Source: Bacteroides caecimuris (GTDB lineage Bacteria; Bacteroidota; Bacteroidia; Bacteroidales; Bacteroidaceae). From it: 64,000 nt of DNA. Each line of letters begins with the position of its first letter. Position 1 is the stretch's first letter. The DNA is taken from NCBI RefSeq assembly GCF_001688725.2, contig NZ_CP015401.2, positions 3,162,001 to 3,226,000 of the forward strand, given 5' to 3'. Below the pieces are notes generated by a model, which had not been told where the DNA came from, ran no database searches, and worked only from the letters and a program-made list of their open reading frames with translations. The translations under genes and the position numbers were made by a program. Positions 1-64,000 of this stretch are shown one piece after another.

Positions 1-3679
<3,679 letters not shown>

Positions 3680-3730
3680 CTCCTTTTTACCTTTTTACTT
3701 TATAACCATTTCATTGCTCTAAAAGCGATG

Positions 3731-3738
3731 CAAAGGTA
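3731..3738 (-). promoter_or_regulatory. -7 promoter element for the xus operon
   Basis: The minus strand reads TACCTTTG here, matching the Bacteroides -7 consensus TAnnTTTG, about 50 bp upstream of the xusA start. The TTTG -33 element is not well spaced. Confidence 0.6.
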
Positions 3739-3871
3739 AGCAGAAAAAGAAGTGCCAAACAATCCCTATCTATTGGTAAAAATAAGACAACAAAAATGAG
3801 ATATATAGATATGTACAATACCTATATATAAGTAAATACTGGATAATTTAAATAAAAAAAGAAAAGAAACC

Positions 3872-4723
3872 CTACTTCAGCCAACTCGCCAACGCACGTT
3901 CCGTTACCTCCCACAACTGCTCTTTCTGCACATGATTCGTGTATTTATCAGACAAATTTTTCCGGTGGTTATTGACATACAGTTGTCCTGTCACACCGGC
4001 TTCCTTCTCGTCCAACAGTAAACCGATTGCCGTAGAAGCCCCTTTCTTGGGTTTACGGATAAAAGGACGGAAAAAAATATCCGTCAACGGATCGAACCAC
4101 TTGTGCATAGTGATGATATCAGTAGAAACAATTCCCGGGTCGGCAGCATTGACGGTAATCCCCTTCTCCCGAAGTTGTTCGGAAAGTTCGAAAGTGAACA
4201 ACAATAAAGCCAGCTTCGTGTTGCTGTAAACAGATATTCTCCAAAACGTTCCCGTTTTCCCCCTATGAAAGAAATCTGGGAAGTCGAGCTTGCCGATTGC
4301 GTATGTACAGGAAACCATATTTACGATACGCGCTCCACGCACCATCAGTGGAATTAATTTCCGGGTAAGCAGATAAGGTCCTATATAGTTCACACTTACT
4401 GTTCGTTCGAATCCTTCGGAAGTAGTATGAAAGCCTGTCTCCATTGTTCCGGCATTATTCATCAACAAAGCGATAGGAAGGTTCCTCTCTGAGATCCGGC
4501 TGACAAAAGAAATCACGGATTGCATGGAAGATAAGTCAAGAGCCATAACCTCCAAATCCGGGTTTCCGGTTTCCTTGCTCAAACGTTCACGAACAACCTC
4601 CGTTTTCTTCGGATGATAACAAGCCATAATGATTCGATAACCGGCTTTGGCTACGGCACGTGTTATTTCTGTTCCCATCCCTCCGTCCGCACCGGTGATG
4701 ATTGCCCATTTCATTTCACTCAT
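3872..4723 (-). CDS. SDR-family hydroxysteroid dehydrogenase (3-beta-HSDH candidate)
   Basis: A 283-residue classical-type short-chain dehydrogenase. The Rossmann motif TGADGGMGTE is at residues 10-19, NNAG near 90, and the catalytic YSNTK (Tyr-x-x-x-Lys) near 165. Its start overlaps the stop of the upstream reductase by 4 bp (ATGA), so the two are translationally coupled. Its neighbours are an old-yellow-enzyme-type reductase and a 5-alpha-reductase-like membrane protein. This trio matches the Bacteroidales cluster (5BR, 5AR, 3-beta-HSDH) reported to convert 3-oxo-delta4-lithocholic acid to isoallolithocholic acid. The dehydrogenase is therefore a 3-beta-hydroxysteroid dehydrogenase candidate; the substrate is inferred from context. 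The C-terminus resembles WWOX/retinol-dehydrogenase-like SDRs. Confidence 0.8.
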   Translation of the reverse strand: MSEMKWAIITGADGGMGTEITRAVAKAGYRIIMACYHPKKTEVVRERLSKETGNPDLEVMALDLSSMQSVISFVSRISERNLPIALLMNNAGTMETGFHTTSEGFERTVSVNYIGPYLLTRKLIPLMVRGARIVNMVSCTYAIGKLDFPDFFHRGKTGTFWRISVYSNTKLALLLFTFELSEQLREKGITVNAADPGIVSTDIITMHKWFDPLTDIFFRPFIRKPKKGASTAIGLLLDEKEAGVTGQLYVNNHRKNLSDKYTNHVQKEQLWEVTERALASWLK

Positions 4724-5943
4724 TTTTTCTCCAGTTTATCAATCTCCTTTTGTAAAGAGGAAGGTAATTGTTCTTTCAAATGTTGATGACAAGCCATTTC
4801 TATCGTATACATACGTCCTATACAATAATTACTGTGTCCACAGTTGCAGCGTGCTTGTTCTTCCTGCTTCATCCGGTTCACGAATCCCGGTTCGTTGAGC
4901 AAAGCTCTCGCCATCTGCACGGCATCAAAACCGGAATTGAGCACTTCATCTATTTTCTGACGGGAAACAAGACCACCGACATAAATCAACGGCGCATCCG
5001 GAAGAGCCGCACGGAATTTCAGTGCATCTTCAAGGAAATAGGCCTCTTTGAAGGGTACAGAGGGTATCATCCATTTGCCAAACATACGGACTCCGTATTT
5101 CAGCCACCAACAATTCATATAGTAAGACATCGAACGAATCGGCATGGCACCCCTCATTACATACATGGGTGCTTTGCTGACAAAACCACCACTCAACACC
5201 AATCCATGAGCGCCAAGTTCCAACAGACGTTTGGCCACTTGTATGGATTCGTCAATCTCCATTCCTCCTTTGAAGCCGTCGCGCATATTCATTTTGACGA
5301 AAACAGCCATATCATTGCCTGCCGCTTTCATCACTTCTTCCATCACCATATCCATAAAACGCATCCGGTTTTCGAGCGAACCGCCATATTCATCTTTCCG
5401 GCGATTGGTGTAGGGAGACAGGAATTGACTAATCAAATAGCCGTGCCCCGCATGTACTTCAACGGCGTCAAACCCGGCTTTCCTCGCCAGATTGACTGCA
5501 TTTCCATACGCTTTCGCCATTTCCGGAAGCTCCTCTTTTTCCATTCCACGCACAAACGTAGGAGAATAGAGGTTGAAGCCTGAAGATGCGGATATAGGAG
5601 TGACACCACATATATTTTTATGGGACATATTTCCACAATGCCCGATTTGTATACCTACTGCGGCACCTTCATCGTGCACAGCTTTTGTCAGTTCTTGTAA
5701 ACGGGGAATAATGGACGGACGCAACCACAACTGACGGTCGAAAGAAAGTCCGCTTTGTGTCACGGCGGCATAAGCCACTGTTGTCATACCTACTCCCCCT
5801 GCAGCTACCGACCGATGGTAATCCAGCAACATTTGCGTGGGAGTATTCTCCGGACACATGCTCTCAAAAGCTGCCGAACGGATCGTTCGATTCCGCAGCG
5901 TCAAAGGGCCAAAGGTGACCGGGCTAAAAAGTTTAGATTCCAT
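4720..5943 (-). CDS. NADH:flavin oxidoreductase / old yellow enzyme (steroid 5-beta-reductase candidate)
   Basis: A 407-residue FMN-binding TIM-barrel enzyme of the old yellow enzyme family: LFSPVTFGPLTLRNRTIRSA at the N-terminus, QIGHCGNMS near 100, VEVHAGHGYLISQFLSPYTN near 165 and YVGGLVSRQKIDEVL near 320. It lacks the second FAD/NAD domain of 2,4-dienoyl-CoA reductase and BaiCD, which are about 650 residues. It ends with a cysteine group, CNCGHSNYC then C 11 residues later, that could hold an iron-sulfur cluster. By context it is the candidate 5-beta-reductase (delta4-ene reductase) of the bile-acid/steroid cluster. It is translationally coupled to the SDR gene by ATGA. Confidence 0.82.
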   Translation of the reverse strand: MESKLFSPVTFGPLTLRNRTIRSAAFESMCPENTPTQMLLDYHRSVAAGGVGMTTVAYAAVTQSGLSFDRQLWLRPSIIPRLQELTKAVHDEGAAVGIQIGHCGNMSHKNICGVTPISASSGFNLYSPTFVRGMEKEELPEMAKAYGNAVNLARKAGFDAVEVHAGHGYLISQFLSPYTNRRKDEYGGSLENRMRFMDMVMEEVMKAAGNDMAVFVKMNMRDGFKGGMEIDESIQVAKRLLELGAHGLVLSGGFVSKAPMYVMRGAMPIRSMSYYMNCWWLKYGVRMFGKWMIPSVPFKEAYFLEDALKFRAALPDAPLIYVGGLVSRQKIDEVLNSGFDAVQMARALLNEPGFVNRMKQEEQARCNCGHSNYCIGRMYTIEMACHQHLKEQLPSSLQKEIDKLEKK

Positions 5944-5994
5944 AGTAGTTGATATTTTATTTAAGTCATACGTAAGTCATGATGAAAAGCGCCC

Positions 5995-6756
5995 CTAATA
6001 AAGGAAAGGGAACACTCGTTTCCGTTCTCCCACTGCGTCTCCGAATTCTTCGCGGTAACGACACCAAATAGCGTTGGCACGGGGAACAAGGTTAGCAATC
6101 GTCCACCAAAGGAAGACCAGACCGGAAAGTGAACAAGTGAGTATCGCCCAACCTGCCCATTCTACTATCTCACCGAAATAGTTGGCGGAAGTGACATAAC
6201 GGTACATGCCTTTTTGAGGCAGATAATGCCGGGTGTCTCCCGGTTTGCGCAAATGGCGGATGATATAATCCGAATGCCAGTTCAACAGCATACCTGCGAA
6301 AAAGAGCAGTGTGCCTATAATAAACCACGGTGAAGTGAACCAATCGGCTTGATACATCGTTTCGGGAGCAAGATAGAAAATCCATTTTCCTTGCATATAG
6401 CCATTCAGCAGATTAAAAAGAACTCCCATCGACATGATTGCCAATGGCATCTTACTTTTCCCTTTCAATAGCAAAGGGAAGATGAAAGCACGCTGAAAAT
6501 AGTGGATTTGAAAGAAGAGGAAGAAAGTGAAAATCACCGGCTCGAACCGACGTTCGGAGTATATCCACATCACACACATCACCACGAAAACCGGAGCTTC
6601 CATCAATATCCAGGCTAGTTTATTGGAGATAGCTACGCCCCACGATGCCGTGCGGAAAATACCATATCCGGCTTTCACAAAGTAAAGAGCAATAAAAACA
6701 AACAAAGCAATCAGGCTCATCACACCCAGAAACAGATTAAAAGTATTTATATTCAT
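5995..6756 (-). CDS. Steroid 5-alpha-reductase-family membrane protein (DUF1295-like)
   Basis: A 253-residue polytopic membrane protein with about six hydrophobic segments. The C-terminal half carries the family signature: GMYRYVTSANYFGEIVEW near 195, then RYREEFGDAV and a basic ERKRVFPFLY terminus. These regions bind NADPH and the enone steroid in 5-alpha-reductases. It is the first gene of the three-gene minus-strand cluster, 51 bp before the OYE gene, so delta4-3-oxo steroid or bile-acid reduction is the best guess. Methyltransferases of the ICMT/isoprenylcysteine type share parts of this fold, but the NYFGEIVEW signature favours the reductase. Confidence 0.8.
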   Translation of the reverse strand: MNINTFNLFLGVMSLIALFVFIALYFVKAGYGIFRTASWGVAISNKLAWILMEAPVFVVMCVMWIYSERRFEPVIFTFFLFFQIHYFQRAFIFPLLLKGKSKMPLAIMSMGVLFNLLNGYMQGKWIFYLAPETMYQADWFTSPWFIIGTLLFFAGMLLNWHSDYIIRHLRKPGDTRHYLPQKGMYRYVTSANYFGEIVEWAGWAILTCSLSGLVFLWWTIANLVPRANAIWCRYREEFGDAVGERKRVFPFLY

Positions 6757-6949
6757 AGCGATCTATTTTGTAACACGCAAAAATAACAAAAAGGAGATAA
6801 ACGACGATACAAAAAATAGAAAGAATCTGAAATACATTCTTTTACGAACATAAAAAAGGAGAAAATATAAAATTTCCCGGATGCGCGTCTGAAATGATCG
6901 GGCACACATCCGGGATTACTTATCTATTTAATAAAAGGATTGGTTATTA

Positions 6950-8293
6950 TCAGCGTTTCTTGATGGGGATATAAGCCAAATCATCAAGTACATTTTTATA
7001 AGCCGGGCGGATAATCCGTTTACCGTCGAAGGTCAATTCTTCATTGCGGTGTGCACACCAGCCTACGATACGTGCCATGGCAAACAGCGGAGTGAAGATT
7101 TCCTGCGGCAAACCGATCATTTCATACACGAAGCCCGAGTAGAAGTCGATGTTACTGGAGACAGTCTTTCCGTTGTTTTTAACCCGTCCGAAAGTAGCGA
7201 TGGCACGTTCTTCCAGCAGTTCGAGGAAAGCAAATTCGTTTTCTCTGCCTTTTTCACGGGCAAGGTCGCGAGCCAGTTCTTTCAATAGAAGAGCACGAGG
7301 GTCGGAGATGGTATAAACGGCATGTCCGATACCATAAATCAGTCCGGTCTTGTTATACACTTCTTTGTTCAACATTCGGGTGAAGTAAGTGTCTATTTCA
7401 TCTACACTTGTCCAGTCTTTGATATTTTCTTTCAGATGGTGGAACATGTCGGCAACCTGAATATTGGCACCTCCGTGAAGCGGGCCTTTCAGCGAACCGA
7501 TACCTGCGGCAATGGCCGAATAAGTATCTGTTCCGGTAGAAGAAGTGACGCGGACGGTGAAGGTGGAGTTGTTACCACCACCATGCTCTGCCTGAAGAAT
7601 CAATAACAAATCGAGGGTGCGTGCATCCAGTTCGGTATAGTCTTTTTTCAGCATGTACAGGAAGTTTTCGGCAATAGAGAGCTTTTCCTGCGGATGGCGG
7701 ATATGCAGAGAACGTCCGAAAGTAGCATGACGAAGCATATTATAAGCATAAGCGATGATAGTAGGGAACTTTGAAATCAGTTCAATACTCTGACGCATCA
7801 GGTTATCCCGGGAAGTATCATCCGCATTCGCGTCAAAACGATACATTTCGAGTACGCTGCGTGAAAGAATATTCATGATGTTGTTTCCTTCCAACTCGAT
7901 GATGTTCATTTTCGTTTTCTGTTCCAACGGCATGTTGTCGTTAATCAACTCACGGAAAGAAAGCAATTCTTCTTTATCCGGCAGACGTCCGGAAAGCAAT
8001 AGGTAAGCCACTTCTTCGAAGCCAAAGCGTTTCTCTTTGATTATAGCGTGAGAAATATCTTCTACATCATAACCGCGATAGAACAGTTTTCCCGGTATGG
8101 GTTTCAACCCACCGCCCGGCACACGTTCATACCCTACTACATTACCGATTCTAGTTAAACCTACCAATACACCTGTGCCGTCTTCATTACGCAATCCGCG
8201 CTTCACATCAAATTTCGGGAACAATTCATTATCAATCCGGGTAGCTTCTTTCATATCCTCGGAAAGCTTGTAAATCAAATACTCTTTTTTCAT
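6950..8293 (-). CDS. gltA: Citrate synthase
   Basis: A 447-residue enzyme condensing oxaloacetate and acetyl-CoA. The catalytic surroundings are visible: HGGGNNSTFTVRVTSSTGTD near 235, GPLHGGAN near 270, and YGIGHAVYTISDPRA near 320, where His is the active-site base region. It is the last gene of the acn-icd-gltA operon, 26 bp after icd. In Bacteroides this branch runs from citrate to 2-oxoglutarate and supplies glutamate rather than a complete oxidative cycle. A 2-methylcitrate synthase role is not excluded by sequence, but the operon makes citrate synthase the clear choice. Confidence 0.95.
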   Translation of the reverse strand: MKKEYLIYKLSEDMKEATRIDNELFPKFDVKRGLRNEDGTGVLVGLTRIGNVVGYERVPGGGLKPIPGKLFYRGYDVEDISHAIIKEKRFGFEEVAYLLLSGRLPDKEELLSFRELINDNMPLEQKTKMNIIELEGNNIMNILSRSVLEMYRFDANADDTSRDNLMRQSIELISKFPTIIAYAYNMLRHATFGRSLHIRHPQEKLSIAENFLYMLKKDYTELDARTLDLLLILQAEHGGGNNSTFTVRVTSSTGTDTYSAIAAGIGSLKGPLHGGANIQVADMFHHLKENIKDWTSVDEIDTYFTRMLNKEVYNKTGLIYGIGHAVYTISDPRALLLKELARDLAREKGRENEFAFLELLEERAIATFGRVKNNGKTVSSNIDFYSGFVYEMIGLPQEIFTPLFAMARIVGWCAHRNEELTFDGKRIIRPAYKNVLDDLAYIPIKKR

Positions 8294-8319
8294 CTTTCTT
8301 CGTTTTTTATTCGTTACTT

Positions 8320-9510
8320 CTATTTTTCAATTCTTTCCACGATCTCACGAGTGAAAGCGGAAGTAGAAAGGGAGGTTCCATTCGGCATAAAACGGGCTAA
8401 ATCGTGTGTAGCGCGAGCATCCAGAAAGCTTTGTTCCAAGGCTTTCTCTATCAGAGCAGCCGCTTCTTTCCAGTTAAAATATTCGAGCATCATTACTGCC
8501 GAAAGGATAATAGAGCAAGGGTTCACCACATTTTTTCCCGCAATATTGGGGGCTGTTCCATGAGTCGCTTCAAAGATGGCATGACCTGTCCGGTAGTTGA
8601 TATTTGCTCCCGGAGCGATGCCGATACCGCCTACCATAGCCGCCAGTTGGTCGGAAACGTAGTCTCCGTTGAGGTTTAAGGTGGCTATCACGGAATATTC
8701 TTCGGGAATCAAGAGTGTATTTTGCAAGAAAGCATCCGCAATGCAATCTTTTATCACCAGTCTGCCATCTGCCAAAGCATCGGCAAACTCACGTTGCGCC
8801 AGTTCGTAGCCCCATTTTTTGAAACCACCTTCGGTAAACTTCATGATATTCCCTTTATGCACCAGCGTTACGGATGGCAAATGATGGTCGAGCGCATACT
8901 GGCAAGCAGCACGTACAAGACGCTCCGTACCCTCACGTGATACAGGTTTCACACCAAAAGAAGAGGTTTCCGAGAAACGGACTTTTGTCACGCCCATTTC
9001 GTCTTTCAGGAATTGATAGAACTTTTCTGCTTCCGGAGTTCCGGCTTCCCATTCGATACCTGCATAAATATCTTCCGTATTTTCACGGAACACACACATA
9101 TTCACTTTCTCCGGTGATTTGACAGGCGACTGTACTCCCTGATACCAACGAACCGGACGAAGACAGACGTATAAATCAAGTGTCTGACGCAATGCTACGT
9201 TCAACGAACGGATTCCACCTCCGACAGGAGTTGTCAACGGACCTTTGATTCCTACCAGGTATTCCTGAAAGGTTTCCATTGTTTCATCCGGCAACCAGGA
9301 ACCAGTCGCGTTGAAAGCACGTTCTCCTGCCAACACTTCTTTCCATTCAATACGACGTTTGCCGTCGTAGGCTTTCCGGATAGCTGCGTCCACTACGGCT
9401 TGCATAGCAGGAGTCACTTCGGCTCCTACTCCATCGCCAATAATATAAGGTACGGTAGGCACATCGGGCACCAGCAACGTACCATCTGTTTGCATGGTTA
9501 TCTTACTCAT
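8320..9510 (-). CDS. icd: Isocitrate dehydrogenase
   Basis: A 396-residue dimeric-type isocitrate dehydrogenase. Substrate and metal motifs are present: [14 protein letters not shown] near 130, [21 protein letters not shown] near 178 and [22 protein letters not shown] near 275. It converts isocitrate to 2-oxoglutarate. The cofactor loop reads [11 protein letters not shown]: the Lys-Tyr pair that gives E. coli Icd its NADP preference is replaced by Asn-Ile, closer to NAD-type enzymes, although a downstream arginine (HDLARFM) is kept. The usual NADP label should therefore not be assumed. The gene sits 3 bp after acn and 26 bp before gltA. Confidence 0.93.
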
Positions 9511-9513
9511 CTT

Positions 9514-11757
9514 TTATCTTGCATTTAAAGCAGAACCGGCACGGAACCAAGCTATCTGCTGTACATTATATGTATGTTGCACTTCGAAACTTTCTTTCGT
9601 TCCGTCTTCATGATGAAGAATAATCATCAGATTGCGCCCCGGTGCGAAATGGACTAAGCCTGATACGGATAGAAGATCGTGTTCCTGAATCTTGTCATAG
9701 TCTGCCTTATCTACAAAAGTAAGAGCAAGCATTCCTTGTTTTTTCAGGTTCGTTTCGTGGATACGGGCAAAACTCTTAGCCAAAATAACACGTACATTGA
9801 GGAAACGTGGTTCCATGGCCGCATGTTCACGACTGGAACCTTCTCCATAATTCTCCTCAGCAACAACAATAGACGGAATACCTTCGGATTTATACATCTT
9901 TGCCGTACCGGAAACTGTTCCATAAGTATTTGTCGAACGATTCCAAACACGATTCGTTTCACCATTGAAAGCATTGACAGCCCCCATCAGCATATTGTCG
10001 GAAATATTCTCCAAATGTCCCCGAAAGCGGAGCCACGGACCTGCCATAGAGATATGGTCGGTAGTACATTTTCCCTGTGCTTTAATCAATAAAGGCATGT
10101 TCAGCAAGTCCTGCCCGTCCCATGCCGGGAAAGGAGTCAGAAGCTGGAGACGTTGGGAATCCGATTTTACCCTGATTTCCGTTTTTGCTCCGTGCGGGGC
10201 AATATACCCTTCATTTCCCTGTTCAAAACCTTTCAGGGGGAGTTCATCTCCTACAGGTTCGGAGAGTTTCATTTTTTCTCCGTTATGATTCACCAGTCTG
10301 TCTTTCAACGGGTTGAAACAGAGATCACCGGCTATTGTTAACGCCATCGTCAGTTCCGGAGAAGCTACAAACGCGTATGTGTTGGGATTACCATCAGCAC
10401 GTTTGGCAAAATTACGGTTGAAAGAGGTAACGATTGAGTTTTTCCGTGTCGGATCGTCCGTCTGACGTTTCCACTGACCGATACAAGGTCCACAGGCATT
10501 TGCCATAATCGTGGCTCCCAGCCGTTCAAAAGCTTCAATCATACCGTCTCTTTCGGCAGTAGCCCGAATTTGCTCCGAACCCGGATTAACAATCAGCGGA
10601 GAAGCCACACTCAAATTCTTTTCTGTCACCTGCTTTGCCAAAGAAGCTGCACGGCTCAAATCCTGATAAGAAGAATTGGTACATGAACCTATCAAGCCCA
10701 CCTCCATTTTACGGGGGTAGCCGTTCAATAACACTTTTTCTGCAAATTTAGAGATAGGGGTAGCGGCATCCGGTGTAAATGGTCCGTTTATATAAGGTTC
10801 GAGTTCCGACAAGTCAATTTCAATCACACAGTCGTAATAGTTGAACGGTTCATCGGTCACAATGTCGTCTGCACGAAGGTCTGCATCAACAGATTCTGCC
10901 CAATCGACTACACAATCTCTTCCAGTAGCTCTCAAATAAGTAGCCATGCGCCCGTCAAACGGGAACAAAGAGGTAGTAGCTCCAACTTCGGCACCCATAT
11001 TGCAAATGGTCGCTTTCCCGGTAGCAGAAAGGGATTCGGTTCCGGGACCAAAATATTCGATAATAGCATTCGTTCCTCCTTTTACGGTAAGGATGCCTGC
11101 CAGTTTCAGGATTACATCTTTCGGAGAAGTCCACCCGCTTAGTTTTCCGGTCAGACGGACACCGATAATCTTCGGCATTTTCAGCTCCCATTCCATTCCG
11201 GTCATCACATCCACGGCATCCGCGCCACCGACACCGATAGCCACCATGCCCAGTCCGCCAGCATTAGGCGTATGAGAGTCTGTTCCCACCATCATACCAC
11301 CGGGGAAAGCATAGTTTTCGAGCACTACCTGATGGATAATTCCTGCTCCCGGTTTCCAGAAGCCGATGCCATAACGGGAAGATACATCACGGAGGAAATC
11401 GTATACTTCTTCATTGGTCAGTCTTGCCGTAGCAATATCCGCCTTTGCACCTTTATACGCCTGTATCAAGTGATCGCAATGCACTGTTGAAGGCACAGCC
11501 ACCTGATCCTTACCTGCATTCATAAATTGAAGCAAAGCCATTTGCGCAGTTGCATCCTGCATAGCCACACGGTCGGGACGGAAATTCACATAATCCTCTC
11601 CTCGTTTGTAATCTTTCAAATCGGCTACATCATACAGGTGAGCATACAAAATCTTTTCGGTCAACGTCAAAGGGCGTTTCAGTATAGCCCGTACGTGTTC
11701 TACCTTTCCTTTATAAGCAGCGTAGAAAGCTTCTAACATAGTCACATCATATACCAT
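9514..11757 (-). CDS. acn: Aconitate hydratase
   Basis: A 747-residue aconitase of the mitochondrial-like type. Cysteine ligands of the 4Fe-4S cluster are seen in [13 protein letters not shown] (near 360) and [13 protein letters not shown] (near 425); the C-terminal swivel domain has [19 protein letters not shown] (near 640). It isomerises citrate to isocitrate and leads the acn-icd-gltA operon, whose gaps are 3 and 26 bp. A 13-bp dyad CGAACGGCGTTCG lies upstream at 11795-11807, between this gene and the divergent helicase. It may be regulatory, but nothing proves it. Confidence 0.95.
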
Positions 11758-11858
11758 ATTGCTTTTTGTTTTTTTAGTCTATCTATTAAAATAACGAACG
11801 GCGTTCGAGTAATGTTTAACAAAATGAAATATTTTTTCTATCCGAAACGAAGATTTGT

Positions 11859-11866
11859 TACCTTTG
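11859..11866 (+). promoter_or_regulatory. -7 promoter element of the helicase gene
   Basis: TACCTTTG matches TAnnTTTG and ends only 8 bp before the ATG at 11875. Transcription would therefore start within a few bases of the start codon, giving a nearly leaderless mRNA. Confidence 0.6.
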
Positions 11867-11874
11867 CATCTATT

Positions 11875-13765
11875 ATGAGTAATAATCCGAAAAGTCCCAT
11901 TATAGACCTTCAGCAACAGCAACTCCTCCTGCGAATGGAGTATGAATATGAGAAGGAAGAGTTTAAACGGCAAACCGAAACAATGGGTGTTGCCCGTAAA
12001 GTGAAGCGTGGTCTCTGCTGGTATCCTGTCTCTCTTGGTCGAAGTTACTACAATTCGCTGAATCAACTTGTAATAGATATTACACGGACCGAAAATAAAG
12101 AAATAGAACATTCCTTTGAGTTCGGACGTCCTGTTTGCTTTTTCCACCAGTCATTTGAAGGAAAAGTGAAGTATATGGATTTCATCGCTACCGTCAGCTT
12201 TGCCGACGAAGAACGAATGGTCGTTGTACTCCCCGGAGCGGGAGCCTTAACGGAACTGCAAACTGACGGCATACTGGGAGTACAACTTTATTTTGACGAA
12301 ACATCGTACCGGACCATGTTCGAGGCACTGGAAGATACGATACGCGCCAAAGACAACCGCCTGGCGGAACTGCGTGACATTTTGCTGGGTACCCAAAAGC
12401 CAGGATTCCGCGAATTATATCCTGTCCGCTTCCCATGGCTGAACAGTACACAGGAAACAGCAGTCAATAAGGTGCTCTGTACGCGTGATGTATCTATTGT
12501 TCACGGTCCTCCGGGAACCGGAAAAAACGACGACTCTTGTCGAAGCCATTTACGAAACATTGCATCGGGAACCACAAGTGCTTGTTTGTGCGCAAAGCAA
12601 TACAGCTGTCGACTGGATTTGTGAGAAACTGGTAGATCGGGGAGTCCCCGTGCTCCGCATTGGAAATCCAACCCGGGTCAACGACAAAATGCTTTCATCC
12701 ACCTACGAACGCCGGTTTGAAAGTCATCCTGCCTACCCGGAGCTTTGGGGAATCCGTAAATCTATCCGCGAAATGGGTAGCCGGATGCGCCGGGGTAGTT
12801 ATTCTGAACGGGAAGGAATGCGTAATCGCATGAGTCGTCTCCGCGACCGTGCCACGGAGTTGGAAATACAAATCAATGCCGATCTTTTCGACAGTGCCCG
12901 CGTAATTGCTTCTACCCTTGTCAGCAGCAACCACCGCCTGCTTAACGGACGTCGTTTTCCGACTTTATTCATCGACGAAGCTGCACAAGCCCTCGAAGCC
13001 GCCTGCTGGATCGCCATCCGCAAAGCAGACCGGGTCATCCTTGCAGGAGATCATTGTCAGCTTCCGCCGACTATCAAATGTATAGAAGCTTCCCGTGGAG
13101 GATTGGATCATACGTTAATGGAAAAAGTGGTTCAGCAAAAACCTTCCGCGGTCTCTCTATTAAAAGTACAGTACAGAATGCATGAAGACATCATGCAGTT
13201 TCCCTCCGATTGGTTTTATCATGGAGAACTGGAAGCTGCTCCGGAAGTACGCTATCGGGGGATTCTTGATTTCGACACTCCCATGAACTGGATCGATACT
13301 TCAGAGATGGACTTTCACGAAGATTTTGTAGGCGAAAGCTTCGGACGCATCAATAAGCAGGAAGCCAATCTATTACTGCAAGAACTGGAAACTTACATCG
13401 AACGTATCGGCAAAGAGCGGATACTGGATGAAAGCATTGATTTCGGTCTGATTTCGCCATACAAGGCACAAGTACAATATTTGAGAGGAAAAATAAAAGG
13501 AAGCAGCTTTTTACGCCCTTTCCGCAGCCTCATCACCGTGAATACAGTAGACGGCTTTCAGGGACAGGAACGGGACGTTATTTTCATCAGTCTCGTACGT
13601 GCCAACGAGGACGGGCAAATCGGGTTTCTAAATGACTTGCGAAGAATGAATGTAGCGATTACGCGAGCACGAATGAAGCTTGTTATCTTAGGAGATGCTT
13701 CCACCCTTACCAAACATCCTTTCTATAAAAAATTGATGTTGTTCATTAAGAAGGGAGAAAGCTAA
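11875..13765 (+). pseudogene. Upf1/IGHMBP2-like SF1 helicase, frameshifted in Walker A
   Basis: Two overlapping frames together make one helicase of about 630 residues. Frame 1 starts at ATG 11875 (MSNNPKSP) and reaches Walker A (HGPPGTGK); it then goes out of frame at an A-run at 12522-12527 and stops at 12624. The +1 frame continues correctly (KTTTLVEAIYE) to 13765. Removing one A of the six restores GTGKTTT. The downstream part has every SF1B motif: FIDEAAQALEAA, AGDHCQLPPT, QYRMHEDIMQFPS, TVDGFQGQERDVIF and NVAITRARMKLVILGD. The rest is undamaged, so the mutation is very recent, a slippage/phase-variable site, or a homopolymer read error. An RNA/DNA helicase role is inferred from family. 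Confidence 0.85.
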
Positions 13766-13804
13766 TAGCCCTCTCCCCTTTTAAACTTGTATAATTTATC
13801 CAGC

Positions 13805-14848
13805 TTAATTATTTTCCGGACGAAGTTTACGAACAGTTACAGCAGTCTGCCACATCTCGCTTTCGCGTAATTGACGGAGCTCCTCGTTTAACTTTTCACG
13901 ATAATCAGGCTGTGAATTACTATCAATAGAAATCTGTGCTTCGTTACCAGTCTTCACGCTATTATACAACTTTTCAACTACCGGCTTGATAGCATCGTGG
14001 AATGGTCCCATCCAATCAAGGGCACCACGTTGAGCAGTAGTAGAGCAGTTAGCATACATCCAGTCCATACCGTTCTTTGCAAATAACGGCATCAATGACT
14101 GTGTCAGTTCTTCCACTGTTTCATTGAATGCTTCAGAAGGACTGTGACCGTTTTCACGCAATACTTCGTACTGTGCCAGCAACAAACCTTGGATAGCCCC
14201 CATCAATGAACCACGTTCACCTGTCAGGTCAGAAGTAGCCTCGCGTTGGAAAGTTGTTTCGAACAGATAACCTGAACCGATACCAATACCCAGTGCGATG
14301 GTTCTTTCGTAAGCCTTGCCTGTAGGATCCTGATAGATAGCATAAGAAGAGTTCAAGCCACGTCCTTCGAGGAACATAGTACGCAAAGATGTACCCGAAC
14401 CTTTAGGAGCAACCATGATAACGTCGATATCAGCAGGAGGAACTACACCTGTACGGTCGTTCCAAGTGATAGCAAAACCGTGTGAAAAATAAAGAGCTTT
14501 TCCGGCAGTCAGGTAAGGCTTGATAGTAGGCCATACAGACATTACTGCTGCGTCAGACAACAGACACATTACAATAGTACCTTTTTCGCAAGCTTCTTCG
14601 ATACCGAACAAAGTTTCACCCGGAACCCATCCGTCTGCTACTGCCTTATCGTATGTTTTTCCTTCACGTTGACCAACGATTACATTGAAACCGTTATCAC
14701 GCAAGTTCAGTGCCTGTCCAGGCCCCTGTACGCCATAACCGATTACAGCGATTGTTTCATTTTTCAATACTTCACGAGCTTTTTCCAATGGAAATTCGTC
14801 ACGGATTACTACAGTTTCAGTAGTACCTCCAAAATTCAACTGTGCCAT
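13805..14848 (-). CDS. ilvC: Ketol-acid reductoisomerase
   Basis: A 347-residue protein starting MAQLNFGGTTETV. This internal start at 14848 is chosen over the 14920 ATG because the extra 24 residues are low-complexity (NNGWRKSSKTKNKK) and 347 is the usual Bacteroidota length. The Rossmann motif is VIGYGVQGPGQALNL near 35, followed by VGQREGKTYDKA. The C-terminal knotted domain has the metal-binding region (TSDLTGERGSLMGAIQG). It catalyses the second common step of valine, isoleucine and leucine synthesis and is the last gene of the ilv operon, 64 bp after the thioesterase gene. Confidence 0.95.
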   Translation of the reverse strand: MAQLNFGGTTETVVIRDEFPLEKAREVLKNETIAVIGYGVQGPGQALNLRDNGFNVIVGQREGKTYDKAVADGWVPGETLFGIEEACEKGTIVMCLLSDAAVMSVWPTIKPYLTAGKALYFSHGFAITWNDRTGVVPPADIDVIMVAPKGSGTSLRTMFLEGRGLNSSYAIYQDPTGKAYERTIALGIGIGSGYLFETTFQREATSDLTGERGSLMGAIQGLLLAQYEVLRENGHSPSEAFNETVEELTQSLMPLFAKNGMDWMYANCSTTAQRGALDWMGPFHDAIKPVVEKLYNSVKTGNEAQISIDSNSQPDYREKLNEELRQLRESEMWQTAVTVRKLRPENN

Positions 14849-14912
14849 TTTTTTGTTTTTAGTTTTTGATGACTTACGCCATCCGTTATTAATTGGTTTT
14901 ATATTCTCACAT

Positions 14913-15656
14913 TTATTCAAATATCACTTTTGAGCGGCAAACAACTTCGTTGCCATTCTTCTTCACTTCTACGTGAAACTCGTTTGAGTTCACTTCATCG
15001 CAGAAGAAAGAGAGTTCATCACCAAAATAGCTTTCCGCCACATACGCCATTTCAAAACGGCGGATACGTTTGGTCTTATACAGTTCAATCGGGAACAAAT
15101 CAAGGATATGTTCGATGTAACGGATGCTGTTTACATGACCGTTGATATCTATATCACTGTATTTTGCCGTCAGGGTAGCTATCGGCTGATCGCTTGTCAC
15201 TTTGATGCGTGAAGGCTTTTCAATCGGGCAAGGCTCATCACAGACATAATCTACGATACTTCCCCCATGCAAAGTCAACAAGTCGGCAGGCTTGCGGGTA
15301 TTGAGACTAATCATTGCCCATACGGAACGTGCGTAGCCAATCTTCTTCCCATCCTTATCAATAATAGCAAAATTACGATCAGTAAACAAACGGTAGACAT
15401 TTTCCACCCACGTCTGAACCGAGAAATTTTCATACTGATAAGGCATTTCATCCAACTCAATGGCCAGACGTGAAAGCACCCATGTGTAATTGTCCTCATT
15501 CAACGTTGCAATACCAAAACCACGGTCATTGGCGTGAAAACCCGCACAATTGAGCAGATGATTTCCCAGCACCCCCATAGTCAGACGTCCGTTGAAGTCC
15601 ACATGGAACGGTTCTGCCACAAACTGATAAGTCCCTATTCTATTTTCTTCACTCAT
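14913..15656 (-). CDS. Acyl-ACP thioesterase (hotdog fold)
   Basis: A 247-residue double-hotdog protein of the FatA/FatB-like acyl-ACP thioesterase family. The first domain carries GVLGNHLLNCAGFHANDRGFG and the catalytic-type region DIDINGHVNSIRYIEHILDLFP is near 170, with Asp, Asn and His in the usual spacing. It releases fatty acids from acyl carrier protein. It sits inside the ilv operon between ilvN (5-bp gap) and ilvC. The likely link is supply and release of branched-chain acyl groups, because Bacteroides membranes are rich in iso/anteiso fatty acids; that link is inference. Confidence 0.87.
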   Translation of the reverse strand: MSEENRIGTYQFVAEPFHVDFNGRLTMGVLGNHLLNCAGFHANDRGFGIATLNEDNYTWVLSRLAIELDEMPYQYENFSVQTWVENVYRLFTDRNFAIIDKDGKKIGYARSVWAMISLNTRKPADLLTLHGGSIVDYVCDEPCPIEKPSRIKVTSDQPIATLTAKYSDIDINGHVNSIRYIEHILDLFPIELYKTKRIRRFEMAYVAESYFGDELSFFCDEVNSNEFHVEVKKNGNEVVCRSKVIFE

Positions 15657-15661
15657 TATTC

Positions 15662-16219
15662 TTATTGATTTTTACTTTGGTTATACATAGCTTCCCGTCC
15701 ATCAAGAAACTCATTCACCCGTTCAAAGCAGCTGGTAGTAATCGCTACACGTCCCGAACGAACAAACTGCAAAACACAATTCAAAGCCTTCAGTTCACCA
15801 TAGAGCGAAGTTATATCTTCGCTCATTCCATTTTTCTCGACAATAGAAAATACCGGATTGACTTCCACTATACGTGCATTGTATCTACGGATTAGCTTGG
15901 ATGCTTCCGGATTCTCCTGAAAAGCAGGAGTAGACACCTTATATAATGCAATCTCGTGGAAATAAATCTCATCCTCTGTGAAATAATGTGCCTGAATCAC
16001 GTCGATCTTCTTTTCGATCTGTTTCACTACTTTCTCAATGATATCCTTATCAGTCCAGGCAGTTATCGTATACTTATGTACACCTTTAATAGAAGAAGCA
16101 GACACATTCAGACTCTCAATATTTATTTGCCGACGGGTAAATACAGCAGTTACCTGATTCAGCAATCCAGCTATATTCTCCGAATGAACAATGATTGTAT
16201 ATAACGTTTTATCACTCAT
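15662..16219 (-). CDS. ilvN: Acetolactate synthase small (regulatory) subunit
   Basis: A 185-residue protein from ATG 16219 (MSDKTLYTIIVHSENIAGLL). The longer frame back to 16270 is rejected because its extra residues come from a dispersed repeat. The N-terminal ACT domain (about 5-75) includes VFTRRQINIESLNVSAS, and a second ACT-like region is near 95-165. The regulatory subunit binds valine and activates the IlvB catalytic subunit, whose gene lies just upstream. The next gene (thioesterase) starts 5 bp later. Confidence 0.93.
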   Translation of the reverse strand: MSDKTLYTIIVHSENIAGLLNQVTAVFTRRQINIESLNVSASSIKGVHKYTITAWTDKDIIEKVVKQIEKKIDVIQAHYFTEDEIYFHEIALYKVSTPAFQENPEASKLIRRYNARIVEVNPVFSIVEKNGMSEDITSLYGELKALNCVLQFVRSGRVAITTSCFERVNEFLDGREAMYNQSKNQ

Positions 16220-16228
16220 AATTCTATT

Positions 16229-16276
16229 TTTTTTAATGCGGACCCTCAACTCTCCATTCTCAACTCTCAACTTCTC
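16229..16276. repeat. Degenerate AGTTGAG tandem repeat between ilvB and ilvN
   Basis: On the minus strand the segment reads as successive AGTTGAG-like heptamers with one AATGGAG variant. Short degenerate tandem repeats of this kind recur in Bacteroides intergenic gaps. Here it lies inside an operon between two subunits of one enzyme, with no terminator-like hairpin. Confidence 0.6.
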
Positions 16277-17971
16277 CTAGCACTCCAGCAACATCTGGTT
16301 TACCGAACCACCCGGAGGAGTCATCGGCAAAACATTGCCTTCTTCCACCACGCAGGCTTCGAGCAGGAACGGACCGTCCGTTGCCAGCATTTCAGCAATA
16401 GCTTCCTTCAGTTCTTCACGAGTGAAAACACGCTTGGAAGGAATATCATAAGCCGAAGCCACTTTCATATAATCCGGATTCAACATCGGGGTAAACGAAT
16501 AGCGACGATTAAAAAACATAGCTTGCCACTGGCGTACGTTTCCGAGGTAATTATTGTTCAGGCAGATAATCTTCACGGGAGCTTTCTGCTCCATAATCGT
16601 ACCCAGTTCCTGAATATTCATTTGCAGTCCGCCATCTCCCATAAATACGCATACGGTACGTTCCGGTGCTCCGAAAGTTGCCCCGATAGCTGCGGGAAGT
16701 CCGAAGCCCATTGTTCCAAGTCCTCCGGAAGTAATGATACTGCGTTCTTTCGTATATTTAAAGTAGCGTGCAGACATCATCTGATTTTGACCTACATCTG
16801 TTACCAAAACAGCTTCATGGTGAGTAGCATCACTAACCGCACGTACCACTTCTCCCATACTCAAAGAGTTTGTGGCAGGATGAAGTTCGGGACGGATTAC
16901 TTTTTCCTCCTCTACTTTCTCATATTCTTTGAAGCTATCAACCCATTCGGTATGAGTGTTCTTTTTCAGGAGTTTCGTCACAGAAGCCAGTGTTTCCTTG
17001 CAATCTCCCAATACAGCTACATCTACCTTTACATTCTTATTAACTTCCGCAGGATCGATATCAAAATGAATCACTTTTGCCTGCTTGGCGTAAGTTGCCA
17101 AATTACCAGTCACACGGTCGTCAAAACGCATACCGACAGCAATCAGTACATCGCATTTATTGGTATTGATATTCGGTCCCAAATTGCCGTGCATACCCAG
17201 CATACCTTTATTTAACGGATGCTCTGTCGGCAAAGCCGAAAGTCCGAGCAGCGTACAACCCGCAGGCATATCCGCTTTTTCGATAAACTCGCGCAATTCA
17301 CCTTGCGCATTTCCCAATTCAACGCCCTGTCCAACCAATACAAGCGGACGTTCGGCGTTATTAATCAGTTCGGCAGCGACCTGTACAGACTCCGCATCTG
17401 TATCGGGAACAGGAACATAACTGCGGATAAAATCGACTTTCGTCGGTTCATATTTCGTTTTCTCCACTTGCGCATTTTTGGCAAAGTCCAGCACCACCGG
17501 ACCGGGACGGCCACTACGGGCAATGTAAAACGCACGTGCCACCGCCCAAGCTACATCTTCCGCACGGCGGATCTGATAGCTCCATTTAGCGATCGGCTGT
17601 GTGATACCTACCAGGTCAACCTCCTGAAAAGCATCTGTTCCGAGAAAACCCGTTCCTACCTGTCCGGCAATCACCACGATAGGCGTACTATCGATCATTG
17701 CATCTGCAATGCCTGTTACCGTATTGGTTGCTCCGGGACCGCTCGTCACCAGGCAAACACCTACTTCACCCGATACACGGGCATAGCCCTGTGCCGCATG
17801 AGCTGCTCCCTGTTCGTGACGAACCAAGATATGGTTTAATATATTTTGATGATCGTACAAGGCATCGAATACCGGCATGATAGAGCCACCTGGATAACCA
17901 AAAATGGTAGTCACTCCCTGATGTTCCAAAGAACGCATCAGAGCCTCTGCACCTGTTATTAAATCTTTCAT
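16277..17971 (-). CDS. ilvB: Acetolactate synthase large (catalytic) subunit
   Basis: A 564-residue thiamine-diphosphate enzyme. N-terminal domain: MRSLEHQGVTTIFGYPGG with the catalytic Glu in LVRHEQGAAHAAQGYARVSG near 52. Central FAD domain: LVLVGQGVELGNAQ near 210. C-terminal TPP/Mg motif: FMGDGGLQMNIQELGT near 435, completed by CLNNNYLGNVRQWQ. The C-terminal sequence LPMTPPGGSVNQMLLE is typical of biosynthetic, FAD-containing acetolactate synthases rather than catabolic AlsS. It forms acetolactate or acetohydroxybutyrate from pyruvate and pairs with IlvN downstream. It starts 20 bp after ilvD, with a short AT-rich repeat-like gap between them. Confidence 0.95.
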   Translation of the reverse strand: MKDLITGAEALMRSLEHQGVTTIFGYPGGSIMPVFDALYDHQNILNHILVRHEQGAAHAAQGYARVSGEVGVCLVTSGPGATNTVTGIADAMIDSTPIVVIAGQVGTGFLGTDAFQEVDLVGITQPIAKWSYQIRRAEDVAWAVARAFYIARSGRPGPVVLDFAKNAQVEKTKYEPTKVDFIRSYVPVPDTDAESVQVAAELINNAERPLVLVGQGVELGNAQGELREFIEKADMPAGCTLLGLSALPTEHPLNKGMLGMHGNLGPNINTNKCDVLIAVGMRFDDRVTGNLATYAKQAKVIHFDIDPAEVNKNVKVDVAVLGDCKETLASVTKLLKKNTHTEWVDSFKEYEKVEEEKVIRPELHPATNSLSMGEVVRAVSDATHHEAVLVTDVGQNQMMSARYFKYTKERSIITSGGLGTMGFGLPAAIGATFGAPERTVCVFMGDGGLQMNIQELGTIMEQKAPVKIICLNNNYLGNVRQWQAMFFNRRYSFTPMLNPDYMKVASAYDIPSKRVFTREELKEAIAEMLATDGPFLLEACVVEEGNVLPMTPPGGSVNQMLLEC

Positions 17972-17991
17972 ATTTACGATTTGACTATTTA

Positions 17992-19800
17992 CTATTCAAT
18001 GATTCTCACCGCTCCCTTATCGGCAGAGCTTACCATACTGGCATACGCCTTCAGGCTCTTCGGTACATAACGGTCACGAGTGACAGGAGTCATCGGACGG
18101 GCAGCCAGTTCTTCATCCGTCAGTCGCACGTTGATCTTCCGGGCCGGAATATCGATTTCGATAATATCTCCGTCTACAATCTTTCCGATATTACCTCCAG
18201 CTGCCGCTTCAGGAGAAATATGTCCGATACTCAATCCGGAAGTTCCACCGCTGAAACGTCCGTCGGTAATCAAGGCACATTCTTTTCCGAGATGACGGGA
18301 TTTTATATAAGAGGTAGGATAAAGCATTTCCTGCATACCGGGACCACCCTTCGGACCTTCGTGCGTGATGACGACAACATCGCCACTGATGACTCGGCCT
18401 CCGAGGATGCCTTCACAGGCTGCTTCTTGCGAATCAAAGACTTTAGCAGGTCCGGTAAACTTCCAGATACTTTCGTCTACCCCTGCTGTTTTTACTACAC
18501 AACCGTCTTGAGCAATATTGCCTTTCAATACGGCCAGTCCGCCGTCTTTACTGTAAGCATGTTCCAAGTCACGGATACACCCGTTTGCACGGTCCTTATC
18601 CAGTTCCTTATAGTACATACCTTGTGAACCAAGTACGAGATTAAATTTATTTCCGGCTGCGCTCGAATATTTCTTAATTGCTTTTTCGCTTACATTCGGG
18701 CTGGTGATTGAATATTCATTAATGGCTTCTGCCAGTGACATTCCGTCTACCCGGCGAACGGATGTATCTATCAAACCGCCCTTTGCCAGTTCGTCCATAA
18801 TGGCAATGATACCACCGGCACGGTTTACATCTTGAATATGATATTTCTGTGTATTGGGAGCCACCTTGCAGAGACAAGGAGTCTTGCGGGAAAGCATGTC
18901 AATATCATCCATCTTGAAGTCTACTTCTGCTTCGTGAGCAACAGCCAACAAGTGAAGAACCGTATTGGTAGAACCACCCATTGCTATATCCAGCGTCATG
19001 GCATTCAAGAAAGCCTGACGGGTAGCGATGCTACGAGGAAGTACACTCTCGTCTCCTTCTTCATAATATAATTTTGCATTTTTCACGATCAATTCCGCAG
19101 CGTCCTTGAAAAGTTGCGTACGGTTTTCGTGTGTCGCTACAATGGTTCCGTTGCCGGGAAGAGCCAGTCCGATTGCTTCATTCAGACAGTTCATCGAGTT
19201 GGCGGTAAACATACCGGAGCAGCATCCGCAAGTAGGACAAGCATTTTGCTCGATATTCGCTACTTCCTGATCGCTAACACTTTCGTCGGCCGATTTAATC
19301 ATCGCATCGATCAAATCCAGGTGCTGGCCATTCCATTCTCCCGCTTCCATCGGACCACCCGATACAAATACGGCAGGGATATTCAGACGCATAGCCGCCA
19401 TCAACATTCCGGGAGTGATCTTATCGCAATTGCTGATACATACCATTGCATCCGCCTTGTGCGCATTGACCATATATTCTACGCTGTCTGCAATGATGTC
19501 ACGTGAAGGAAGCGAGTAAAGCATACCGTCATGCCCCATTGCTATACCATCGTCGATAGCTATTGTATTGAATTCCGCAGCGAAGCATCCCAGCTTCTCA
19601 ATCTCTGCCTTCACCAGCTGACCGATTTCATGTAGATGTACATGCCCCGGAACAAACTGCGTGAACGAATTGACGATAGCGATAATGGGTTTACCCATCT
19701 GATTCTTCTTCATACCGTTGGCTGCCCATAATGCACGGGCTCCTGCCATCCGACGGCCTTGTGTACTAAACGAACTGCGTAATTGCTTTTTCATTTCCAT
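17992..19800 (-). CDS. ilvD: Dihydroxy-acid dehydratase
   Basis: A 602-residue Fe-S dehydratase for the third common step of branched-chain amino acid synthesis. Cluster and active-site regions are visible: [21 protein letters not shown] near 122, [19 protein letters not shown] near 195 and [23 protein letters not shown] near 505. It is the first structural gene of the ilv operon, directly behind the leader peptide and attenuator. Starts at 19800 (MEMKK) and 19794 (MKKQL) are both possible. A cluster damaged by oxygen would fit the anaerobic host. Confidence 0.95.
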
Positions 19801-19815
19801 CTATCTTTTAATTAA

Positions 19816-19847
19816 AGAGCCTTCCTCACACAAGTGAGAAAGGCTCT
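19816..19847 (-). terminator. Attenuator terminator hairpin upstream of ilvD
   Basis: In the transcript the arms AGAGCCUUUCUCAC and GUGAGGAAGGCUCU pair along 14 positions (one G-U) around a 4-nt loop UUGU, only 16 bp before the ilvD ATG. The following tract is UUAAUUAAAA, so termination by U-run is only moderate. The 5' arm is also the exact complement of an upstream segment (19889-19898), which makes this a switchable structure. Confidence 0.8.
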
Positions 19848-19888
19848 AAATTCTATCTTCTATGGTACGAACACATACAACACAAAAA

Positions 19889-19898
19889 CCTTTCTCAC
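19889..19898 (-). promoter_or_regulatory. Antiterminator segment of the ilv attenuator
   Basis: The transcript reads GUGAGAAAGG here, perfectly complementary over 10 bp to CCUUUCUCAC (19834-19843), the 5' arm of the terminator. It overlaps the leader peptide stop codon (19895-19897). A ribosome finishing the leader would cover it and let the terminator form; one stalled at the Val codons would leave it free. Confidence 0.8.
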
Positions 19899-19972
19899 GC
19901 TCTTGATGGGACCACCACGACGCGAATAATATGCAGGACTGCTAGGTTAATAGATGTATGTAACATATTCAT
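19895..19972 (-). CDS. ilvL: ilv operon leader peptide (25 residues)
   Basis: A short minus-strand ORF beginning MNMLHTSINLAV and ending PSRA, stop TGA at 19895-19897. Eleven of its 25 residues are Ile, Leu or Val, with the control run VLHIIRVVVV at residues 12-21, followed by PS as in enteric ilv leaders. It sits between a consensus promoter and an antiterminator/terminator pair, ahead of ilvD. The role is to sense charged Val, Ile and Leu tRNA by ribosome stalling. Start choice: ATG 19972, with a second ATG two codons later. The gene symbol is by analogy, not homology. Confidence 0.82.
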   Translation of the reverse strand: MNMLHTSINLAVLHIIRVVVVPSRA

Positions 19973-19993
19973 ATTTTCTTTATTTTCGTACTG

Positions 19994-20021
19994 CAAAGGT
20001 AAGGGCTTTTTTATTATATCC
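19994..20021 (-). promoter_or_regulatory. Promoter of the ilv operon
   Basis: The minus strand carries TACCTTTG (19994-20001) as the -7 element, and TTTG lies 19 bp upstream of it as the -33 element. Both match the Bacteroides consensus TTTG-N19-21-TAnnTTTG. The start point would be about 15-20 nt before the leader peptide ATG. Confidence 0.75.
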
Positions 20022-20215
20022 AAACAAATCGAAGAAAAAAAACACTTAAAAGCGAATAATTGTAAGAAAAGAGAGGTGTTATTTCTCTATTTTATCACTT
20101 AAAGGTTGAATTTACAACTATTATCTAACTGCACACCTCACTTTCTTTTTCTGACAAAAGCACTTAATAATCTGAAATTTACCCTCCCTATACCGGAGTA
20201 CAAGCAAATAATTCG

Positions 20216-20223
20216 TATCTTTG
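20216..20223 (+). promoter_or_regulatory. -7 promoter element of the slyD-like gene
   Basis: TATCTTTG matches TAnnTTTG, 46 bp upstream of the ATG at 20270. No clear -33 element is seen. Confidence 0.55.
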
Positions 20224-20269
20224 TAGACCCGTATTTACGGGAATTATTAATCAGAAACAAAAAAATCAG

Positions 20270-20848
20270 ATGGAAACAGTAGAAAACAAGTACATTACCG
20301 TTGCATACAAACTATATACAATGGAAGATGGTGAAAAAGAGTTGTTCGAAGAAGCAAAAGCAGAACATCCCTTTCAATTCATTTCAGGATTAGGAACAAC
20401 ACTCGAAGATTTCGAAAATCAGATAACAGTTCTTTCTAAAGGTGATAAATTTGATTTTACCATTCCGGCAGATAAGGCTTACGGACAATATGACGAACAA
20501 CACGTTATTGACCTCCCCAAAAATATTTTTGAAATAGATGGCAAATTTGACAGCGAGCGTATTAAAGAAGGTAACATCGTACCTTTGATGACTGGCGACG
20601 GTCAGCGCGTAAATGCCTGTGTAGTAGAGATCAAATCGGACATTGTAGTAGTAGACCTCAATCACCCGTTGGCTGGTGCCGACCTGATTTTCGAAGGTGA
20701 AATACTGGAAAGCCGTCCTGCTACCAACGAAGAAATCCAGGAATTGGTGAAAATGATGAGTGGCGAAGGTGGTTGCAGTTGCGGATGCGACAGCTGCGGT
20801 GATGGCTGTGGCGACAACTGCGGTTGCGAAGACGGACACTGTCATTAA
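20270..20848 (+). CDS. slyD: FKBP-type peptidyl-prolyl isomerase, SlyD-like, with Cys-rich tail
   Basis: A 192-residue protein. The FKBP catalytic part is split by an insert-in-flap chaperone domain as in SlyD: FQFISGLGTTLEDFENQITVL, then FTIPADKAYGQYDEQHVIDL, the IF domain at about 70-125, and NHPLAGADLIFEGEILE near 135. The last about 25 residues hold eight Cys and two His in CxC/CxxxC spacing, analogous to the metal-binding tail of E. coli SlyD that donates nickel to hydrogenase. Proline isomerisation and metal storage or delivery are the likely roles. It is monocistronic, divergent from the ilv operon. Confidence 0.88.
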   Translation: METVENKYITVAYKLYTMEDGEKELFEEAKAEHPFQFISGLGTTLEDFENQITVLSKGDKFDFTIPADKAYGQYDEQHVIDLPKNIFEIDGKFDSERIKEGNIVPLMTGDGQRVNACVVEIKSDIVVVDLNHPLAGADLIFEGEILESRPATNEEIQELVKMMSGEGGCSCGCDSCGDGCGDNCGCEDGHCH

Positions 20849-20854
20849 TTGAAG

Positions 20855-20972
20855 TATTAAGTATAAAGTATTAAGTATTATTTCGTGCAGATATAACCTG
20901 AGTTTTAATACTTAATACTTTTTTTATGCCGTCATTCCAGCTAATACTTAATACCTAATACTTGATACTTAA
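20855..20972. repeat. TATTAAGTAT repeat block with terminator-like fold
   Basis: Several direct and inverted copies of a TAATACTTAATACTT-like unit fill the gap between two convergent genes. AAGTATTAAGTATTA (about 20866-20880) can pair with TTAATACTTAATACTTT (about 20905-20921), followed by a T-run, so it could end transcripts of the slyD-like gene. Further copies (20941-20970) could serve the opposite gene. Confidence 0.6.
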
Positions 20973-20974
20973 AA

Positions 20975-22261
20975 TCAGCATCCCTTGTGCGTCATGATGT
21001 CAAGTACCATTTTATCCGTTTCGTTCATGGCTTGCGAGCCGATTCTTGTCAGGTTACGGATGCTTTGGTCTACATCTTCATCTATAATTCCTTCTACGGA
21101 AGTCACACAACGGTTTTCCATTGCCATCATGGCAGACAATACGGCTGTCGAAACTCCGGTGGTTACTTTCAAGGCACAACTCGGTTTTGCACCGTCACAA
21201 ATCATTCCTGTCAGATTGGCAATCATATTTTGAACAGCGAAGGCAACTTGATCGTAGTTTCCTCCCATTAACCTGGTGATTCCACAACTGGAACCTGTAG
21301 CAGCTACCACGCAACCACACAAAGCAGACAGACGTCCCAAACTTTGTTTGATATATATAACAGTGAGATGGCTAAGCATTAAAGCACGGATCAGTTCTTC
21401 TTCACTTTTTCCGTTTTCTTCCGCAAAGACAACGACAGGAAGTGTAGCGGATATCCCCTGATTACCGCTGCCGGAATTACTCATTACCGGAATCATAACA
21501 CCGGCCATACGGGCGTCGCAGGCAGCCGACGTATAAGAAAGGATATGAGAGAACACGCTATCCCCCATCACTTTATGCTCATAAGTTCCCCGAAGCATTT
21601 TCCCTAAAGAATGTCCGTAATTACCTTTAAATGCTTGCTCGGCAGCAGCTTTGTTCAAATGGGCTGTGTCAAGGATGAAACGGATTTCATCCAACGGAGC
21701 AGTCAGTGCAAAATCATAGACCTTGCGCAAATTTAGTTCGAGCGAAGCACCTTCCTCTTCCTCGCTGACTGCCTGTTGCTTGTCGAGCAACGTTTGTTCA
21801 TCTTTGGCTATATATATAAAGGTAGTATGTCCACCGGCAATGATGGCTTTAGCCGTTTTATCTCCCGTTTTACAGATCACTTCGATATAAAGTTTTTCCG
21901 TAATATCTTCTTTTAGAGAAATACAAATCCGTTTTTCTGCGATAAACAGTTTTCCCTGTTCCACCGCTTCCGGCGTACAATCCCTCAACACCTCCAACTG
22001 ATAATCTGATTTGCCAATCAACGCACCCAAAGCAACCGCTATGGGAAGTCCGACCATACCCGTTCCCGGTATTCCTACTCCCATAGCATTCTTTAATATA
22101 TTAGCACTTAACAGGACTTCTATCTTTTCCGGTTTCGCTCCCAATGTTTCGGCAGCCTTAGCTACACAAAGCGCCACAGCAATAGGTTCCGTACATCCGA
22201 TAGCCGGAATGACCTCTTTCTTAATCAATTCTATAATTTGCCTTCTTTCTGATTCAGTCAT
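20975..22261 (-). CDS. L-cysteine desulfidase / UPF0597 (CyuA-YhaM) family protein
   Basis: A 428-residue protein of the UPF0597 family, related to the alpha subunit of Fe-S L-serine dehydratase. It has the N-terminal motif EVIPAIGCTEPIAVALCVAKA near 15-35 and conserved cysteines later (SALCGCVVAATGSSCGITRLM near 315, MICDGAKPSCALKV near 358) that are the likely 4Fe-4S ligands. Characterised members (E. coli CyuA, archaeal CdsB) split L-cysteine to pyruvate, ammonia and sulfide. Related proteins are labelled serine deaminases. No partner transporter is adjacent. Monocistronic by spacing. Confidence 0.85.
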   Translation of the reverse strand: MTESERRQIIELIKKEVIPAIGCTEPIAVALCVAKAAETLGAKPEKIEVLLSANILKNAMGVGIPGTGMVGLPIAVALGALIGKSDYQLEVLRDCTPEAVEQGKLFIAEKRICISLKEDITEKLYIEVICKTGDKTAKAIIAGGHTTFIYIAKDEQTLLDKQQAVSEEEEGASLELNLRKVYDFALTAPLDEIRFILDTAHLNKAAAEQAFKGNYGHSLGKMLRGTYEHKVMGDSVFSHILSYTSAACDARMAGVMIPVMSNSGSGNQGISATLPVVVFAEENGKSEEELIRALMLSHLTVIYIKQSLGRLSALCGCVVAATGSSCGITRLMGGNYDQVAFAVQNMIANLTGMICDGAKPSCALKVTTGVSTAVLSAMMAMENRCVTSVEGIIDEDVDQSIRNLTRIGSQAMNETDKMVLDIMTHKGC

Positions 22262-22447
22262 AGACTTATAAGTTTTGATTCCACAAAAATAGGAAATTCT
22301 TTCTTTTCCAACATTCTATAATGGAGAAATAAAATCTCATATTATTATAAAACCTCCCATATACCAGACTTTAACAGAAAGAATTAATAGAAAAATGAAA
22401 GAGACATAGGTTTTGGAGGTGCATTGTAATCTGTGGTGAACAAGAAA

Positions 22448-23014
22448 TTAATTTTCACCAGACTCCGCCACCTGTTTCACTCCGGAATAGGTCACTTTTA
22501 CCGTCTGTTGCAATGCAGGCACTTTCACGTTAATGGTCATGTCTGTATTTCCATCTTTTACCGTTCCCATAACAGTTACAGGACAAGTACCCAAAGAAGC
22601 TGCATTTCCCTCAAACGTAAGATCTTGCTGTCCGGTGAACGTAGACACCCCTTCTCGCTTCTTCACTTCACACTTATCAACAACAATATCTCCAAATTCC
22701 AGGATCTGTTGGTTGATAAACAGTTCAAACTCCTTCAGTTCAATCTTCACTTCCGTATTGCTGACTTGCAAGAGGGTGATAAACTTCTCTATTCCATCTC
22801 CTATGACAATTTCCTGGTCAGAACCATCCGGAATCATGGATATATCCATATTTCCCCAGTACGTTCCGACTACATCCGGAGCCGTAATCACAACTTCCTC
22901 TTCAGGAGGATTCTCATTATCCTTGTTATCACTGTCGTCATCGTTACTGCCACAAGCAGCAAAGAAAGTAAGAGAGCAAACCAATGCCAATAAATACAAT
23001 AGATTCTTTTTCAT
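22448..23014 (-). CDS. Calycin-like-domain lipoprotein
   Basis: A 188-residue secreted lipoprotein: signal MKKNLLYLLALVCSLTFF with lipobox FAAC, then an acidic linker GSNDDDSDNKDNENPPEEE, typical of export to the Bacteroides cell surface. The remainder is beta-rich and begins VVGTYWGNMDISM, like the calycin-like eight-stranded barrel domain (PF13944-type) found in many Bacteroides lipoproteins of unknown ligand. Function unknown; a small-molecule or lipid binding role is only suggested by the fold. Divergent from aroC, no obvious operon partner. Confidence 0.72.
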   Translation of the reverse strand: MKKNLLYLLALVCSLTFFAACGSNDDDSDNKDNENPPEEEVVITAPDVVGTYWGNMDISMIPDGSDQEIVIGDGIEKFITLLQVSNTEVKIELKEFELFINQQILEFGDIVVDKCEVKKREGVSTFTGQQDLTFEGNAASLGTCPVTVMGTVKDGNTDMTINVKVPALQQTVKVTYSGVKQVAESGEN

Positions 23015-23139
23015 ACGTCTTTGGTTTAGTTATTATAATAAATTTCGTCCCTTATAAACTAAAAAGAAGAAAAAAGGTTTAATATGCTTCCTTTTTCGAA
23101 GATATTTCGAGTTCACAACTTTCTTATCGAAAACTTTGT

Positions 23140-23147
23140 TATATTTG
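23140..23147 (+). promoter_or_regulatory. -7 promoter element of aroC
   Basis: TATATTTG matches TAnnTTTG 29 bp upstream of the aroC ATG. Confidence 0.6.
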
Positions 23148-23176
23148 CATATAGTAATTTTTAAAAAGCCACAACT

Positions 23177-24253
23177 ATGTTTAATTCATTTGGCAATATC
23201 TTTCGGCTCACAAGTTTCGGTGAGTCTCATGGAAAAGGAGTTGGAGGAGTAATTGACGGATTTCCAGCAGGAATTACCATCGACGAAGAATTTGTACAAC
23301 AAGAACTTAATCGCCGCCGTCCGGGACAATCCATTCTTACCACTGCACGTAAAGAGGCTGATAAAGTAGAGTTTCTTTCAGGCATTTTTGAAGGGAAATC
23401 CACCGGATGCCCTATTGGTTTTATCGTTTGGAATGAAAACCAGCACTCCAATGATTATAATAATCTGAAAAATGTATATCGTCCTTCACATGCTGATTAT
23501 ACGTACACAGTGAAGTATGGAATCCGTGACCACCGTGGTGGCGGACGTTCTTCCGCACGCGAAACGATTTCGCGCGTGGTAGCCGGCGCATTGGCTAAGT
23601 TAGCGCTTCGTCAACTGGGCATCAGCATCACAGCTTACACTTCACAGGTAGGTCCTATCAAGCTGGAGGATACTTACTCGGATTACGACCTCGACTTGAT
23701 AGAAACAAACGATGTGCGCTGTCCGGACCCGGAAAAAGCAAAAGAAATGGCAGACCTTATATATAAGGTAAAAGGAGAAGGCGACACCATCGGCGGCACA
23801 CTGACCTGCGTCATCAAGGGATGCCCCATCGGATTGGGACAACCTGTTTTCGGTAAACTCCATGCTGCCTTAGGCAATGCCATGTTAAGCATCAACGCTG
23901 CCAAAGCATTCGAATACGGCGAAGGATTCAAGGGACTGAAAATGAAAGGTTCTGAACAGAACGATGTTTTCTATAATAATAACGGACGCATCGAAACACA
24001 TACCAATCACTCCGGAGGTATTCAGGGAGGATTGAGTAACGGTCAGGATATTTACTTCCGTGTAGTATTCAAGCCGATTGCAACATTGCTGATGGAACAG
24101 GAAACCGTCAACATTGATGGAATCGACACCACCCTGAAAGCACGCGGACGCCATGACGCTTGTGTACTGCCTCGTGCCGTGCCTATCGTAGAAGCAATGG
24201 CCGCCATGACGATACTTGATTATTACTTACTAGATAAAACGACACAACTGTAA
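23177..24253 (+). CDS. aroC: Chorismate synthase
   Basis: A 358-residue FMN-dependent enzyme making chorismate from EPSP, the last shared step of aromatic amino acid synthesis. Signatures: [19 protein letters not shown] near 15, [20 protein letters not shown] near 98, [20 protein letters not shown] near 125 and [18 protein letters not shown] near 280. Its stop TAA overlaps the ATG of the next gene (TAATG at 24251-24255), so the dipeptidase is translationally coupled to it, an association without an obvious pathway reason. Confidence 0.96.
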
Positions 24254-25617
24254 TGAACGAAATTCAGAAATACATAATAGCACACGAACCTGAAATGATG
24301 AATGACCTGTTCAGCCTCATCCGTATCCCCAGTATCAGTGCTCTGCCTGAGCATCACGATGATATGCTGGCTTGTGCGGAACGCTGGACGCAATTGTTAC
24401 TTGAAGCCGGAGCAGACGAAGCATTGGTGATGCCCTCAAAGGGCAATCCGATTGTTTTCGCTCAAAAGATAGTCGACCCGGACGCAAAGACTGTATTGGT
24501 TTATGCTCATTACGATGTAATGCCGGCCGAACCGCTGGAGCTTTGGAAGAGCCAACCATTTGAACCGGAAATACGAGACGGATATATCTGGGCGCGTGGA
24601 GCAGATGACGACAAAGGACAATCATTCATCCAAGTGAAAGCATTTGAATATCTCATCAAAAACGGATTACTGAAGAATAATGTAAAATTCATCTTCGAAG
24701 GTGAAGAAGAAATAGGCTCGCCCAGCCTGAAGGCTTTCTGCGAAGAACACAAAGAGTTACTGAAAGCAGATGTCATCCTTGTCTCGGATACAAGTATGCT
24801 GGGAGCCGAACTTCCGTCTTTAACGACCGGTCTTCGCGGACTGGCTTATTGGGAAATAGAAGTGACCGGACCGAACCGTGATTTACACTCGGGACATTTC
24901 GGAGGTGCAGTAGCCAATCCGATCAACGTACTTTGCCAAATTATCAGCAAGGTGACGGATGGCGACGGACGTATTACCGTCCCCGGATTCTATGACGATG
25001 TAGAAGAAGTGCCTCAAGCGGAAAGGGACATGATAGCCCATATTCCTTTTGACGAAAAGAAATACAAAGAAGCAATCGGCGTCAAAGAACTTTTCGGAGA
25101 AAAAGGATACAGCACATTGGAACGCAACAGCTGCCGTCCGTCTTTTGACGTATGTGGCATTTGGGGCGGATATACAGGGGAAGGTTCTAAAACCGTACTT
25201 CCCTCAAAGGCGTATGCCAAAGTTTCCTGCCGGTTAGTGCCGCATCAGAATCATCATAAGATTTCGCAGATGTTTGCAGAGTATATTTCAAACATTGCTC
25301 CGGAAACTGTTCAGGTGAAAGTGACTCCGATGCATGGGGGACAAGGATACGTATGCCCGATTTCGCTCTCTGCTTATCAGGCTGCCGAAAAAGGCTTTGA
25401 TATTGCTTTCGGAAAGAAACCGCTGGCAGTACGCCGTGGCGGTAGTATTCCTATCATTTCTACTTTCGAGCAAGTATTGGGAATCAAAACTGTATTGATG
25501 GGATTCGGACTTGAATCAGACGCCATCCATTCACCCAACGAAAACTTTTCACTGGATATTTTCCGGAAAGGGATAGAGGCAGTCATTGAATTTCATCAGG
25601 AATATGCCAGACGATAA
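24253..25617 (+). CDS. M20-family dipeptidase
   Basis: A 454-residue metallopeptidase of the M20 family (PepV/CNDP-like). Zinc ligands are seen in VYAHYDVMPAEP near 93, ARGADDDKGQ near 114, IFEGEEEIGSPSL near 146 and VSDTSMLG near 177; the C-terminal His lies in GLESDAIHSPNENFSLD near 420. The dimerisation (lid) domain is at about 200-340. It hydrolyses dipeptides in the cytoplasm (no signal peptide). Start ATG at 24253 overlaps the aroC stop by one base. A strong hairpin terminator follows. Confidence 0.93.
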   Translation: MNEIQKYIIAHEPEMMNDLFSLIRIPSISALPEHHDDMLACAERWTQLLLEAGADEALVMPSKGNPIVFAQKIVDPDAKTVLVYAHYDVMPAEPLELWKSQPFEPEIRDGYIWARGADDDKGQSFIQVKAFEYLIKNGLLKNNVKFIFEGEEEIGSPSLKAFCEEHKELLKADVILVSDTSMLGAELPSLTTGLRGLAYWEIEVTGPNRDLHSGHFGGAVANPINVLCQIISKVTDGDGRITVPGFYDDVEEVPQAERDMIAHIPFDEKKYKEAIGVKELFGEKGYSTLERNSCRPSFDVCGIWGGYTGEGSKTVLPSKAYAKVSCRLVPHQNHHKISQMFAEYISNIAPETVQVKVTPMHGGQGYVCPISLSAYQAAEKGFDIAFGKKPLAVRRGGSIPIISTFEQVLGIKTVLMGFGLESDAIHSPNENFSLDIFRKGIEAVIEFHQEYARR

Positions 25618-25654
25618 AGCGGACAGATAAAAAGTCTAATTATAAACGGTATAT

Positions 25655-25708
25655 AAAAAAGAGCGATGGACAAGCTTATAATCAAACACTTGTCCACCGC
25701 TCTTTTTA
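25655..25708 (+). terminator. Intrinsic terminator after the dipeptidase gene
   Basis: The arms AGAGCGATGGACAAG and CTTGTCCACCGCTCT pair around a 14-nt loop. An A-run precedes and a T-run follows, so it could act in both directions. Confidence 0.85.
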
Positions 25709-25795
25709 TATATTTACAAATACATAGATATGCTGTCTACCGTATATCGTTACATAAAAAAGATGCGCTCTTCCTGCAAACGATTTTTCATTTTC

Positions 25796-25859
25796 GTTTC
25801 TCATATTCTCATAATTTTCAATAAACAAATGATAATCAGGCAGATATATTATGAGAAAC
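25796..25859. repeat. Small inverted repeat with TTCTCATA motif
   Basis: GTTTCTCATA (25796-25805) and TATGAGAAAC (25850-25859) are perfect inverted copies 44 bp apart. The core TTCTCATA recurs in both orientations in the larger element just downstream. No gene is visible in 25709-25878. Confidence 0.55.
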
Positions 25860-25878
25860 ACTTTTAAAAACGGCATTT

Positions 25879-26326
25879 CTCATAAAACATCCCCTATTTT
25901 TGCTTAAAACAGACCTTATTCTCATAGTGTTTCGGGGTATTTCTCATAGTGTAGTGTGCCGGAAACTGGTATTGCATAAATAGAACCATGTATTCCTTTT
26001 TGCTTGTTTCCATATAGAGTGTATTAGTCCCACATATTGTGGGAAAAGATTCCCAACTGCTAGGGAAAGTATTCCCTCATTTTGTGGGAACGTTTTCCCA
26101 TAATATGCGGGAATACTTTCCCACAATATATGGGACAATCGAAACCAATGGGTATCTTCAAGCAATAAGCCATTATTTTATCTAAATAGTAGGGCTTTAT
26201 TTCCTGATAAGAATAAGGTAAGTAGAAAAAAAAGGAAGGACGAATGGCTTTTGACTATGAGAAATACCCCGAAACACTATGAGAATAAGGTCTATTTTAA
26301 GCTAAAATACGGGTAAACTTATGAGA
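25879..26326. repeat. MITE-like element with about 71-bp inverted repeats
   Basis: The left arm (25879-25950) and right arm (26254-26326) are inverted copies. Matching stretches include GCTTAAAA, then AGACCTTATTCTCATAGTG and TTTCGGGGTATTTCTCATAG, with few mismatches in the inner about 48 bp and more divergence outward. They enclose about 300 bp with no credible gene. Long terminal repeats, small size and no transposase are the marks of a MITE or a structured dispersed repeat; the mobiliser is unknown. Confidence 0.7.
26041..26122. repeat. Four phased palindromes GGGAA-N4-TTCCC
   Basis: Copies start at 26041, 26063, 26086 and 26109, a spacing of 22-23 bp (about two helical turns). Each has different N4 (AAGA, AGTA, CGTT, TACT) but intact arms. 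Flanking CCCACATATTGTGGG and CCCACAATATATGGG add further dyads. Conservation of arms with drift of centres suggests protein binding or RNA stems. Confidence 0.75.
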
Positions 26327-26338
26327 ATAAAAAAATTA

Positions 26339-26362
26339 GGGAGATTCATTTCAAAATCTCCC
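26339..26362 (+). terminator. Hairpin GGGAGATT/AATCTCCC
   Basis: An 8-bp perfect stem with an 8-nt loop followed by GTTTTATT. Possible terminator just upstream of a -7-like element at 26373-26380 (TACTTTTG). Confidence 0.5.
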
Positions 26363-26568
26363 GTTTTATTGTTACTTTTGCGTATGAAGAGTTCTTTGAA
26401 GGTTACGCAATGCGCAGAAGGATGATGCAGTAGATAACTAACTAAATCGTAACCTATTACTATCATGAGCAATTAACTTACGCTCATTTCCAATAATTTA
26501 CACTCTTTTCGTAACTTCTATTTGCAAAATTACTGTTTTTTTCGCAATGCATAACATTTAGGTTCATT

Positions 26569-27336
26569 TTATCCCATCTTACCAGTCAAATATGCCTTGG
26601 TTCGTTCGTCTGATGGTTTAGAGAACATCGTTTCTGTGTCACCGTACTCAACCAACTCACCCAAGTACATAAACATTGACTTTGACGATATACGTTTTGC
26701 CTGTCCCATATTGTGCGTCACGATAAGGATTGTAACCTCTTTCTGCAACTCCAAGAGCAGTTCTTCGATATGTTTGGTCGCAATCGGGTCAAGTGCCGAG
26801 GTAGGCTCGTCCATCAGAAGGACATCGGGTTTCATCGCCAAGGCACGGGCGATGCACAATCGTTGCTGTTGACCGCCTGAGAGGAACGAGCCTTTCTTGT
26901 TGAGCACATCCTTCACCTCGTCCCAAAGGGCTACACTACGCAGACAACGCTCTACCGTAGCATCTTTCTCAGCCTTTGAAAGTTTGATGCCATTCAATGC
27001 AAATCCGGACAGTACATTGTCATAGATACTCATTGTAGGAAACGGTGCAGGACGTTGGAATACCATACCCACACGGTGGCGGACATCGATAGGTTCCATC
27101 GATAGGATGTTTTCACCGTTCAATAAGATCTCACCGTCAACACGAATGTTCGGATAGAGGTTGTGCATCAGGTTTACCGCACGTAGGAGCGTTGATTTAC
27201 CGCATCCCGAAGGCCCCATAATAGCCGTGATGGTATTTCGTTCAATGGCAGCCGATACATATTTCACCGCCATCGTCTGCTTTGTATATGATACACAAGT
27301 TTTCTTAAACTCAAGAATAGGTGTTACTGATTCCAT
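26569..27336 (-). CDS. pstB: Phosphate ABC transporter ATP-binding protein PstB
   Basis: A 255-residue ABC ATPase. Walker A is GPSGCGKST near 40, the Q-loop VGMVFQRPAPFPTMSIYDNV is PstB-specific (PxPFPxS-type), the signature is LSGGQQQRLCIARALA near 150, and Walker B is VLLMDEPTSALDP. It powers high-affinity phosphate import through PstCA. Its start overlaps the pstA stop by 13 bp. It is the last gene of the pst operon. No phoU gene follows, unlike many pst operons. Confidence 0.95.
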   Translation of the reverse strand: MESVTPILEFKKTCVSYTKQTMAVKYVSAAIERNTITAIMGPSGCGKSTLLRAVNLMHNLYPNIRVDGEILLNGENILSMEPIDVRHRVGMVFQRPAPFPTMSIYDNVLSGFALNGIKLSKAEKDATVERCLRSVALWDEVKDVLNKKGSFLSGGQQQRLCIARALAMKPDVLLMDEPTSALDPIATKHIEELLLELQKEVTILIVTHNMGQAKRISSKSMFMYLGELVEYGDTETMFSKPSDERTKAYLTGKMG

Positions 27337-28190
27337 TTTTTAGCAAGATATTTAGCTGTAAGATTTAACGTAAGAACAAATAATAACAGGAAGAGTGATG
27401 CTCCCCAGATAAGTTCCTGCAGGTTGGGATCGTTGAAGAACTCCCAAATCAACAATGGAACTGCCGAAATAGGTTTGTCAATGGAGAAGCGAATGAGCGA
27501 ACATCCGAGGGCTGTAAACATCAACGGAGCCGTTTCGCCAATCACTCGTGATATGGCAAGCAGCACACCAGTGAAGATACCACCGAAAGCAGCCGGAAGC
27601 TGAATCTTCATCATAACTCTTGCCTTGTTACCACCAAGAGCAAGCCCGGCCTCCTTGAGTGATGCAGGAAGGATTTTCAGGGTCTCCTCGGTAGAACGGA
27701 TAATAAGCGGAAGCATCATGATACAGAGTGCCACACTGCCGGCTATTGCCGAGTATCCTTTCATAGGCACAACCACCCAGATATAAGTAATGATACCGAT
27801 AATGACCGATGGTGTACCTTGCAGCAAGTCGGTAAGGTAACTTACAACCTGTGCAAAACGGTTCTTGGGGTTCTCTGCTAGGAATGCACCGCACAAGATA
27901 CCCACAGGTACGGCAACAACGACAGCCATACCGAGCATAATCATCGTACCGATGATACCGTTGGCTATACCACCTGGTATGGGTTCTCCAGCTTCTATGG
28001 CCTTCATCGCTTTATATGCTGTTGGAGTAGGCTCTGTAAAGAACGACCACGAGAGTTGGTCATAACCGCGCAACAACACTTCTCCCAAGATGGCAAGCAA
28101 CGGCACTGCTGTCAGCGCTGCGAACAGACATACGCCCCACAACATCAGGCGGTCTTGTGCCAATCTGTTTTTTATTTTCAGTTTCGTCAT
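27324..28190 (-). CDS. pstA: Phosphate ABC transporter permease PstA
   Basis: A 288-residue inner-membrane permease with about six membrane segments and the EAA-loop region (EETLKILPASLKEAGLALGGNKARVMMKIQLPAAFGGI near 170-205) that contacts PstB. It is preceded by pstC (3-bp gap) and overlaps pstB. It forms the phosphate channel together with PstC. Confidence 0.94.
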   Translation of the reverse strand: MTKLKIKNRLAQDRLMLWGVCLFAALTAVPLLAILGEVLLRGYDQLSWSFFTEPTPTAYKAMKAIEAGEPIPGGIANGIIGTMIMLGMAVVVAVPVGILCGAFLAENPKNRFAQVVSYLTDLLQGTPSVIIGIITYIWVVVPMKGYSAIAGSVALCIMMLPLIIRSTEETLKILPASLKEAGLALGGNKARVMMKIQLPAAFGGIFTGVLLAISRVIGETAPLMFTALGCSLIRFSIDKPISAVPLLIWEFFNDPNLQELIWGASLFLLLFVLTLNLTAKYLAKKWNQ

Positions 28191-28193
28191 AAA

Positions 28194-29051
28194 TTAAGCA
28201 ATTCTTGCACGTTTAATCATAATCTTACCTATCATATTGATAAGAGCTGTTATCAAGAACAAGATAAGACCTATAGCAATCAGAGATGAGAGTCTCAAAC
28301 CATCCGCTTCACCGAACTGGTTGGCAATAATGGATGCCATAGAGTTTCCAGTAGAGGTGATGGAATCGGGAATGTTGTTGGTATTTCCGATAAGCATCGT
28401 AACAGTCATTGTCTCACCCAATGCACGACCAATCGCCAGAATATACGATGAGAATATTCCCGAGCCTGCAACGGGGAATACCACCTTACGAACCACCTCG
28501 GCACGGGTTGCACCAAGACTATATGCCCCCTCCTTCAAATCGTTTGGTACCATCTTGATAAACTCGGCACTCAATGAAGCCGCATAAGGCACAATCATAA
28601 TCGCCAGTACCAATGAAGCGGTGAGCACACCAGAGCCTTGTGGCGAGATATTGAGAGCCATAATCAGCGGACGGAGAGTGTAGAACCCCCATAGACCATA
28701 AATGATTGAAGGAATACCCGCCAATAAGTCTGTTACGGTACTAAGCACAGCTGCAACCTTTGTTCCCTTGAAATATTCGCCCACGAATAGTGCAACGGGC
28801 AGGGAGAAAGGAATACAGAAAATAAGCGCCAGCAGTGTTGTCATCAGCGTACCCGTAATGAAGGGCAACGCACCGTACTGTTCTGCACCTTCAGTATAAC
28901 TCCACTCAGAGGAGGTGAGAAACTTAAAGAATCCGAAATGCTCAAACGCCTCATAGGCGTCAGTGACGAGGGCGTAGACCACGCCCCCGCACACTACCGG
29001 CATTATCAGTGCAGCTATGAATAATATAATTTTATATATCTTGTCGTTCAT
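28194..29051 (-). CDS. pstC: Phosphate ABC transporter permease PstC
   Basis: A 285-residue permease with about six membrane helices. The family loop KMVPNDLKEGAYSLGATRAEVVRKVVFPVAGSGI is near 160-195, followed by LAIGRALGETMTVTMLIGN. It is the partner of PstA. It starts 9 bp after pstS and ends 3 bp before pstA, so the four genes form one transcript. Confidence 0.94.
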   Translation of the reverse strand: MNDKIYKIILFIAALIMPVVCGGVVYALVTDAYEAFEHFGFFKFLTSSEWSYTEGAEQYGALPFITGTLMTTLLALIFCIPFSLPVALFVGEYFKGTKVAAVLSTVTDLLAGIPSIIYGLWGFYTLRPLIMALNISPQGSGVLTASLVLAIMIVPYAASLSAEFIKMVPNDLKEGAYSLGATRAEVVRKVVFPVAGSGIFSSYILAIGRALGETMTVTMLIGNTNNIPDSITSTGNSMASIIANQFGEADGLRLSSLIAIGLILFLITALINMIGKIMIKRARIA

Positions 29052-29060
29052 AGCTATCTA

Positions 29061-30122
29061 TTATTGCAATATCGCCACCCCGTCAAAAGTAACTGTCTTC
29101 AAATTTGTCATGCTGAGTTCCTTAGCCTTGGCGGGAAGCGGTGCATAGTGTACTTCAGAGGTTATGTTCTGTGCCTCGTCAGAAAGGATGTATTTCAAGA
29201 GGTCGAGTGTTGCCATCGCCTGTTCTTTACTGCGGTCAGAGTAGTTCTGCTCTTTGTAGATAATCATCCAAGTAAATGTTGAGATTGGATATGCACCTGC
29301 TGCATCGGCATTGGTGATTGAGCAACGAGTATCGGCGGGAATCTCACCCGAAGCCGCAGCCGAAATGGTAGCAGATGAAGGCAATACATATTCACCTCGT
29401 TGATTCTGCACTCGTGCGTATGGAATCTTCTGTGCGAAGGCATATTCCGAACCTACATAACCAATGGAGTTCTTGGTCTGTTTGATGACACCAGCCACAC
29501 CTGGATTACCCTTTGCCGCCTGACCCGAAGGGAAATTGACAGACTTACCGGCACCGAAATTGGATGCCCACATTGGGCTTACTTTTGTCAGATAGTCAGT
29601 GAACACAAATGTTGTACCCGAGCCATCTGAACGGAAAACCGGAATGATGGCTTCTGCCGGAAGAGTCACATCTGGGTTAAGTGCTGCCAGACGCTCATCG
29701 TTCCACATCTTGATATTGCCGGCAAAAATGTCTGCAATTACCTCGCCTGAGAGTTTAAGCTCGCTTATACCGTCAAGGTTGTATGCCAGAACCACAGCTC
29801 CCATACAGGTCGGAACATGGATTACAGGATTCATTTCAGCCATCTCCTTGTCGGACAGAAAAGCGTCACTACCTGCAAAATCAACAATTTCGTCGCGCAA
29901 GTTACGTACACCGCCACCTGAACCTATACCACCATACGCAACGGCATCTCCATTTACTTGAGCAAAGTTCTCAAACACCACATTGTAGAACGGAAGAGGG
30001 AATGTTGCACCTGCGCCCGAAAGTTCCTGAGCCTTACGGCTACCATCGTTTGAATTACCGCCACAAGCTGTAAGAGCAAGGGCAACTGCCAATGTCATAA
30101 TTGACGAAATTTTTTTTTTCAT
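29061..30122 (-). CDS. pstS: Phosphate-binding lipoprotein PstS
   Basis: About 353 residues from the ATG at 30122 (MKKKISSIMTLAVALALTACGG); a start three codons earlier is possible. The lipobox LTAC anchors it in the periplasm. Phosphate-contact motifs: SGAGATFPLPFYN near 38, YGGIGSGGGVRNL near 65, FAGSDAFLS near 85 and FRSDGSGTTFVFTDYLTK near 165. It delivers phosphate to PstCAB. A truncated porin gene ends 29 bp upstream and probably shares its phosphate-controlled promoter. Confidence 0.94.
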   Translation of the reverse strand: MKKKISSIMTLAVALALTACGGNSNDGSRKAQELSGAGATFPLPFYNVVFENFAQVNGDAVAYGGIGSGGGVRNLRDEIVDFAGSDAFLSDKEMAEMNPVIHVPTCMGAVVLAYNLDGISELKLSGEVIADIFAGNIKMWNDERLAALNPDVTLPAEAIIPVFRSDGSGTTFVFTDYLTKVSPMWASNFGAGKSVNFPSGQAAKGNPGVAGVIKQTKNSIGYVGSEYAFAQKIPYARVQNQRGEYVLPSSATISAAASGEIPADTRCSITNADAAGAYPISTFTWMIIYKEQNYSDRSKEQAMATLDLLKYILSDEAQNITSEVHYAPLPAKAKELSMTNLKTVTFDGVAILQ

Positions 30123-30150
30123 AACATTCAAGTATTAAATGATTGTTCTG

Positions 30151-30333
30151 TTAAAAACCGAAATAGGTGCGTTCCAACTCGAATCTACAATTGTCATTCT
30201 CCGAGCCGAATCCTGTGTGAAAGTTCCCGAACATTTGTACAGTCGCTTTGCCTTTCGGCTCTTCGACTTTAGTATCCTGCGCTTGTGCAGTGATACCGAC
30301 ACAGGATAAAAGACCTGCCATGATAAATTTCAT
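30151..30333 (-). pseudogene. Truncated porin gene, N-terminal fragment
   Basis: About 60 residues remain: signal peptide MKFIMAGLLSCVGITAQAQ, then GKATVQMFGNFHTGFG, which resembles the first strands of a phosphate-selective-type (OprO/P-like) or general porin, ending at a stop directly after ELERTYFGF. A complete porin of this type is some 350-400 residues. No remaining barrel sequence is present before pstS starts 29 bp on. The porin identity is a family guess from a short stretch. The promoter and the proposed PHO box are intact. Confidence 0.6.
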
Positions 30334-30366
30334 TTTCAATTTCTCTATGATTTTTGATTTCCACTG

Positions 30367-30404
30367 CAAAGTAACGGAGATATTGTTTCATAAAGGTTTC
30401 AAAA
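30367..30404 (-). promoter_or_regulatory. Proposed PHO box and promoter of the porin remnant-pstSCAB operon
   Basis: On the minus strand TTTTGAAACCTTTATGAAAC (30385-30404) holds the direct repeat TGAAAC twice with an 11-bp period, the period of PhoB sites. Ten bp downstream lies a -7-like TTACTTTG (30367-30374). No TTTG -33 element is at the usual 19-21 bp. Two further promoters in this block share the arrangement. Confidence 0.72.
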
Positions 30405-30444
30405 AAATTAGGCTTTTGTGAAATGCTTATTCTCTATATAGAAG

Positions 30445-30483
30445 GATTCCCCTTGTCAGAAATCACTTCTAACAAGAGGAATC
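30445..30483 (-). terminator. Hairpin behind the receptor remnant
   Basis: The arms GATTCCTCTTGT and ACAAGGGGAATC pair in the minus-strand transcript around 15 nt. There is no strong U-run, so its strength is uncertain. Confidence 0.5.
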
Positions 30484-30519
30484 AAATGCTCCGAATTGGA
30501 AATCATAGAGAAGGGAGCA

Positions 30520-30747
30520 TTATTTGGTCCATCCATTCATCCAGGTACATTCCTTCCCTTTAATACCGGTAATCTCAAATCGTCCGTCAAGGTCAGTGGC
30601 TGCACCAGAGGTTGTTCCCTTGACATATACAGTGGCACCAGTCAACGGCTCTCCCGTAGAACTATCTTTCACTATACCCTTCAAGGTTGCAGCTTGTACT
30701 AGTGCGGCTGTACATAATAGTAATAGTGTAATCAAACTTTTTTTCAT
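30520..30747 (-). pseudogene. Truncated receptor or SusC-type gene, N-terminal fragment
   Basis: A 75-residue remnant from ATG 30747: signal MKKSLITLLLLCTAALVQA, then a carboxypeptidase-regulatory-like start (LKGIVKDSSTGEPLTGATVYVKG, DLDGRFEITGIKG) ending abruptly at KECTWMNGWTK. This domain normally heads a TonB receptor of 800-1,000 residues. Plug and barrel are gone. The junction after EITGIKG marks a deletion. Its promoter still carries the proposed PHO box, so it belonged to the phosphate regulon. Confidence 0.72.
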
Positions 30748-30777
30748 GTTCACATCTGTTTTCTTCTTTATCCACTG

Positions 30778-30815
30778 CAAAGGTATCAGTATATAGTTTC
30801 ATAAAAGTTTCAAAA
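30778..30815 (-). promoter_or_regulatory. Proposed PHO box and promoter of the receptor remnant
   Basis: The minus strand TTTTGAAACTTTTATGAAAC (30796-30815) repeats TGAAAC with an 11-bp period. The consensus -7 TACCTTTG (30778-30785) lies 10 bp downstream, the same spacing as the other two copies. Confidence 0.72.
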
Positions 30816-30856
30816 AAGTTTGTCTTTAATTAAATGGTTATTACAAAGCAAGTATC

Positions 30857-30893
30857 AAAAAAAATCCCCCTACCTTCAATCCGGTAAGGGGAA
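30857..30893 (-). terminator. Intrinsic terminator of the receptor-phosphatase operon
   Basis: In the minus-strand transcript CCCCTTACC pairs with GGTAGGGG around GGATTGAA, followed by a run of eight U. It lies 39 bp after the phosphatase stop. Confidence 0.85.
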
Positions 30894-30931
30894 GCCTACT
30901 ACTTACATCAGTAAAAACACGAGTAAATGAC

Positions 30932-31873
30932 TTATTTCATTTTTTTTACGCTATGCAACACATTGCCGTTCTTGTCTATCATATGTACACAGAGTTCCTT
31001 CTCGTCTGCAGCAATGACCGAGAATCCTGTTTCAGGACTGCAAAACTGGGTTCCTTTGATAGGATTTACTTTGCGACTTAATGACGCGGATGAGTTTACT
31101 ATATAGTCTATAGAACTTCCTTCCGCACAAATATGCTGGAAATTATGGATATGTCCGCACAAATACATTGCAACATTTTTGTGCTTTGCCAGTACCTTTC
31201 CCAGTGTATTCTGCATATCCTTACGTTCGCTTGAATCTTTCGGGGTTTCCGCATAAATGGGATGGTGTCCTACCACGATTACCCAATCTTCCTTGGCTGA
31301 GGTAAGTACGGAATCCACCCATGCCAATTGTTTAGTATTGTCCTGTTTGCTGGCATCAGGATATTTCTGACTTTCATTTCTATATTTACTCATCAGTGGA
31401 GTTGTGTCCACCATAACGAAACGAACGGTAGTGCCATCTTCCTCATAAACTTTAGTATAATATCTTGCCGGCATATTCCATCGACGACTTATATTGGAAT
31501 AATCCATGACAGCTTGCGTGTTTCCACGATATTCATGGTTTCCCAAAACAGGAAGCCAGTCAATCATCAATTCAGGATGGCTATAAATTAGTTCATAATT
31601 GGTCATCCATAAAGGATCATCCACGCTCTGTACACCATCAAAATGATGCACATCTCCTGCGGCGATTATACACTCTGGGCCAATTTCTTCTGCCATTATT
31701 CCCATTAGTTCTGCGATTGGTTTCTGGTCATAATATCCATTTCTGCCCAAATCATTGGCTAAAAAGAAATTAGCATCTTTTTTTAATGAACTCCAAACTT
31801 CATTATTTTGTGCGAAGGCTCCTACTGAAATGATGAAGGCAATCGCCAATGTCATTAACTTTTTCATTGTCAT
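30932..31873 (-). CDS. Secreted metallophosphoesterase, purple-acid-phosphatase-like
   Basis: A 313-residue exported enzyme (signal MKKLMTLAIAFIISVGAFAQ) of the calcineurin-like fold. The metal motifs follow in order: ANDLGRNGYYDQ near 40, AGDVHHFDGVQ near 72, LGNHEYRGN near 112, VVGHHPIYAET near 200 and CGHIHNFQH near 243. Layout and size fit tartrate-resistant acid phosphatases, but the GDxxY tyrosine that ligates Fe(III) in true purple enzymes is His (GDVHH) and the first GDWG-type motif is NDLG. It lies 16 bp after a TonB receptor under a proposed PHO box, so it most likely releases phosphate from organic esters in the periplasm. Starts 31873 and 31867 are both possible. Confidence 0.85.
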   Translation of the reverse strand: MTMKKLMTLAIAFIISVGAFAQNNEVWSSLKKDANFFLANDLGRNGYYDQKPIAELMGIMAEEIGPECIIAAGDVHHFDGVQSVDDPLWMTNYELIYSHPELMIDWLPVLGNHEYRGNTQAVMDYSNISRRWNMPARYYTKVYEEDGTTVRFVMVDTTPLMSKYRNESQKYPDASKQDNTKQLAWVDSVLTSAKEDWVIVVGHHPIYAETPKDSSERKDMQNTLGKVLAKHKNVAMYLCGHIHNFQHICAEGSSIDYIVNSSASLSRKVNPIKGTQFCSPETGFSVIAADEKELCVHMIDKNGNVLHSVKKMK

Positions 31874-31889
31874 ATAATTTATTTAATTG

Positions 31890-34745
31890 TTAAAACTGAA
31901 ATTTTACTCCAAGATTTGCCCTAATTCCATAGTATTCCAATTGCATAGTGCGGTCTTTGGTTCCCTGATAGTATCGCAATGGCTGGTTAAGCAGATTATT
32001 TGCCTCTGCATAGATTGTAGTTTTGCATCTTTTGCCGAATGTGTAGCTGGCATTGACATCCAAATAATTTACCTTGTCATAATAACGGTCCAATGCTGCA
32101 ACTGTACCAAATTCATCTACAAATTCAGATGCAAAATTGTAAGATACTCTCACATTCAAACCCTTATTCTCATAGTAAAAAGATGCATTTGCAGTATGAG
32201 CGGGAGAACCTGTCATCTTGATTTTTTCTCCGTCCTCCATAGTGCGGTGCTCAAAGTTGTGGTTCTTTGTTGTACTATGTGTATAGGTGTATGTTCCGTA
32301 GAATCCGAGACATTTCAAGGCCGGGGTAATGAAACCAAAATCTCTCTGGTAAGCGACTTCTACACCGAACAAATCGGCATCGTACGCATTAATGGGTTTC
32401 GTAATTTCGTATTTAACAGGATCACCATCTTCATTTAGCAGACCGCTTGGAATATTAGGATCATTTGTGCTTCTCCATTTCTCATCTGCTATAACATCAT
32501 GCACGTTCTTATAGAAAAGTCCTAAACTAACAAGACCTACACTCTCAAAGTAATACTCTCCACCAAGGTCGAAATTATATGATGTTGTCGGTTTTAAGTT
32601 TGCATTACCAAAACTAGCTTCCTCTTCGGCTATATTATAGTGAATACAAGGAACCAAAGCTGAATATTTGGGGCGAGATAGGGTTTTGGTAAATGAGGCT
32701 CTCAATTTTAAGTCATCAGTTACGTTGTATTTCAACAAAGCACTAGGCAACCAATTGATATAGTCATTTCTCTTATCTCCTGTAGCTTCCAAACGACCCT
32801 GCTCATCTTCCAAATCATCAACAACCCAGTTGAATCCGCTGTAATTAAGTGAAGTGTGCTCCATTCTTAAACCCAGAATCAAATCCAATTTATTCCAAAG
32901 TTTCTGGTCATAGCGAACATATGCACTAGTGATTGCCTCTTTTGCTTTGTAGTTTCCCGATGCCTCTTCATACAATTCGTATGCTCCATCTTGATTAGGA
33001 TTCATTTTCAGGCTACCCAGATACTCTTTTGTAATGAATGGAGTGTTCATAGGATAATTGCCATTTGGCATAAACCCATCTCTAATTTGTCCGTTCATGT
33101 TATTTATCCAACCGTCTTCAAATTCGCTTTCATAAACATCTGCATAATCATAGCAATGAGTTTCACGTTCCTTAGTTTTATTTGTGTACTTTGCACCAAA
33201 TCTAAGTGTATTACCAAAAGATCCTGTAGTCAACGGCAACTCAAAGTTAATGCGAAATTTCCATTCATTCTCTTTGATTTGTTGATCTGAATTTGTCAAT
33301 TCATCAATACTCCATTTGTAGTCATCAACATTTCCAATGCCTTTATTAGGATATGGGTTACGTCCTCCGGCTCCAACAAAACTGAGATCGCTAAAATAAT
33401 CTTCATTTTTCTTACCCTTCATTGTAACACCAAAGTAACGCTCATTTGGACGGTCCTCTGTTGCGCGTGAAAAAGAACCGGCCCAATCCATATTTAATCT
33501 TCCAAAAGTATGTTCACCATCCAACATAAAGTCCATAGTCTGCTGCAACTCCAGGCGTGCATCCTTATTGTCTCCACTACCGCCCTTGGTCTGTAATACA
33601 ACAGATTGTTTTGAGGGATCTTCGTTCAACTTCTTGTAAGTTATTCTATAACGATTCTCCCAGTCACTGCGTCTATTGTATATTCCTTTAAATGAAATCT
33701 TATGGTTCGGATTGAATTTATAATCTGTAGCCAATGAGTAGCTCTGTCGTTCACGTGTCACATAATATTGGCGAACTTCTGCCTTATCTAAAAATACTTT
33801 ACCATCATCGTCTACATCATATTCAAATTCGGTATTATCGGCTCCACCAGGTGCATTTTGGTAGGAAGCTGCCATCATCAGACCCAGCTTGTCGTTGAAG
33901 AAACGATCGCCATAAGTAAGTCCGAGATTGAGTTGCATTTTGTCACTCACGGCATTGTAACCTGTACCAACGGTTGCGTTGAAGACTCTGTCGTAGGGTG
34001 TATTTTTGGTTACAAGATTGATTGCACCACCAATGGCATCACCGTCCATATCACTAGTGACAACCTTGCTGACCTCAATAGTTTGTACCATATCGGCAGG
34101 TATTAAGTCCAACTGGACATTACGAGTATCACCTTCAGCGGATGGAAGGCGATTGCCGTTTACAGTTACAGATGCCAAGTCTGCACTTGTACCTCTTACT
34201 TGTCCGAAACGGGCTTCTCCCATATCATACTGTACATTGATACCATTTATACGCTTCAAGGCGTCGCCAATATTTGAATCAGGAAATTTTCCCACTTGGT
34301 CAGCTGAAACGACATTTGTTATACCCAGATTATTCTTCTGCATATTGATTGCCTTTCTCTGACCGGAGAATGCACCTGCCACAACTACTTCCTGAAGTTC
34401 TACGCCCTCAGTCAATACAATATCATTTTCAGTAGCCTTACCTTCTTTTACAATTAGTTCCATTGTATAAGGGTCGTAACCGACATAAGAAACAACCACC
34501 TTATAATTCCCCGGCTTAAGATTCTTTATCGAGTAGAATCCATTGATATCACTGACATCCCCTGTCTGTAATCCATCGATATAGACACATGCACCAGGCA
34601 AAGCCTGTTTTGTATTGTCAATAACTCGTCCACAAATGGAACCCACTTTAGGTACCGGATCTCTGTTTTCTGCCAAAACTGCATTGCTGAATCCAGTAAA
34701 TAGCAGTACAGATAAGAATACTTTAATAAATTTTTTCATCGTCAT
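31890..34745 (-). CDS. TonB-dependent receptor of the phosphate regulon
   Basis: A 951-residue outer-membrane receptor: signal MKKFIKVFLSVLLFTGFSNAVLA, regulatory-like domain at about 35-115 (GRVIDNTKQALPGACVYIDG), plug at about 125-235 (DALKRINGINVQYDMGEARF, VSKVVTSDMDGDAIGGAINL), then the barrel ending in IRANLGVKFQF. The plug resembles the TonB-Xanth-Caul type rather than SusC, and no SusD is adjacent. A secreted phosphatase follows by 16 bp and both sit behind a PHO-box-like promoter, with phoB-phoR divergent upstream. Import of a phosphorylated or phosphate-yielding compound is inferred; the ligand is unknown. Confidence 0.85.
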   Translation of the reverse strand: MTMKKFIKVFLSVLLFTGFSNAVLAENRDPVPKVGSICGRVIDNTKQALPGACVYIDGLQTGDVSDINGFYSIKNLKPGNYKVVVSYVGYDPYTMELIVKEGKATENDIVLTEGVELQEVVVAGAFSGQRKAINMQKNNLGITNVVSADQVGKFPDSNIGDALKRINGINVQYDMGEARFGQVRGTSADLASVTVNGNRLPSAEGDTRNVQLDLIPADMVQTIEVSKVVTSDMDGDAIGGAINLVTKNTPYDRVFNATVGTGYNAVSDKMQLNLGLTYGDRFFNDKLGLMMAASYQNAPGGADNTEFEYDVDDDGKVFLDKAEVRQYYVTRERQSYSLATDYKFNPNHKISFKGIYNRRSDWENRYRITYKKLNEDPSKQSVVLQTKGGSGDNKDARLELQQTMDFMLDGEHTFGRLNMDWAGSFSRATEDRPNERYFGVTMKGKKNEDYFSDLSFVGAGGRNPYPNKGIGNVDDYKWSIDELTNSDQQIKENEWKFRINFELPLTTGSFGNTLRFGAKYTNKTKERETHCYDYADVYESEFEDGWINNMNGQIRDGFMPNGNYPMNTPFITKEYLGSLKMNPNQDGAYELYEEASGNYKAKEAITSAYVRYDQKLWNKLDLILGLRMEHTSLNYSGFNWVVDDLEDEQGRLEATGDKRNDYINWLPSALLKYNVTDDLKLRASFTKTLSRPKYSALVPCIHYNIAEEEASFGNANLKPTTSYNFDLGGEYYFESVGLVSLGLFYKNVHDVIADEKWRSTNDPNIPSGLLNEDGDPVKYEITKPINAYDADLFGVEVAYQRDFGFITPALKCLGFYGTYTYTHSTTKNHNFEHRTMEDGEKIKMTGSPAHTANASFYYENKGLNVRVSYNFASEFVDEFGTVAALDRYYDKVNYLDVNASYTFGKRCKTTIYAEANNLLNQPLRYYQGTKDRTMQLEYYGIRANLGVKFQF

Positions 34746-34767
34746 TTGCTTTTAAAATTTGACGCTG

Positions 34768-34805
34768 CAAAAGTATCAGCATTTGATTTCATAAAGATTT
34801 CAAAA
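34768..34805 (-). promoter_or_regulatory. Proposed PHO box and promoter of the receptor-phosphatase operon
   Basis: The minus strand TTTTGAAATCTTTATGAAAT (34786-34805) is the third copy of the 11-bp-period direct repeat, again 10 bp upstream of a consensus -7, TACTTTTG (34768-34775). Confidence 0.72.
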
Positions 34806-34895
34806 CAAATAGGCTTATGTTAAATGAATGTTTCAACAAATATGACATTTCCGTTAAATCTCTTGTAACATGTTATCAAGTTAAATTTTTCATAG

Positions 34896-34903
34896 TACTT
34901 TTG
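34896..34903 (+). promoter_or_regulatory. -7 promoter element of phoB-phoR
   Basis: TACTTTTG matches TAnnTTTG 17 bp before the phoB ATG. No clear copy of the PHO-like repeat is present at this promoter. Confidence 0.55.
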
Positions 34904-34920
34904 CAGAAAAAATAAGTGAT

Positions 34921-35619
34921 ATGGCTACTGAACGTATATTAATTGTAGATGATGAAGAGACTCTATGTGAAGTCTTGCAACTCAATCTTGAAAATGAAGG
35001 CTATGATGTAGATATAGCTTTCAGTGCAGAAGAGGCCTTAACACTTGACTTAAAAAAATATTCGCTTATACTTCTAGATATAATGATGGGAGGGATAAGC
35101 GGTATTAAAATGACCAAGATGCTAAAGGCAGATTTAAAAACAGCAGAAATACCAATCATTTTTTGTACCGCACGTGATACGGAAGATGATATGGTGATGG
35201 GACTTAATCTTGGTGCGGATGACTATATTATGAAGCCTTACACAATTCGTAATGTGATAGCTAGAGTGAAGAGTGTTTTGCGCCGAACAGTGACCCATAA
35301 AAGCAACAATGTCCATTCGGATAAAACCAATATAATGCAAGTGGAAGGTTTGCGATTGAACCTGGAATTTAAACGTTGCACAGTGGACGGAGCAGAGGTA
35401 AAGCTGACAAGAAAAGAGTTTGAGCTGTTGGCATACCTAATTTCACACCGTGGCAAAATTCTGTCACGAGAACAGATTCTCAGTAAAGTCTGGAAAGAGG
35501 AAGTGGTTGTTTTGGACCGGACCATTGATGTGAACATTACGCGTGTTCGATCCAAGATTGGTGCATATGGTTCATATATTGTTACACGCTCAGGTTTCGG
35601 TTATGGCTTCCGTGATTAA
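34921..35619 (+). CDS. phoB: PhoB-like response regulator
   Basis: A 232-residue OmpR/PhoB-type regulator. The receiver domain has the acidic pair DDEE near 10, the phospho-acceptor Asp in LILLDIMMGG near 53, Thr in FCTARD near 82 and Lys in YIMKPYT near 105. The winged-helix domain (about 135-230) has KLTRKEFELLAYLISHRGKILSREQIL and RTIDVNITRVRSKIG. It is assigned to phosphate control from the pst operon and three PHO-like promoters next to it. Its 3' end overlaps the kinase start by 17 bp. Confidence 0.88.
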   Translation: MATERILIVDDEETLCEVLQLNLENEGYDVDIAFSAEEALTLDLKKYSLILLDIMMGGISGIKMTKMLKADLKTAEIPIIFCTARDTEDDMVMGLNLGADDYIMKPYTIRNVIARVKSVLRRTVTHKSNNVHSDKTNIMQVEGLRLNLEFKRCTVDGAEVKLTRKEFELLAYLISHRGKILSREQILSKVWKEEVVVLDRTIDVNITRVRSKIGAYGSYIVTRSGFGYGFRD

Positions 35620-37051
35620 AATTTCATATCATAAGCGACTTTTTTTGATGTTGCTTGCTTTCTCATGGACCATAATCTTGTGCTCCATAGGATTTCATTT
35701 CCTACGAGAGAAAGAATATAAATCTGAATTATTGAGTGCTCAACTTCAACTTTATAATCGTCAGCTATTAGAAACGATAGAAGACGGCCTTCCATTTGAA
35801 GAGTTTATAGAAACTTATTCAAAGCCTTATCAAGACCTTCGTGTATCTGTCATAACATTGACTGGTACTGTGATTTATGACAATATGATTTCCATTGATT
35901 CTCTTGACAATCATCGTCAGCGCCATGAAATTGCAGAAGCGCTGAAGAATGGTTCCGGATATCACATTGGTAGACAATCAGTCAGTGATGGAAGAGAATA
36001 TTTTTATTCTGCAACTAAAGGAGATAGAGTTATAGTACGAACAGCAATTCCATATTCGCCATCTTTAAAAGAACTATTAAAAGCAGATTGGGACTTTTTG
36101 GGACTGATGATTATTCTCAGTCTGGTAACAAGCACTTTGGCATATTTTGCTACCCGTAAACTTGGGAAAAATATTAAGCGTCTAACACAATTTGCAGCGA
36201 AGGCAGAAAAAGGCGAGTATTTTGATGAAGATGAATTGTTCCCTAATGATGAACTAGGCACAATCTCAAACCATATTGTACATCTTTACACCAAGTTACA
36301 ACAAACCATTAAGGATAGGGATGTTGCCTACGAAGCAACAATGCGAGAGGAGCAAGAGAAAATACGCATTAAACGACAGTTGACAAATAACATCAATCAC
36401 GAATTGAAAACACCCGTAGCATCTATTCAGGTGTGCTTGGAAACCCTGTTATCTGGTATTAACTTGAGCGAAGAGAAGCGTCAAGGACTTATTGAACGCT
36501 GCTATATCAACAATGAACGTCTTAGACGACTATTGAGCGATGTCTCACTTATTACTCGTATAGAGGATGGTAGTCAGCTAATTGGCAAAGAATCGGTGGT
36601 CATTAACAATATCATTGAAGAGATAGCCGATGAGTTGGAAATAATGCCCGAAGAAGAGAAATTTACACTACATACAGATTTTCCAGAGCAAGTTGTTGTC
36701 GAGGGTAACACCTCGTTGATAGGATCTATTTTCCGCAACCTTACAGAGAACGCAATTGCTTATTCTGGTGGTCGTAACATCTATATATCATTGATTGAGA
36801 ATAATGATCAGATGTGTAAGATTCGCTTTGAGGATGATGGATGCGGTGTTGATGATAAGCAATTACCGCGACTTTTTGAAAGATTTTACCGTGTAGATAA
36901 GGGGCGTACCCGCAGAATGGGTGGTACGGGGCTAGGACTTGCTATTGTCAAGCACGCTGTACAGTTTCATGGTGGTACAATAATAGCCAGTAACCACCCC
37001 AATGGAGGATTAAGATTTGAATTTGTTTTGATGAAGCATAGTGAATTGTAA
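35603..37051 (+). CDS. phoR: PhoR-like sensor histidine kinase
   Basis: A 482-residue kinase from the internal ATG at 35603 (MASVIKISYHKRLFLMLLAF). The longer frame back to 35543 overlaps phoB coding sequence and is rejected. Two membrane segments (about 10-32 and 165-185) flank a periplasmic domain of about 130 residues. HAMP-like region 185-240, then H-box INHELKTPVASIQVCLETLL near 275, N-box NLTENAIAYSGGRN, G1 FEDDGCGVDDKQL and G2 GGTGLGLAIVKHAVQFHGG. Phosphate sensing is inferred from its neighbours, perhaps through PstSCAB. No PhoU is present. Confidence 0.88.
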   Translation: MASVIKISYHKRLFLMLLAFSWTIILCSIGFHFLREKEYKSELLSAQLQLYNRQLLETIEDGLPFEEFIETYSKPYQDLRVSVITLTGTVIYDNMISIDSLDNHRQRHEIAEALKNGSGYHIGRQSVSDGREYFYSATKGDRVIVRTAIPYSPSLKELLKADWDFLGLMIILSLVTSTLAYFATRKLGKNIKRLTQFAAKAEKGEYFDEDELFPNDELGTISNHIVHLYTKLQQTIKDRDVAYEATMREEQEKIRIKRQLTNNINHELKTPVASIQVCLETLLSGINLSEEKRQGLIERCYINNERLRRLLSDVSLITRIEDGSQLIGKESVVINNIIEEIADELEIMPEEEKFTLHTDFPEQVVVEGNTSLIGSIFRNLTENAIAYSGGRNIYISLIENNDQMCKIRFEDDGCGVDDKQLPRLFERFYRVDKGRTRRMGGTGLGLAIVKHAVQFHGGTIIASNHPNGGLRFEFVLMKHSEL

Positions 37052-37066
37052 AAAGTAGTTACAGAT

Positions 37067-37855
37067 TTATACCATTATCGGATTGACTTTCATCGTACTG
37101 AGGTTGAGATAGAGTCCGTGATGCTCTATCATTCCGTGTCGGAACATCTTCCAGAGGATATTGCAGCCAAATTGTGCCAATGTGGAGTTGATGAACAAGT
37201 CCTGCTTCTCCAATGCCTCGGCAAGAGAACAGCTCGGACCGGAGTCCTCTTCCTTGATTCGGGCATACTTCACAAGTTTGGTAATGACCTTTAATGACGG
37301 TACGGTCTGGTAAATTTGTGAGGTGGGTTGCTTTATCTTCTTTGGGATACTGCCCAATACGACCTGTCCCGATGTTTGCGTATTGCCGAAATCAAGCCAA
37401 TACAGAGGTGTCTGATAGTTCGTATAATTGTACTGTAGCAATGCTTTTAGTACATTCCAGAGGTCTATTCTTGACTTTATATTGTCCGTACAGGTGATAG
37501 TGATATTGGCAAGATGTTCCTGTCGAGCATCTTTCATATTGGAGGGATAGAGTGCCGGCACAGCCTTCCAGTCATTCCCGAAGAAGTTGTTGATGCGTGT
37601 TATCAGACAATTCGCCTTATTCAGCCCCAAGTCGGAATACCCGAAGAGTTGTCGTCCTATGTTGGCTTCAGTTACAATATCGGGATCATATAGTGTTACG
37701 AATAGTCCCGGATGTCCGAGGGCACGAAGTGTTACATCCAATCGTGCAAGGTTTGTCAATACTTGCGAGCCTGTACCTCCACCACCTATAAGGTTTACCG
37801 TTACGGGGTGTTGTGGATTGAGCAGATAGCTGTCGGCATAATGTACTTTTTTCAT
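37067..37855 (-). CDS. PRTRC system ThiF-family protein
   Basis: A 262-residue E1/ThiF-like adenylylation-fold protein: the nucleotide motif NLIGGGGTGSQVLTNLARLD near 21 and DPDIVTEANIGRQLFGYSDLG near 58, which keeps the Asp/Asn-Arg pair of the family. The C-terminal CxxC zinc motif of full ThiF is not seen. The combination with a protein-B-like gene overlapping by 4 bp identifies the PRTRC (ParB-related, ThiF-related cassette) found on integrative elements and plasmids. The molecular role of PRTRC is unknown. Confidence 0.82.
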   Translation of the reverse strand: MKKVHYADSYLLNPQHPVTVNLIGGGGTGSQVLTNLARLDVTLRALGHPGLFVTLYDPDIVTEANIGRQLFGYSDLGLNKANCLITRINNFFGNDWKAVPALYPSNMKDARQEHLANITITCTDNIKSRIDLWNVLKALLQYNYTNYQTPLYWLDFGNTQTSGQVVLGSIPKKIKQPTSQIYQTVPSLKVITKLVKYARIKEEDSGPSCSLAEALEKQDLFINSTLAQFGCNILWKMFRHGMIEHHGLYLNLSTMKVNPIMV

Positions 37856-38550
37856 CGTTGTATATCTTTAAGTTTCAAATTCTTTAGAGGCTTTAACTCT
37901 TCAATGTTGAAGGGAGCATCCTTTGCTGCCTTTGTTACCAGTACAAGGTTGCTCTTTGTGGGATTTCCGTTACCTCCGAGGTGTGAGAACTCCGTGAGCC
38001 AGAACTTCTTTTCCCAATACTCAAGTAATTTGTCGTAGGTAATCTCTGTCGGCTTGTCAATCTTTGCCGAGCCAAGACAGACGCTTGACCCTGTGACATT
38101 GAAGAACGGAGCAGCGTAGAGTTCCGTTTCGGGCTTCAGTTCCTTGTCTATGTATGCGTAGATATTCATACGCTCATCCCGCACCTCATAGATGACACCT
38201 GGCAGGTTGTACTCGGCATTCTCAATATGTAGCGACTCCTTGAAGAACATCATACGCTTTTGTGGCGGGTTGTACCATATATATTTCTCGTAGCCCTTGC
38301 GTGTATCACTCCATAGCATATTTGTTGGGATGCGACCATGCGGTGTGCTGCTGTGCCTCTCGGAATATCCCTTGATGAGTTCGTTGATGAAGTCCACCGT
38401 TACGGGACGTCCTTCGCTCATGGCTCCCTCATTATCTATGCTCCGTACTTCAAGGAAGTATGTATCTCCTCCATCTGTGGAGTATGCTATCAATGCCGCA
38501 CGGGGGCGCAGCATCGTATTTATCTGCTTGGTAAGTTTGTTGGTATCCAT
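37852..38550 (-). CDS. PRTRC system protein B
   Basis: A 232-residue protein recognised by its PRTRC-B-like features: RPRAALIAYSTDGGDTYFLEVRSI, RPVTVDFINELIKGYSE near 60, RIPTNMLWSDTRKGYEKYIWYNPPQKRMMFF near 90 and the C-terminal FSHLGGNGNPTKSNLVLVTKA. No catalytic motif is known. It overlaps the ThiF gene by 4 bp (ATGA) and follows the protein-F-like gene by 5 bp, so the three are co-transcribed. Cytoplasmic; no signal peptide. Confidence 0.8.
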   Translation of the reverse strand: MDTNKLTKQINTMLRPRAALIAYSTDGGDTYFLEVRSIDNEGAMSEGRPVTVDFINELIKGYSERHSSTPHGRIPTNMLWSDTRKGYEKYIWYNPPQKRMMFFKESLHIENAEYNLPGVIYEVRDERMNIYAYIDKELKPETELYAAPFFNVTGSSVCLGSAKIDKPTEITYDKLLEYWEKKFWLTEFSHLGGNGNPTKSNLVLVTKAAKDAPFNIEELKPLKNLKLKDIQR

Positions 38551-38555
38551 AGTGA

Positions 38556-39386
38556 TTATCGTATGTAGTGAATAAAATCATCTGCCCACTTGAAGAACCT
38601 TTCAGGATAGGTATCTTCAAGTGTAAAAACCTTGTCGGTCTTTGGAGAGACGGCAAAGGTTGATGCAGGAATAATATCGTATGACTCCTGACGGGAGGAA
38701 TTATAGAAGTCGATAAGGTGTTCCGTCATAATATCATCGCTGTCATAGACAACCCTTATCTGCTGTTCGAGTGTCATCGGCAGATAATCGGGCTCCTCGT
38801 CATAGAACGGGTCATAGCCATAGTACATGATGGCTTTCTCCGTCTTTATGAACTCAAGTCCTCTTCTCAGCAGTTCGATAAGACCTTGTTCAAAGCCATT
38901 CTTACACTCATATTCTTCTATGGCTTTGGGCAGGTTCTTATAGTAGGACTTTCGCCACACCCTGTCGAGGAGTTTATATGCTCTACCATCCTTGTATGAT
39001 TTCACGAGCTTTTCCCTTGCTCGCCTCTCTTTGGCATCTTCATCCTCATAGCAGCCTTCAGTCAGCATATCAATAGCCCAGTCCATATCCGCCTCATCGT
39101 TGATGGTGGTTATACCGTTCTCCTTCATAAAATCATGATAGAATGTGATGACAATGCGTCTGAGTGTGGGATTCAGTTCCTCCACAAACTTTACAGGGAA
39201 GTAGTACAGTGTGTATTCACCCCAAGTATGTGTGTTCCACACATTGAAGTATAGACAGCCATTGTCATCTTCAAGTTTGAGATACATGCCGCTTTTATTT
39301 ACGAGGTCGTTCATCTCGTTGTAGAGATTGACGATACCTTCACTTACCACCGTATTCACAATAATTATTATGACCTTCAGGCTCAA
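38556..39386 (-). CDS. PRTRC system protein F-like
   Basis: A protein of up to 276 residues, mixed alpha/beta, with YLKLEDDNGCLYFNVWNTHTWG near 35, an acidic middle (EGCYEDEDAKERRAREKLVKS) and a C-terminus RFFKWADDFIHYIR. Position directly ahead of PRTRC B and ThiF suggests protein F of the cassette; sequence recognition alone is weaker. The annotated first residues (MSLKVIIIIVNTVVSEG) run into the junction with a SusD gene on the other strand, so the native start may be at MNDLVNKSG (about residue 25), or the 5' end may have been altered by the rearrangement. Confidence 0.6.
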   Translation of the reverse strand: MSLKVIIIIVNTVVSEGIVNLYNEMNDLVNKSGMYLKLEDDNGCLYFNVWNTHTWGEYTLYYFPVKFVEELNPTLRRIVITFYHDFMKENGITTINDEADMDWAIDMLTEGCYEDEDAKERRAREKLVKSYKDGRAYKLLDRVWRKSYYKNLPKAIEEYECKNGFEQGLIELLRRGLEFIKTEKAIMYYGYDPFYDEEPDYLPMTLEQQIRVVYDSDDIMTEHLIDFYNSSRQESYDIIPASTFAVSPKTDKVFTLEDTYPERFFKWADDFIHYIR

Positions 39387-40853
39387 TATTTCTCCAACGA
39401 AAAATATGACACCAATATCAATCGTTGTTTAAATGATTACACTGAAGACTATTACATGAATACAACCTATTTTTGGGGGTGGATTGCCGGTTTAAATGAG
39501 ATTATCCGCATCACAAAAGATGATCCTTCACGACTAAATCTCAAATCAATAGCCCGTATTTATCGTGTATATCTTTACACGATATGTACCGACTTATTAG
39601 GCGATGTACCTTATTTCAAAGCGGCCGACGGTTCAGGCGAAGCTGCTCCCTACGACCATCAGAAAGATATCTATTACGATATGGTAAAGGAGCTTAGCGA
39701 GGCTTCGGCTGCGATAGGCACTCCAGGTGCAGGAACAGTTGAAGGTAAATTTGATTTGATTTTCAAAGGTGATTTATCAAGATGGAAAGCATTTGCCAAT
39801 AGTATGCATCTTCGTCTGGCAATGCGTATGACAGAAGCAGATCCCCAAAAAGCAGAGGCAGAAACAAAAGCAGCTGTTAGTGCCGACGGAGGCTTTATTA
39901 CCACCGATGTAACCATCCCTCGTGGCGACGGGCTTACTCCGGCCACTTGGCAAATGGATTGGGGATGGTATTATAGCGGGGTCGGATATATGTATGGCGG
40001 CCGACTAGCAATGAGTAAGTCTATGGAAAAAATTCTCACCAGTCTTGGTGGCATTGAGTTTCCGATGAAAGACTATTATGATCCTGATCATATTCCAGAG
40101 TACGTTGACCCTCGCGGTCCCATTTACTTCAACGTGACTAACGAGATCAATGGTGCAATGGAAAATTATTGCGGACGTTGGGAAGGTATTCCTGCCGGTT
40201 ATACGAAAGCTGTTGCATTAGAAGAACCGAATGCACAAAAAAACCACGCTCGTCTTGGAGCATTCTTTATCAGAAAAGATCAGGATCCTGATACTAAAGA
40301 CGCAACAATTTATCGCGACCATCCGCAAACATTAATGTATGTCAATGAAGTTTCGTTCCTTCTTGCCGAAGCGGCTTGGCGTGGTTGGATAACTGGTTCT
40401 GCTAAAGATTTCTACGAAAGAGGTATCAGAGAATCCATGAGTGTAGTTAACATCGAGCAAGATAAAGTTGATTCATACTTGCAATCGACCATGAAAAACG
40501 GTTATGGGGTATCTGTCAAATTTGATGACGTTGACAACAACAGAAATACACAACTCGACAAAATCATTACTCAGAAATATATCGGAGGATTCCCTTACAA
40601 CGGTTTTGAAGCATGGAACGACTATCGCCGTCTCGGCATTCCTACTCTTGACCCATTTGCCATGCCGGCTGAAGGTTCTGTCCAAGAAAAAGGAGCCATG
40701 GATTGGAAAGGTTCTCTCCGCCGCGTAATCTATCCAACAGGCGAAACTATTAAAAATGCTGAAAACTATAAAGAAGCTGCCGCCCGTTACGAATTTGGAG
40801 ACAACACCAAATCCCGTATGTGGTGGGATGCCCGCAAGACAATAAAAGAATAG
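39372..40853 (+). pseudogene. SusD/RagB-family lipoprotein gene lacking its 5' end
   Basis: SusD-like sequence is readable from about 39372 (DLQAQYFSNEKYDTNINRCL), upstream of the first ATG at 39456, to the stop at 40853: about 494 codons. The TPR-like helices (YRVYLYTICTDLLGDVPYF) and the C-terminal YNGFEAWNDYRRLGIP, FGDNTKSRMWWDARKTIKE are typical of SusD. The signal peptide, lipobox and first residues are absent, and no SusC partner precedes it. Instead the PRTRC genes abut it on the other strand. Without export it cannot act in glycan capture at the surface. A hairpin terminator follows. Confidence 0.82.
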
Positions 40854-40896
40854 TAACAATGCCTAAAACAATATAAGTTAAAATTCATTTACGATA

Positions 40897-40935
40897 ATAA
40901 GAAATGTGCGATGAAAATTATCGCACATTTCTTAT
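40897..40935 (+). terminator. Terminator hairpin after the SusD remnant
   Basis: ATAAGAAATGTGCGAT pairs perfectly with ATCGCACATTTCTTAT around a 7-nt loop: a 16-bp stem. The ATG at 40911 lies within it, which supports the internal start of the next gene. Confidence 0.8.
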
Positions 40936-40942
40936 TTATCAT

Positions 40943-40950
40943 TAATTTTG
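40943..40950 (+). promoter_or_regulatory. -7 promoter element of the rhamnosidase gene
   Basis: TAATTTTG matches TAnnTTTG, 23 bp before the ATG at 40974 and just after the terminator, so the glycosidase has its own promoter. Confidence 0.55.
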
Positions 40951-40973
40951 CCAAGACATCATTGGAAAAATAT

Positions 40974-43664
40974 ATGAAAAAACACACACTTACTTTTATT
41001 TTATTATCAATACTATTTGTATTCACAGCCAAAGGGAAAGTTATTGAATTAAAAGTAAATCGCTTTTCTTCCCCTTCGGGAATAGTAGACCAGCATCCGA
41101 TGTTAAGCTGGAAAATAAGCAGTACTGAACGTAATGTAATGCAAACAGCTTACGAAATTGAAGTCAGAAAAGGTTCGGAAATAGTATGGAAAACTGGCAA
41201 AGTCCTTTCTGATATTTCCATAGGTATACCCTATAAAGGTAAAACTTTGGAGTCAGGTACACGCTATACTTGGCGGGTGCGTATTTGGGATAACAAAGGC
41301 AAAAAGTCTGCATGGAGCAATCCTGCTGGTTCGTGGTCCACCGGATTGATGTCCATAGCAGAATGGCAGGCCAAATGGATTGAGCCGGAGAGCACAGACA
41401 GAACCATTGACAAACCTTCTCCAGTGATGCGCAAACCATTTAAGATAAATAAACCTATTGCTTCGGCAATAGCTTATGTGACTAGTCATGGGATGAATGA
41501 AGCCTATCTCAACGGCGAAAAAATAGGTGAATACCATTATGCACCAGGATGGACATCTTACGCTAAGAGATTACAATACTACACTTTTGATGTTACCCGT
41601 CTGGTAAAATTGGGAGACAACACATTCGGACTGATGCTCGGCAATGGCTGGATGTTAAGTCCCATGATATGGAGATATGTACAGCTTTATCAGAATACGG
41701 CAAAATCAGTCGGCGCATTAGCTCAAATAGTAATTACCTATAAAGACGGGTCTAAAGAAGTGATAGGTACAGACGAGTCCTGGAAATGGTCAACAGCAGA
41801 AATCCGAGAGTCCACTATTTATGACGGGGAAACCATTGATGCCAATAAAATACAGAAAGGTTGGAACAATACCGATTTCGATGATTCCGGATGGAAATCC
41901 GTAAGAGTGGCAAATTACGACAATTCAAACCTCGTATCGTGTGAGAATGAACCGGTTATAACACACCAATTAATCAAACCTGTAAAACAGTTTATAACAC
42001 CTAAAGGAGAAAAAGTGATTGACTTCGGGCAAAATCTGGTAGGTCGTGAAAGAATGACTATAAAAGGGAAAAAAGGACAACAGATCACCATTAAACATGC
42101 TGAAGTGCTTGATGAGAACGGCAATTTTTATACAGTCAACCTACGCAGAGCAAAAGCCACCAGCCGCTACATTTGTAGCGGAGAAACGGACACTTTCGAG
42201 CCCCGCTTTACATTCTATGGTTTCAGATATATTCAGGTGGAAGGAATCGAAGAAGAACTTAATCTTGACGATATCGTTGCAGTAGTCACTTATTCCGGTA
42301 TGGAAGACAACGGAAACTTCACTTGTTCCAATGAGGCTGTCAATCAGTTGCAAAGCAACATTCAATGGGGATTGCGCGGCAATTTCCTAGATGTTCCAAC
42401 AGATTGCCCGCAACGCGATGAGAGGTTGGGATGGACCGGTGACGCACAAGTATTCTTCCGCACAGCGACATTCAATGCACGTGTAGAAAATTTCTTTATA
42501 AAATGGATGAAAGACTTGGCAGCTGACCAGTATAAAGACGGACGGGTTCCGGACGTGATTCCGGATGCTTTACGCTTGACGGAAGGTGAAGCATCAGGTA
42601 GAACAGGCTGGGCGGATGCTTGCACCATTATCCCTTGGAATCATTATACTATTTATGGGGATAAGCGAATACTTGAAAATCAGTATTCGAGTATGAAAGC
42701 ATGGGTAGACTGTATGCTACGTCAGTCACAAGACTATTTATGGACGTCAGGGTGGCATTATGGTGATTGGCTGGCATTCATTATACCCAATGATACGGAC
42801 GGACGTTCTTCTGTCACCTCCAAAAGACTTATACAACAATGCTTCTTTGCTCATTCTGCAGAAATTGTCGCCATGTCGGCAGCGGTATTAGGCAATGACG
42901 CAGATGCCAAAAAGTATGCGGAAATATCACAAAAAGTGAAAGCGGCATTTTGTGATGCTTATATGACCCAAAAAGGCAACCTGATATCAGATACACAAAC
43001 GGCTTATACCTTGGCATTGCATTTCAATATACTACCAGCCGATATTCGTCCCATTGCAGCTAAAAGACTTGCAGAACTGGTAGAAGACTATGGACATATC
43101 ACAACAGGTTTCCTCGGCACTCCGTATATTTGTGGCGTATTGACACAATACGGACGCAGTGATTTAGCTTATAAACTCCTTCTACGCAAAGATTATCCCG
43201 GCTGGCTGTATCCTGTCACAATGGGTGCTACCACCATTTGGGAACGTTGGAACTCAATGATGCCCGACCGGACAATACCTGATAATGGAATGAATTCATT
43301 TAACCATTATTCTTATGGCGCTATTGGCGATTGGTTATACAGAGATGTTGCGGGTATACAAGAGACGTCACCCGCATTCAAAACTATTCGGATAAAGCCG
43401 CATCTTGGTGGTGGTTTCAGCCACGTAAGCGCATCAGAAAATACTCCTTACGGCAAGGTTAGCTGCTCCTGGAAAGACACAACTGATTATCTCACCATGA
43501 ATGTCACTATTCCGGCAAATACAACTGCGGAAATTTATGTCCCGACCCAATCTGCAGAAAAAGTTGTTATGGATAACCAAAAGATCAAAGTAGACGCCAT
43601 GAAAGATGGTTACGCTATCATCAAAGTAGGCTCCGGCAATTATCAGTTTACTTCAAAAAAGTAA
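40974..43664 (+). CDS. Alpha-L-rhamnosidase, GH78
   Basis: An 896-residue secreted enzyme from ATG 40974 (signal MKKHTLTFILLSILFVFTAKG). The order is typical of bacterial GH78: N-terminal beta-sandwich (LKVNRFSSPSGIVDQHPMLSWKI), the lectin-like domain with YVTSHGMNEAYLNGEKIG near 170, the linking sandwich DFGQNLVGRERMTIKG, then the (alpha/alpha)6 barrel with the acidic signature FLDVPTDCPQRDERLGWTGDAQVFFRTATFN near 490-520, GWHYGDWLAF near 590, TIWERWNSM near 740, and a C-terminal beta domain. It removes terminal rhamnose from plant glycans such as rhamnogalacturonan. It is probably a leftover of a polysaccharide utilisation locus whose SusC/SusD pair is broken. Confidence 0.93.
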   Translation: MKKHTLTFILLSILFVFTAKGKVIELKVNRFSSPSGIVDQHPMLSWKISSTERNVMQTAYEIEVRKGSEIVWKTGKVLSDISIGIPYKGKTLESGTRYTWRVRIWDNKGKKSAWSNPAGSWSTGLMSIAEWQAKWIEPESTDRTIDKPSPVMRKPFKINKPIASAIAYVTSHGMNEAYLNGEKIGEYHYAPGWTSYAKRLQYYTFDVTRLVKLGDNTFGLMLGNGWMLSPMIWRYVQLYQNTAKSVGALAQIVITYKDGSKEVIGTDESWKWSTAEIRESTIYDGETIDANKIQKGWNNTDFDDSGWKSVRVANYDNSNLVSCENEPVITHQLIKPVKQFITPKGEKVIDFGQNLVGRERMTIKGKKGQQITIKHAEVLDENGNFYTVNLRRAKATSRYICSGETDTFEPRFTFYGFRYIQVEGIEEELNLDDIVAVVTYSGMEDNGNFTCSNEAVNQLQSNIQWGLRGNFLDVPTDCPQRDERLGWTGDAQVFFRTATFNARVENFFIKWMKDLAADQYKDGRVPDVIPDALRLTEGEASGRTGWADACTIIPWNHYTIYGDKRILENQYSSMKAWVDCMLRQSQDYLWTSGWHYGDWLAFIIPNDTDGRSSVTSKRLIQQCFFAHSAEIVAMSAAVLGNDADAKKYAEISQKVKAAFCDAYMTQKGNLISDTQTAYTLALHFNILPADIRPIAAKRLAELVEDYGHITTGFLGTPYICGVLTQYGRSDLAYKLLLRKDYPGWLYPVTMGATTIWERWNSMMPDRTIPDNGMNSFNHYSYGAIGDWLYRDVAGIQETSPAFKTIRIKPHLGGGFSHVSASENTPYGKVSCSWKDTTDYLTMNVTIPANTTAEIYVPTQSAEKVVMDNQKIKVDAMKDGYAIIKVGSGNYQFTSKK

Positions 43665-43722
43665 TTATATTCATGTATAAATACTCGGATAGTCATCTGG
43701 TTACAACGGAATAATAGCCACC

Positions 43723-43773
43723 TTATAGAATGACAAATGCCACCTTATAAAGGTGATATTTGTCATTCTATAA
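43723..43773. terminator. Long near-perfect palindrome between rhamnosidase and topB
   Basis: TTATAGAATGACAAAT and ATTTGTCATTCTATAA pair perfectly. Inside, CACCTT pairs with AAGGTG around ATA, giving a 51-nt hairpin between two convergent genes. Bidirectional termination is the simplest use. The unit CCACCTTATA also occurs twice in direct order. Confidence 0.65.
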
Positions 43774-43859
43774 AATAACCATCTATCTTCTAAAAAATGA
43801 AAAGCATTAAAGATGCAAAATAAATCAGTGAAAAGCAATAGTAAGATCACTTCTCTCTA

Positions 43860-46037
43860 TTAGAAATTCTTCCGGAAAGTACATCCATTTCTCCATTCCG
43901 AACACCCGTAAGCAGTCTTCCCTTTAATGATGGTTCCTTTACCACAAAGTGGACAGGGCTGACCTACAAGCGCATCTACCTCACCTGTTGCAGAAGGAGT
44001 TGAAGCTGCCATGGCAACCGGAGCAGGAGAACTGGGCGAATCAGTCTTCACTTCATTCATCGTTTTTTCCGCTTTTGGTTTCTTTTCTTTCGGTGTACTC
44101 GGTTTTCGTTCACGCTTTTTAGGTTCTTTCTTTTCTTTCTCTTCGGCTTTTGCAGCAACTGCGTCCTGAATAGTTATGCGTCGATTCGTATTATCAGAAA
44201 GTACACTCATTACGATCTCTGAAACCATCTGCTTTAGTTCTTCGAGAAACTGGCGGGCATCGTATGTTTTCTTTTCAATCTCACGCAACTTCTTTTCCCA
44301 AATACCTGTCAATTCTGCCGATTTCAATAATTCTTCGTGAATAAGCTGCACCAGCTCCACTCCTGTCGGGGTGGCAATCAGGTTCTTTCTTTCCTTACGG
44401 ATATAATTTCGCTTGAACAACGTCTCAATGATTGCAGCACGGGTAGACGGCCGACCGATACCATTCTCTTTCAAGGCATCGCGAAGTTCATCATTGTCCA
44501 CCAGTTTTCCGGCTGTTTCCATTGCACGAAGCAAGGTTGCTTCAGTATAAGGTCTGGGCGGCTGTGTCCATTTTTCATTCAGGTCCGGAATATGAGGACC
44601 ACTTTCCCCCTTCACAAAAGCAGGAAGTACATTTTCATCCTCTTCCTCTTTTTCTTCGGTAGGATCTTTTACTTCCTTGGCAAACACGACACGCCATCCC
44701 GGTTCCAGAATTTGTTTTCCAGTTACCCGAAACTCTATCTTATCCACTTCTCCCATCACGGTGGTAGTAGAAATTTTACAGTCCGGATAGAACACGGCTA
44801 TAAAACGACGGGCTATCAAGTCGTAGACACGACGTTCCATATCCGTCAAGTTTTGAGCATAGACTCCGGTCGGGATAATGGCATGGTGATCCGTCACTTT
44901 CGAGTTGTCAAATACCTTTTTTGATTTAGGAAGTGTAGTGCCAGCTAACGGAGCTGTCAAGACTTCGTAATCACGGAGTCCTTTCAGGATAGCAGGACAT
45001 TTCGGATAAATATCATCACTCAAGAAAGTGGTATCCACACGCGGATAGGTAGCCACTTTCTTCTCATAAAGAGACTGGATCAGTTTCAGTGTTTCATCGG
45101 CCGAATAAGCGAATTTCTTGTTACATTCTACCTGGAGGGAAGTCAAATCGAACAAACGTGGAGCGTACTCCTTTCCGTCTTTCTTGCCGACATTGGTGAC
45201 TACAAAAGGTAGGTCTTTCATACGTTCTACCAATGCTTCGCCTTCTTCCCGGTTGGCAATAGGGTCGATACCCGGGTTATCTATTTTCTTTTTTCCGCCG
45301 TTCTTTTCCTCTTCCGCGGCAATTTCTTCATCACTTTTGCGAATGAGTGCAGAGAAAGTGGTATTACGATAGTTTGTTTTCAATTCCCAATATTGTTTGG
45401 GTTCAAAATTGGCTATCTCCAATTGACGGTTGACAATCAATGCCAGCGTCGGTGTCTGTACACGACCGATAGAGAGCACCTGTTTGTTTTGACCGTACTT
45501 AATCGTATAAAGACGGGTAGCGTTCATTCCCAACAACCAGTCACCTATTGCACGAGAAAGTCCCGCCTCATACAACGACTGAAAATCAGACTGGTCTTTC
45601 AACTTGGAAAACCCTTCACGAATAGCTTCTTCCGTCAAAGAAGAAATCCACAGTCGCTTCACCGGACAGCGTGCTCCAGCCTTCTGCATCACCCAACGCT
45701 GAATCAATTCTCCTTCCTGACCGGCATCACCGCAATTGATAATTTCATCCGCGTTCTGTATCAACTGCTCAATAATATGAAACTGCTTTTCAATACCCGG
45801 GTCGTGCCCAATCAGCTTGATACCGAAACGCGGGGGAATCATCGGCAATCTGCCCAAACTCCACGATTTCCAATTAGGCGTGTATTCATGGGGCTCTTTC
45901 AAAGTACATAGATGCCCGAATGTCCAGGTCACCTGGTATCCGTTTCCTTCTATATATCCTTCTTTTCTTGTGTGAGCACCGAGTACTTCGGCTATATCGC
46001 GTGCAACAGATGGCTTTTCGGCTATGCAAACTATCAT
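43860..46037 (-). CDS. topB: DNA topoisomerase III (type IA)
   Basis: A 725-residue type IA topoisomerase. The N-terminal Toprim domain begins VCIAEKPSVARDIAEVLGA and has NCGDAGQEGELIQRWV near 100; the catalytic Tyr is in ATYPRVDTTFLSDD near 335; YTEATLLRAMETAGKLVDNDELRDAL and GIGRPSTRAAIIETLFKRNYI are near 520-555. The C-terminus has a Lys/Glu-rich linker (KEKKEPKKRERKPSTPKEKK) and one zinc finger (CPLCGKG...YGCSEW). It decatenates DNA. Such genes occur both as housekeeping genes and on conjugative elements; the neighbouring integrase remnant leaves the origin open. Confidence 0.94.
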   Translation of the reverse strand: MIVCIAEKPSVARDIAEVLGAHTRKEGYIEGNGYQVTWTFGHLCTLKEPHEYTPNWKSWSLGRLPMIPPRFGIKLIGHDPGIEKQFHIIEQLIQNADEIINCGDAGQEGELIQRWVMQKAGARCPVKRLWISSLTEEAIREGFSKLKDQSDFQSLYEAGLSRAIGDWLLGMNATRLYTIKYGQNKQVLSIGRVQTPTLALIVNRQLEIANFEPKQYWELKTNYRNTTFSALIRKSDEEIAAEEEKNGGKKKIDNPGIDPIANREEGEALVERMKDLPFVVTNVGKKDGKEYAPRLFDLTSLQVECNKKFAYSADETLKLIQSLYEKKVATYPRVDTTFLSDDIYPKCPAILKGLRDYEVLTAPLAGTTLPKSKKVFDNSKVTDHHAIIPTGVYAQNLTDMERRVYDLIARRFIAVFYPDCKISTTTVMGEVDKIEFRVTGKQILEPGWRVVFAKEVKDPTEEKEEEDENVLPAFVKGESGPHIPDLNEKWTQPPRPYTEATLLRAMETAGKLVDNDELRDALKENGIGRPSTRAAIIETLFKRNYIRKERKNLIATPTGVELVQLIHEELLKSAELTGIWEKKLREIEKKTYDARQFLEELKQMVSEIVMSVLSDNTNRRITIQDAVAAKAEEKEKKEPKKRERKPSTPKEKKPKAEKTMNEVKTDSPSSPAPVAMAASTPSATGEVDALVGQPCPLCGKGTIIKGKTAYGCSEWRNGCTFRKNF

Positions 46038-46253
46038 TCTTTCTACTCTTGGTTTTATACTAAACTATGTGCAAAGTTACACGAAATCTCTGGGAAAGGC
46101 TAATAAAAAGGTAGAAAAGTCTTCGCTTGTTGACAAGGCGTTTGCGAAGACAAAAGAGGATTAACATGTAGCACTGACATTTTCTCCGTGTGACTATGTT
46201 TGGCTTACAAGGTAACTCGTTGAAACTTAATTTTGCAATTAAAAAAGACGAGT

Positions 46254-46470
46254 ATGACAAGAAGCACATTCAAAGTGCCGTTCTACATGAACGACAGCAA
46301 GGAGGAGAACGGTATTATCCCCATTATGAAACGGATGACAATCAATGAATTGTGGCGCAGTTTAGTTGCAAGCAGTTCATCTTACGATACCGCTGATGCG
46401 GAAACCAGTCAGGCAATGGCGGACATACTTCACAGGAAGAAGAAACGCAAACGGAGAATGAAATTGTAAC
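46254..46470 (+). pseudogene. Tyrosine recombinase (integrase) N-terminal remnant
   Basis: MTRSTFKVPFYMNDSKEENGIIPIM matches the conserved start of Bacteroides phage-integrase-family proteins. The following residues are out of frame: inserting one base after the codons for TIN (about 46340) gives TINGIVAQFSCKQ, the expected continuation, after which the reading breaks again. No SAM-like or catalytic domain remains. This is the decayed start of an integrase gene, with a -7-like TAATTTTG upstream. It hints at an earlier integrative element in this region. Confidence 0.7.
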
Positions 46471-46521
46471 AGCCGCAGCTTCACAGTCCGATGAATTAAC
46501 ACAGTTCGGCTGTAGATTTCA

Positions 46522-46869
46522 TTACTGACCATATTTTCTAACAAATAAATCCCGATTTGCTTCTCCCCATGTAATCATGGCATCAAGAATTGGCAATAGC
46601 GATTGCCCGAGTTCTGTAATGGAGTATTCTGAACGTGGTGGAAGTTCAGGATAAATGGTTTTAACAACAAGACCATCATCCACCAGTTCTTTCAGTTGTA
46701 AATCGAGTACGCGCGGTGTAGCTTCAGGTAGAGCCTTGTGCAATTCACTCGGACGCATTGCAACATTGCGGAGTTCATCCAATATGCAAGACTTCCACTT
46801 AGAATCTATCAGGCTCATAGTTAGCCGGAGTGGACAGCTTAAATCGACAGGTATTTTTCTTTCGTACAT
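46522..46869 (-). CDS. HxlR-family transcriptional regulator
   Basis: A 115-residue winged-helix protein: CPLRLTMSLIDSKWKSCILDEL near 11-32 with the family Cys near the N-terminus, MRPSELHKALPEATPRVLDLQLKELVDDGLV as the recognition region, and PPRSEYSITELGQSLLPILDAM. HxlR/QorR/YodB-type regulators often sense electrophiles, quinones or redox state through that Cys and control divergent flavoproteins. Here it is divergent from an NTF2-like/flavodoxin pair, with a perfect dyad between them (46924-46949) that is its likely operator. Confidence 0.9.
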   Translation of the reverse strand: MYERKIPVDLSCPLRLTMSLIDSKWKSCILDELRNVAMRPSELHKALPEATPRVLDLQLKELVDDGLVVKTIYPELPPRSEYSITELGQSLLPILDAMITWGEANRDLFVRKYGQ

Positions 46870-46923
46870 TTTTTCTTTTCGCTATTACAAATGCAAAGGT
46901 AAACATAATCTCTCACAATAGAG

Positions 46924-46949
46924 ATATACTGAAAAATAATTCAGTATAT
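46924..46949. promoter_or_regulatory. Perfect dyad, likely HxlR operator
   Basis: ATATACTGAA and TTCAGTATAT are perfect inverted 10-mers with a 6-bp spacer (AAATAA), centred between the HxlR gene and the divergent operon it probably controls, upstream of both -7 elements. Confidence 0.75.
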
Positions 46950-46989
46950 GAATAATTTTTCGGTACTTGCCTGTACCAGCATTACCCCG

Positions 46990-46997
46990 TAACTTTG
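46990..46997 (+). promoter_or_regulatory. -7 promoter element of the NTF2-like/flavodoxin operon
   Basis: TAACTTTG matches TAnnTTTG. A TTG lies 20 bp upstream as a partial -33 element. It is about 40 bp downstream of the dyad. Confidence 0.6.
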
Positions 46998-47027
46998 CAG
47001 ACGATTAATAAAAAGAATAAAAACATT

Positions 47028-47429
47028 ATGAGAGACTCTATTAAAGAATATGAAGCAGTACAAGAAGCTGCTATGAAGTTTGTGAAGAGTGTGGCTGAAG
47101 GTGATAGTAAATATGCACGCGAGTTATTTACCGATGATGCTGTGCTATTCGGCTTTCTTGACGGAGAACTGGAACACGGCTCTATCGAACAATTCTACCA
47201 CAACGTGGACACTGTCAGTGGAGGTGAAGCATTTAAGGCACGCATTGATGTGGTGGCGGTGGAAGAAACACTGGCGGTTGTTCGTGTTCTTGAAGAGGGT
47301 TGGGGAGCTCGTATTGATTTCACGGACTATCTGCTTCTGCTGAAAATTGGCGGTGAATGGAAATGTGTAGCCAAAGCCTATAATCAAAACTCAAATACAA
47401 TACAAAACCTGTTGGTTGAATTAAATTAG
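47028..47429 (+). CDS. NTF2-like (lumazine-binding/SnoaL type) protein with IS-altered tail
   Basis: A 133-residue cone-shaped NTF2-fold protein from ATG 47028 (MRDSIKEYEAVQEAAMKFVKS), chosen over the 46995 frame because of the promoter and family start. VRVLEEGWGARIDFTDYLLLLKIGGEWKCVAKAYNQ is the typical C-terminal beta-sheet. Family members act as small hydrolases, isomerases or ligand binders; the exact role is unknown. An IS982-type element inserted at 47406/47407 replaced the last residues. Excising it gives ...TIQKK then a stop, with the flavodoxin ATG 5 bp later. The native core is intact, so the protein may still work. Confidence 0.82.
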   Translation: MRDSIKEYEAVQEAAMKFVKSVAEGDSKYARELFTDDAVLFGFLDGELEHGSIEQFYHNVDTVSGGEAFKARIDVVAVEETLAVVRVLEEGWGARIDFTDYLLLLKIGGEWKCVAKAYNQNSNTIQNLLVELN

Positions 47430-48434
47430 AGAATATTTTATCTGCCCAATCGGACGATGATTAACGAAATTGACATATTGCATGAACGTCATTGCAGCGA
47501 TTTTGCCTGCCATTCGGGTGAAAAGACCGCAGGATTGCTTTGCGTAGTTTCGTATCATCATAAGATTGTCGTTGAGTTGAGAAAATATCGTTTCGATACG
47601 TTTACGGAACCTCTTGTATGCCCATGTGGGCGGACGCCAGTTTTTCTGATTAAGCCGATATGGAACTTCAAGAGTGATATTTGCTGCCTCAAAGAGATTC
47701 TTCTGAATCTCAGCACTGAGATAGCCTTTGTCTCCAAGCATCATGCAATCATGATATTCCCAGCGTACGTCCTTGAGATAATGAAGGTCATGGACGCTTG
47801 CGGCAGTCATGTCAAAGGAATGGATAACACCACGTATTCCGCAGACTGCATGGAGCTTATATCCATAGTAATGCAAGCCTTGCGAAGCGCAGTATCCCCA
47901 GTCAGGAGCCGCATCGGGATTGTCTTGTCCCATGGTGCATCGTTTCGCCCGTGCGTTCTGGCATACCTTTACAGGTTTGGAATCAATGCAGAACACATCT
48001 TCGGATCCATCAATGGCTCCGGCTACATCCTTGCGGATTTCTTCTGCAAGTCGTGCTGTAAACTTACGTCGGGCATTGAACTGTCTCCGACTGATCAGGT
48101 TTGGAAAATCCTCCTTACACTCATTATGCAATCGATGAAAAAGAAGATTCTCGCTGTCGAATCCGAAGGCTTCGGCGGTTATGCCGAGAGCAATTACTTC
48201 GAGGTCCGAGAACTTGGGGACAACGCCACATCTTGGGACGTTTCCGAGTTCATTAACACGATTTCCAGCGAAATCCTTGCATATTCCGAGGATTCTGACG
48301 AAATTTGCTATGAAGTTGCGCATAAGCAGTGCAATAGTACTTAGTAGTTTGGTCACCACTAATTTACTAATAATCTGTGAATTGTGCAACTTTTTCATTT
48401 GTAGATATTTAAAACTTTAATTCAACCAACGAGT
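47407..48434. mobile_element. IS982-family insertion sequence, 1,028 bp
   Basis: The ends are inverted repeats AC(CT/TC)GTTGGTTGAATTAAA, about 19 bp with two mismatched positions, starting with AC as expected for IS982. The direct repeat AATACAAA flanks it at 47399-47406 and 48435-48442 (8-bp target duplication). One transposase gene lies on the minus strand. The insertion splits an NTF2-like/flavodoxin operon. Confidence 0.88.
47421..48398 (-). CDS. IS982-family transposase
   Basis: A 325-residue DDE transposase. Acidic residues: Asp in FCIDSKPVKVCQNARAKRC near 140, Asp in MLGDKGYLSAEIQ near 220, and Glu in FRKRIETIFSQLNDNLMMIRNYAK near 270. The SRRQFNARRKF region is typical of IS982. The true start may be an internal Met (about residue 27). 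Full length and intact, so the element may be active. Its stop codon overlaps the altered 3' end of the NTF2-like gene on the opposite strand. Confidence 0.92.
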   Translation of the reverse strand: MKKLHNSQIISKLVVTKLLSTIALLMRNFIANFVRILGICKDFAGNRVNELGNVPRCGVVPKFSDLEVIALGITAEAFGFDSENLLFHRLHNECKEDFPNLISRRQFNARRKFTARLAEEIRKDVAGAIDGSEDVFCIDSKPVKVCQNARAKRCTMGQDNPDAAPDWGYCASQGLHYYGYKLHAVCGIRGVIHSFDMTAASVHDLHYLKDVRWEYHDCMMLGDKGYLSAEIQKNLFEAANITLEVPYRLNQKNWRPPTWAYKRFRKRIETIFSQLNDNLMMIRNYAKQSCGLFTRMAGKIAAMTFMQYVNFVNHRPIGQIKYSLI

Positions 48435-48455
48435 AATACAAAAGAAATAGAAACA

Positions 48456-49010
48456 ATGAGCAAAAGAATTGTCATACTAAACGGAAGTCCACGTATGAAA
48501 GGCAATACGGCTGGACTGGTGGAAGCCTTCAAGCAAGGTGCGGAAGAAGCTGGACATACGGTGGAAGTTTTCAATCTGCAACAGATGGACATTCGTCCTT
48601 GTTTGGGATGTCTGGGTGGTGGACGCGATTCAAAAAACCCTTGTCTACAGAAGGATGATATGGCGAAAATTTATCCGCATTATGAAACGGCAGATGTATT
48701 GGTTCTGGCCTCGCCAATGTATTACTGGAGTATCACCGCACAGTTGAAAACCGTCATTGACCGTTTGTTTGCCGTGACGGAAAAAAGTCCGGAGTATCAT
48801 ACGCCTATGCAACATTGCGTCTTACTCATGGCAGCAGAAGGCGACACACCGGACAATTTCGAGCCTGTGGAGCATTACTACCATGCTTTACTTCGTCACC
48901 TCGGCTGGGAAAACTTAGGCGAAGTATATGCTGGCGGCGTTATGCAGATTGGCGATATTACCGGACATCCTTCGTTAGAAAAAGCATATTCATTAGGTAA
49001 AAACATCTGA
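48456..49010 (+). CDS. NADPH-dependent FMN reductase / flavodoxin-family protein
   Basis: A 184-residue flavodoxin-fold protein: the FMN phosphate loop VILNGSPRMKGNTAGLVEAF near 6-25, a Cys-containing segment RPCLGCLGGGRDSKNPCLQKDDM near 47-68 as in iron-sulfur-flavoprotein relatives, and LASPMYYWSITAQLKTVIDRLF near 85. It reduces flavins, quinones or similar electron acceptors. Originally the second gene of an HxlR-controlled operon, with its ATG 5 bp after the NTF2-like stop. The IS982 insertion now separates it from that promoter by over 1 kb, so its expression probably changed. Confidence 0.9.
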   Translation: MSKRIVILNGSPRMKGNTAGLVEAFKQGAEEAGHTVEVFNLQQMDIRPCLGCLGGGRDSKNPCLQKDDMAKIYPHYETADVLVLASPMYYWSITAQLKTVIDRLFAVTEKSPEYHTPMQHCVLLMAAEGDTPDNFEPVEHYYHALLRHLGWENLGEVYAGGVMQIGDITGHPSLEKAYSLGKNI

Positions 49011-49014
49011 AACT

Positions 49015-49171
49015 GTGAAAATATTACTGATACAGCCCTCACAAAGATGGATGTACTTTTACAGCATTAGTTGAGGGCGTTCGTATTCTGTATAAGCATG
49101 ATATTGAAACTGAGATGCTGTATCTTGACAACAAGCCTGTTGCCGTATGTATGACCTACGAGAAAGTATAA
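49015..49171 (+). pseudogene. Second flavodoxin-family gene remnant
   Basis: From GTG at 49015 the reading VKILLIQ is followed by a one-base frame change into SPHKDGCTFTALVEGVRILYKHDIETEMLYLDNKPVAVC in pieces (about 49037-49150). These match the FMN loop and first helix of NADPH-dependent FMN reductases, then stop at 49171. The remaining two thirds are missing. It is a decayed tandem relative of the flavodoxin gene immediately upstream. Confidence 0.55.
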
Positions 49172-49472
49172 GCAGACTTACAGAAACGGGGAGCGGAAAT
49201 AACCGCCATGCGCAAAAGGTCTTTTATTATGCCGGGCTAATGCAGAAAGATTGCGATAGGGATAAAACAGAAATGTATAAAAAGCATGAAACGTTTTGAG
49301 CAGAACGTAAAAATAAACACAGTGCCAATTCGTTACCTCTATTTATCCTATCTTTCAAACCTCTATAAATAAAGAGGTTATAAACGTCTTCCAAAATTAA
49401 GAAAAATCTCCCACTAACCATACGAAAAGAAATAAGAATTTGTGAAAGTATTGAACAGGTTCTTATAAAAAA
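49172..49472. other. Gene-free stretch
   Basis: About 300 bp of AT-rich DNA after the flavodoxin remnant. I see no credible gene, promoter or repeat. Some codon-like reading just after 49172 (ADLQKRGAEITAMRKR) may be another decayed fragment. Confidence 0.4.
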
Positions 49473-49510
49473 GAAGTGATTGTCCTTCACTGCAAAAAGA
49501 CAATCACTTC
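49473..49510 (-). terminator. Terminator of the mutA-mutB operon
   Basis: In the minus-strand transcript GAAGTGATTGTC pairs perfectly with GACAATCACTTC around 14 nt, followed by a U-run. It lies 33 bp after the mutB stop. Confidence 0.85.
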
Positions 49511-49542
49511 ATGAGTATTCTAAGTCAATATGCCGACTGTAA

Positions 49543-51690
49543 TTATTCTTCTCCCATCAGAATTTCCAAAATCTGGCAAGCGGCTTTCGCTACCGGAGTA
49601 CCCGGACCGAAAATAGCAGCTACACCTGCCTTATACAGGAAGTCATAATCCTGCGCAGGGATAACACCACCAGCGATTACTACGATATCTTCACGTCCTA
49701 ACTTCTTCAACTCTTCGATAATCTGCGGAACCAGTGTCTTGTGTCCGGCAGCCAGTGAAGAAACACCTACTACGTGAACGTCGTTTTCTACCGCTTCGCG
49801 AGCTGCTTCCGCAGGAGTCTGGAACAACGGTCCCATGTCCACGTCGAAACCACAGTCTGCATAGCCGGTTGCTACTACTTTGGCGCCACGGTCGTGACCG
49901 TCCTGTCCCATTTTGGCAATCATGATACGAGGTTGACGTCCCTCTTCCTTTGCAAACTTCTCGGCGAGTTCGCAAGCTCGCTTGAAGTCGCTATCGTTTT
50001 TACTTTCTGATGAATACACGCCTGATATAGTTCTGATTATTGCTTTATAACGTCCCACTTCCTGTTCGCAAGCATAAGAGATTTCACCTAATGTAGCACG
50101 AACGCGGGCTGCCTCGACTGCCAGTTCGAGCAAGTTACCTTTGCCGGTCTTTACACATTCGGTAATCGCAGCCAATGCCTTGTCCACTTCAGCCTGATTA
50201 CGTCCTTCTTTCAAACGTTTCAGGTTCTCAATCTGTTCGAGGCGAACGGCAGTATTATCAATTTCAAGAATATCAATCGGAGCTTCTTTTTCCAAACGAT
50301 ACTTGTTCACACCCACAATAGTCTGCTGACCGCTGTCGATACGAGCCTGTGTACGTGCAGCAGCTTCTTCGATACGCATTTTAGGAATACCTGTTTCGAT
50401 AGCTTTCGCCATACCACCCAGTTTTTCGATTTCCTGAATATGTTCCCAAGCCTTGTGTGCCAGTTCGTTCGTCAAAGACTCTACATAATAAGAGCCGCCC
50501 CATGGGTCAACGTTCTTGCAGATGTAAGTTTCTTCCTGAATATAAATCTGTGTGTTACGTGCGATACGTGCGGAGAAATCTGTCGGAAGAGCGATAGCCT
50601 CATCCAATGCATTGGTATGCAGAGACTGAGTATGTCCCAAAGCGGCAGCCATAGCCTCAATACAGGTACGTCCTACGTTGTTGAACGGGTCTTGTTCGGT
50701 CAGTGACCAACCGGAAGTCTGCGAGTGAGTACGCAATGCCAGTGATTTCGGGTTCTTCGGATTGAACTGTTTCACAATCTTCGCCCACAACATACGTGCG
50801 GCACGCATCTTGGCAATTTCCATAAAGTGGTTTGTACCGATTGCCCAAAAGAAAGACAGACGCGGAGCAAACGCATCAATGTCGATGCCTGCGGCAGTTC
50901 CGGCGCGAAGATATTCCAAACCGTCGGCCAATGTATAAGCCAACTCGATATCTGCAGTAGCACCAGCTTCCTGCATGTGATAACCGGAGATAGAAATAGA
51001 GTTGAACTTCGGCATCTTCTGTGAAGTATATTCGAAGATATCAGAAATAATCTTCATAGAGAATGCAGGCGGATAAATATAGGTGTTACGCACCATGAAT
51101 TCCTTCAAAATATCGTTTTGGATTGTACCTGCCATTTCTTCGAGTTTAGCACCCTGTTCCAAACCGGCATTGATATAGAATGCCATAACCGGAAGTACAG
51201 CACCATTCATCGTCATGGATACAGACATCTTATTCAAAGGAATACCATCGAACAAAACTTTCATATTTTCCAATGAACAGATAGATACACCTGCTTTACC
51301 TACGTCGCCCACTACACGCTCGTGGTCGGGGTCGTAACCGCGGTGGGTAGCCAAGTCGAATGCTACCGACAGACCTTTCTGACCGGAAGCCAGGTTACGG
51401 CGATAGAAAGCATTTGATTCTTCGGCAGTAGAGAATCCGGCATACTGACGGATAGTCCAGGGACGAAGGGTGTACATTACTGAATACGGACCACGCAGAT
51501 ACGGAGGAAGTCCGGCTGCATAGCCGAGATGTTCCATCCCTTCGAGGTCTTCTTTTGTATAAACAGGCTTCACCTCAATGTGTTCCGGCGTCTTCCAGTC
51601 GGCAGAGATACCGTTAGCCTTTTGCCATTCAGCACCGTTGACAGGCTGAAATGCGGCATATATATCGATGTTTTTAAAATCTTTTCTCAT
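49543..51690 (-). CDS. mutB: Methylmalonyl-CoA mutase large (catalytic) subunit
   Basis: A 715-residue adenosylcobalamin enzyme converting succinyl-CoA to R-methylmalonyl-CoA on the route to propionate. The CoA-binding TIM barrel spans about 50-400 ([27 protein letters not shown] near 75, [15 protein letters not shown] near 115, [19 protein letters not shown] near 340). The C-terminal B12 domain has the base-off motif [11 protein letters not shown] near 595, with the cobalt-binding His, and [24 protein letters not shown] near 675. It follows mutA by 42 bp. The nearby btu genes supply the cofactor. Confidence 0.96.
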
Positions 51691-51695
51691 CTTGT

Positions 51696-51731
51696 TATTT
51701 ACGATTTAACGATTTACAATTTACGATTGAA
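51696..51731. repeat. Degenerate ACGATTTA repeat between mutA and mutB
   Basis: Three to four imperfect copies of a TTTACGATT/TTTACAATT unit fill the 42-bp gap. A related stretch lies between ilvD and ilvB (17972-17991). No terminator fold is seen. Confidence 0.5.
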
Positions 51732-51732
51732 G

Positions 51733-53637
51733 TTACTTCTTCAACAACTTAGCGTTAAACTCTTTCAAGGTATCCAGTACGTTGACACGGACATGGATGA
51801 AGTTTTCGATACCTGCTGCTTTCAATTCGTCCATACAAGCAGGAGCACCGGCAACGATAAACATGGCGCGACCATCCAAAGCCTTGAAGGCAGGAATTGC
51901 ATATTCCGCATATTCATCATCGCTCGAACAGATTACAACAATGTCGGCTTTGGCAGCCACAGCCGCTTCCACACCGGCTTCCACCGTTTCAAATCCGAGG
52001 TTATCAACCACTTCATAACCGGCACACGCCAGGAAGTTGCAGGAATATTGCGCACGTGCCTGCCGCATAGCCAAATTGCCGATAGTCAGCATGAATGCTT
52101 TCGGACGTTTGCCGGACGCTTCCGTTTCGAGACGCAATGCTTCAAACTCACTCGCAGCACGGTCGAATACCAATGTATCCACATCTTTTTCGCACGTATG
52201 GTCTTTTCCTCCGCAGCAGCATTTTGCTTCGACCGGTTGTTTGCCGTCGGATTTCTCATTGAAGTTGGGGAACTGGTTGGTACCCAACAATACTTCACGG
52301 CGTTGAGCAACCGCTTTGTGGCGCGCTTTGTTGCTTTCGTTGACAGCAGCCTGAACTGTTCCGGCTTTCAATGCTGCATAGAAACCTCCGGCTTCTTCGA
52401 CCGACAAGAACAGGTTCCATGCTTGCTGGGCGATAGATACCGTAAGGTTTTCAATATAATAAGAGCCGGCAGCCGGGTCGATTACTTTATCAAAATGAGA
52501 CTCTTCCTTCAACAGCAATTGTTGGTTGCGTGCCAGACGTTCGGAGAATTCATCCGGAGTCTCGTATGTCTTGTCGAACGGAGTGACAGTCATTGAATCC
52601 ACACCGCCCAATGCGGCACTCATCGCTTCAGTTTGTGTACGGAGCAGGTTTACGTGTGCATCAAACAAAGTAAGATTGAAAGTCGAAGTTTCGGCATGAA
52701 CCGCCATTTTTGCCGCGCAACGACATTCGCCGTTAGCACCTTTGTTATCACAGTCGCGCAGGCATTCAGGATTGTAAGAAGCAACGATATTCGCCCACAA
52801 TAGACGTGCGGCACGGAATTTAGCTATTTCAAGGAAATAGTTGGAACTGATACCAAAATTGAATTTGATTTTCTTGGCCACTATGGCAGCAGGAACACCG
52901 GCATCGGTCAGTTGGCTCATGTATTCATTACCCCAAGCCAATGCATAACCTAATTCCTGAGAAATATAAGCTCCGGCATTGTTCAGCGATAATGCGTTCA
53001 CATTCAGCACGCGGTAGAAAGGAAGCGGTTGGATAGCTTCAATCAGTGCTTTGGCAGTCTGTACCATATCCCCCTTTTCCTTGCCGCGGGTCAGCATCTT
53101 GTTGAAGAAATCATAGTTGATGGAGCCTTTCAACTTCTTCACATCATAATCCTTCTTCTGAAAATAAGCTACCAGCAGATTAGCCAGTTCTACAACGTGT
53201 CCCTGACATGTAGAGAAGTTCAGTTCAACACACTCAGCCTGAATATCATTCAACAGAGTCTCAAGATATTCCGCATTGAGTTCTTTTGCCTTTACATGGA
53301 AAGAAAGTGAATCTACACCTTTGTTCAGGATATCCAGTGCTTTCGCATTGGCGTCTTTGGGGCATTCCACTCTGATTTCCTGGCGAACCAGCCACTCATT
53401 GTTATCTTTTTTAGTTCCTCTCAGATACGGGAATTCTCCGGGAAGCGCATCAGTAGTTTTTAAACCTTCCAAATCTTCCATCCGGTAGAAAGGTTTCACT
53501 TTGAACCCTTCGTTTGTCTTCCAAACGAGCTTCTTCTCAAAATCAGCACCTTTCAAGTCGGCTGTAACCTTCTCCATCCATTGTTCGGTGGAGACAGGAG
53601 AAAAGTCTGAGAAGAGTTTTTCTTTTTTGTCTGCCAT
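51733..53637 (-). CDS. mutA: Methylmalonyl-CoA mutase small subunit
   Basis: A 634-residue partner of MutB, homologous to it along the length but without the active-site and cobalamin His motif: the C-terminal domain has YSCNFLACAGYEVVDNLGFETVEAGVEAAVAAKADIVVICSSDDEYAEY in place of DxHxxG. N-terminal FSPVSTEQWMEKVTADLKG and PYLRGTKKDNNEWLVRQEI are family features. A Cys-rich insert (KCCCGGKDHTCEKDVD) occurs near 465. First gene of the mut operon. Confidence 0.95.
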   Translation of the reverse strand: MADKKEKLFSDFSPVSTEQWMEKVTADLKGADFEKKLVWKTNEGFKVKPFYRMEDLEGLKTTDALPGEFPYLRGTKKDNNEWLVRQEIRVECPKDANAKALDILNKGVDSLSFHVKAKELNAEYLETLLNDIQAECVELNFSTCQGHVVELANLLVAYFQKKDYDVKKLKGSINYDFFNKMLTRGKEKGDMVQTAKALIEAIQPLPFYRVLNVNALSLNNAGAYISQELGYALAWGNEYMSQLTDAGVPAAIVAKKIKFNFGISSNYFLEIAKFRAARLLWANIVASYNPECLRDCDNKGANGECRCAAKMAVHAETSTFNLTLFDAHVNLLRTQTEAMSAALGGVDSMTVTPFDKTYETPDEFSERLARNQQLLLKEESHFDKVIDPAAGSYYIENLTVSIAQQAWNLFLSVEEAGGFYAALKAGTVQAAVNESNKARHKAVAQRREVLLGTNQFPNFNEKSDGKQPVEAKCCCGGKDHTCEKDVDTLVFDRAASEFEALRLETEASGKRPKAFMLTIGNLAMRQARAQYSCNFLACAGYEVVDNLGFETVEAGVEAAVAAKADIVVICSSDDEYAEYAIPAFKALDGRAMFIVAGAPACMDELKAAGIENFIHVRVNVLDTLKEFNAKLLKK

Positions 53638-53717
53638 AGTTTATCTAAAATTAAAACAAGAATTAATATTGTCTTTATTTTTATCTGTCTCTTTCCAAAT
53701 GTCTGTTGTTCGATTTG

Positions 53718-53725
53718 CAAATATA
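53718..53725 (-). promoter_or_regulatory. -7 promoter element of mutA-mutB
   Basis: The minus strand TATATTTG matches TAnnTTTG about 80 bp upstream of mutA. The -33 spacing is not ideal. Confidence 0.55.
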
Positions 53726-53846
53726 ATTAATAAGTTCAAACAAAACTTCTTTTTATAGAAAATTCGCACACCTCTCCGTCCTGTATAGAATCCGTATAGA
53801 AATTCTTCTTTTGTGCGATTTTTAGTTCTCCTTTTATTTGATTAGC

Positions 53847-53878
53847 TCCAATGTTATGACTAATTTTGCACCCGTTTT
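53847..53878 (+). promoter_or_regulatory. Promoter of the YidE/AspT-type transporter gene
   Basis: TTTG (53847-53850), 20 bp spacing, then TAATTTTG (53871-53878): a full match to the Bacteroides consensus, 30 bp before the ATG at 53909. Confidence 0.75.
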
Positions 53879-53908
53879 CAAAAAGACATTATAAAAACTA
53901 CTATAGTT

Positions 53909-55573
53909 ATGGATTGGTTACAAAGTTTATTATGGGACCCCAGTTCCGTGGCACATATCGTGTTCCTCTACGCATTCGTAGTGGCGATGGGTGTATATCT
54001 TGGTAAGATAAAGATATTCGGAGTATCGTTGGGCGTCACTTTTGTTTTGTTTGCCGGCATCCTGATGGGACACTTCGGCTTCACTGCCGATACACACATC
54101 CTACATTTCATCCGTGAGTTCGGATTGATTTTGTTCGTATTCTGTATCGGTCTTCAGGTGGGGCCGTCTTTCTTCTCTTCTTTCAAAAAGGGAGGAATGA
54201 CATTAAACCTGTTGGCTGTAGGCATCGTAGTGTTGAACATAGCTGTTGCATTGGGACTTTATTTCCTTTGGGACGGTCGTATTGAATTGCCGATGATGGT
54301 GGGTATCCTCTATGGAGCTGTAACAAACACTCCGGGTCTCGGTGCTGCCAACGAAGCGTTGAACCAGTTGAGCTACAACGGTCCGCAGATAGCGTTGGGA
54401 TATGCCTGTGCTTATCCGCTCGGTGTGGTAGGCATTATTGGCTCTATCATCGCTATCCGCTATATCTTCCGTGTCAACATGGCAAAAGAGGAAGAGAGTC
54501 TGAAGGCACAAAGCGGAGATGTCCATCTGATGCCACATATGCTGAGTCTGGAGGTGCGTAACGAGTCTATCAACGGAAAAACTCTGATTGAAGTAAAAGA
54601 CTTCCTTGGACGTCAGTTTGTATGTTCGCGTATCCGTCATGAGGGACATGTCAGTATCCCCGACCATAACACGATCTTCAATGTGGGCGATCAGTTGTAT
54701 ATCGTTTGCTCAGAAGATGATGCTGCCGCTATCACTGTTTTCATCGGTAAAGAAGTGAATATCGATTGGGAGAAACAAGACTTGCCGATGGTATCACGCC
54801 GTATACTGGTGACCAAGCCGGAAATAAACGGAAAGACGCTCGGTTCGATGCATTTCCGTAGTATGTATGGTGTGAATATCACACGTGTCAACCGTTCCGG
54901 TATGGATCTGTTTGCCGACCCGCATCTGGTATTGCAAGTGGGCGACCGCGTGATGGTAGTAGGACAAGAAGACGCCGTAGAACGTGTAGCAAGGGCACTG
55001 GGAAACCAGTTGAAACGCCTAGACACACCGAACATCATTACTATCTTCGTCGGTATCTTCTTGGGAATCCTGCTCGGTAGCCTACCTATCGCTTTCCCAG
55101 GTATGCCTACTCCTTTGAAACTTGGTTTGGCAGGCGGACCGCTGGTAGTAGCTATTCTTATCGGCCGTTTCGGACATAAGTTCCACTTGGTGACTTATAC
55201 GACAATGAGTGCCAACCTGATGCTTCGCGAAATCGGTATCGTGCTCTTCCTTGCGAGTGTGGGTATAGATGCCGGAGCCAACTTCGTACATACAGTGGTT
55301 GAAGGTGACGGTTTGCTTTACGTAGGTTGCGGTTTCCTAATCACAGTTATCCCGTTGCTTATCATCGGTGCGGTTGCGAGATTATATTATAAAGTGAACT
55401 ACTTCACACTGATGGGATTGATAGCCGGTAGCAACACCGACCCACCCGCATTGGCTTATTCCAACCAGGTAACTTCAAGCGACGCTCCCGCAGTAGGATA
55501 TTCTACTGTTTATCCATTATCCATGTTCCTCCGTATTCTGACGGGACAGATGATATTATTGGCGATGATGTAA
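53909..55573 (+). CDS. YidE/AspT-type putative transporter with two RCK_C domains
   Basis: A 554-residue membrane protein with the duplicated aspartate:alanine exchanger (AspT/YidE) layout: about five membrane helices (residues 10-180), two soluble TrkA-C (RCK_C) regulatory domains near 200-285 and 290-375 ([40 protein letters not shown]), then about five more helices. The substrate is unknown in Bacteroides; amino- or organic-acid exchange is a family guess. Single-gene unit with its own promoter, divergent from the mut operon. Confidence 0.88.
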
Positions 55574-55595
55574 ATCGAGCTTAGCATATAAACAG

Positions 55596-55635
55596 TAAAG
55601 CCGGCTATATCCTTCAACAGAATATACCGGCTTTA
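55596..55635. terminator. Bidirectional terminator between convergent genes
   Basis: TAAAGCCGG pairs with CCGGCTTTA with a partly paired TATAT extension around CCTTCAACAG. A/T runs on both sides suit either direction. Confidence 0.75.
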
Positions 55636-55656
55636 TTTATTTTACTTATACCCGTT

Positions 55657-56292
55657 TTATACTCTCAACTTCAATCTCTTCACCACAAACTCTTCCACAA
55701 ACTGCACGGTTTCTTCCACACCCAAAGAAGAGGAATCCACGCACAGATGGTAAGTAGCTGCTGCCCCCCAAGTCTTATAGCTATAATAATTATAGTATTC
55801 CGAACGTCTCTTGTCTGCTTTTTCGATAATCTCTTCCGCAGCCTCTTCATTCACCTGATGAATCCGGCAAACCCTTTCAATACGGTCTTCCTTCGAAGCC
55901 GAAATAAAGATATTCGCGCAACGGGGATGCTCGCGCAAGATATAATCTGCGCAACGCCCTACAAACACACAGGACTTCTCTGCCGCCAAACGACGGATGA
56001 CATCACTCTGCACTTTAAACAGAGCATCATTGCTCAAACAATTAGTGCATGGCATAGCTCCTTCACTGATAAAAGGGAAACGCATGCCGAACAATCCGCC
56101 AATTATACCTTGCGAAGCTTTCTCATCCGCTTTTTCAAAGAATTCCTTACACAGGCCGCTTTCCTCGGAAGCCAGATTAATCAGTTCCTTATCGTAGAAG
56201 TCGATTCCCAAACGAGCTGCCAACTTCTCTCCGATTTCCTTGCCGCCGCTACCCAATTGTCGACCGATGTTAATTACATAATTACCGCTCAT
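55657..56292 (-). CDS. Cytidylate kinase-like family protein
   Basis: A 211-residue P-loop protein from ATG 56292 (MSGNYVINIGRQLGSGGKEIG), preferred to the upstream 56322 Met since residues before it are not family-like. The nucleotide-binding start GRQLGSGGKEIGEKLAARLGIDFYDKELI resembles CMP kinase, and VFVGRCADYIL with a LID-like RIERVCRIHQVNEEAAEEIIEKADKRRSEYYNYY follows. This is the cytidylate kinase-like family (PF13189), widespread in gut anaerobes with no proven substrate. True Cmk is normally separate. Confidence 0.82.
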   Translation of the reverse strand: MSGNYVINIGRQLGSGGKEIGEKLAARLGIDFYDKELINLASEESGLCKEFFEKADEKASQGIIGGLFGMRFPFISEGAMPCTNCLSNDALFKVQSDVIRRLAAEKSCVFVGRCADYILREHPRCANIFISASKEDRIERVCRIHQVNEEAAEEIIEKADKRRSEYYNYYSYKTWGAAATYHLCVDSSSLGVEETVQFVEEFVVKRLKLRV

Positions 56293-56451
56293 AGTACATT
56301 TTGTTTTATGGTTTGATAGCAAACATACGATTTTTTTCTAAAACCTACATCATTAGACAAAAGTTATATTTGAAAGTAACAATGAATCTTCTTCCCTTTT
56401 GGGGATAATACAGATAATTCCTGGAAGTGACTAGAAATTAGAAACTCATGA

Positions 56452-57756
56452 TCACTTAAAATTCTCCGTAAAGAAAACGCCCGCAGGGAAACTATTCTTA
56501 TTTTTTATATCAAACTGTAAAGCCGGTGTTTTATTGAAATCCAAAATAGCAATATCATTGGTTTTATAATCCGCATATCCTTTCAGAGTGGCAAAATAAA
56601 CTTCCCCGCTCACCGGATCAACGCCCAAACTGTTATAATAGATCCCTGCATCCTCCACGAACTCTTTTATATCAGCAACTTCTTCCGTCTTATTCTGAGA
56701 AAAAATATGTCGGTATAGTTTAAAGCCGGCATTACTGAAATAAATAATATCATCTTTAGCAGAAAACGCAGGGGCAACTCCCCACCCGGCACCAATACTG
56801 ACATTCAAAGTATGAGAATCAATAATCTTATAATCAACCGGACTGACTTTTATAATACTCGCAGGCTTTGTACATGAAACCCACAAATTCCCATCATACG
56901 CTTTAGCAACACCGGATAAAGCACTTTCAAAAGGAACAGTATGTATAACAGCCCCGTCTTGAATAACAAAAAGTCGCTTATTGCCCATCACAAATGTTTT
57001 GTCTCCAACCACAGCCATACGTTTTTTCAAAGCACCTTTCGTCCCCTCAACAAAAGTCAGAACTTCGGTGGAAGTATCCAGCATATAGACTCCATTATTA
57101 TCACGAATATAAAGAGTCTCTCCGACTACAGCCAAATTGGACGGCCAGGACAAAGTAGTATTATCATAAACCTTTTCTTTCTCCAGACTAGTAGCATTCG
57201 CAATAGTCAGCAGCCCTTCACCACCATTTTTGGCTCCATTTTGAGAAAGTATATACATCTTATTATCACTGATAAACAGATCTTGGCAGACATTACCAAG
57301 TAAAGTTTGATTTACCCGATAATATGCACTATCTACCGCTATGCCTTTTGAATCCACAAAGGTCAAGGTTCCGGTTTCATTCCCCATATTTCCTTCATTC
57401 AAGATAAAGGCGCCTTTGCCAAACCGACCTTCCACCTTGGCTGTCATAGTCGTTTGAAGGTTTTCTCCCTTATCATCCGACACCGCCAGCCCTATAACAT
57501 ATTCTCCAGTCTTAGGCTGCGAAAATTTATATGTTGAAGCGGTTGAAACTTCCTTTCCGTCTACTGTCCATACAAAATTCACCACTCCAGGCAGATTTTC
57601 AACCCGAGCATCCAGATACAATGTATCTAACTGAGCAATCACATTACTTTCCGATTCACTCCCTATCCATACAGATGAGTTCAGACTTTCCTCCTCATCA
57701 CATGCTGTAAAAAACAGCCCCAAGGCAACAATTGCCAATACCAAATGCTTTTTCAT
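56452..57756 (-). CDS. PKD plus beta-propeller lipoprotein (BtuG-like, DUF5074 type)
   Basis: A 434-residue lipoprotein: signal MKKHLVLAIVALGLFF, lipobox FTAC, acidic DEEE. A PKD-like domain at about 35-110 (LPGVVNFVWTVDGKEVSTASTYKF, GEYVIGLAVSDDKG) is followed by a seven-bladed propeller starting KGAFILNEGNMGNETGTLTFVD, the same entry motif as the BtuG-like protein encoded three genes upstream (MYLLNEGNMGSNKCTLDFYD). It is the last gene of the btuB-btuG-PKD operon and 25 bp after the C-terminal part of the split gene. Surface binding of a corrinoid is inferred; the IS insertion upstream may lower its expression. Confidence 0.82.
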   Translation of the reverse strand: MKKHLVLAIVALGLFFTACDEEESLNSSVWIGSESESNVIAQLDTLYLDARVENLPGVVNFVWTVDGKEVSTASTYKFSQPKTGEYVIGLAVSDDKGENLQTTMTAKVEGRFGKGAFILNEGNMGNETGTLTFVDSKGIAVDSAYYRVNQTLLGNVCQDLFISDNKMYILSQNGAKNGGEGLLTIANATSLEKEKVYDNTTLSWPSNLAVVGETLYIRDNNGVYMLDTSTEVLTFVEGTKGALKKRMAVVGDKTFVMGNKRLFVIQDGAVIHTVPFESALSGVAKAYDGNLWVSCTKPASIIKVSPVDYKIIDSHTLNVSIGAGWGVAPAFSAKDDIIYFSNAGFKLYRHIFSQNKTEEVADIKEFVEDAGIYYNSLGVDPVSGEVYFATLKGYADYKTNDIAILDFNKTPALQFDIKNKNSFPAGVFFTENFK

Positions 57757-57781
57757 TTCAAATTATCAATTATTTCTGAAC

Positions 57782-58177
57782 TTATTTGCGGGTATCGATA
57801 TCAACTCCTAAAACATGCAAATCCTCAATCCCTGATATCTCAGTGGAGCATTCACCTAACCAACCGCTTTCCTGATTGACACCGGTATATATCTTTATGA
57901 AATCAATTCCCGGCAAATGTATCTTCTGACCTTTTGAATTTACCGCCCAATCTATATCAATAGCAGACTCATCCATGGCATTCTTCTCATTATCAGCATA
58001 CCCATAACGAAATTTATACAAAACAAAATAACTACCTTTTCCACTTTCATCAACAGCATTTTGAGGTAAACAAGTCCCATTAAATATTATCTTATCCTCT
58101 TTTATCCATTCCGGGAAATAGCACTGATTATGAAATCTATTTTTTACTTTATAACCCGAATTTCCCTGGTTATCTTC
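57782..58177 (-). pseudogene. C-terminal part of the IS-split PKD-domain gene
   Basis: 132 in-frame codons (EDNQGNSGYKVKNRF to GVDIDTRK) continue the N-terminal part at 59769-60689 once the IS and one target copy are removed. The restored protein would be 438 residues. A GTG at 58201 inside the IS end could start translation of this part alone. The domain (IDWAVNSKGQKIHLPGIDFIKIYTGVNQ) is common in Bacteroidetes cell-surface proteins; I cannot name its ligand. Confidence 0.85.
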
Positions 58178-58187
58178 CCACCGGATA

Positions 58188-59768
58188 CAGGGAAAACGCA
58201 CGATCGTTAATTATCTAATAACCAGCATTTATCTTTTCTTCTCAAAACTTATTTGATGGCAAAACTCTTTTATATCTAATAAATAAAGTCTTCCTACTTT
58301 CTTTTCCTCCTATAGACGTGTCACAACTTCCCATTGTCATGTTACCTATTGGTTTCATCCTTTTTTTTATCTTCGTGGTTCTTCAATTGATATATTGATT
58401 ATTTATATTGTATACCTTCTAGTATTTCATTATCTTCACGCCTAAATAATAAATAGTAATGGATAAGATTGCAAAAGATTTTTTAATAAATGACGAATTG
58501 GCGCGTCATATGGCCAGTATGTCTGAAGCTATTGATACAATCGACCCACGTGAAAAGAATAAAGTCACTTATTCGGGCAAATTGATAATGCTTGTCACTT
58601 TATCAGGTATTTTTTGTGATTGTCAGAGTTGGAATGATATAGCAGACTTCGCCCGTTATAAGAAAGATTTTCTTAGAAGATTCATACCGGACTTAGAAAC
58701 TACCCCGTCACATGATACATTACGCCGATTTTTTTGTATCATAAAAACGGAAAAATTAGAGAGTTGTTACAGAGAATGGGCCCGTAATATGAGGGGGGAT
58801 TCACCATCCATAGAAGATTGTGACTGGTCGAAAGTTCAAATTAATGAGGGAAATGATCTTTATACGAATAGACATATAGCTATTGACGGAAAAACGATCC
58901 GTGGTGCCATCAATGCTGATAAACTGGTACAAGAGTCAGCGGATAAAACAACAAAGGAGCAGGCATCAGTAGCCAAACTTCATCTTGTCAGTGCCTTTCT
59001 TTCTGATATGAGTCTGTCATTAGGGCAGGAACGGGTCTCAATAAAAGAGAATGAAATAGTAGCAATACCCAAATTACTGGACGACATTGATATACGACAA
59101 GGAGATGTAGTTACCATCGATGCACTTGGTACTCAAAAGAAAATTGTTGAAAAAATAGTAGAGAAACAAGCCGATTATCTTTTAGAGGTGAAAGATAATC
59201 ATCTAAAACTAAGGCAAAATATCGAAAACGATGCGGAGTACTTGCTAATTTCCGGAAGAAAAAATGATTTTATCAAAAAAGCTGAAGAAACCACAGAAGG
59301 TCATGGATTTATGGTGACAAGAACCTGTATATCCTGCTCTGAACCCAGTAGATTAGGGTTCTGTTATCGCGATTGGAAGAATCTTAGGACTTATGGAATA
59401 ATAAAGACCGAAAAAATAAATATAGCCACAGGAGAAATACAAAATGAGAAACATTGTTTCATCTCTTCATTAGTGAACAATCCAAAACTTATTCTTAAAT
59501 ATAAAAGAAAGCATTGGGCGGTAGAAAATGGATTGCATTGGCAATTGGATGTTACATTTAATGAAGATGATGGAAGAAAAATGATGAATTCGGCACAAAA
59601 CTTTTCCACTTTAACGAAAATGGCATTGACCATTTTGAAGAATTATCAGGATGAAGACAAGAAGACTTCGGTCAATAGGAAAAGGAAGAAGGCAGGATGG
59701 AGTGATGAGTACTTAACTAATTTGATAGATACCTTTATTAAAGCCTTTTAAATCGTGCGTTTTCCCTG
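58188..59768. mobile_element. ISAs1-family insertion sequence, 1,581 bp
   Basis: Terminal inverted repeats CAGGGAAAACGCACGAT are identical over 17 bp at both ends. The target duplication CCACCGGATA (10 bp) is perfect at 58178-58187 and 59769-59778. One transposase gene is on the plus strand. The insertion interrupts a gene of the B12-uptake operon. Intact ends, duplication and transposase imply a recent event. Confidence 0.93.
58459..59751 (+). CDS. ISAs1-family transposase
   Basis: A 430-residue DDE transposase of the ISAs1/H-repeat group. N-terminal domain with YSGKLIMLVTLSGIFCDCQSWNDIADFAR and SHDTLRRFFCIIK; catalytic Asp in HIAIDGKTIRGAIN near 145, Asp in VTIDALGTQKKI near 220, Glu region in DYLLEVKDNHLKLRQNI; C-terminal RKHWAVENGLHWQLDVTFNEDDGRKM. 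Full length. About 270 bp of IS sequence precede it, and its stop lies 17 bp from the element's right end. Confidence 0.94.
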   Translation: MDKIAKDFLINDELARHMASMSEAIDTIDPREKNKVTYSGKLIMLVTLSGIFCDCQSWNDIADFARYKKDFLRRFIPDLETTPSHDTLRRFFCIIKTEKLESCYREWARNMRGDSPSIEDCDWSKVQINEGNDLYTNRHIAIDGKTIRGAINADKLVQESADKTTKEQASVAKLHLVSAFLSDMSLSLGQERVSIKENEIVAIPKLLDDIDIRQGDVVTIDALGTQKKIVEKIVEKQADYLLEVKDNHLKLRQNIENDAEYLLISGRKNDFIKKAEETTEGHGFMVTRTCISCSEPSRLGFCYRDWKNLRTYGIIKTEKINIATGEIQNEKHCFISSLVNNPKLILKYKRKHWAVENGLHWQLDVTFNEDDGRKMMNSAQNFSTLTKMALTILKNYQDEDKKTSVNRKRKKAGWSDEYLTNLIDTFIKAF

Positions 59769-60689
59769 CCACCGGATATATTTTTCTCTTTCTTCCGAAG
59801 TTTCCGGTTCTTTTTCCGGACGATAATAGGTGATTTCATAGTTTCGATAAGTCTTCACATCATTTCCCGCAGCTACAGCCTTGTCATACCATAATTCCAA
59901 TGCAGCGTCTTCATGAGCACTACCGGCAATCTCATACCATTCGTCCTCATCCGGCACACCATTCTGATTTTTATCATAAGCCACCATGATCACTCCCGGC
60001 TCACAACTTCCTCCCTCCGGTGCATCAGGATCCGGATTGGCCGCAGAATAAAAAGCATTGCCAAGTACCCGGAAATCACGTTTTCCGGTAACATTAGTTA
60101 TTGTATGGTCAAAACCTACTACGACATATCCTCCAAATCCTCCCAACGAAATCATCCCCCTTTCATTATTACCGATAGCAGCTAATACTTTTTCATTCAT
60201 AACCTCTTGAGTATCTCCCTCTTCATATTCCGGCAATGCATTAGTAAATTGTCCCACAGCCGGAACAAAATCAAAAACCTTAGTGATATAAGCCGTCGCT
60301 CCTTCAAGGTCCGGTTCGATATTATCAAAAGTTACTGTGACCGTAAAGAGATAATCATAATGATTCTCACCTTGTGACGCACGCAAAATCAGTTCATATT
60401 CTCCTACCTCTTCAAACATATACTCCAAATCCTTTGTCCGGGCAATTTCACTGCCGTCCAGCAGCCATAAATAAGAAATCCCTTCATCCGACTCACTTTC
60501 AACCCGTACCTTCAACAGTTGATCAACAACAACCGCAAAGCCACCCTCCGGTTGCGACACATGGATGTCTTCCTTTTTCAGTAGGTAAGCATCTTCTCCA
60601 TCATTACATCCCGTGAATACAGTTCCTACAAACAAAGAAACCGCAATGACAAATGCCAGTCTTAAAACTTTCCTATCCATTTTATTCAT
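59769..60689 (-). pseudogene. N-terminal part of the IS-split PKD-domain lipoprotein gene
   Basis: 307 native codons from ATG 60689, then six IS-encoded residues (QGKRTI) and a stop at 59748. Signal MDRKVLRLAFVIAVSLFVGTVF with lipobox TGC; PKD-like domain at about 40-120 (QLLKVRVESESDEGISYLWLLDGSEI); then FGGYVVVGFDHTITNVTGKRD near 190, FRVLGNAF and DKNQNGVPDEDEWYEIAGS near 245, a C-terminal surface domain. Its place between btuG and a second propeller lipoprotein suggests an accessory of B12 capture. The product is now truncated by about 30 percent. Confidence 0.87.
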
Positions 60690-60705
60690 TATTAGTTATT
60701 ATTAG

Positions 60706-61866
60706 TTATTGAAATGTTTTCGTTGTAAAAGCAAAATGAGCCGGTATATCCCCCGCCCTGACTTTCCATCTTTTCTTTCCTTCAGGACTGAAACAGTAAA
60801 GATACCCGGGTACAACATAACTTTTCGCATCCGTTACAAATATTTCTTTGGTCTCGGGATTTACAGCTATTCCATACGGAATTGTTATTTCAGTTTCAGT
60901 CCCATCAGTAATAAAATTGCGGGATACTATTTTATTTTGTTTCACGTCATAGAGAGCGTAAGTAATAGTATTACTTTCCGTCACATAGCTCCATTCTACA
61001 CTTGTCATATAAATCGAATCTCCACTCAAGCACATTTCACTGGCAGCAACTCCCAAATTTCCTGTCACACGATCTGTCTGAGTATCTATAATAAAAACAT
61101 CCGATCCCGTTCCATAATAATCTCCTCTCGAACTCACATATATACGTCCGTATCTATCCAACTTCATACGGTGAAGATTTATAGCTACATCAATTGTTTT
61201 AATAACTTGAAAGGTCTTCAAGTCAATCACCGATACCGTCCGGTCATAATCCGGGAAACGATAACCGCCGGAATTGGCAACATAAAGTTTCCCGTCCTTT
61301 ATTACCATTTCTTCCGGTTGATAGCCGACTACCACTTCACGGGTTACAGCCAAACTTGTCGTATCCACCTCAACCACTTTTCCCGGACGCGCATTGGGAT
61401 CTATTCCGACAGGACCTGCATAAGAACTTACATAAGCCTTTCCGTCATTAAAAGTGATATACCGGCAATTTATCACATTTATTTGCCCCAGATGCTGTGC
61501 CGTTTCCACATCCATCACCTCTATAAAATTCGAGCAATTGATTACAGCATACAGCTTATCTCCATAAATCTGCAAATCATTTCCAACATCCCCCAGTTCT
61601 TTCACTACGGACGGATTTCGCTCGGCATAAATATTACGATGATACTTACCGGTAGTACTGTCATAAAAATCAAGTGTACACTTATTACTTCCCATATTTC
61701 CTTCATTGAGAAGATACATTCCTTTAATGCTGACGCTCCCTAAAGCTCCCTTGCCAACGTCTATTTCGTCAGAAGGTAGAACCGGAAGCTCGTCCCGACA
61801 AGCCAGCAAACAACAACCTGTTAATATACCAAGCAAGGCACGCGAAAGAATATTATTCACAATCAT
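60706..61866 (-). CDS. btuG: BtuG-like cobalamin-binding surface lipoprotein
   Basis: A 386-residue protein with lipobox LLAC at about residue 22 and a beta-propeller body: MYLLNEGNMGSNKCTLDFYD near 50, VEVMDVETAQHLG-type blade repeats, GYQPEEMVIKDGKLYVANSGG near 180 and VINLHRMKLDRYGRIYVSSRGDYYG-like blades near 230. BtuG proteins bind vitamin B12 with very high affinity at the cell surface and hand it to BtuB. The 4-bp ATGA overlap with the receptor gene upstream supports this. Which of the three BtuG groups it belongs to cannot be said from here. Confidence 0.86.
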   Translation of the reverse strand: MIVNNILSRALLGILTGCCLLACRDELPVLPSDEIDVGKGALGSVSIKGMYLLNEGNMGSNKCTLDFYDSTTGKYHRNIYAERNPSVVKELGDVGNDLQIYGDKLYAVINCSNFIEVMDVETAQHLGQINVINCRYITFNDGKAYVSSYAGPVGIDPNARPGKVVEVDTTSLAVTREVVVGYQPEEMVIKDGKLYVANSGGYRFPDYDRTVSVIDLKTFQVIKTIDVAINLHRMKLDRYGRIYVSSRGDYYGTGSDVFIIDTQTDRVTGNLGVAASEMCLSGDSIYMTSVEWSYVTESNTITYALYDVKQNKIVSRNFITDGTETEITIPYGIAVNPETKEIFVTDAKSYVVPGYLYCFSPEGKKRWKVRAGDIPAHFAFTTKTFQ

Positions 61867-63869
61867 ATCGTTAAGTTTAAAATGAATTTAAAGTTAGTTC
61901 CGGGCATCGGATAAGACCTCACCACCTCATATTGTTGATTAAAAATATTATTTACTTCCAAGGTCAATTTGAAATCATACTTTCTCCAACTGAATTTCTT
62001 AGCCAAAGAAAAATCACTTGTATACCAAGGGAGACGATAATTCTCCGGAGTATTGGCCGAAACATCATAGCGCTCTCCCGTATATACAAAGCTATAATTC
62101 AATTCCCATGATTTATATCCCGCATTTAATATAGCCGATCCACTATGCCAAGGGATATACGATATTTGCCCCCCATACGTATCTTTATCCGATTTATCAG
62201 TAAAATCCTGCGCTTTCTGATACGTATATGATAACCGACTGTCAAATACCCAATCGTTACCAAACTTCCAAAGTCCTTGCAAAACGACATCCACTCCTTT
62301 TATTTTAACAAGTCCCATATTAATCATTGTCCAACGAAAGAAATTATTGGTAGGAGTAGCTATTATTTTATTTTCCACCTCATTATAATACGCATCCAAT
62401 TGCACATTCAGTGCTTGCAGCCAGGTTCCGGAAGATAATTTCTGATAAGTGAATCCTACGTTATACTGATTAGTATACTCAGGTTTCAGCTTTATATTCC
62501 CTATAAATGTATAATACAAATCGTTCAAAGTCGGCATACGAAATATCCGTTTGTAAAAAGCACGCAGATTTAAATCAATATTCTTGAAAGGTTTATAAGA
62601 AGTGATAACGGTAGGAGTAAATTCCATCTTATTCCCAGCCGAAGTAGTATCTGAAGCTACGTTCTCATTTACAAAAGTTCCCAAGACACTGGCCTGCAAC
62701 TTAAAGCGCTCAAGATGCAAAGAGGTAGCTGCCGCTACCAACGCCGTATTTCTTCGGGGATAAGGGAAATCAGTCAAATTAGCGTTCAGTTTATTCCATT
62801 GGTAGTCTGCTGAAATATTTATATCCCAAAAAGGAAAAAGAGTAACCCTGTTAGCCATTGACAAGTAAACTTCCTGTTGGCGATATGTATTATTTACATA
62901 CATGGTAGCCTCCTCCTTTTGGGGATCCGCCAGATAATGCAGATAATCATATGCGTATTTGGCATTCAACAACAGACTGTACACATCACCAAAATCTTTT
63001 TTGAAAGAAGACTGGAAAAAGAAATTTGTATCCCATTGGCGATCCTCATGTGAGAAACGATTCCGCACAACAGCACCGGGATATCCACGTTCTGAATTAT
63101 AAAAATAAGCTTTCGTACGCCAATAACCACTTTTTATCTTGCCATATAAGCCGCCCTCAGCACGCAGCGCATTGACATCCCCATTACGGCGTACTGCCGT
63201 TGTATCATATCCTCCATCCACCGCATAAGTAAATTTATACTTTCCGGTTGTATACATATATTCAGTACTAAGTGACGTACTCACATTCTCACTCAGTTTC
63301 TGTTCCCAAAGCAAAGAGGGATTGACAACTCCGAAAGAACCCGTCTTAAAAGTCGCTTTCACATGATAAGCCCTATTCTCCTGAAAAACAGGTATTCTTG
63401 ACTGTAGATAAATAGAACCTGCAGAACCAAAATCTTTCGCTGATTGGAAAATGGCACTTTTCTGACCATTATATAAAGTGACAGCTTCCATATTATCCAA
63501 AGAGAAACGTCCCAAATCAACCACTCCATTCTGCGCATTACCCAGTTCAATGCCGTCATAAAACACTCCTACATGATTCGTTCCCATACTTCGGATATTA
63601 ACGGTCTTCAGTCCTCCTATTCCACCATAATCCTTTATTTGTACTCCGGAAAAATAACGTATAGCGTCCGCTACCGAATGCGCCGCCAGTTTCTCCAACT
63701 TATCCCCTGATAAAAATTGCACCGGAATTACCTCCTTGTTAATTCTGGCAGTAACCACTACTTCATTAAGATGATGCAAGCTGTCCAGTTTGCTTTGTGC
63801 TGACAACAATAAAGTCATACTCAGAAAGCATCCTATCCACAATACCCTAAAATAAATCCGCCCGAACAT
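61863..63869 (-). CDS. btuB: TonB-dependent vitamin B12 receptor, BtuB-like
   Basis: A 668-residue outer-membrane receptor, signal MFGRIYFRVLWIGCFLSMTLLLSAQ. A TonB-box-like LNEVVVTARINKE is near 34, plug about 45-160 (SVADAIRYFSGVQIKDYGG, VNIRSMGTNHVGVFYDGIELG), barrel to the C-terminal NFKFILNLTI. It has no carboxypeptidase-like N-domain, as in BtuB and unlike SusC. It is coupled to a BtuG-like gene and lies near the B12-dependent mutase, so corrinoid uptake is the best call. The start is supported by AGGAGG 4 bp upstream, unusual in this genome. Confidence 0.88.
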   Translation of the reverse strand: MFGRIYFRVLWIGCFLSMTLLLSAQSKLDSLHHLNEVVVTARINKEVIPVQFLSGDKLEKLAAHSVADAIRYFSGVQIKDYGGIGGLKTVNIRSMGTNHVGVFYDGIELGNAQNGVVDLGRFSLDNMEAVTLYNGQKSAIFQSAKDFGSAGSIYLQSRIPVFQENRAYHVKATFKTGSFGVVNPSLLWEQKLSENVSTSLSTEYMYTTGKYKFTYAVDGGYDTTAVRRNGDVNALRAEGGLYGKIKSGYWRTKAYFYNSERGYPGAVVRNRFSHEDRQWDTNFFFQSSFKKDFGDVYSLLLNAKYAYDYLHYLADPQKEEATMYVNNTYRQQEVYLSMANRVTLFPFWDINISADYQWNKLNANLTDFPYPRRNTALVAAATSLHLERFKLQASVLGTFVNENVASDTTSAGNKMEFTPTVITSYKPFKNIDLNLRAFYKRIFRMPTLNDLYYTFIGNIKLKPEYTNQYNVGFTYQKLSSGTWLQALNVQLDAYYNEVENKIIATPTNNFFRWTMINMGLVKIKGVDVVLQGLWKFGNDWVFDSRLSYTYQKAQDFTDKSDKDTYGGQISYIPWHSGSAILNAGYKSWELNYSFVYTGERYDVSANTPENYRLPWYTSDFSLAKKFSWRKYDFKLTLEVNNIFNQQYEVVRSYPMPGTNFKFILNLTI

Positions 63870-64000
63870 AATCCTCCTGTTTATTAATTAAAATAATAAA
63901 CTTTCATAGGGTTACAGCGAGGATGCAATTTTCCATACACTCAAACATATACACGTGCTTCTCCCCGCATAATAGGGACACTCAAAAAGGGGATATTCCT
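63870..64000 (-). promoter_or_regulatory. 5' leader region of btuB (incomplete)
   Basis: 131 bp visible. A -7-like TATGTTTG is at 63942-63949 and CGCTGTAA (63917-63924) resembles a conserved cobalamin-aptamer segment, but no B12 box follows before the start codon. Nothing firmer can be claimed. Confidence 0.3.

Follow-up and report, generated by a model that had tools for sequence, protein, structure and literature searches.

The ilvD-ilvB-ilvN-(thioesterase-like ORF)-ilvC operon of Bacteroides caecimuris is very probably controlled by a classical leader-peptide, ribosome-mediated transcription attenuator, as judged from the sequence and its relatives, and isoleucine, leucine and valine would most likely be sensed through the speed of the ribosome on the leader peptide. 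The window, i.e. the whole 64 000-nt stretch of DNA that was analysed, carries the element on its minus strand; its parts are listed in Table 1 together with a second leader found elsewhere in the same genome.

In the proposed mechanism, RNA polymerase would start about 15–20 nt upstream of the leader AUG and a ribosome would initiate on the leader. When charged tRNA-Val, tRNA-Ile or tRNA-Leu is scarce, this ribosome would stall in the VLHIIRVVVV run and leave strand 2 exposed; strand 2 would then pair with strand 3 before RNA polymerase has made strand 4, and transcription would continue into ilvD. When the tRNAs are charged, the ribosome would reach the stop codon inside strand 2 and cover that strand, and strands 3 and 4 would form the terminator 15 nt upstream of ilvD. 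We infer leader translation, termination at the hairpin and the direction of the response.

Table 1. Features of the ilv leader region and operon (window coordinates) and the leuA leader of the same genome
Feature	Position	Strand	Sequence or remark
Bacteroides-type promoter	20024–19994	(-)	-33 element TTTG 20024–20021, 19 nt, -7 element TACCTTTG 20001–19994
Leader ORF	19972–19895	(-)	MNMLHTSINLAVLHIIRVVVVPSRA; 25 codons and stop, 11/25 Ile/Leu/Val
P1 5' strand	19962–19955	(-)	UACAUACA; leader codons 4–6, partner 19879–19872
Strand 2 (antiterminator 5' strand)	19898–19885	(-)	GUGAGAAAGGUUUU; spans leader stop codon
P1 3' strand	19879–19872	(-)	UGUAUGUG; immediately 3' of strand 2
Strand 3	19847–19834	(-)	AGAGCCUUUCUCAC; common to antiterminator and terminator
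Strand 4 (terminator 3' arm)	19829–19816	(-)	GUGAGGAAGGCUCU
U tract	19818–19810	(-)	UCUUUAAUU; interrupted, read from sequence
ilvD	17992–19800	(-)	First gene of operon; NCBIfam PRK12448/TIGR00110 above cut-off
ilvB, acetolactate synthase large subunit	16277–17971	(-)	TIGR00118 above cut-off
ilvN, acetolactate synthase small subunit	15662–16270	(-)	ORF as listed, true start probably near 16222; TIGR00119 above cut-off
ORF within operon between ilvN and ilvC	14913–15656	(-)	No NCBIfam match; which we take to resemble acyl-ACP thioesterase
ilvC, ketol-acid reductoisomerase	13805–14920	(-)	ORF as listed; TIGR00465 above cut-off on 13805–14851
leuA leader, same genome	L122 5735–5652; G000:C1 ~3035087–3035234	(-)	Own antiterminator, terminator and 14-bp P1

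The initial annotation had described a promoter and a 25-residue leader with 11 Ile/Leu/Val codons, eight of them in a ten-residue run, and re-reading the minus strand returned the same parts: these residues stand at positions 4, 8, 10, 12, 13, 15, 16 and 18–21, eight of them within residues 12–21. The Bacteroides promoter consensus is TTTG/N19-21/TAnnTTTG, to which the elements upstream of the leader can be compared in Table 1; 57 of 67 leaders have TAnnTTTG at most 75 nt upstream of their ATG, versus 241 of 8957 background 75-nt windows. An antiterminator segment had been placed over the leader stop, and it is found there, since the core of strand 2, GUGAGAAAGG (19898–19889), overlaps the UGA (19897–19895). 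This core is perfectly complementary to CCUUUCUCAC within strand 3, and the helix reaches 14 bp once U.G and U-A pairs are added. As had also been claimed, the same strand has a second partner: strand 3 takes part, with one G.U, in the 14-bp terminator AGAGCCUUUCUCAC-UUGU-GUGAGGAAGGCUCU (19847–19816). The spacer between this terminator and the ilvD ATG (at 19800), previously given as 16 bp, is 15 nt on recounting. The interruption of the U tract UCUUUAAUU is the weak point of the B. caecimuris ilv terminator.

Taken alone, this sequence makes a suggestive case. The 197-nt leader region folds better than expected (z = -4.58; none of 200 shuffles equally good), a signal which comes mostly from the terminator since z falls to -1.14 when the terminator 3' arm is removed (23 of 200 shuffles equally good). 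The whole window contains 14 ORFs of 15–45 amino acids with at least seven Ile/Leu/Val per 10 residues, and the ilv leader is the only one of the 14 with a downstream hairpin plus a competing helix; in 20 one-strand Markov windows, two such triples (ORF, hairpin and competing helix) arose by chance, i.e. about 0.2 per two-strand window. It is comparative evidence that makes the predicted attenuator secure.

The codons of the leaders track the operon that follows: leaders are Val-rich before ilvD and Leu/Ile-rich, without VV, before leuA. The means in 67 ilv leaders are 4.82 Val, 3.60 Ile and 3.39 Leu, with VV in 61 of the 67, and those in 11 leu leaders are 0.64 Val, 4.73 Ile and 4.36 Leu, with VV in none and LL in 10 of the 11; leaders were selected on the density of the three residues together, which gives no bias toward Val over Leu. 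VV is likewise absent from the leaders of the two remaining leuA loci (L138 and L152), which were taken from another script.

The position of the run relative to strand 2 is also regular. The median distance from the last Ile/Leu/Val codon of the run to strand 2 is 11 nt, and 58 of 67 rows fall within 9–13 nt, a spacing partly narrowed by its definition through the last codon before strand 2; the leuA leaders have a broader range of 10–23 nt. Measured against the first base of strand 2, the leader stop varies between 15 nt upstream and 27 nt downstream. With this geometry, a ribosome stalled at the last codon would just free strand 2, and one that has reached the stop would cover it. When the stalled ribosome was represented by a mask in the folding, 58 of 67 loci favoured the antiterminator (probability above 0.5) as long as strand 4 was absent; with a ribosome at the stop codon the figure was 3 of 67, largely by construction because strand 2 lies inside the assumed footprint, and in unmasked RNA it was 47 of 67. 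Once strand 4 has been made, the terminator prevails at all 67 loci in every ribosome state, so the decision of the switch would have to be kinetic. Termination as the default when no ribosome is present is not predicted by equilibrium folding in this model.

The same hairpin could instead act on translation, by blocking ribosome entry at ilvD, with stalling on the leader still relieving the block. Its closeness to the ilvD start in B. caecimuris (15 nt) and the interrupted U tract would suit such an arrangement, as would the reliance of initiation in this phylum on unstructured starts. However, the distance from the hairpin to ilvD ranges from 10 to 214 nt and, for 22 of 69 rows, is greater than 25 nt, which suits termination better than a block at the ilvD start; in addition, 62 of 66 relatives' terminators have at least six T in the 9 nt that follow the hairpin (after GGC/GGT). 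We therefore regard translational attenuation as improbable and retain transcription attenuation as the preferred reading.

The distribution of the leader was analysed in 80 named IlvD loci, of which 65 belong to Bacteroidota and 15 to other phyla according to record titles, with a script that looked for an ATG-initiated ORF of 12–60 codons having at least seven Ile/Leu/Val in 10 residues and a stop 55–290 nt upstream of ilvD. By this script the leader is present in 40 of the 65 Bacteroidota loci, accompanied by both hairpin and competing helix in 36, and it is absent from all 15 loci outside this phylum. The leaders of L021, L053 and L076 came without a competing helix, and that of L037 without a hairpin. 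Some of the contigs among the 25 Bacteroidota loci lacking a leader by script end early: L043 has the hairpin and ends inside the leader, and the upstream sequences of L035 and L048 are likewise short. Another of them, L013, has by eye a leader starting with GTG or TTG and the same hairpin. At the level of DNA similarity, the leader region matched 30 of 61 genomes, namely its own and 29 of the 36 other genomes searched in its genus, and none of the 24 genomes from other genera. Close relatives lacking the ORF or the complementarity had been named as what would speak against the attenuator; all 30 loci fetched keep the leader, the hairpin and the competing helix, although they were chosen by leader DNA similarity and thus form a biased sample.

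Compensatory changes had been called for in both stems, and they are clear in the terminator and fewer in the antiterminator. They were counted in alignment A1, which holds 50 of 66 stretches; the stretches omitted were a single near-duplicate and 15 that are divergent or tandem, and the percentages of pairing are flattered because 15 of the 16 omitted stretches are of the latter kind. In the terminator, 95.3% of 695 cells are paired, versus 43.1–71.0% when the arms are slid by 1–3 columns, and eight pairs have changes on both sides, in 29 cells (0 of 500 shuffles). In the antiterminator, 94.4% of 592 cells are paired versus 45.5–57.9% when slid; nine cells are changed on both sides (0 of 500 shuffles), but only three pairs are, which 64 of 500 shuffles matched. 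The scarcity of two-sided antiterminator pairs follows from the near invariance of strand 3, which is almost frozen, with strands 2 and 4 varying between A and G opposite its U residues. Such freezing is expected of one strand that has to fit two partners. Outside A1, the strands were found by eye to be replaced in the divergent loci L020 (GGAAGGGCU with GGCCCUUCC) and L058 (UGAGAAUGGU with ACCGUUCUCA). The CCUUUCU of strand 3 (19842–19836 (-)) is identical to the last seven bases of the 16S rRNA of the same genome (L122 ~9934–9925 (-)), which is probably a coincidence under a triple constraint and not rRNA mimicry.

A covariance model, R1, was built from A1, i.e. from ilv sites alone, and run on 198 Bacteroidales genomes. 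It matched 50 of these genomes at E ≤ 0.001, and the best 30 of the 50 sites, taken one per genome, lie directly before ilvD (18) or before leuA (12) and nowhere else; at least two of these 30 (L126 and L127) belonged to the training set. The second match in the genome of B. caecimuris itself (E = 5.9e-5) precedes leuA, where the leader peptide is MNQMFIHILLCGIIILLSKVSGSECCA. Because a model trained on ilv sites only also finds sites before leuA, R1 recovers a predicted two-operon regulon (ilv and leu), and Bacteroidales, a dominant gut order, would gain a well-supported amino-acid sensor common to both operons. The leuA sibling had been overlooked in the initial annotation, as had the helix P1 discussed below. 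Three weaker R1 matches in the same genome (L156–L158) are hairpins at gene ends without a leader, and pairing in trans between the ilv and leu leaders through a shared GCCUUUCUCACUU was set aside since leu would then be switched on in times of plenty. Immediately upstream of the leu operon there is a complete rRNA operon (L122 6362–11456).

A metabolite-binding riboswitch or a T-box before ilvD, with the short ORF incidental, would also account for a long structured leader preceding a biosynthetic operon, but we consider it highly improbable: the window gave no Rfam match at gathering thresholds, a search of nine leader-bearing loci that admitted matches up to E = 5 gave no T-box, the codons of the ORF track the operon, and strand 2 sits at the end of the leader in most loci. 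Nor do we give appreciable weight to a plain hairpin and short ORF devoid of regulatory meaning, whether a product of chance (for which the figure of about 0.2 triples per window leaves some room) or the leftover terminator of an upstream transcript, in view of the conservation, covariation and gene context. The classical ribosome-mediated logic put forward from the first reading thus gains support from the retained leader, codons, terminator and antiterminator together with a codon content matched to the operon.

In the minimum-energy fold of the B. caecimuris leader, early leader codons pair with the bases directly 3' of strand 2. This helix, P1, was scored in other species as the best helix between leader codons 2–15 and the 26 nt after strand 2. 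Strands from the same locus scored 15.92 in 65 rows, against 13.50 when swapped between species (sd 0.29; maximum 14.54 of 2000), and 15.38 against 12.64 (sd 0.49) in 25 non-redundant rows, with none of 5000 permutations as good. The same held for rows fetched later: 17.92 against 13.80 (sd 0.71) in 13 leuA rows and 15.88 against 13.46 (sd 0.66) in 13 ilvD rows (0 of 5000 permutations in each case), the latter remaining from 18 loci of which three had no leader by that script and two had been used previously. Examples are ACGUACAU with AUGUACGU (L101), AUACAACAA with UUGUUGUAU (L106) and GUUACUAAU with AUUAGUAAC (L008). P1 is weak in some loci (5 bp in L136, 4 bp in L149), and in L003, L004, L006, L096 and L103 the best match lies further along the leader. 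On these comparisons, P1 appears as a further conserved, covarying part of the predicted attenuator. Another pairing of the minimum-energy fold, between a 5'-UTR strand GUACGAA and UUCGUAC, was dropped, being lost by eye even in the nearest relatives.

P1 is nested with respect to the terminator and crosses the antiterminator; in the minimum-energy fold it extends toward strand 2, and the antiterminator is still favoured in the 47 unmasked loci counted above. It may serve as a protector, a pause hairpin, a pseudoknot partner or a lock on the leader start. More tentatively, and with the odds rather against it, P1 could be a third essential helix, forming a pseudoknot in the order 1 < 2 < 1' < 3 that locks the leader start or the antiterminator. 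Shutting the leader start is conceivable because this phylum, lacking Shine-Dalgarno pairing, depends on open start regions. If so, P1 would lock the start once RNA polymerase has passed, only the first ribosome would vote, and the element would represent a variant classical attenuator whose leader initiation is coupled to antitermination.

The attenuator appears to have been lost in some lineages. TAnnTTTG lies at most 75 nt upstream of ilvD in 11 of 14 Prevotella-type leaderless loci (L019, L022–L024, L026, L029, L030, L032–L036, L041 and L044), versus the same 241 of 8957 background windows; the 14 were hand-picked from the 25 leaderless loci, and eight are titled Prevotella or Prevotellaceae. 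A proximal promoter thus seems to have taken the place of the putative attenuator in these loci, which would illustrate how such a switch is replaced. Two loci titled Prevotellaceae (L009 and L014) retain the leader. Conversely, tandem leaders precede ilvD in L060, L070 and L073 (Marinifilum, Labilibaculum and a Marinifilaceae bin), each leader of L070 having its own hairpin, and L145 also has tandem leaders, with two R1 matches 160 bp apart. More generally, the triple pairing would constrain evolution, strand 3 being near-invariant across the order while its partners drift via G.U.

In enterobacteria, the leaders of ilvGMEDA, ilvBN and leuABCD have runs of branched-chain codons and mutually exclusive hairpins, their stop codons overlap the antiterminator strand, and both ilv and leu operons are regulated. 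The element described here resembles them in its codon runs, the overlap of stop and antiterminator, the exclusive hairpins and the involvement of both operons; it differs in its Bacteroidales host without Shine-Dalgarno pairing, in having ilvD as the first gene and in a helix P1 that starts right after the leader AUG. Classical attenuation requires a ribosome close behind RNA polymerase, and the element would for that reason be a natural reporter of transcription-translation coupling, of use in a phylum whose ribosomes skip Shine-Dalgarno pairing. That Bacteroidia ribosomes do not recognise Shine-Dalgarno sequences is stated in the accessible part of PMC9976891.

Attenuators of this kind are already known, including in Bacteroidota. 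The authors of a 2010 paper considered leader-peptide systems to be known only in Proteobacteria and Actinobacteria, apart from ermC, in the part of the text available (PMC2965389), and the available part of PMC2864571 lists Bacteroid-trp and Termite-leu. Bacteroid-trp is also a leader from Bacteroidetes, with an ORF rich in codons for the end product and a U-tract hairpin before the operon, but it concerns trp genes and Trp codons and has another sequence; its model (RF01692) gave no match in the window or on the leuA leader of the same genome. Nine loci, five of them from termite guts, gave no match to Termite-leu. For Flavobacterium psychrophilum, likewise of this phylum, 'strong clues' have been described for leader-peptide attenuation ahead of operons for amino-acid biosynthesis, in excerpts that name no ilv or leu case (PMC9723704). 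Short ORFs 'reminiscent of leader peptides' have been described in 5' UTRs of B. thetaiotaomicron, ilv being absent from the accessible portion of that account (PMC7366714). The uORF, or ilvB motif, of Corynebacterium ilvBNC is likewise rich in Ile/Leu/Val and is followed by a terminator and an antiterminator before an ilv operon, but the phylum and operon order are different and, from the excerpts available, the sequence is apparently unrelated (PMC10272879, PMC11109978). The Veillonella ilvD motif WRC-18-2 is a structured RNA before ilvD, with a terminator in some cases; as presented in the available text, it is confined to Veillonella and proposed as a weak riboswitch candidate (PMC8632094).

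The initial annotation had known of no characterised case in Bacteroides. In the literature searched (mainly open articles, without supplements, and partly excerpts), no experimental or descriptive paper on a Bacteroides ilv or leu attenuator was found, but a predicted relative from the phylum, Bacteroid-trp, was already catalogued. No family of Rfam 15 reached its gathering score on the ilv and leu leaders searched, the only matches being sub-threshold ones to Thr_leader (25–26 bits versus 55) on L028 and on the opposite strand of L130. The additions made here are thus the candidate helix P1 and a predicted Bacteroidales-wide family of ilv/leu leaders for which these searches found no Rfam entry.

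Other amino-acid operons of this genome were also considered. Upstream of thrA (L124 ~3156–3097 (-)) there is an ORF, MMKYYPHTVTSMCTMTLRG, with four Thr codons and no clear terminator, for which no claim is made. The trp leader matches Bacteroid-trp (RF01692) with 111.6 bits (L123 1902–2046 (+)); its peptide, identified by eye before trpB, is MRTMLVNTYWWWRPLQLRQS, with a WWW run. A his leader, MKYTTTHHHHFPNE (L121 865–909 (+)), for which the Rfam search gave no family, precedes hisG and is followed by a U-tailed hairpin at about 957–983 (by eye). Its competing strand lies 3' of the stop codon, and AUAUACAA with UUGUGUAU would, by eye, make a P1-like helix.
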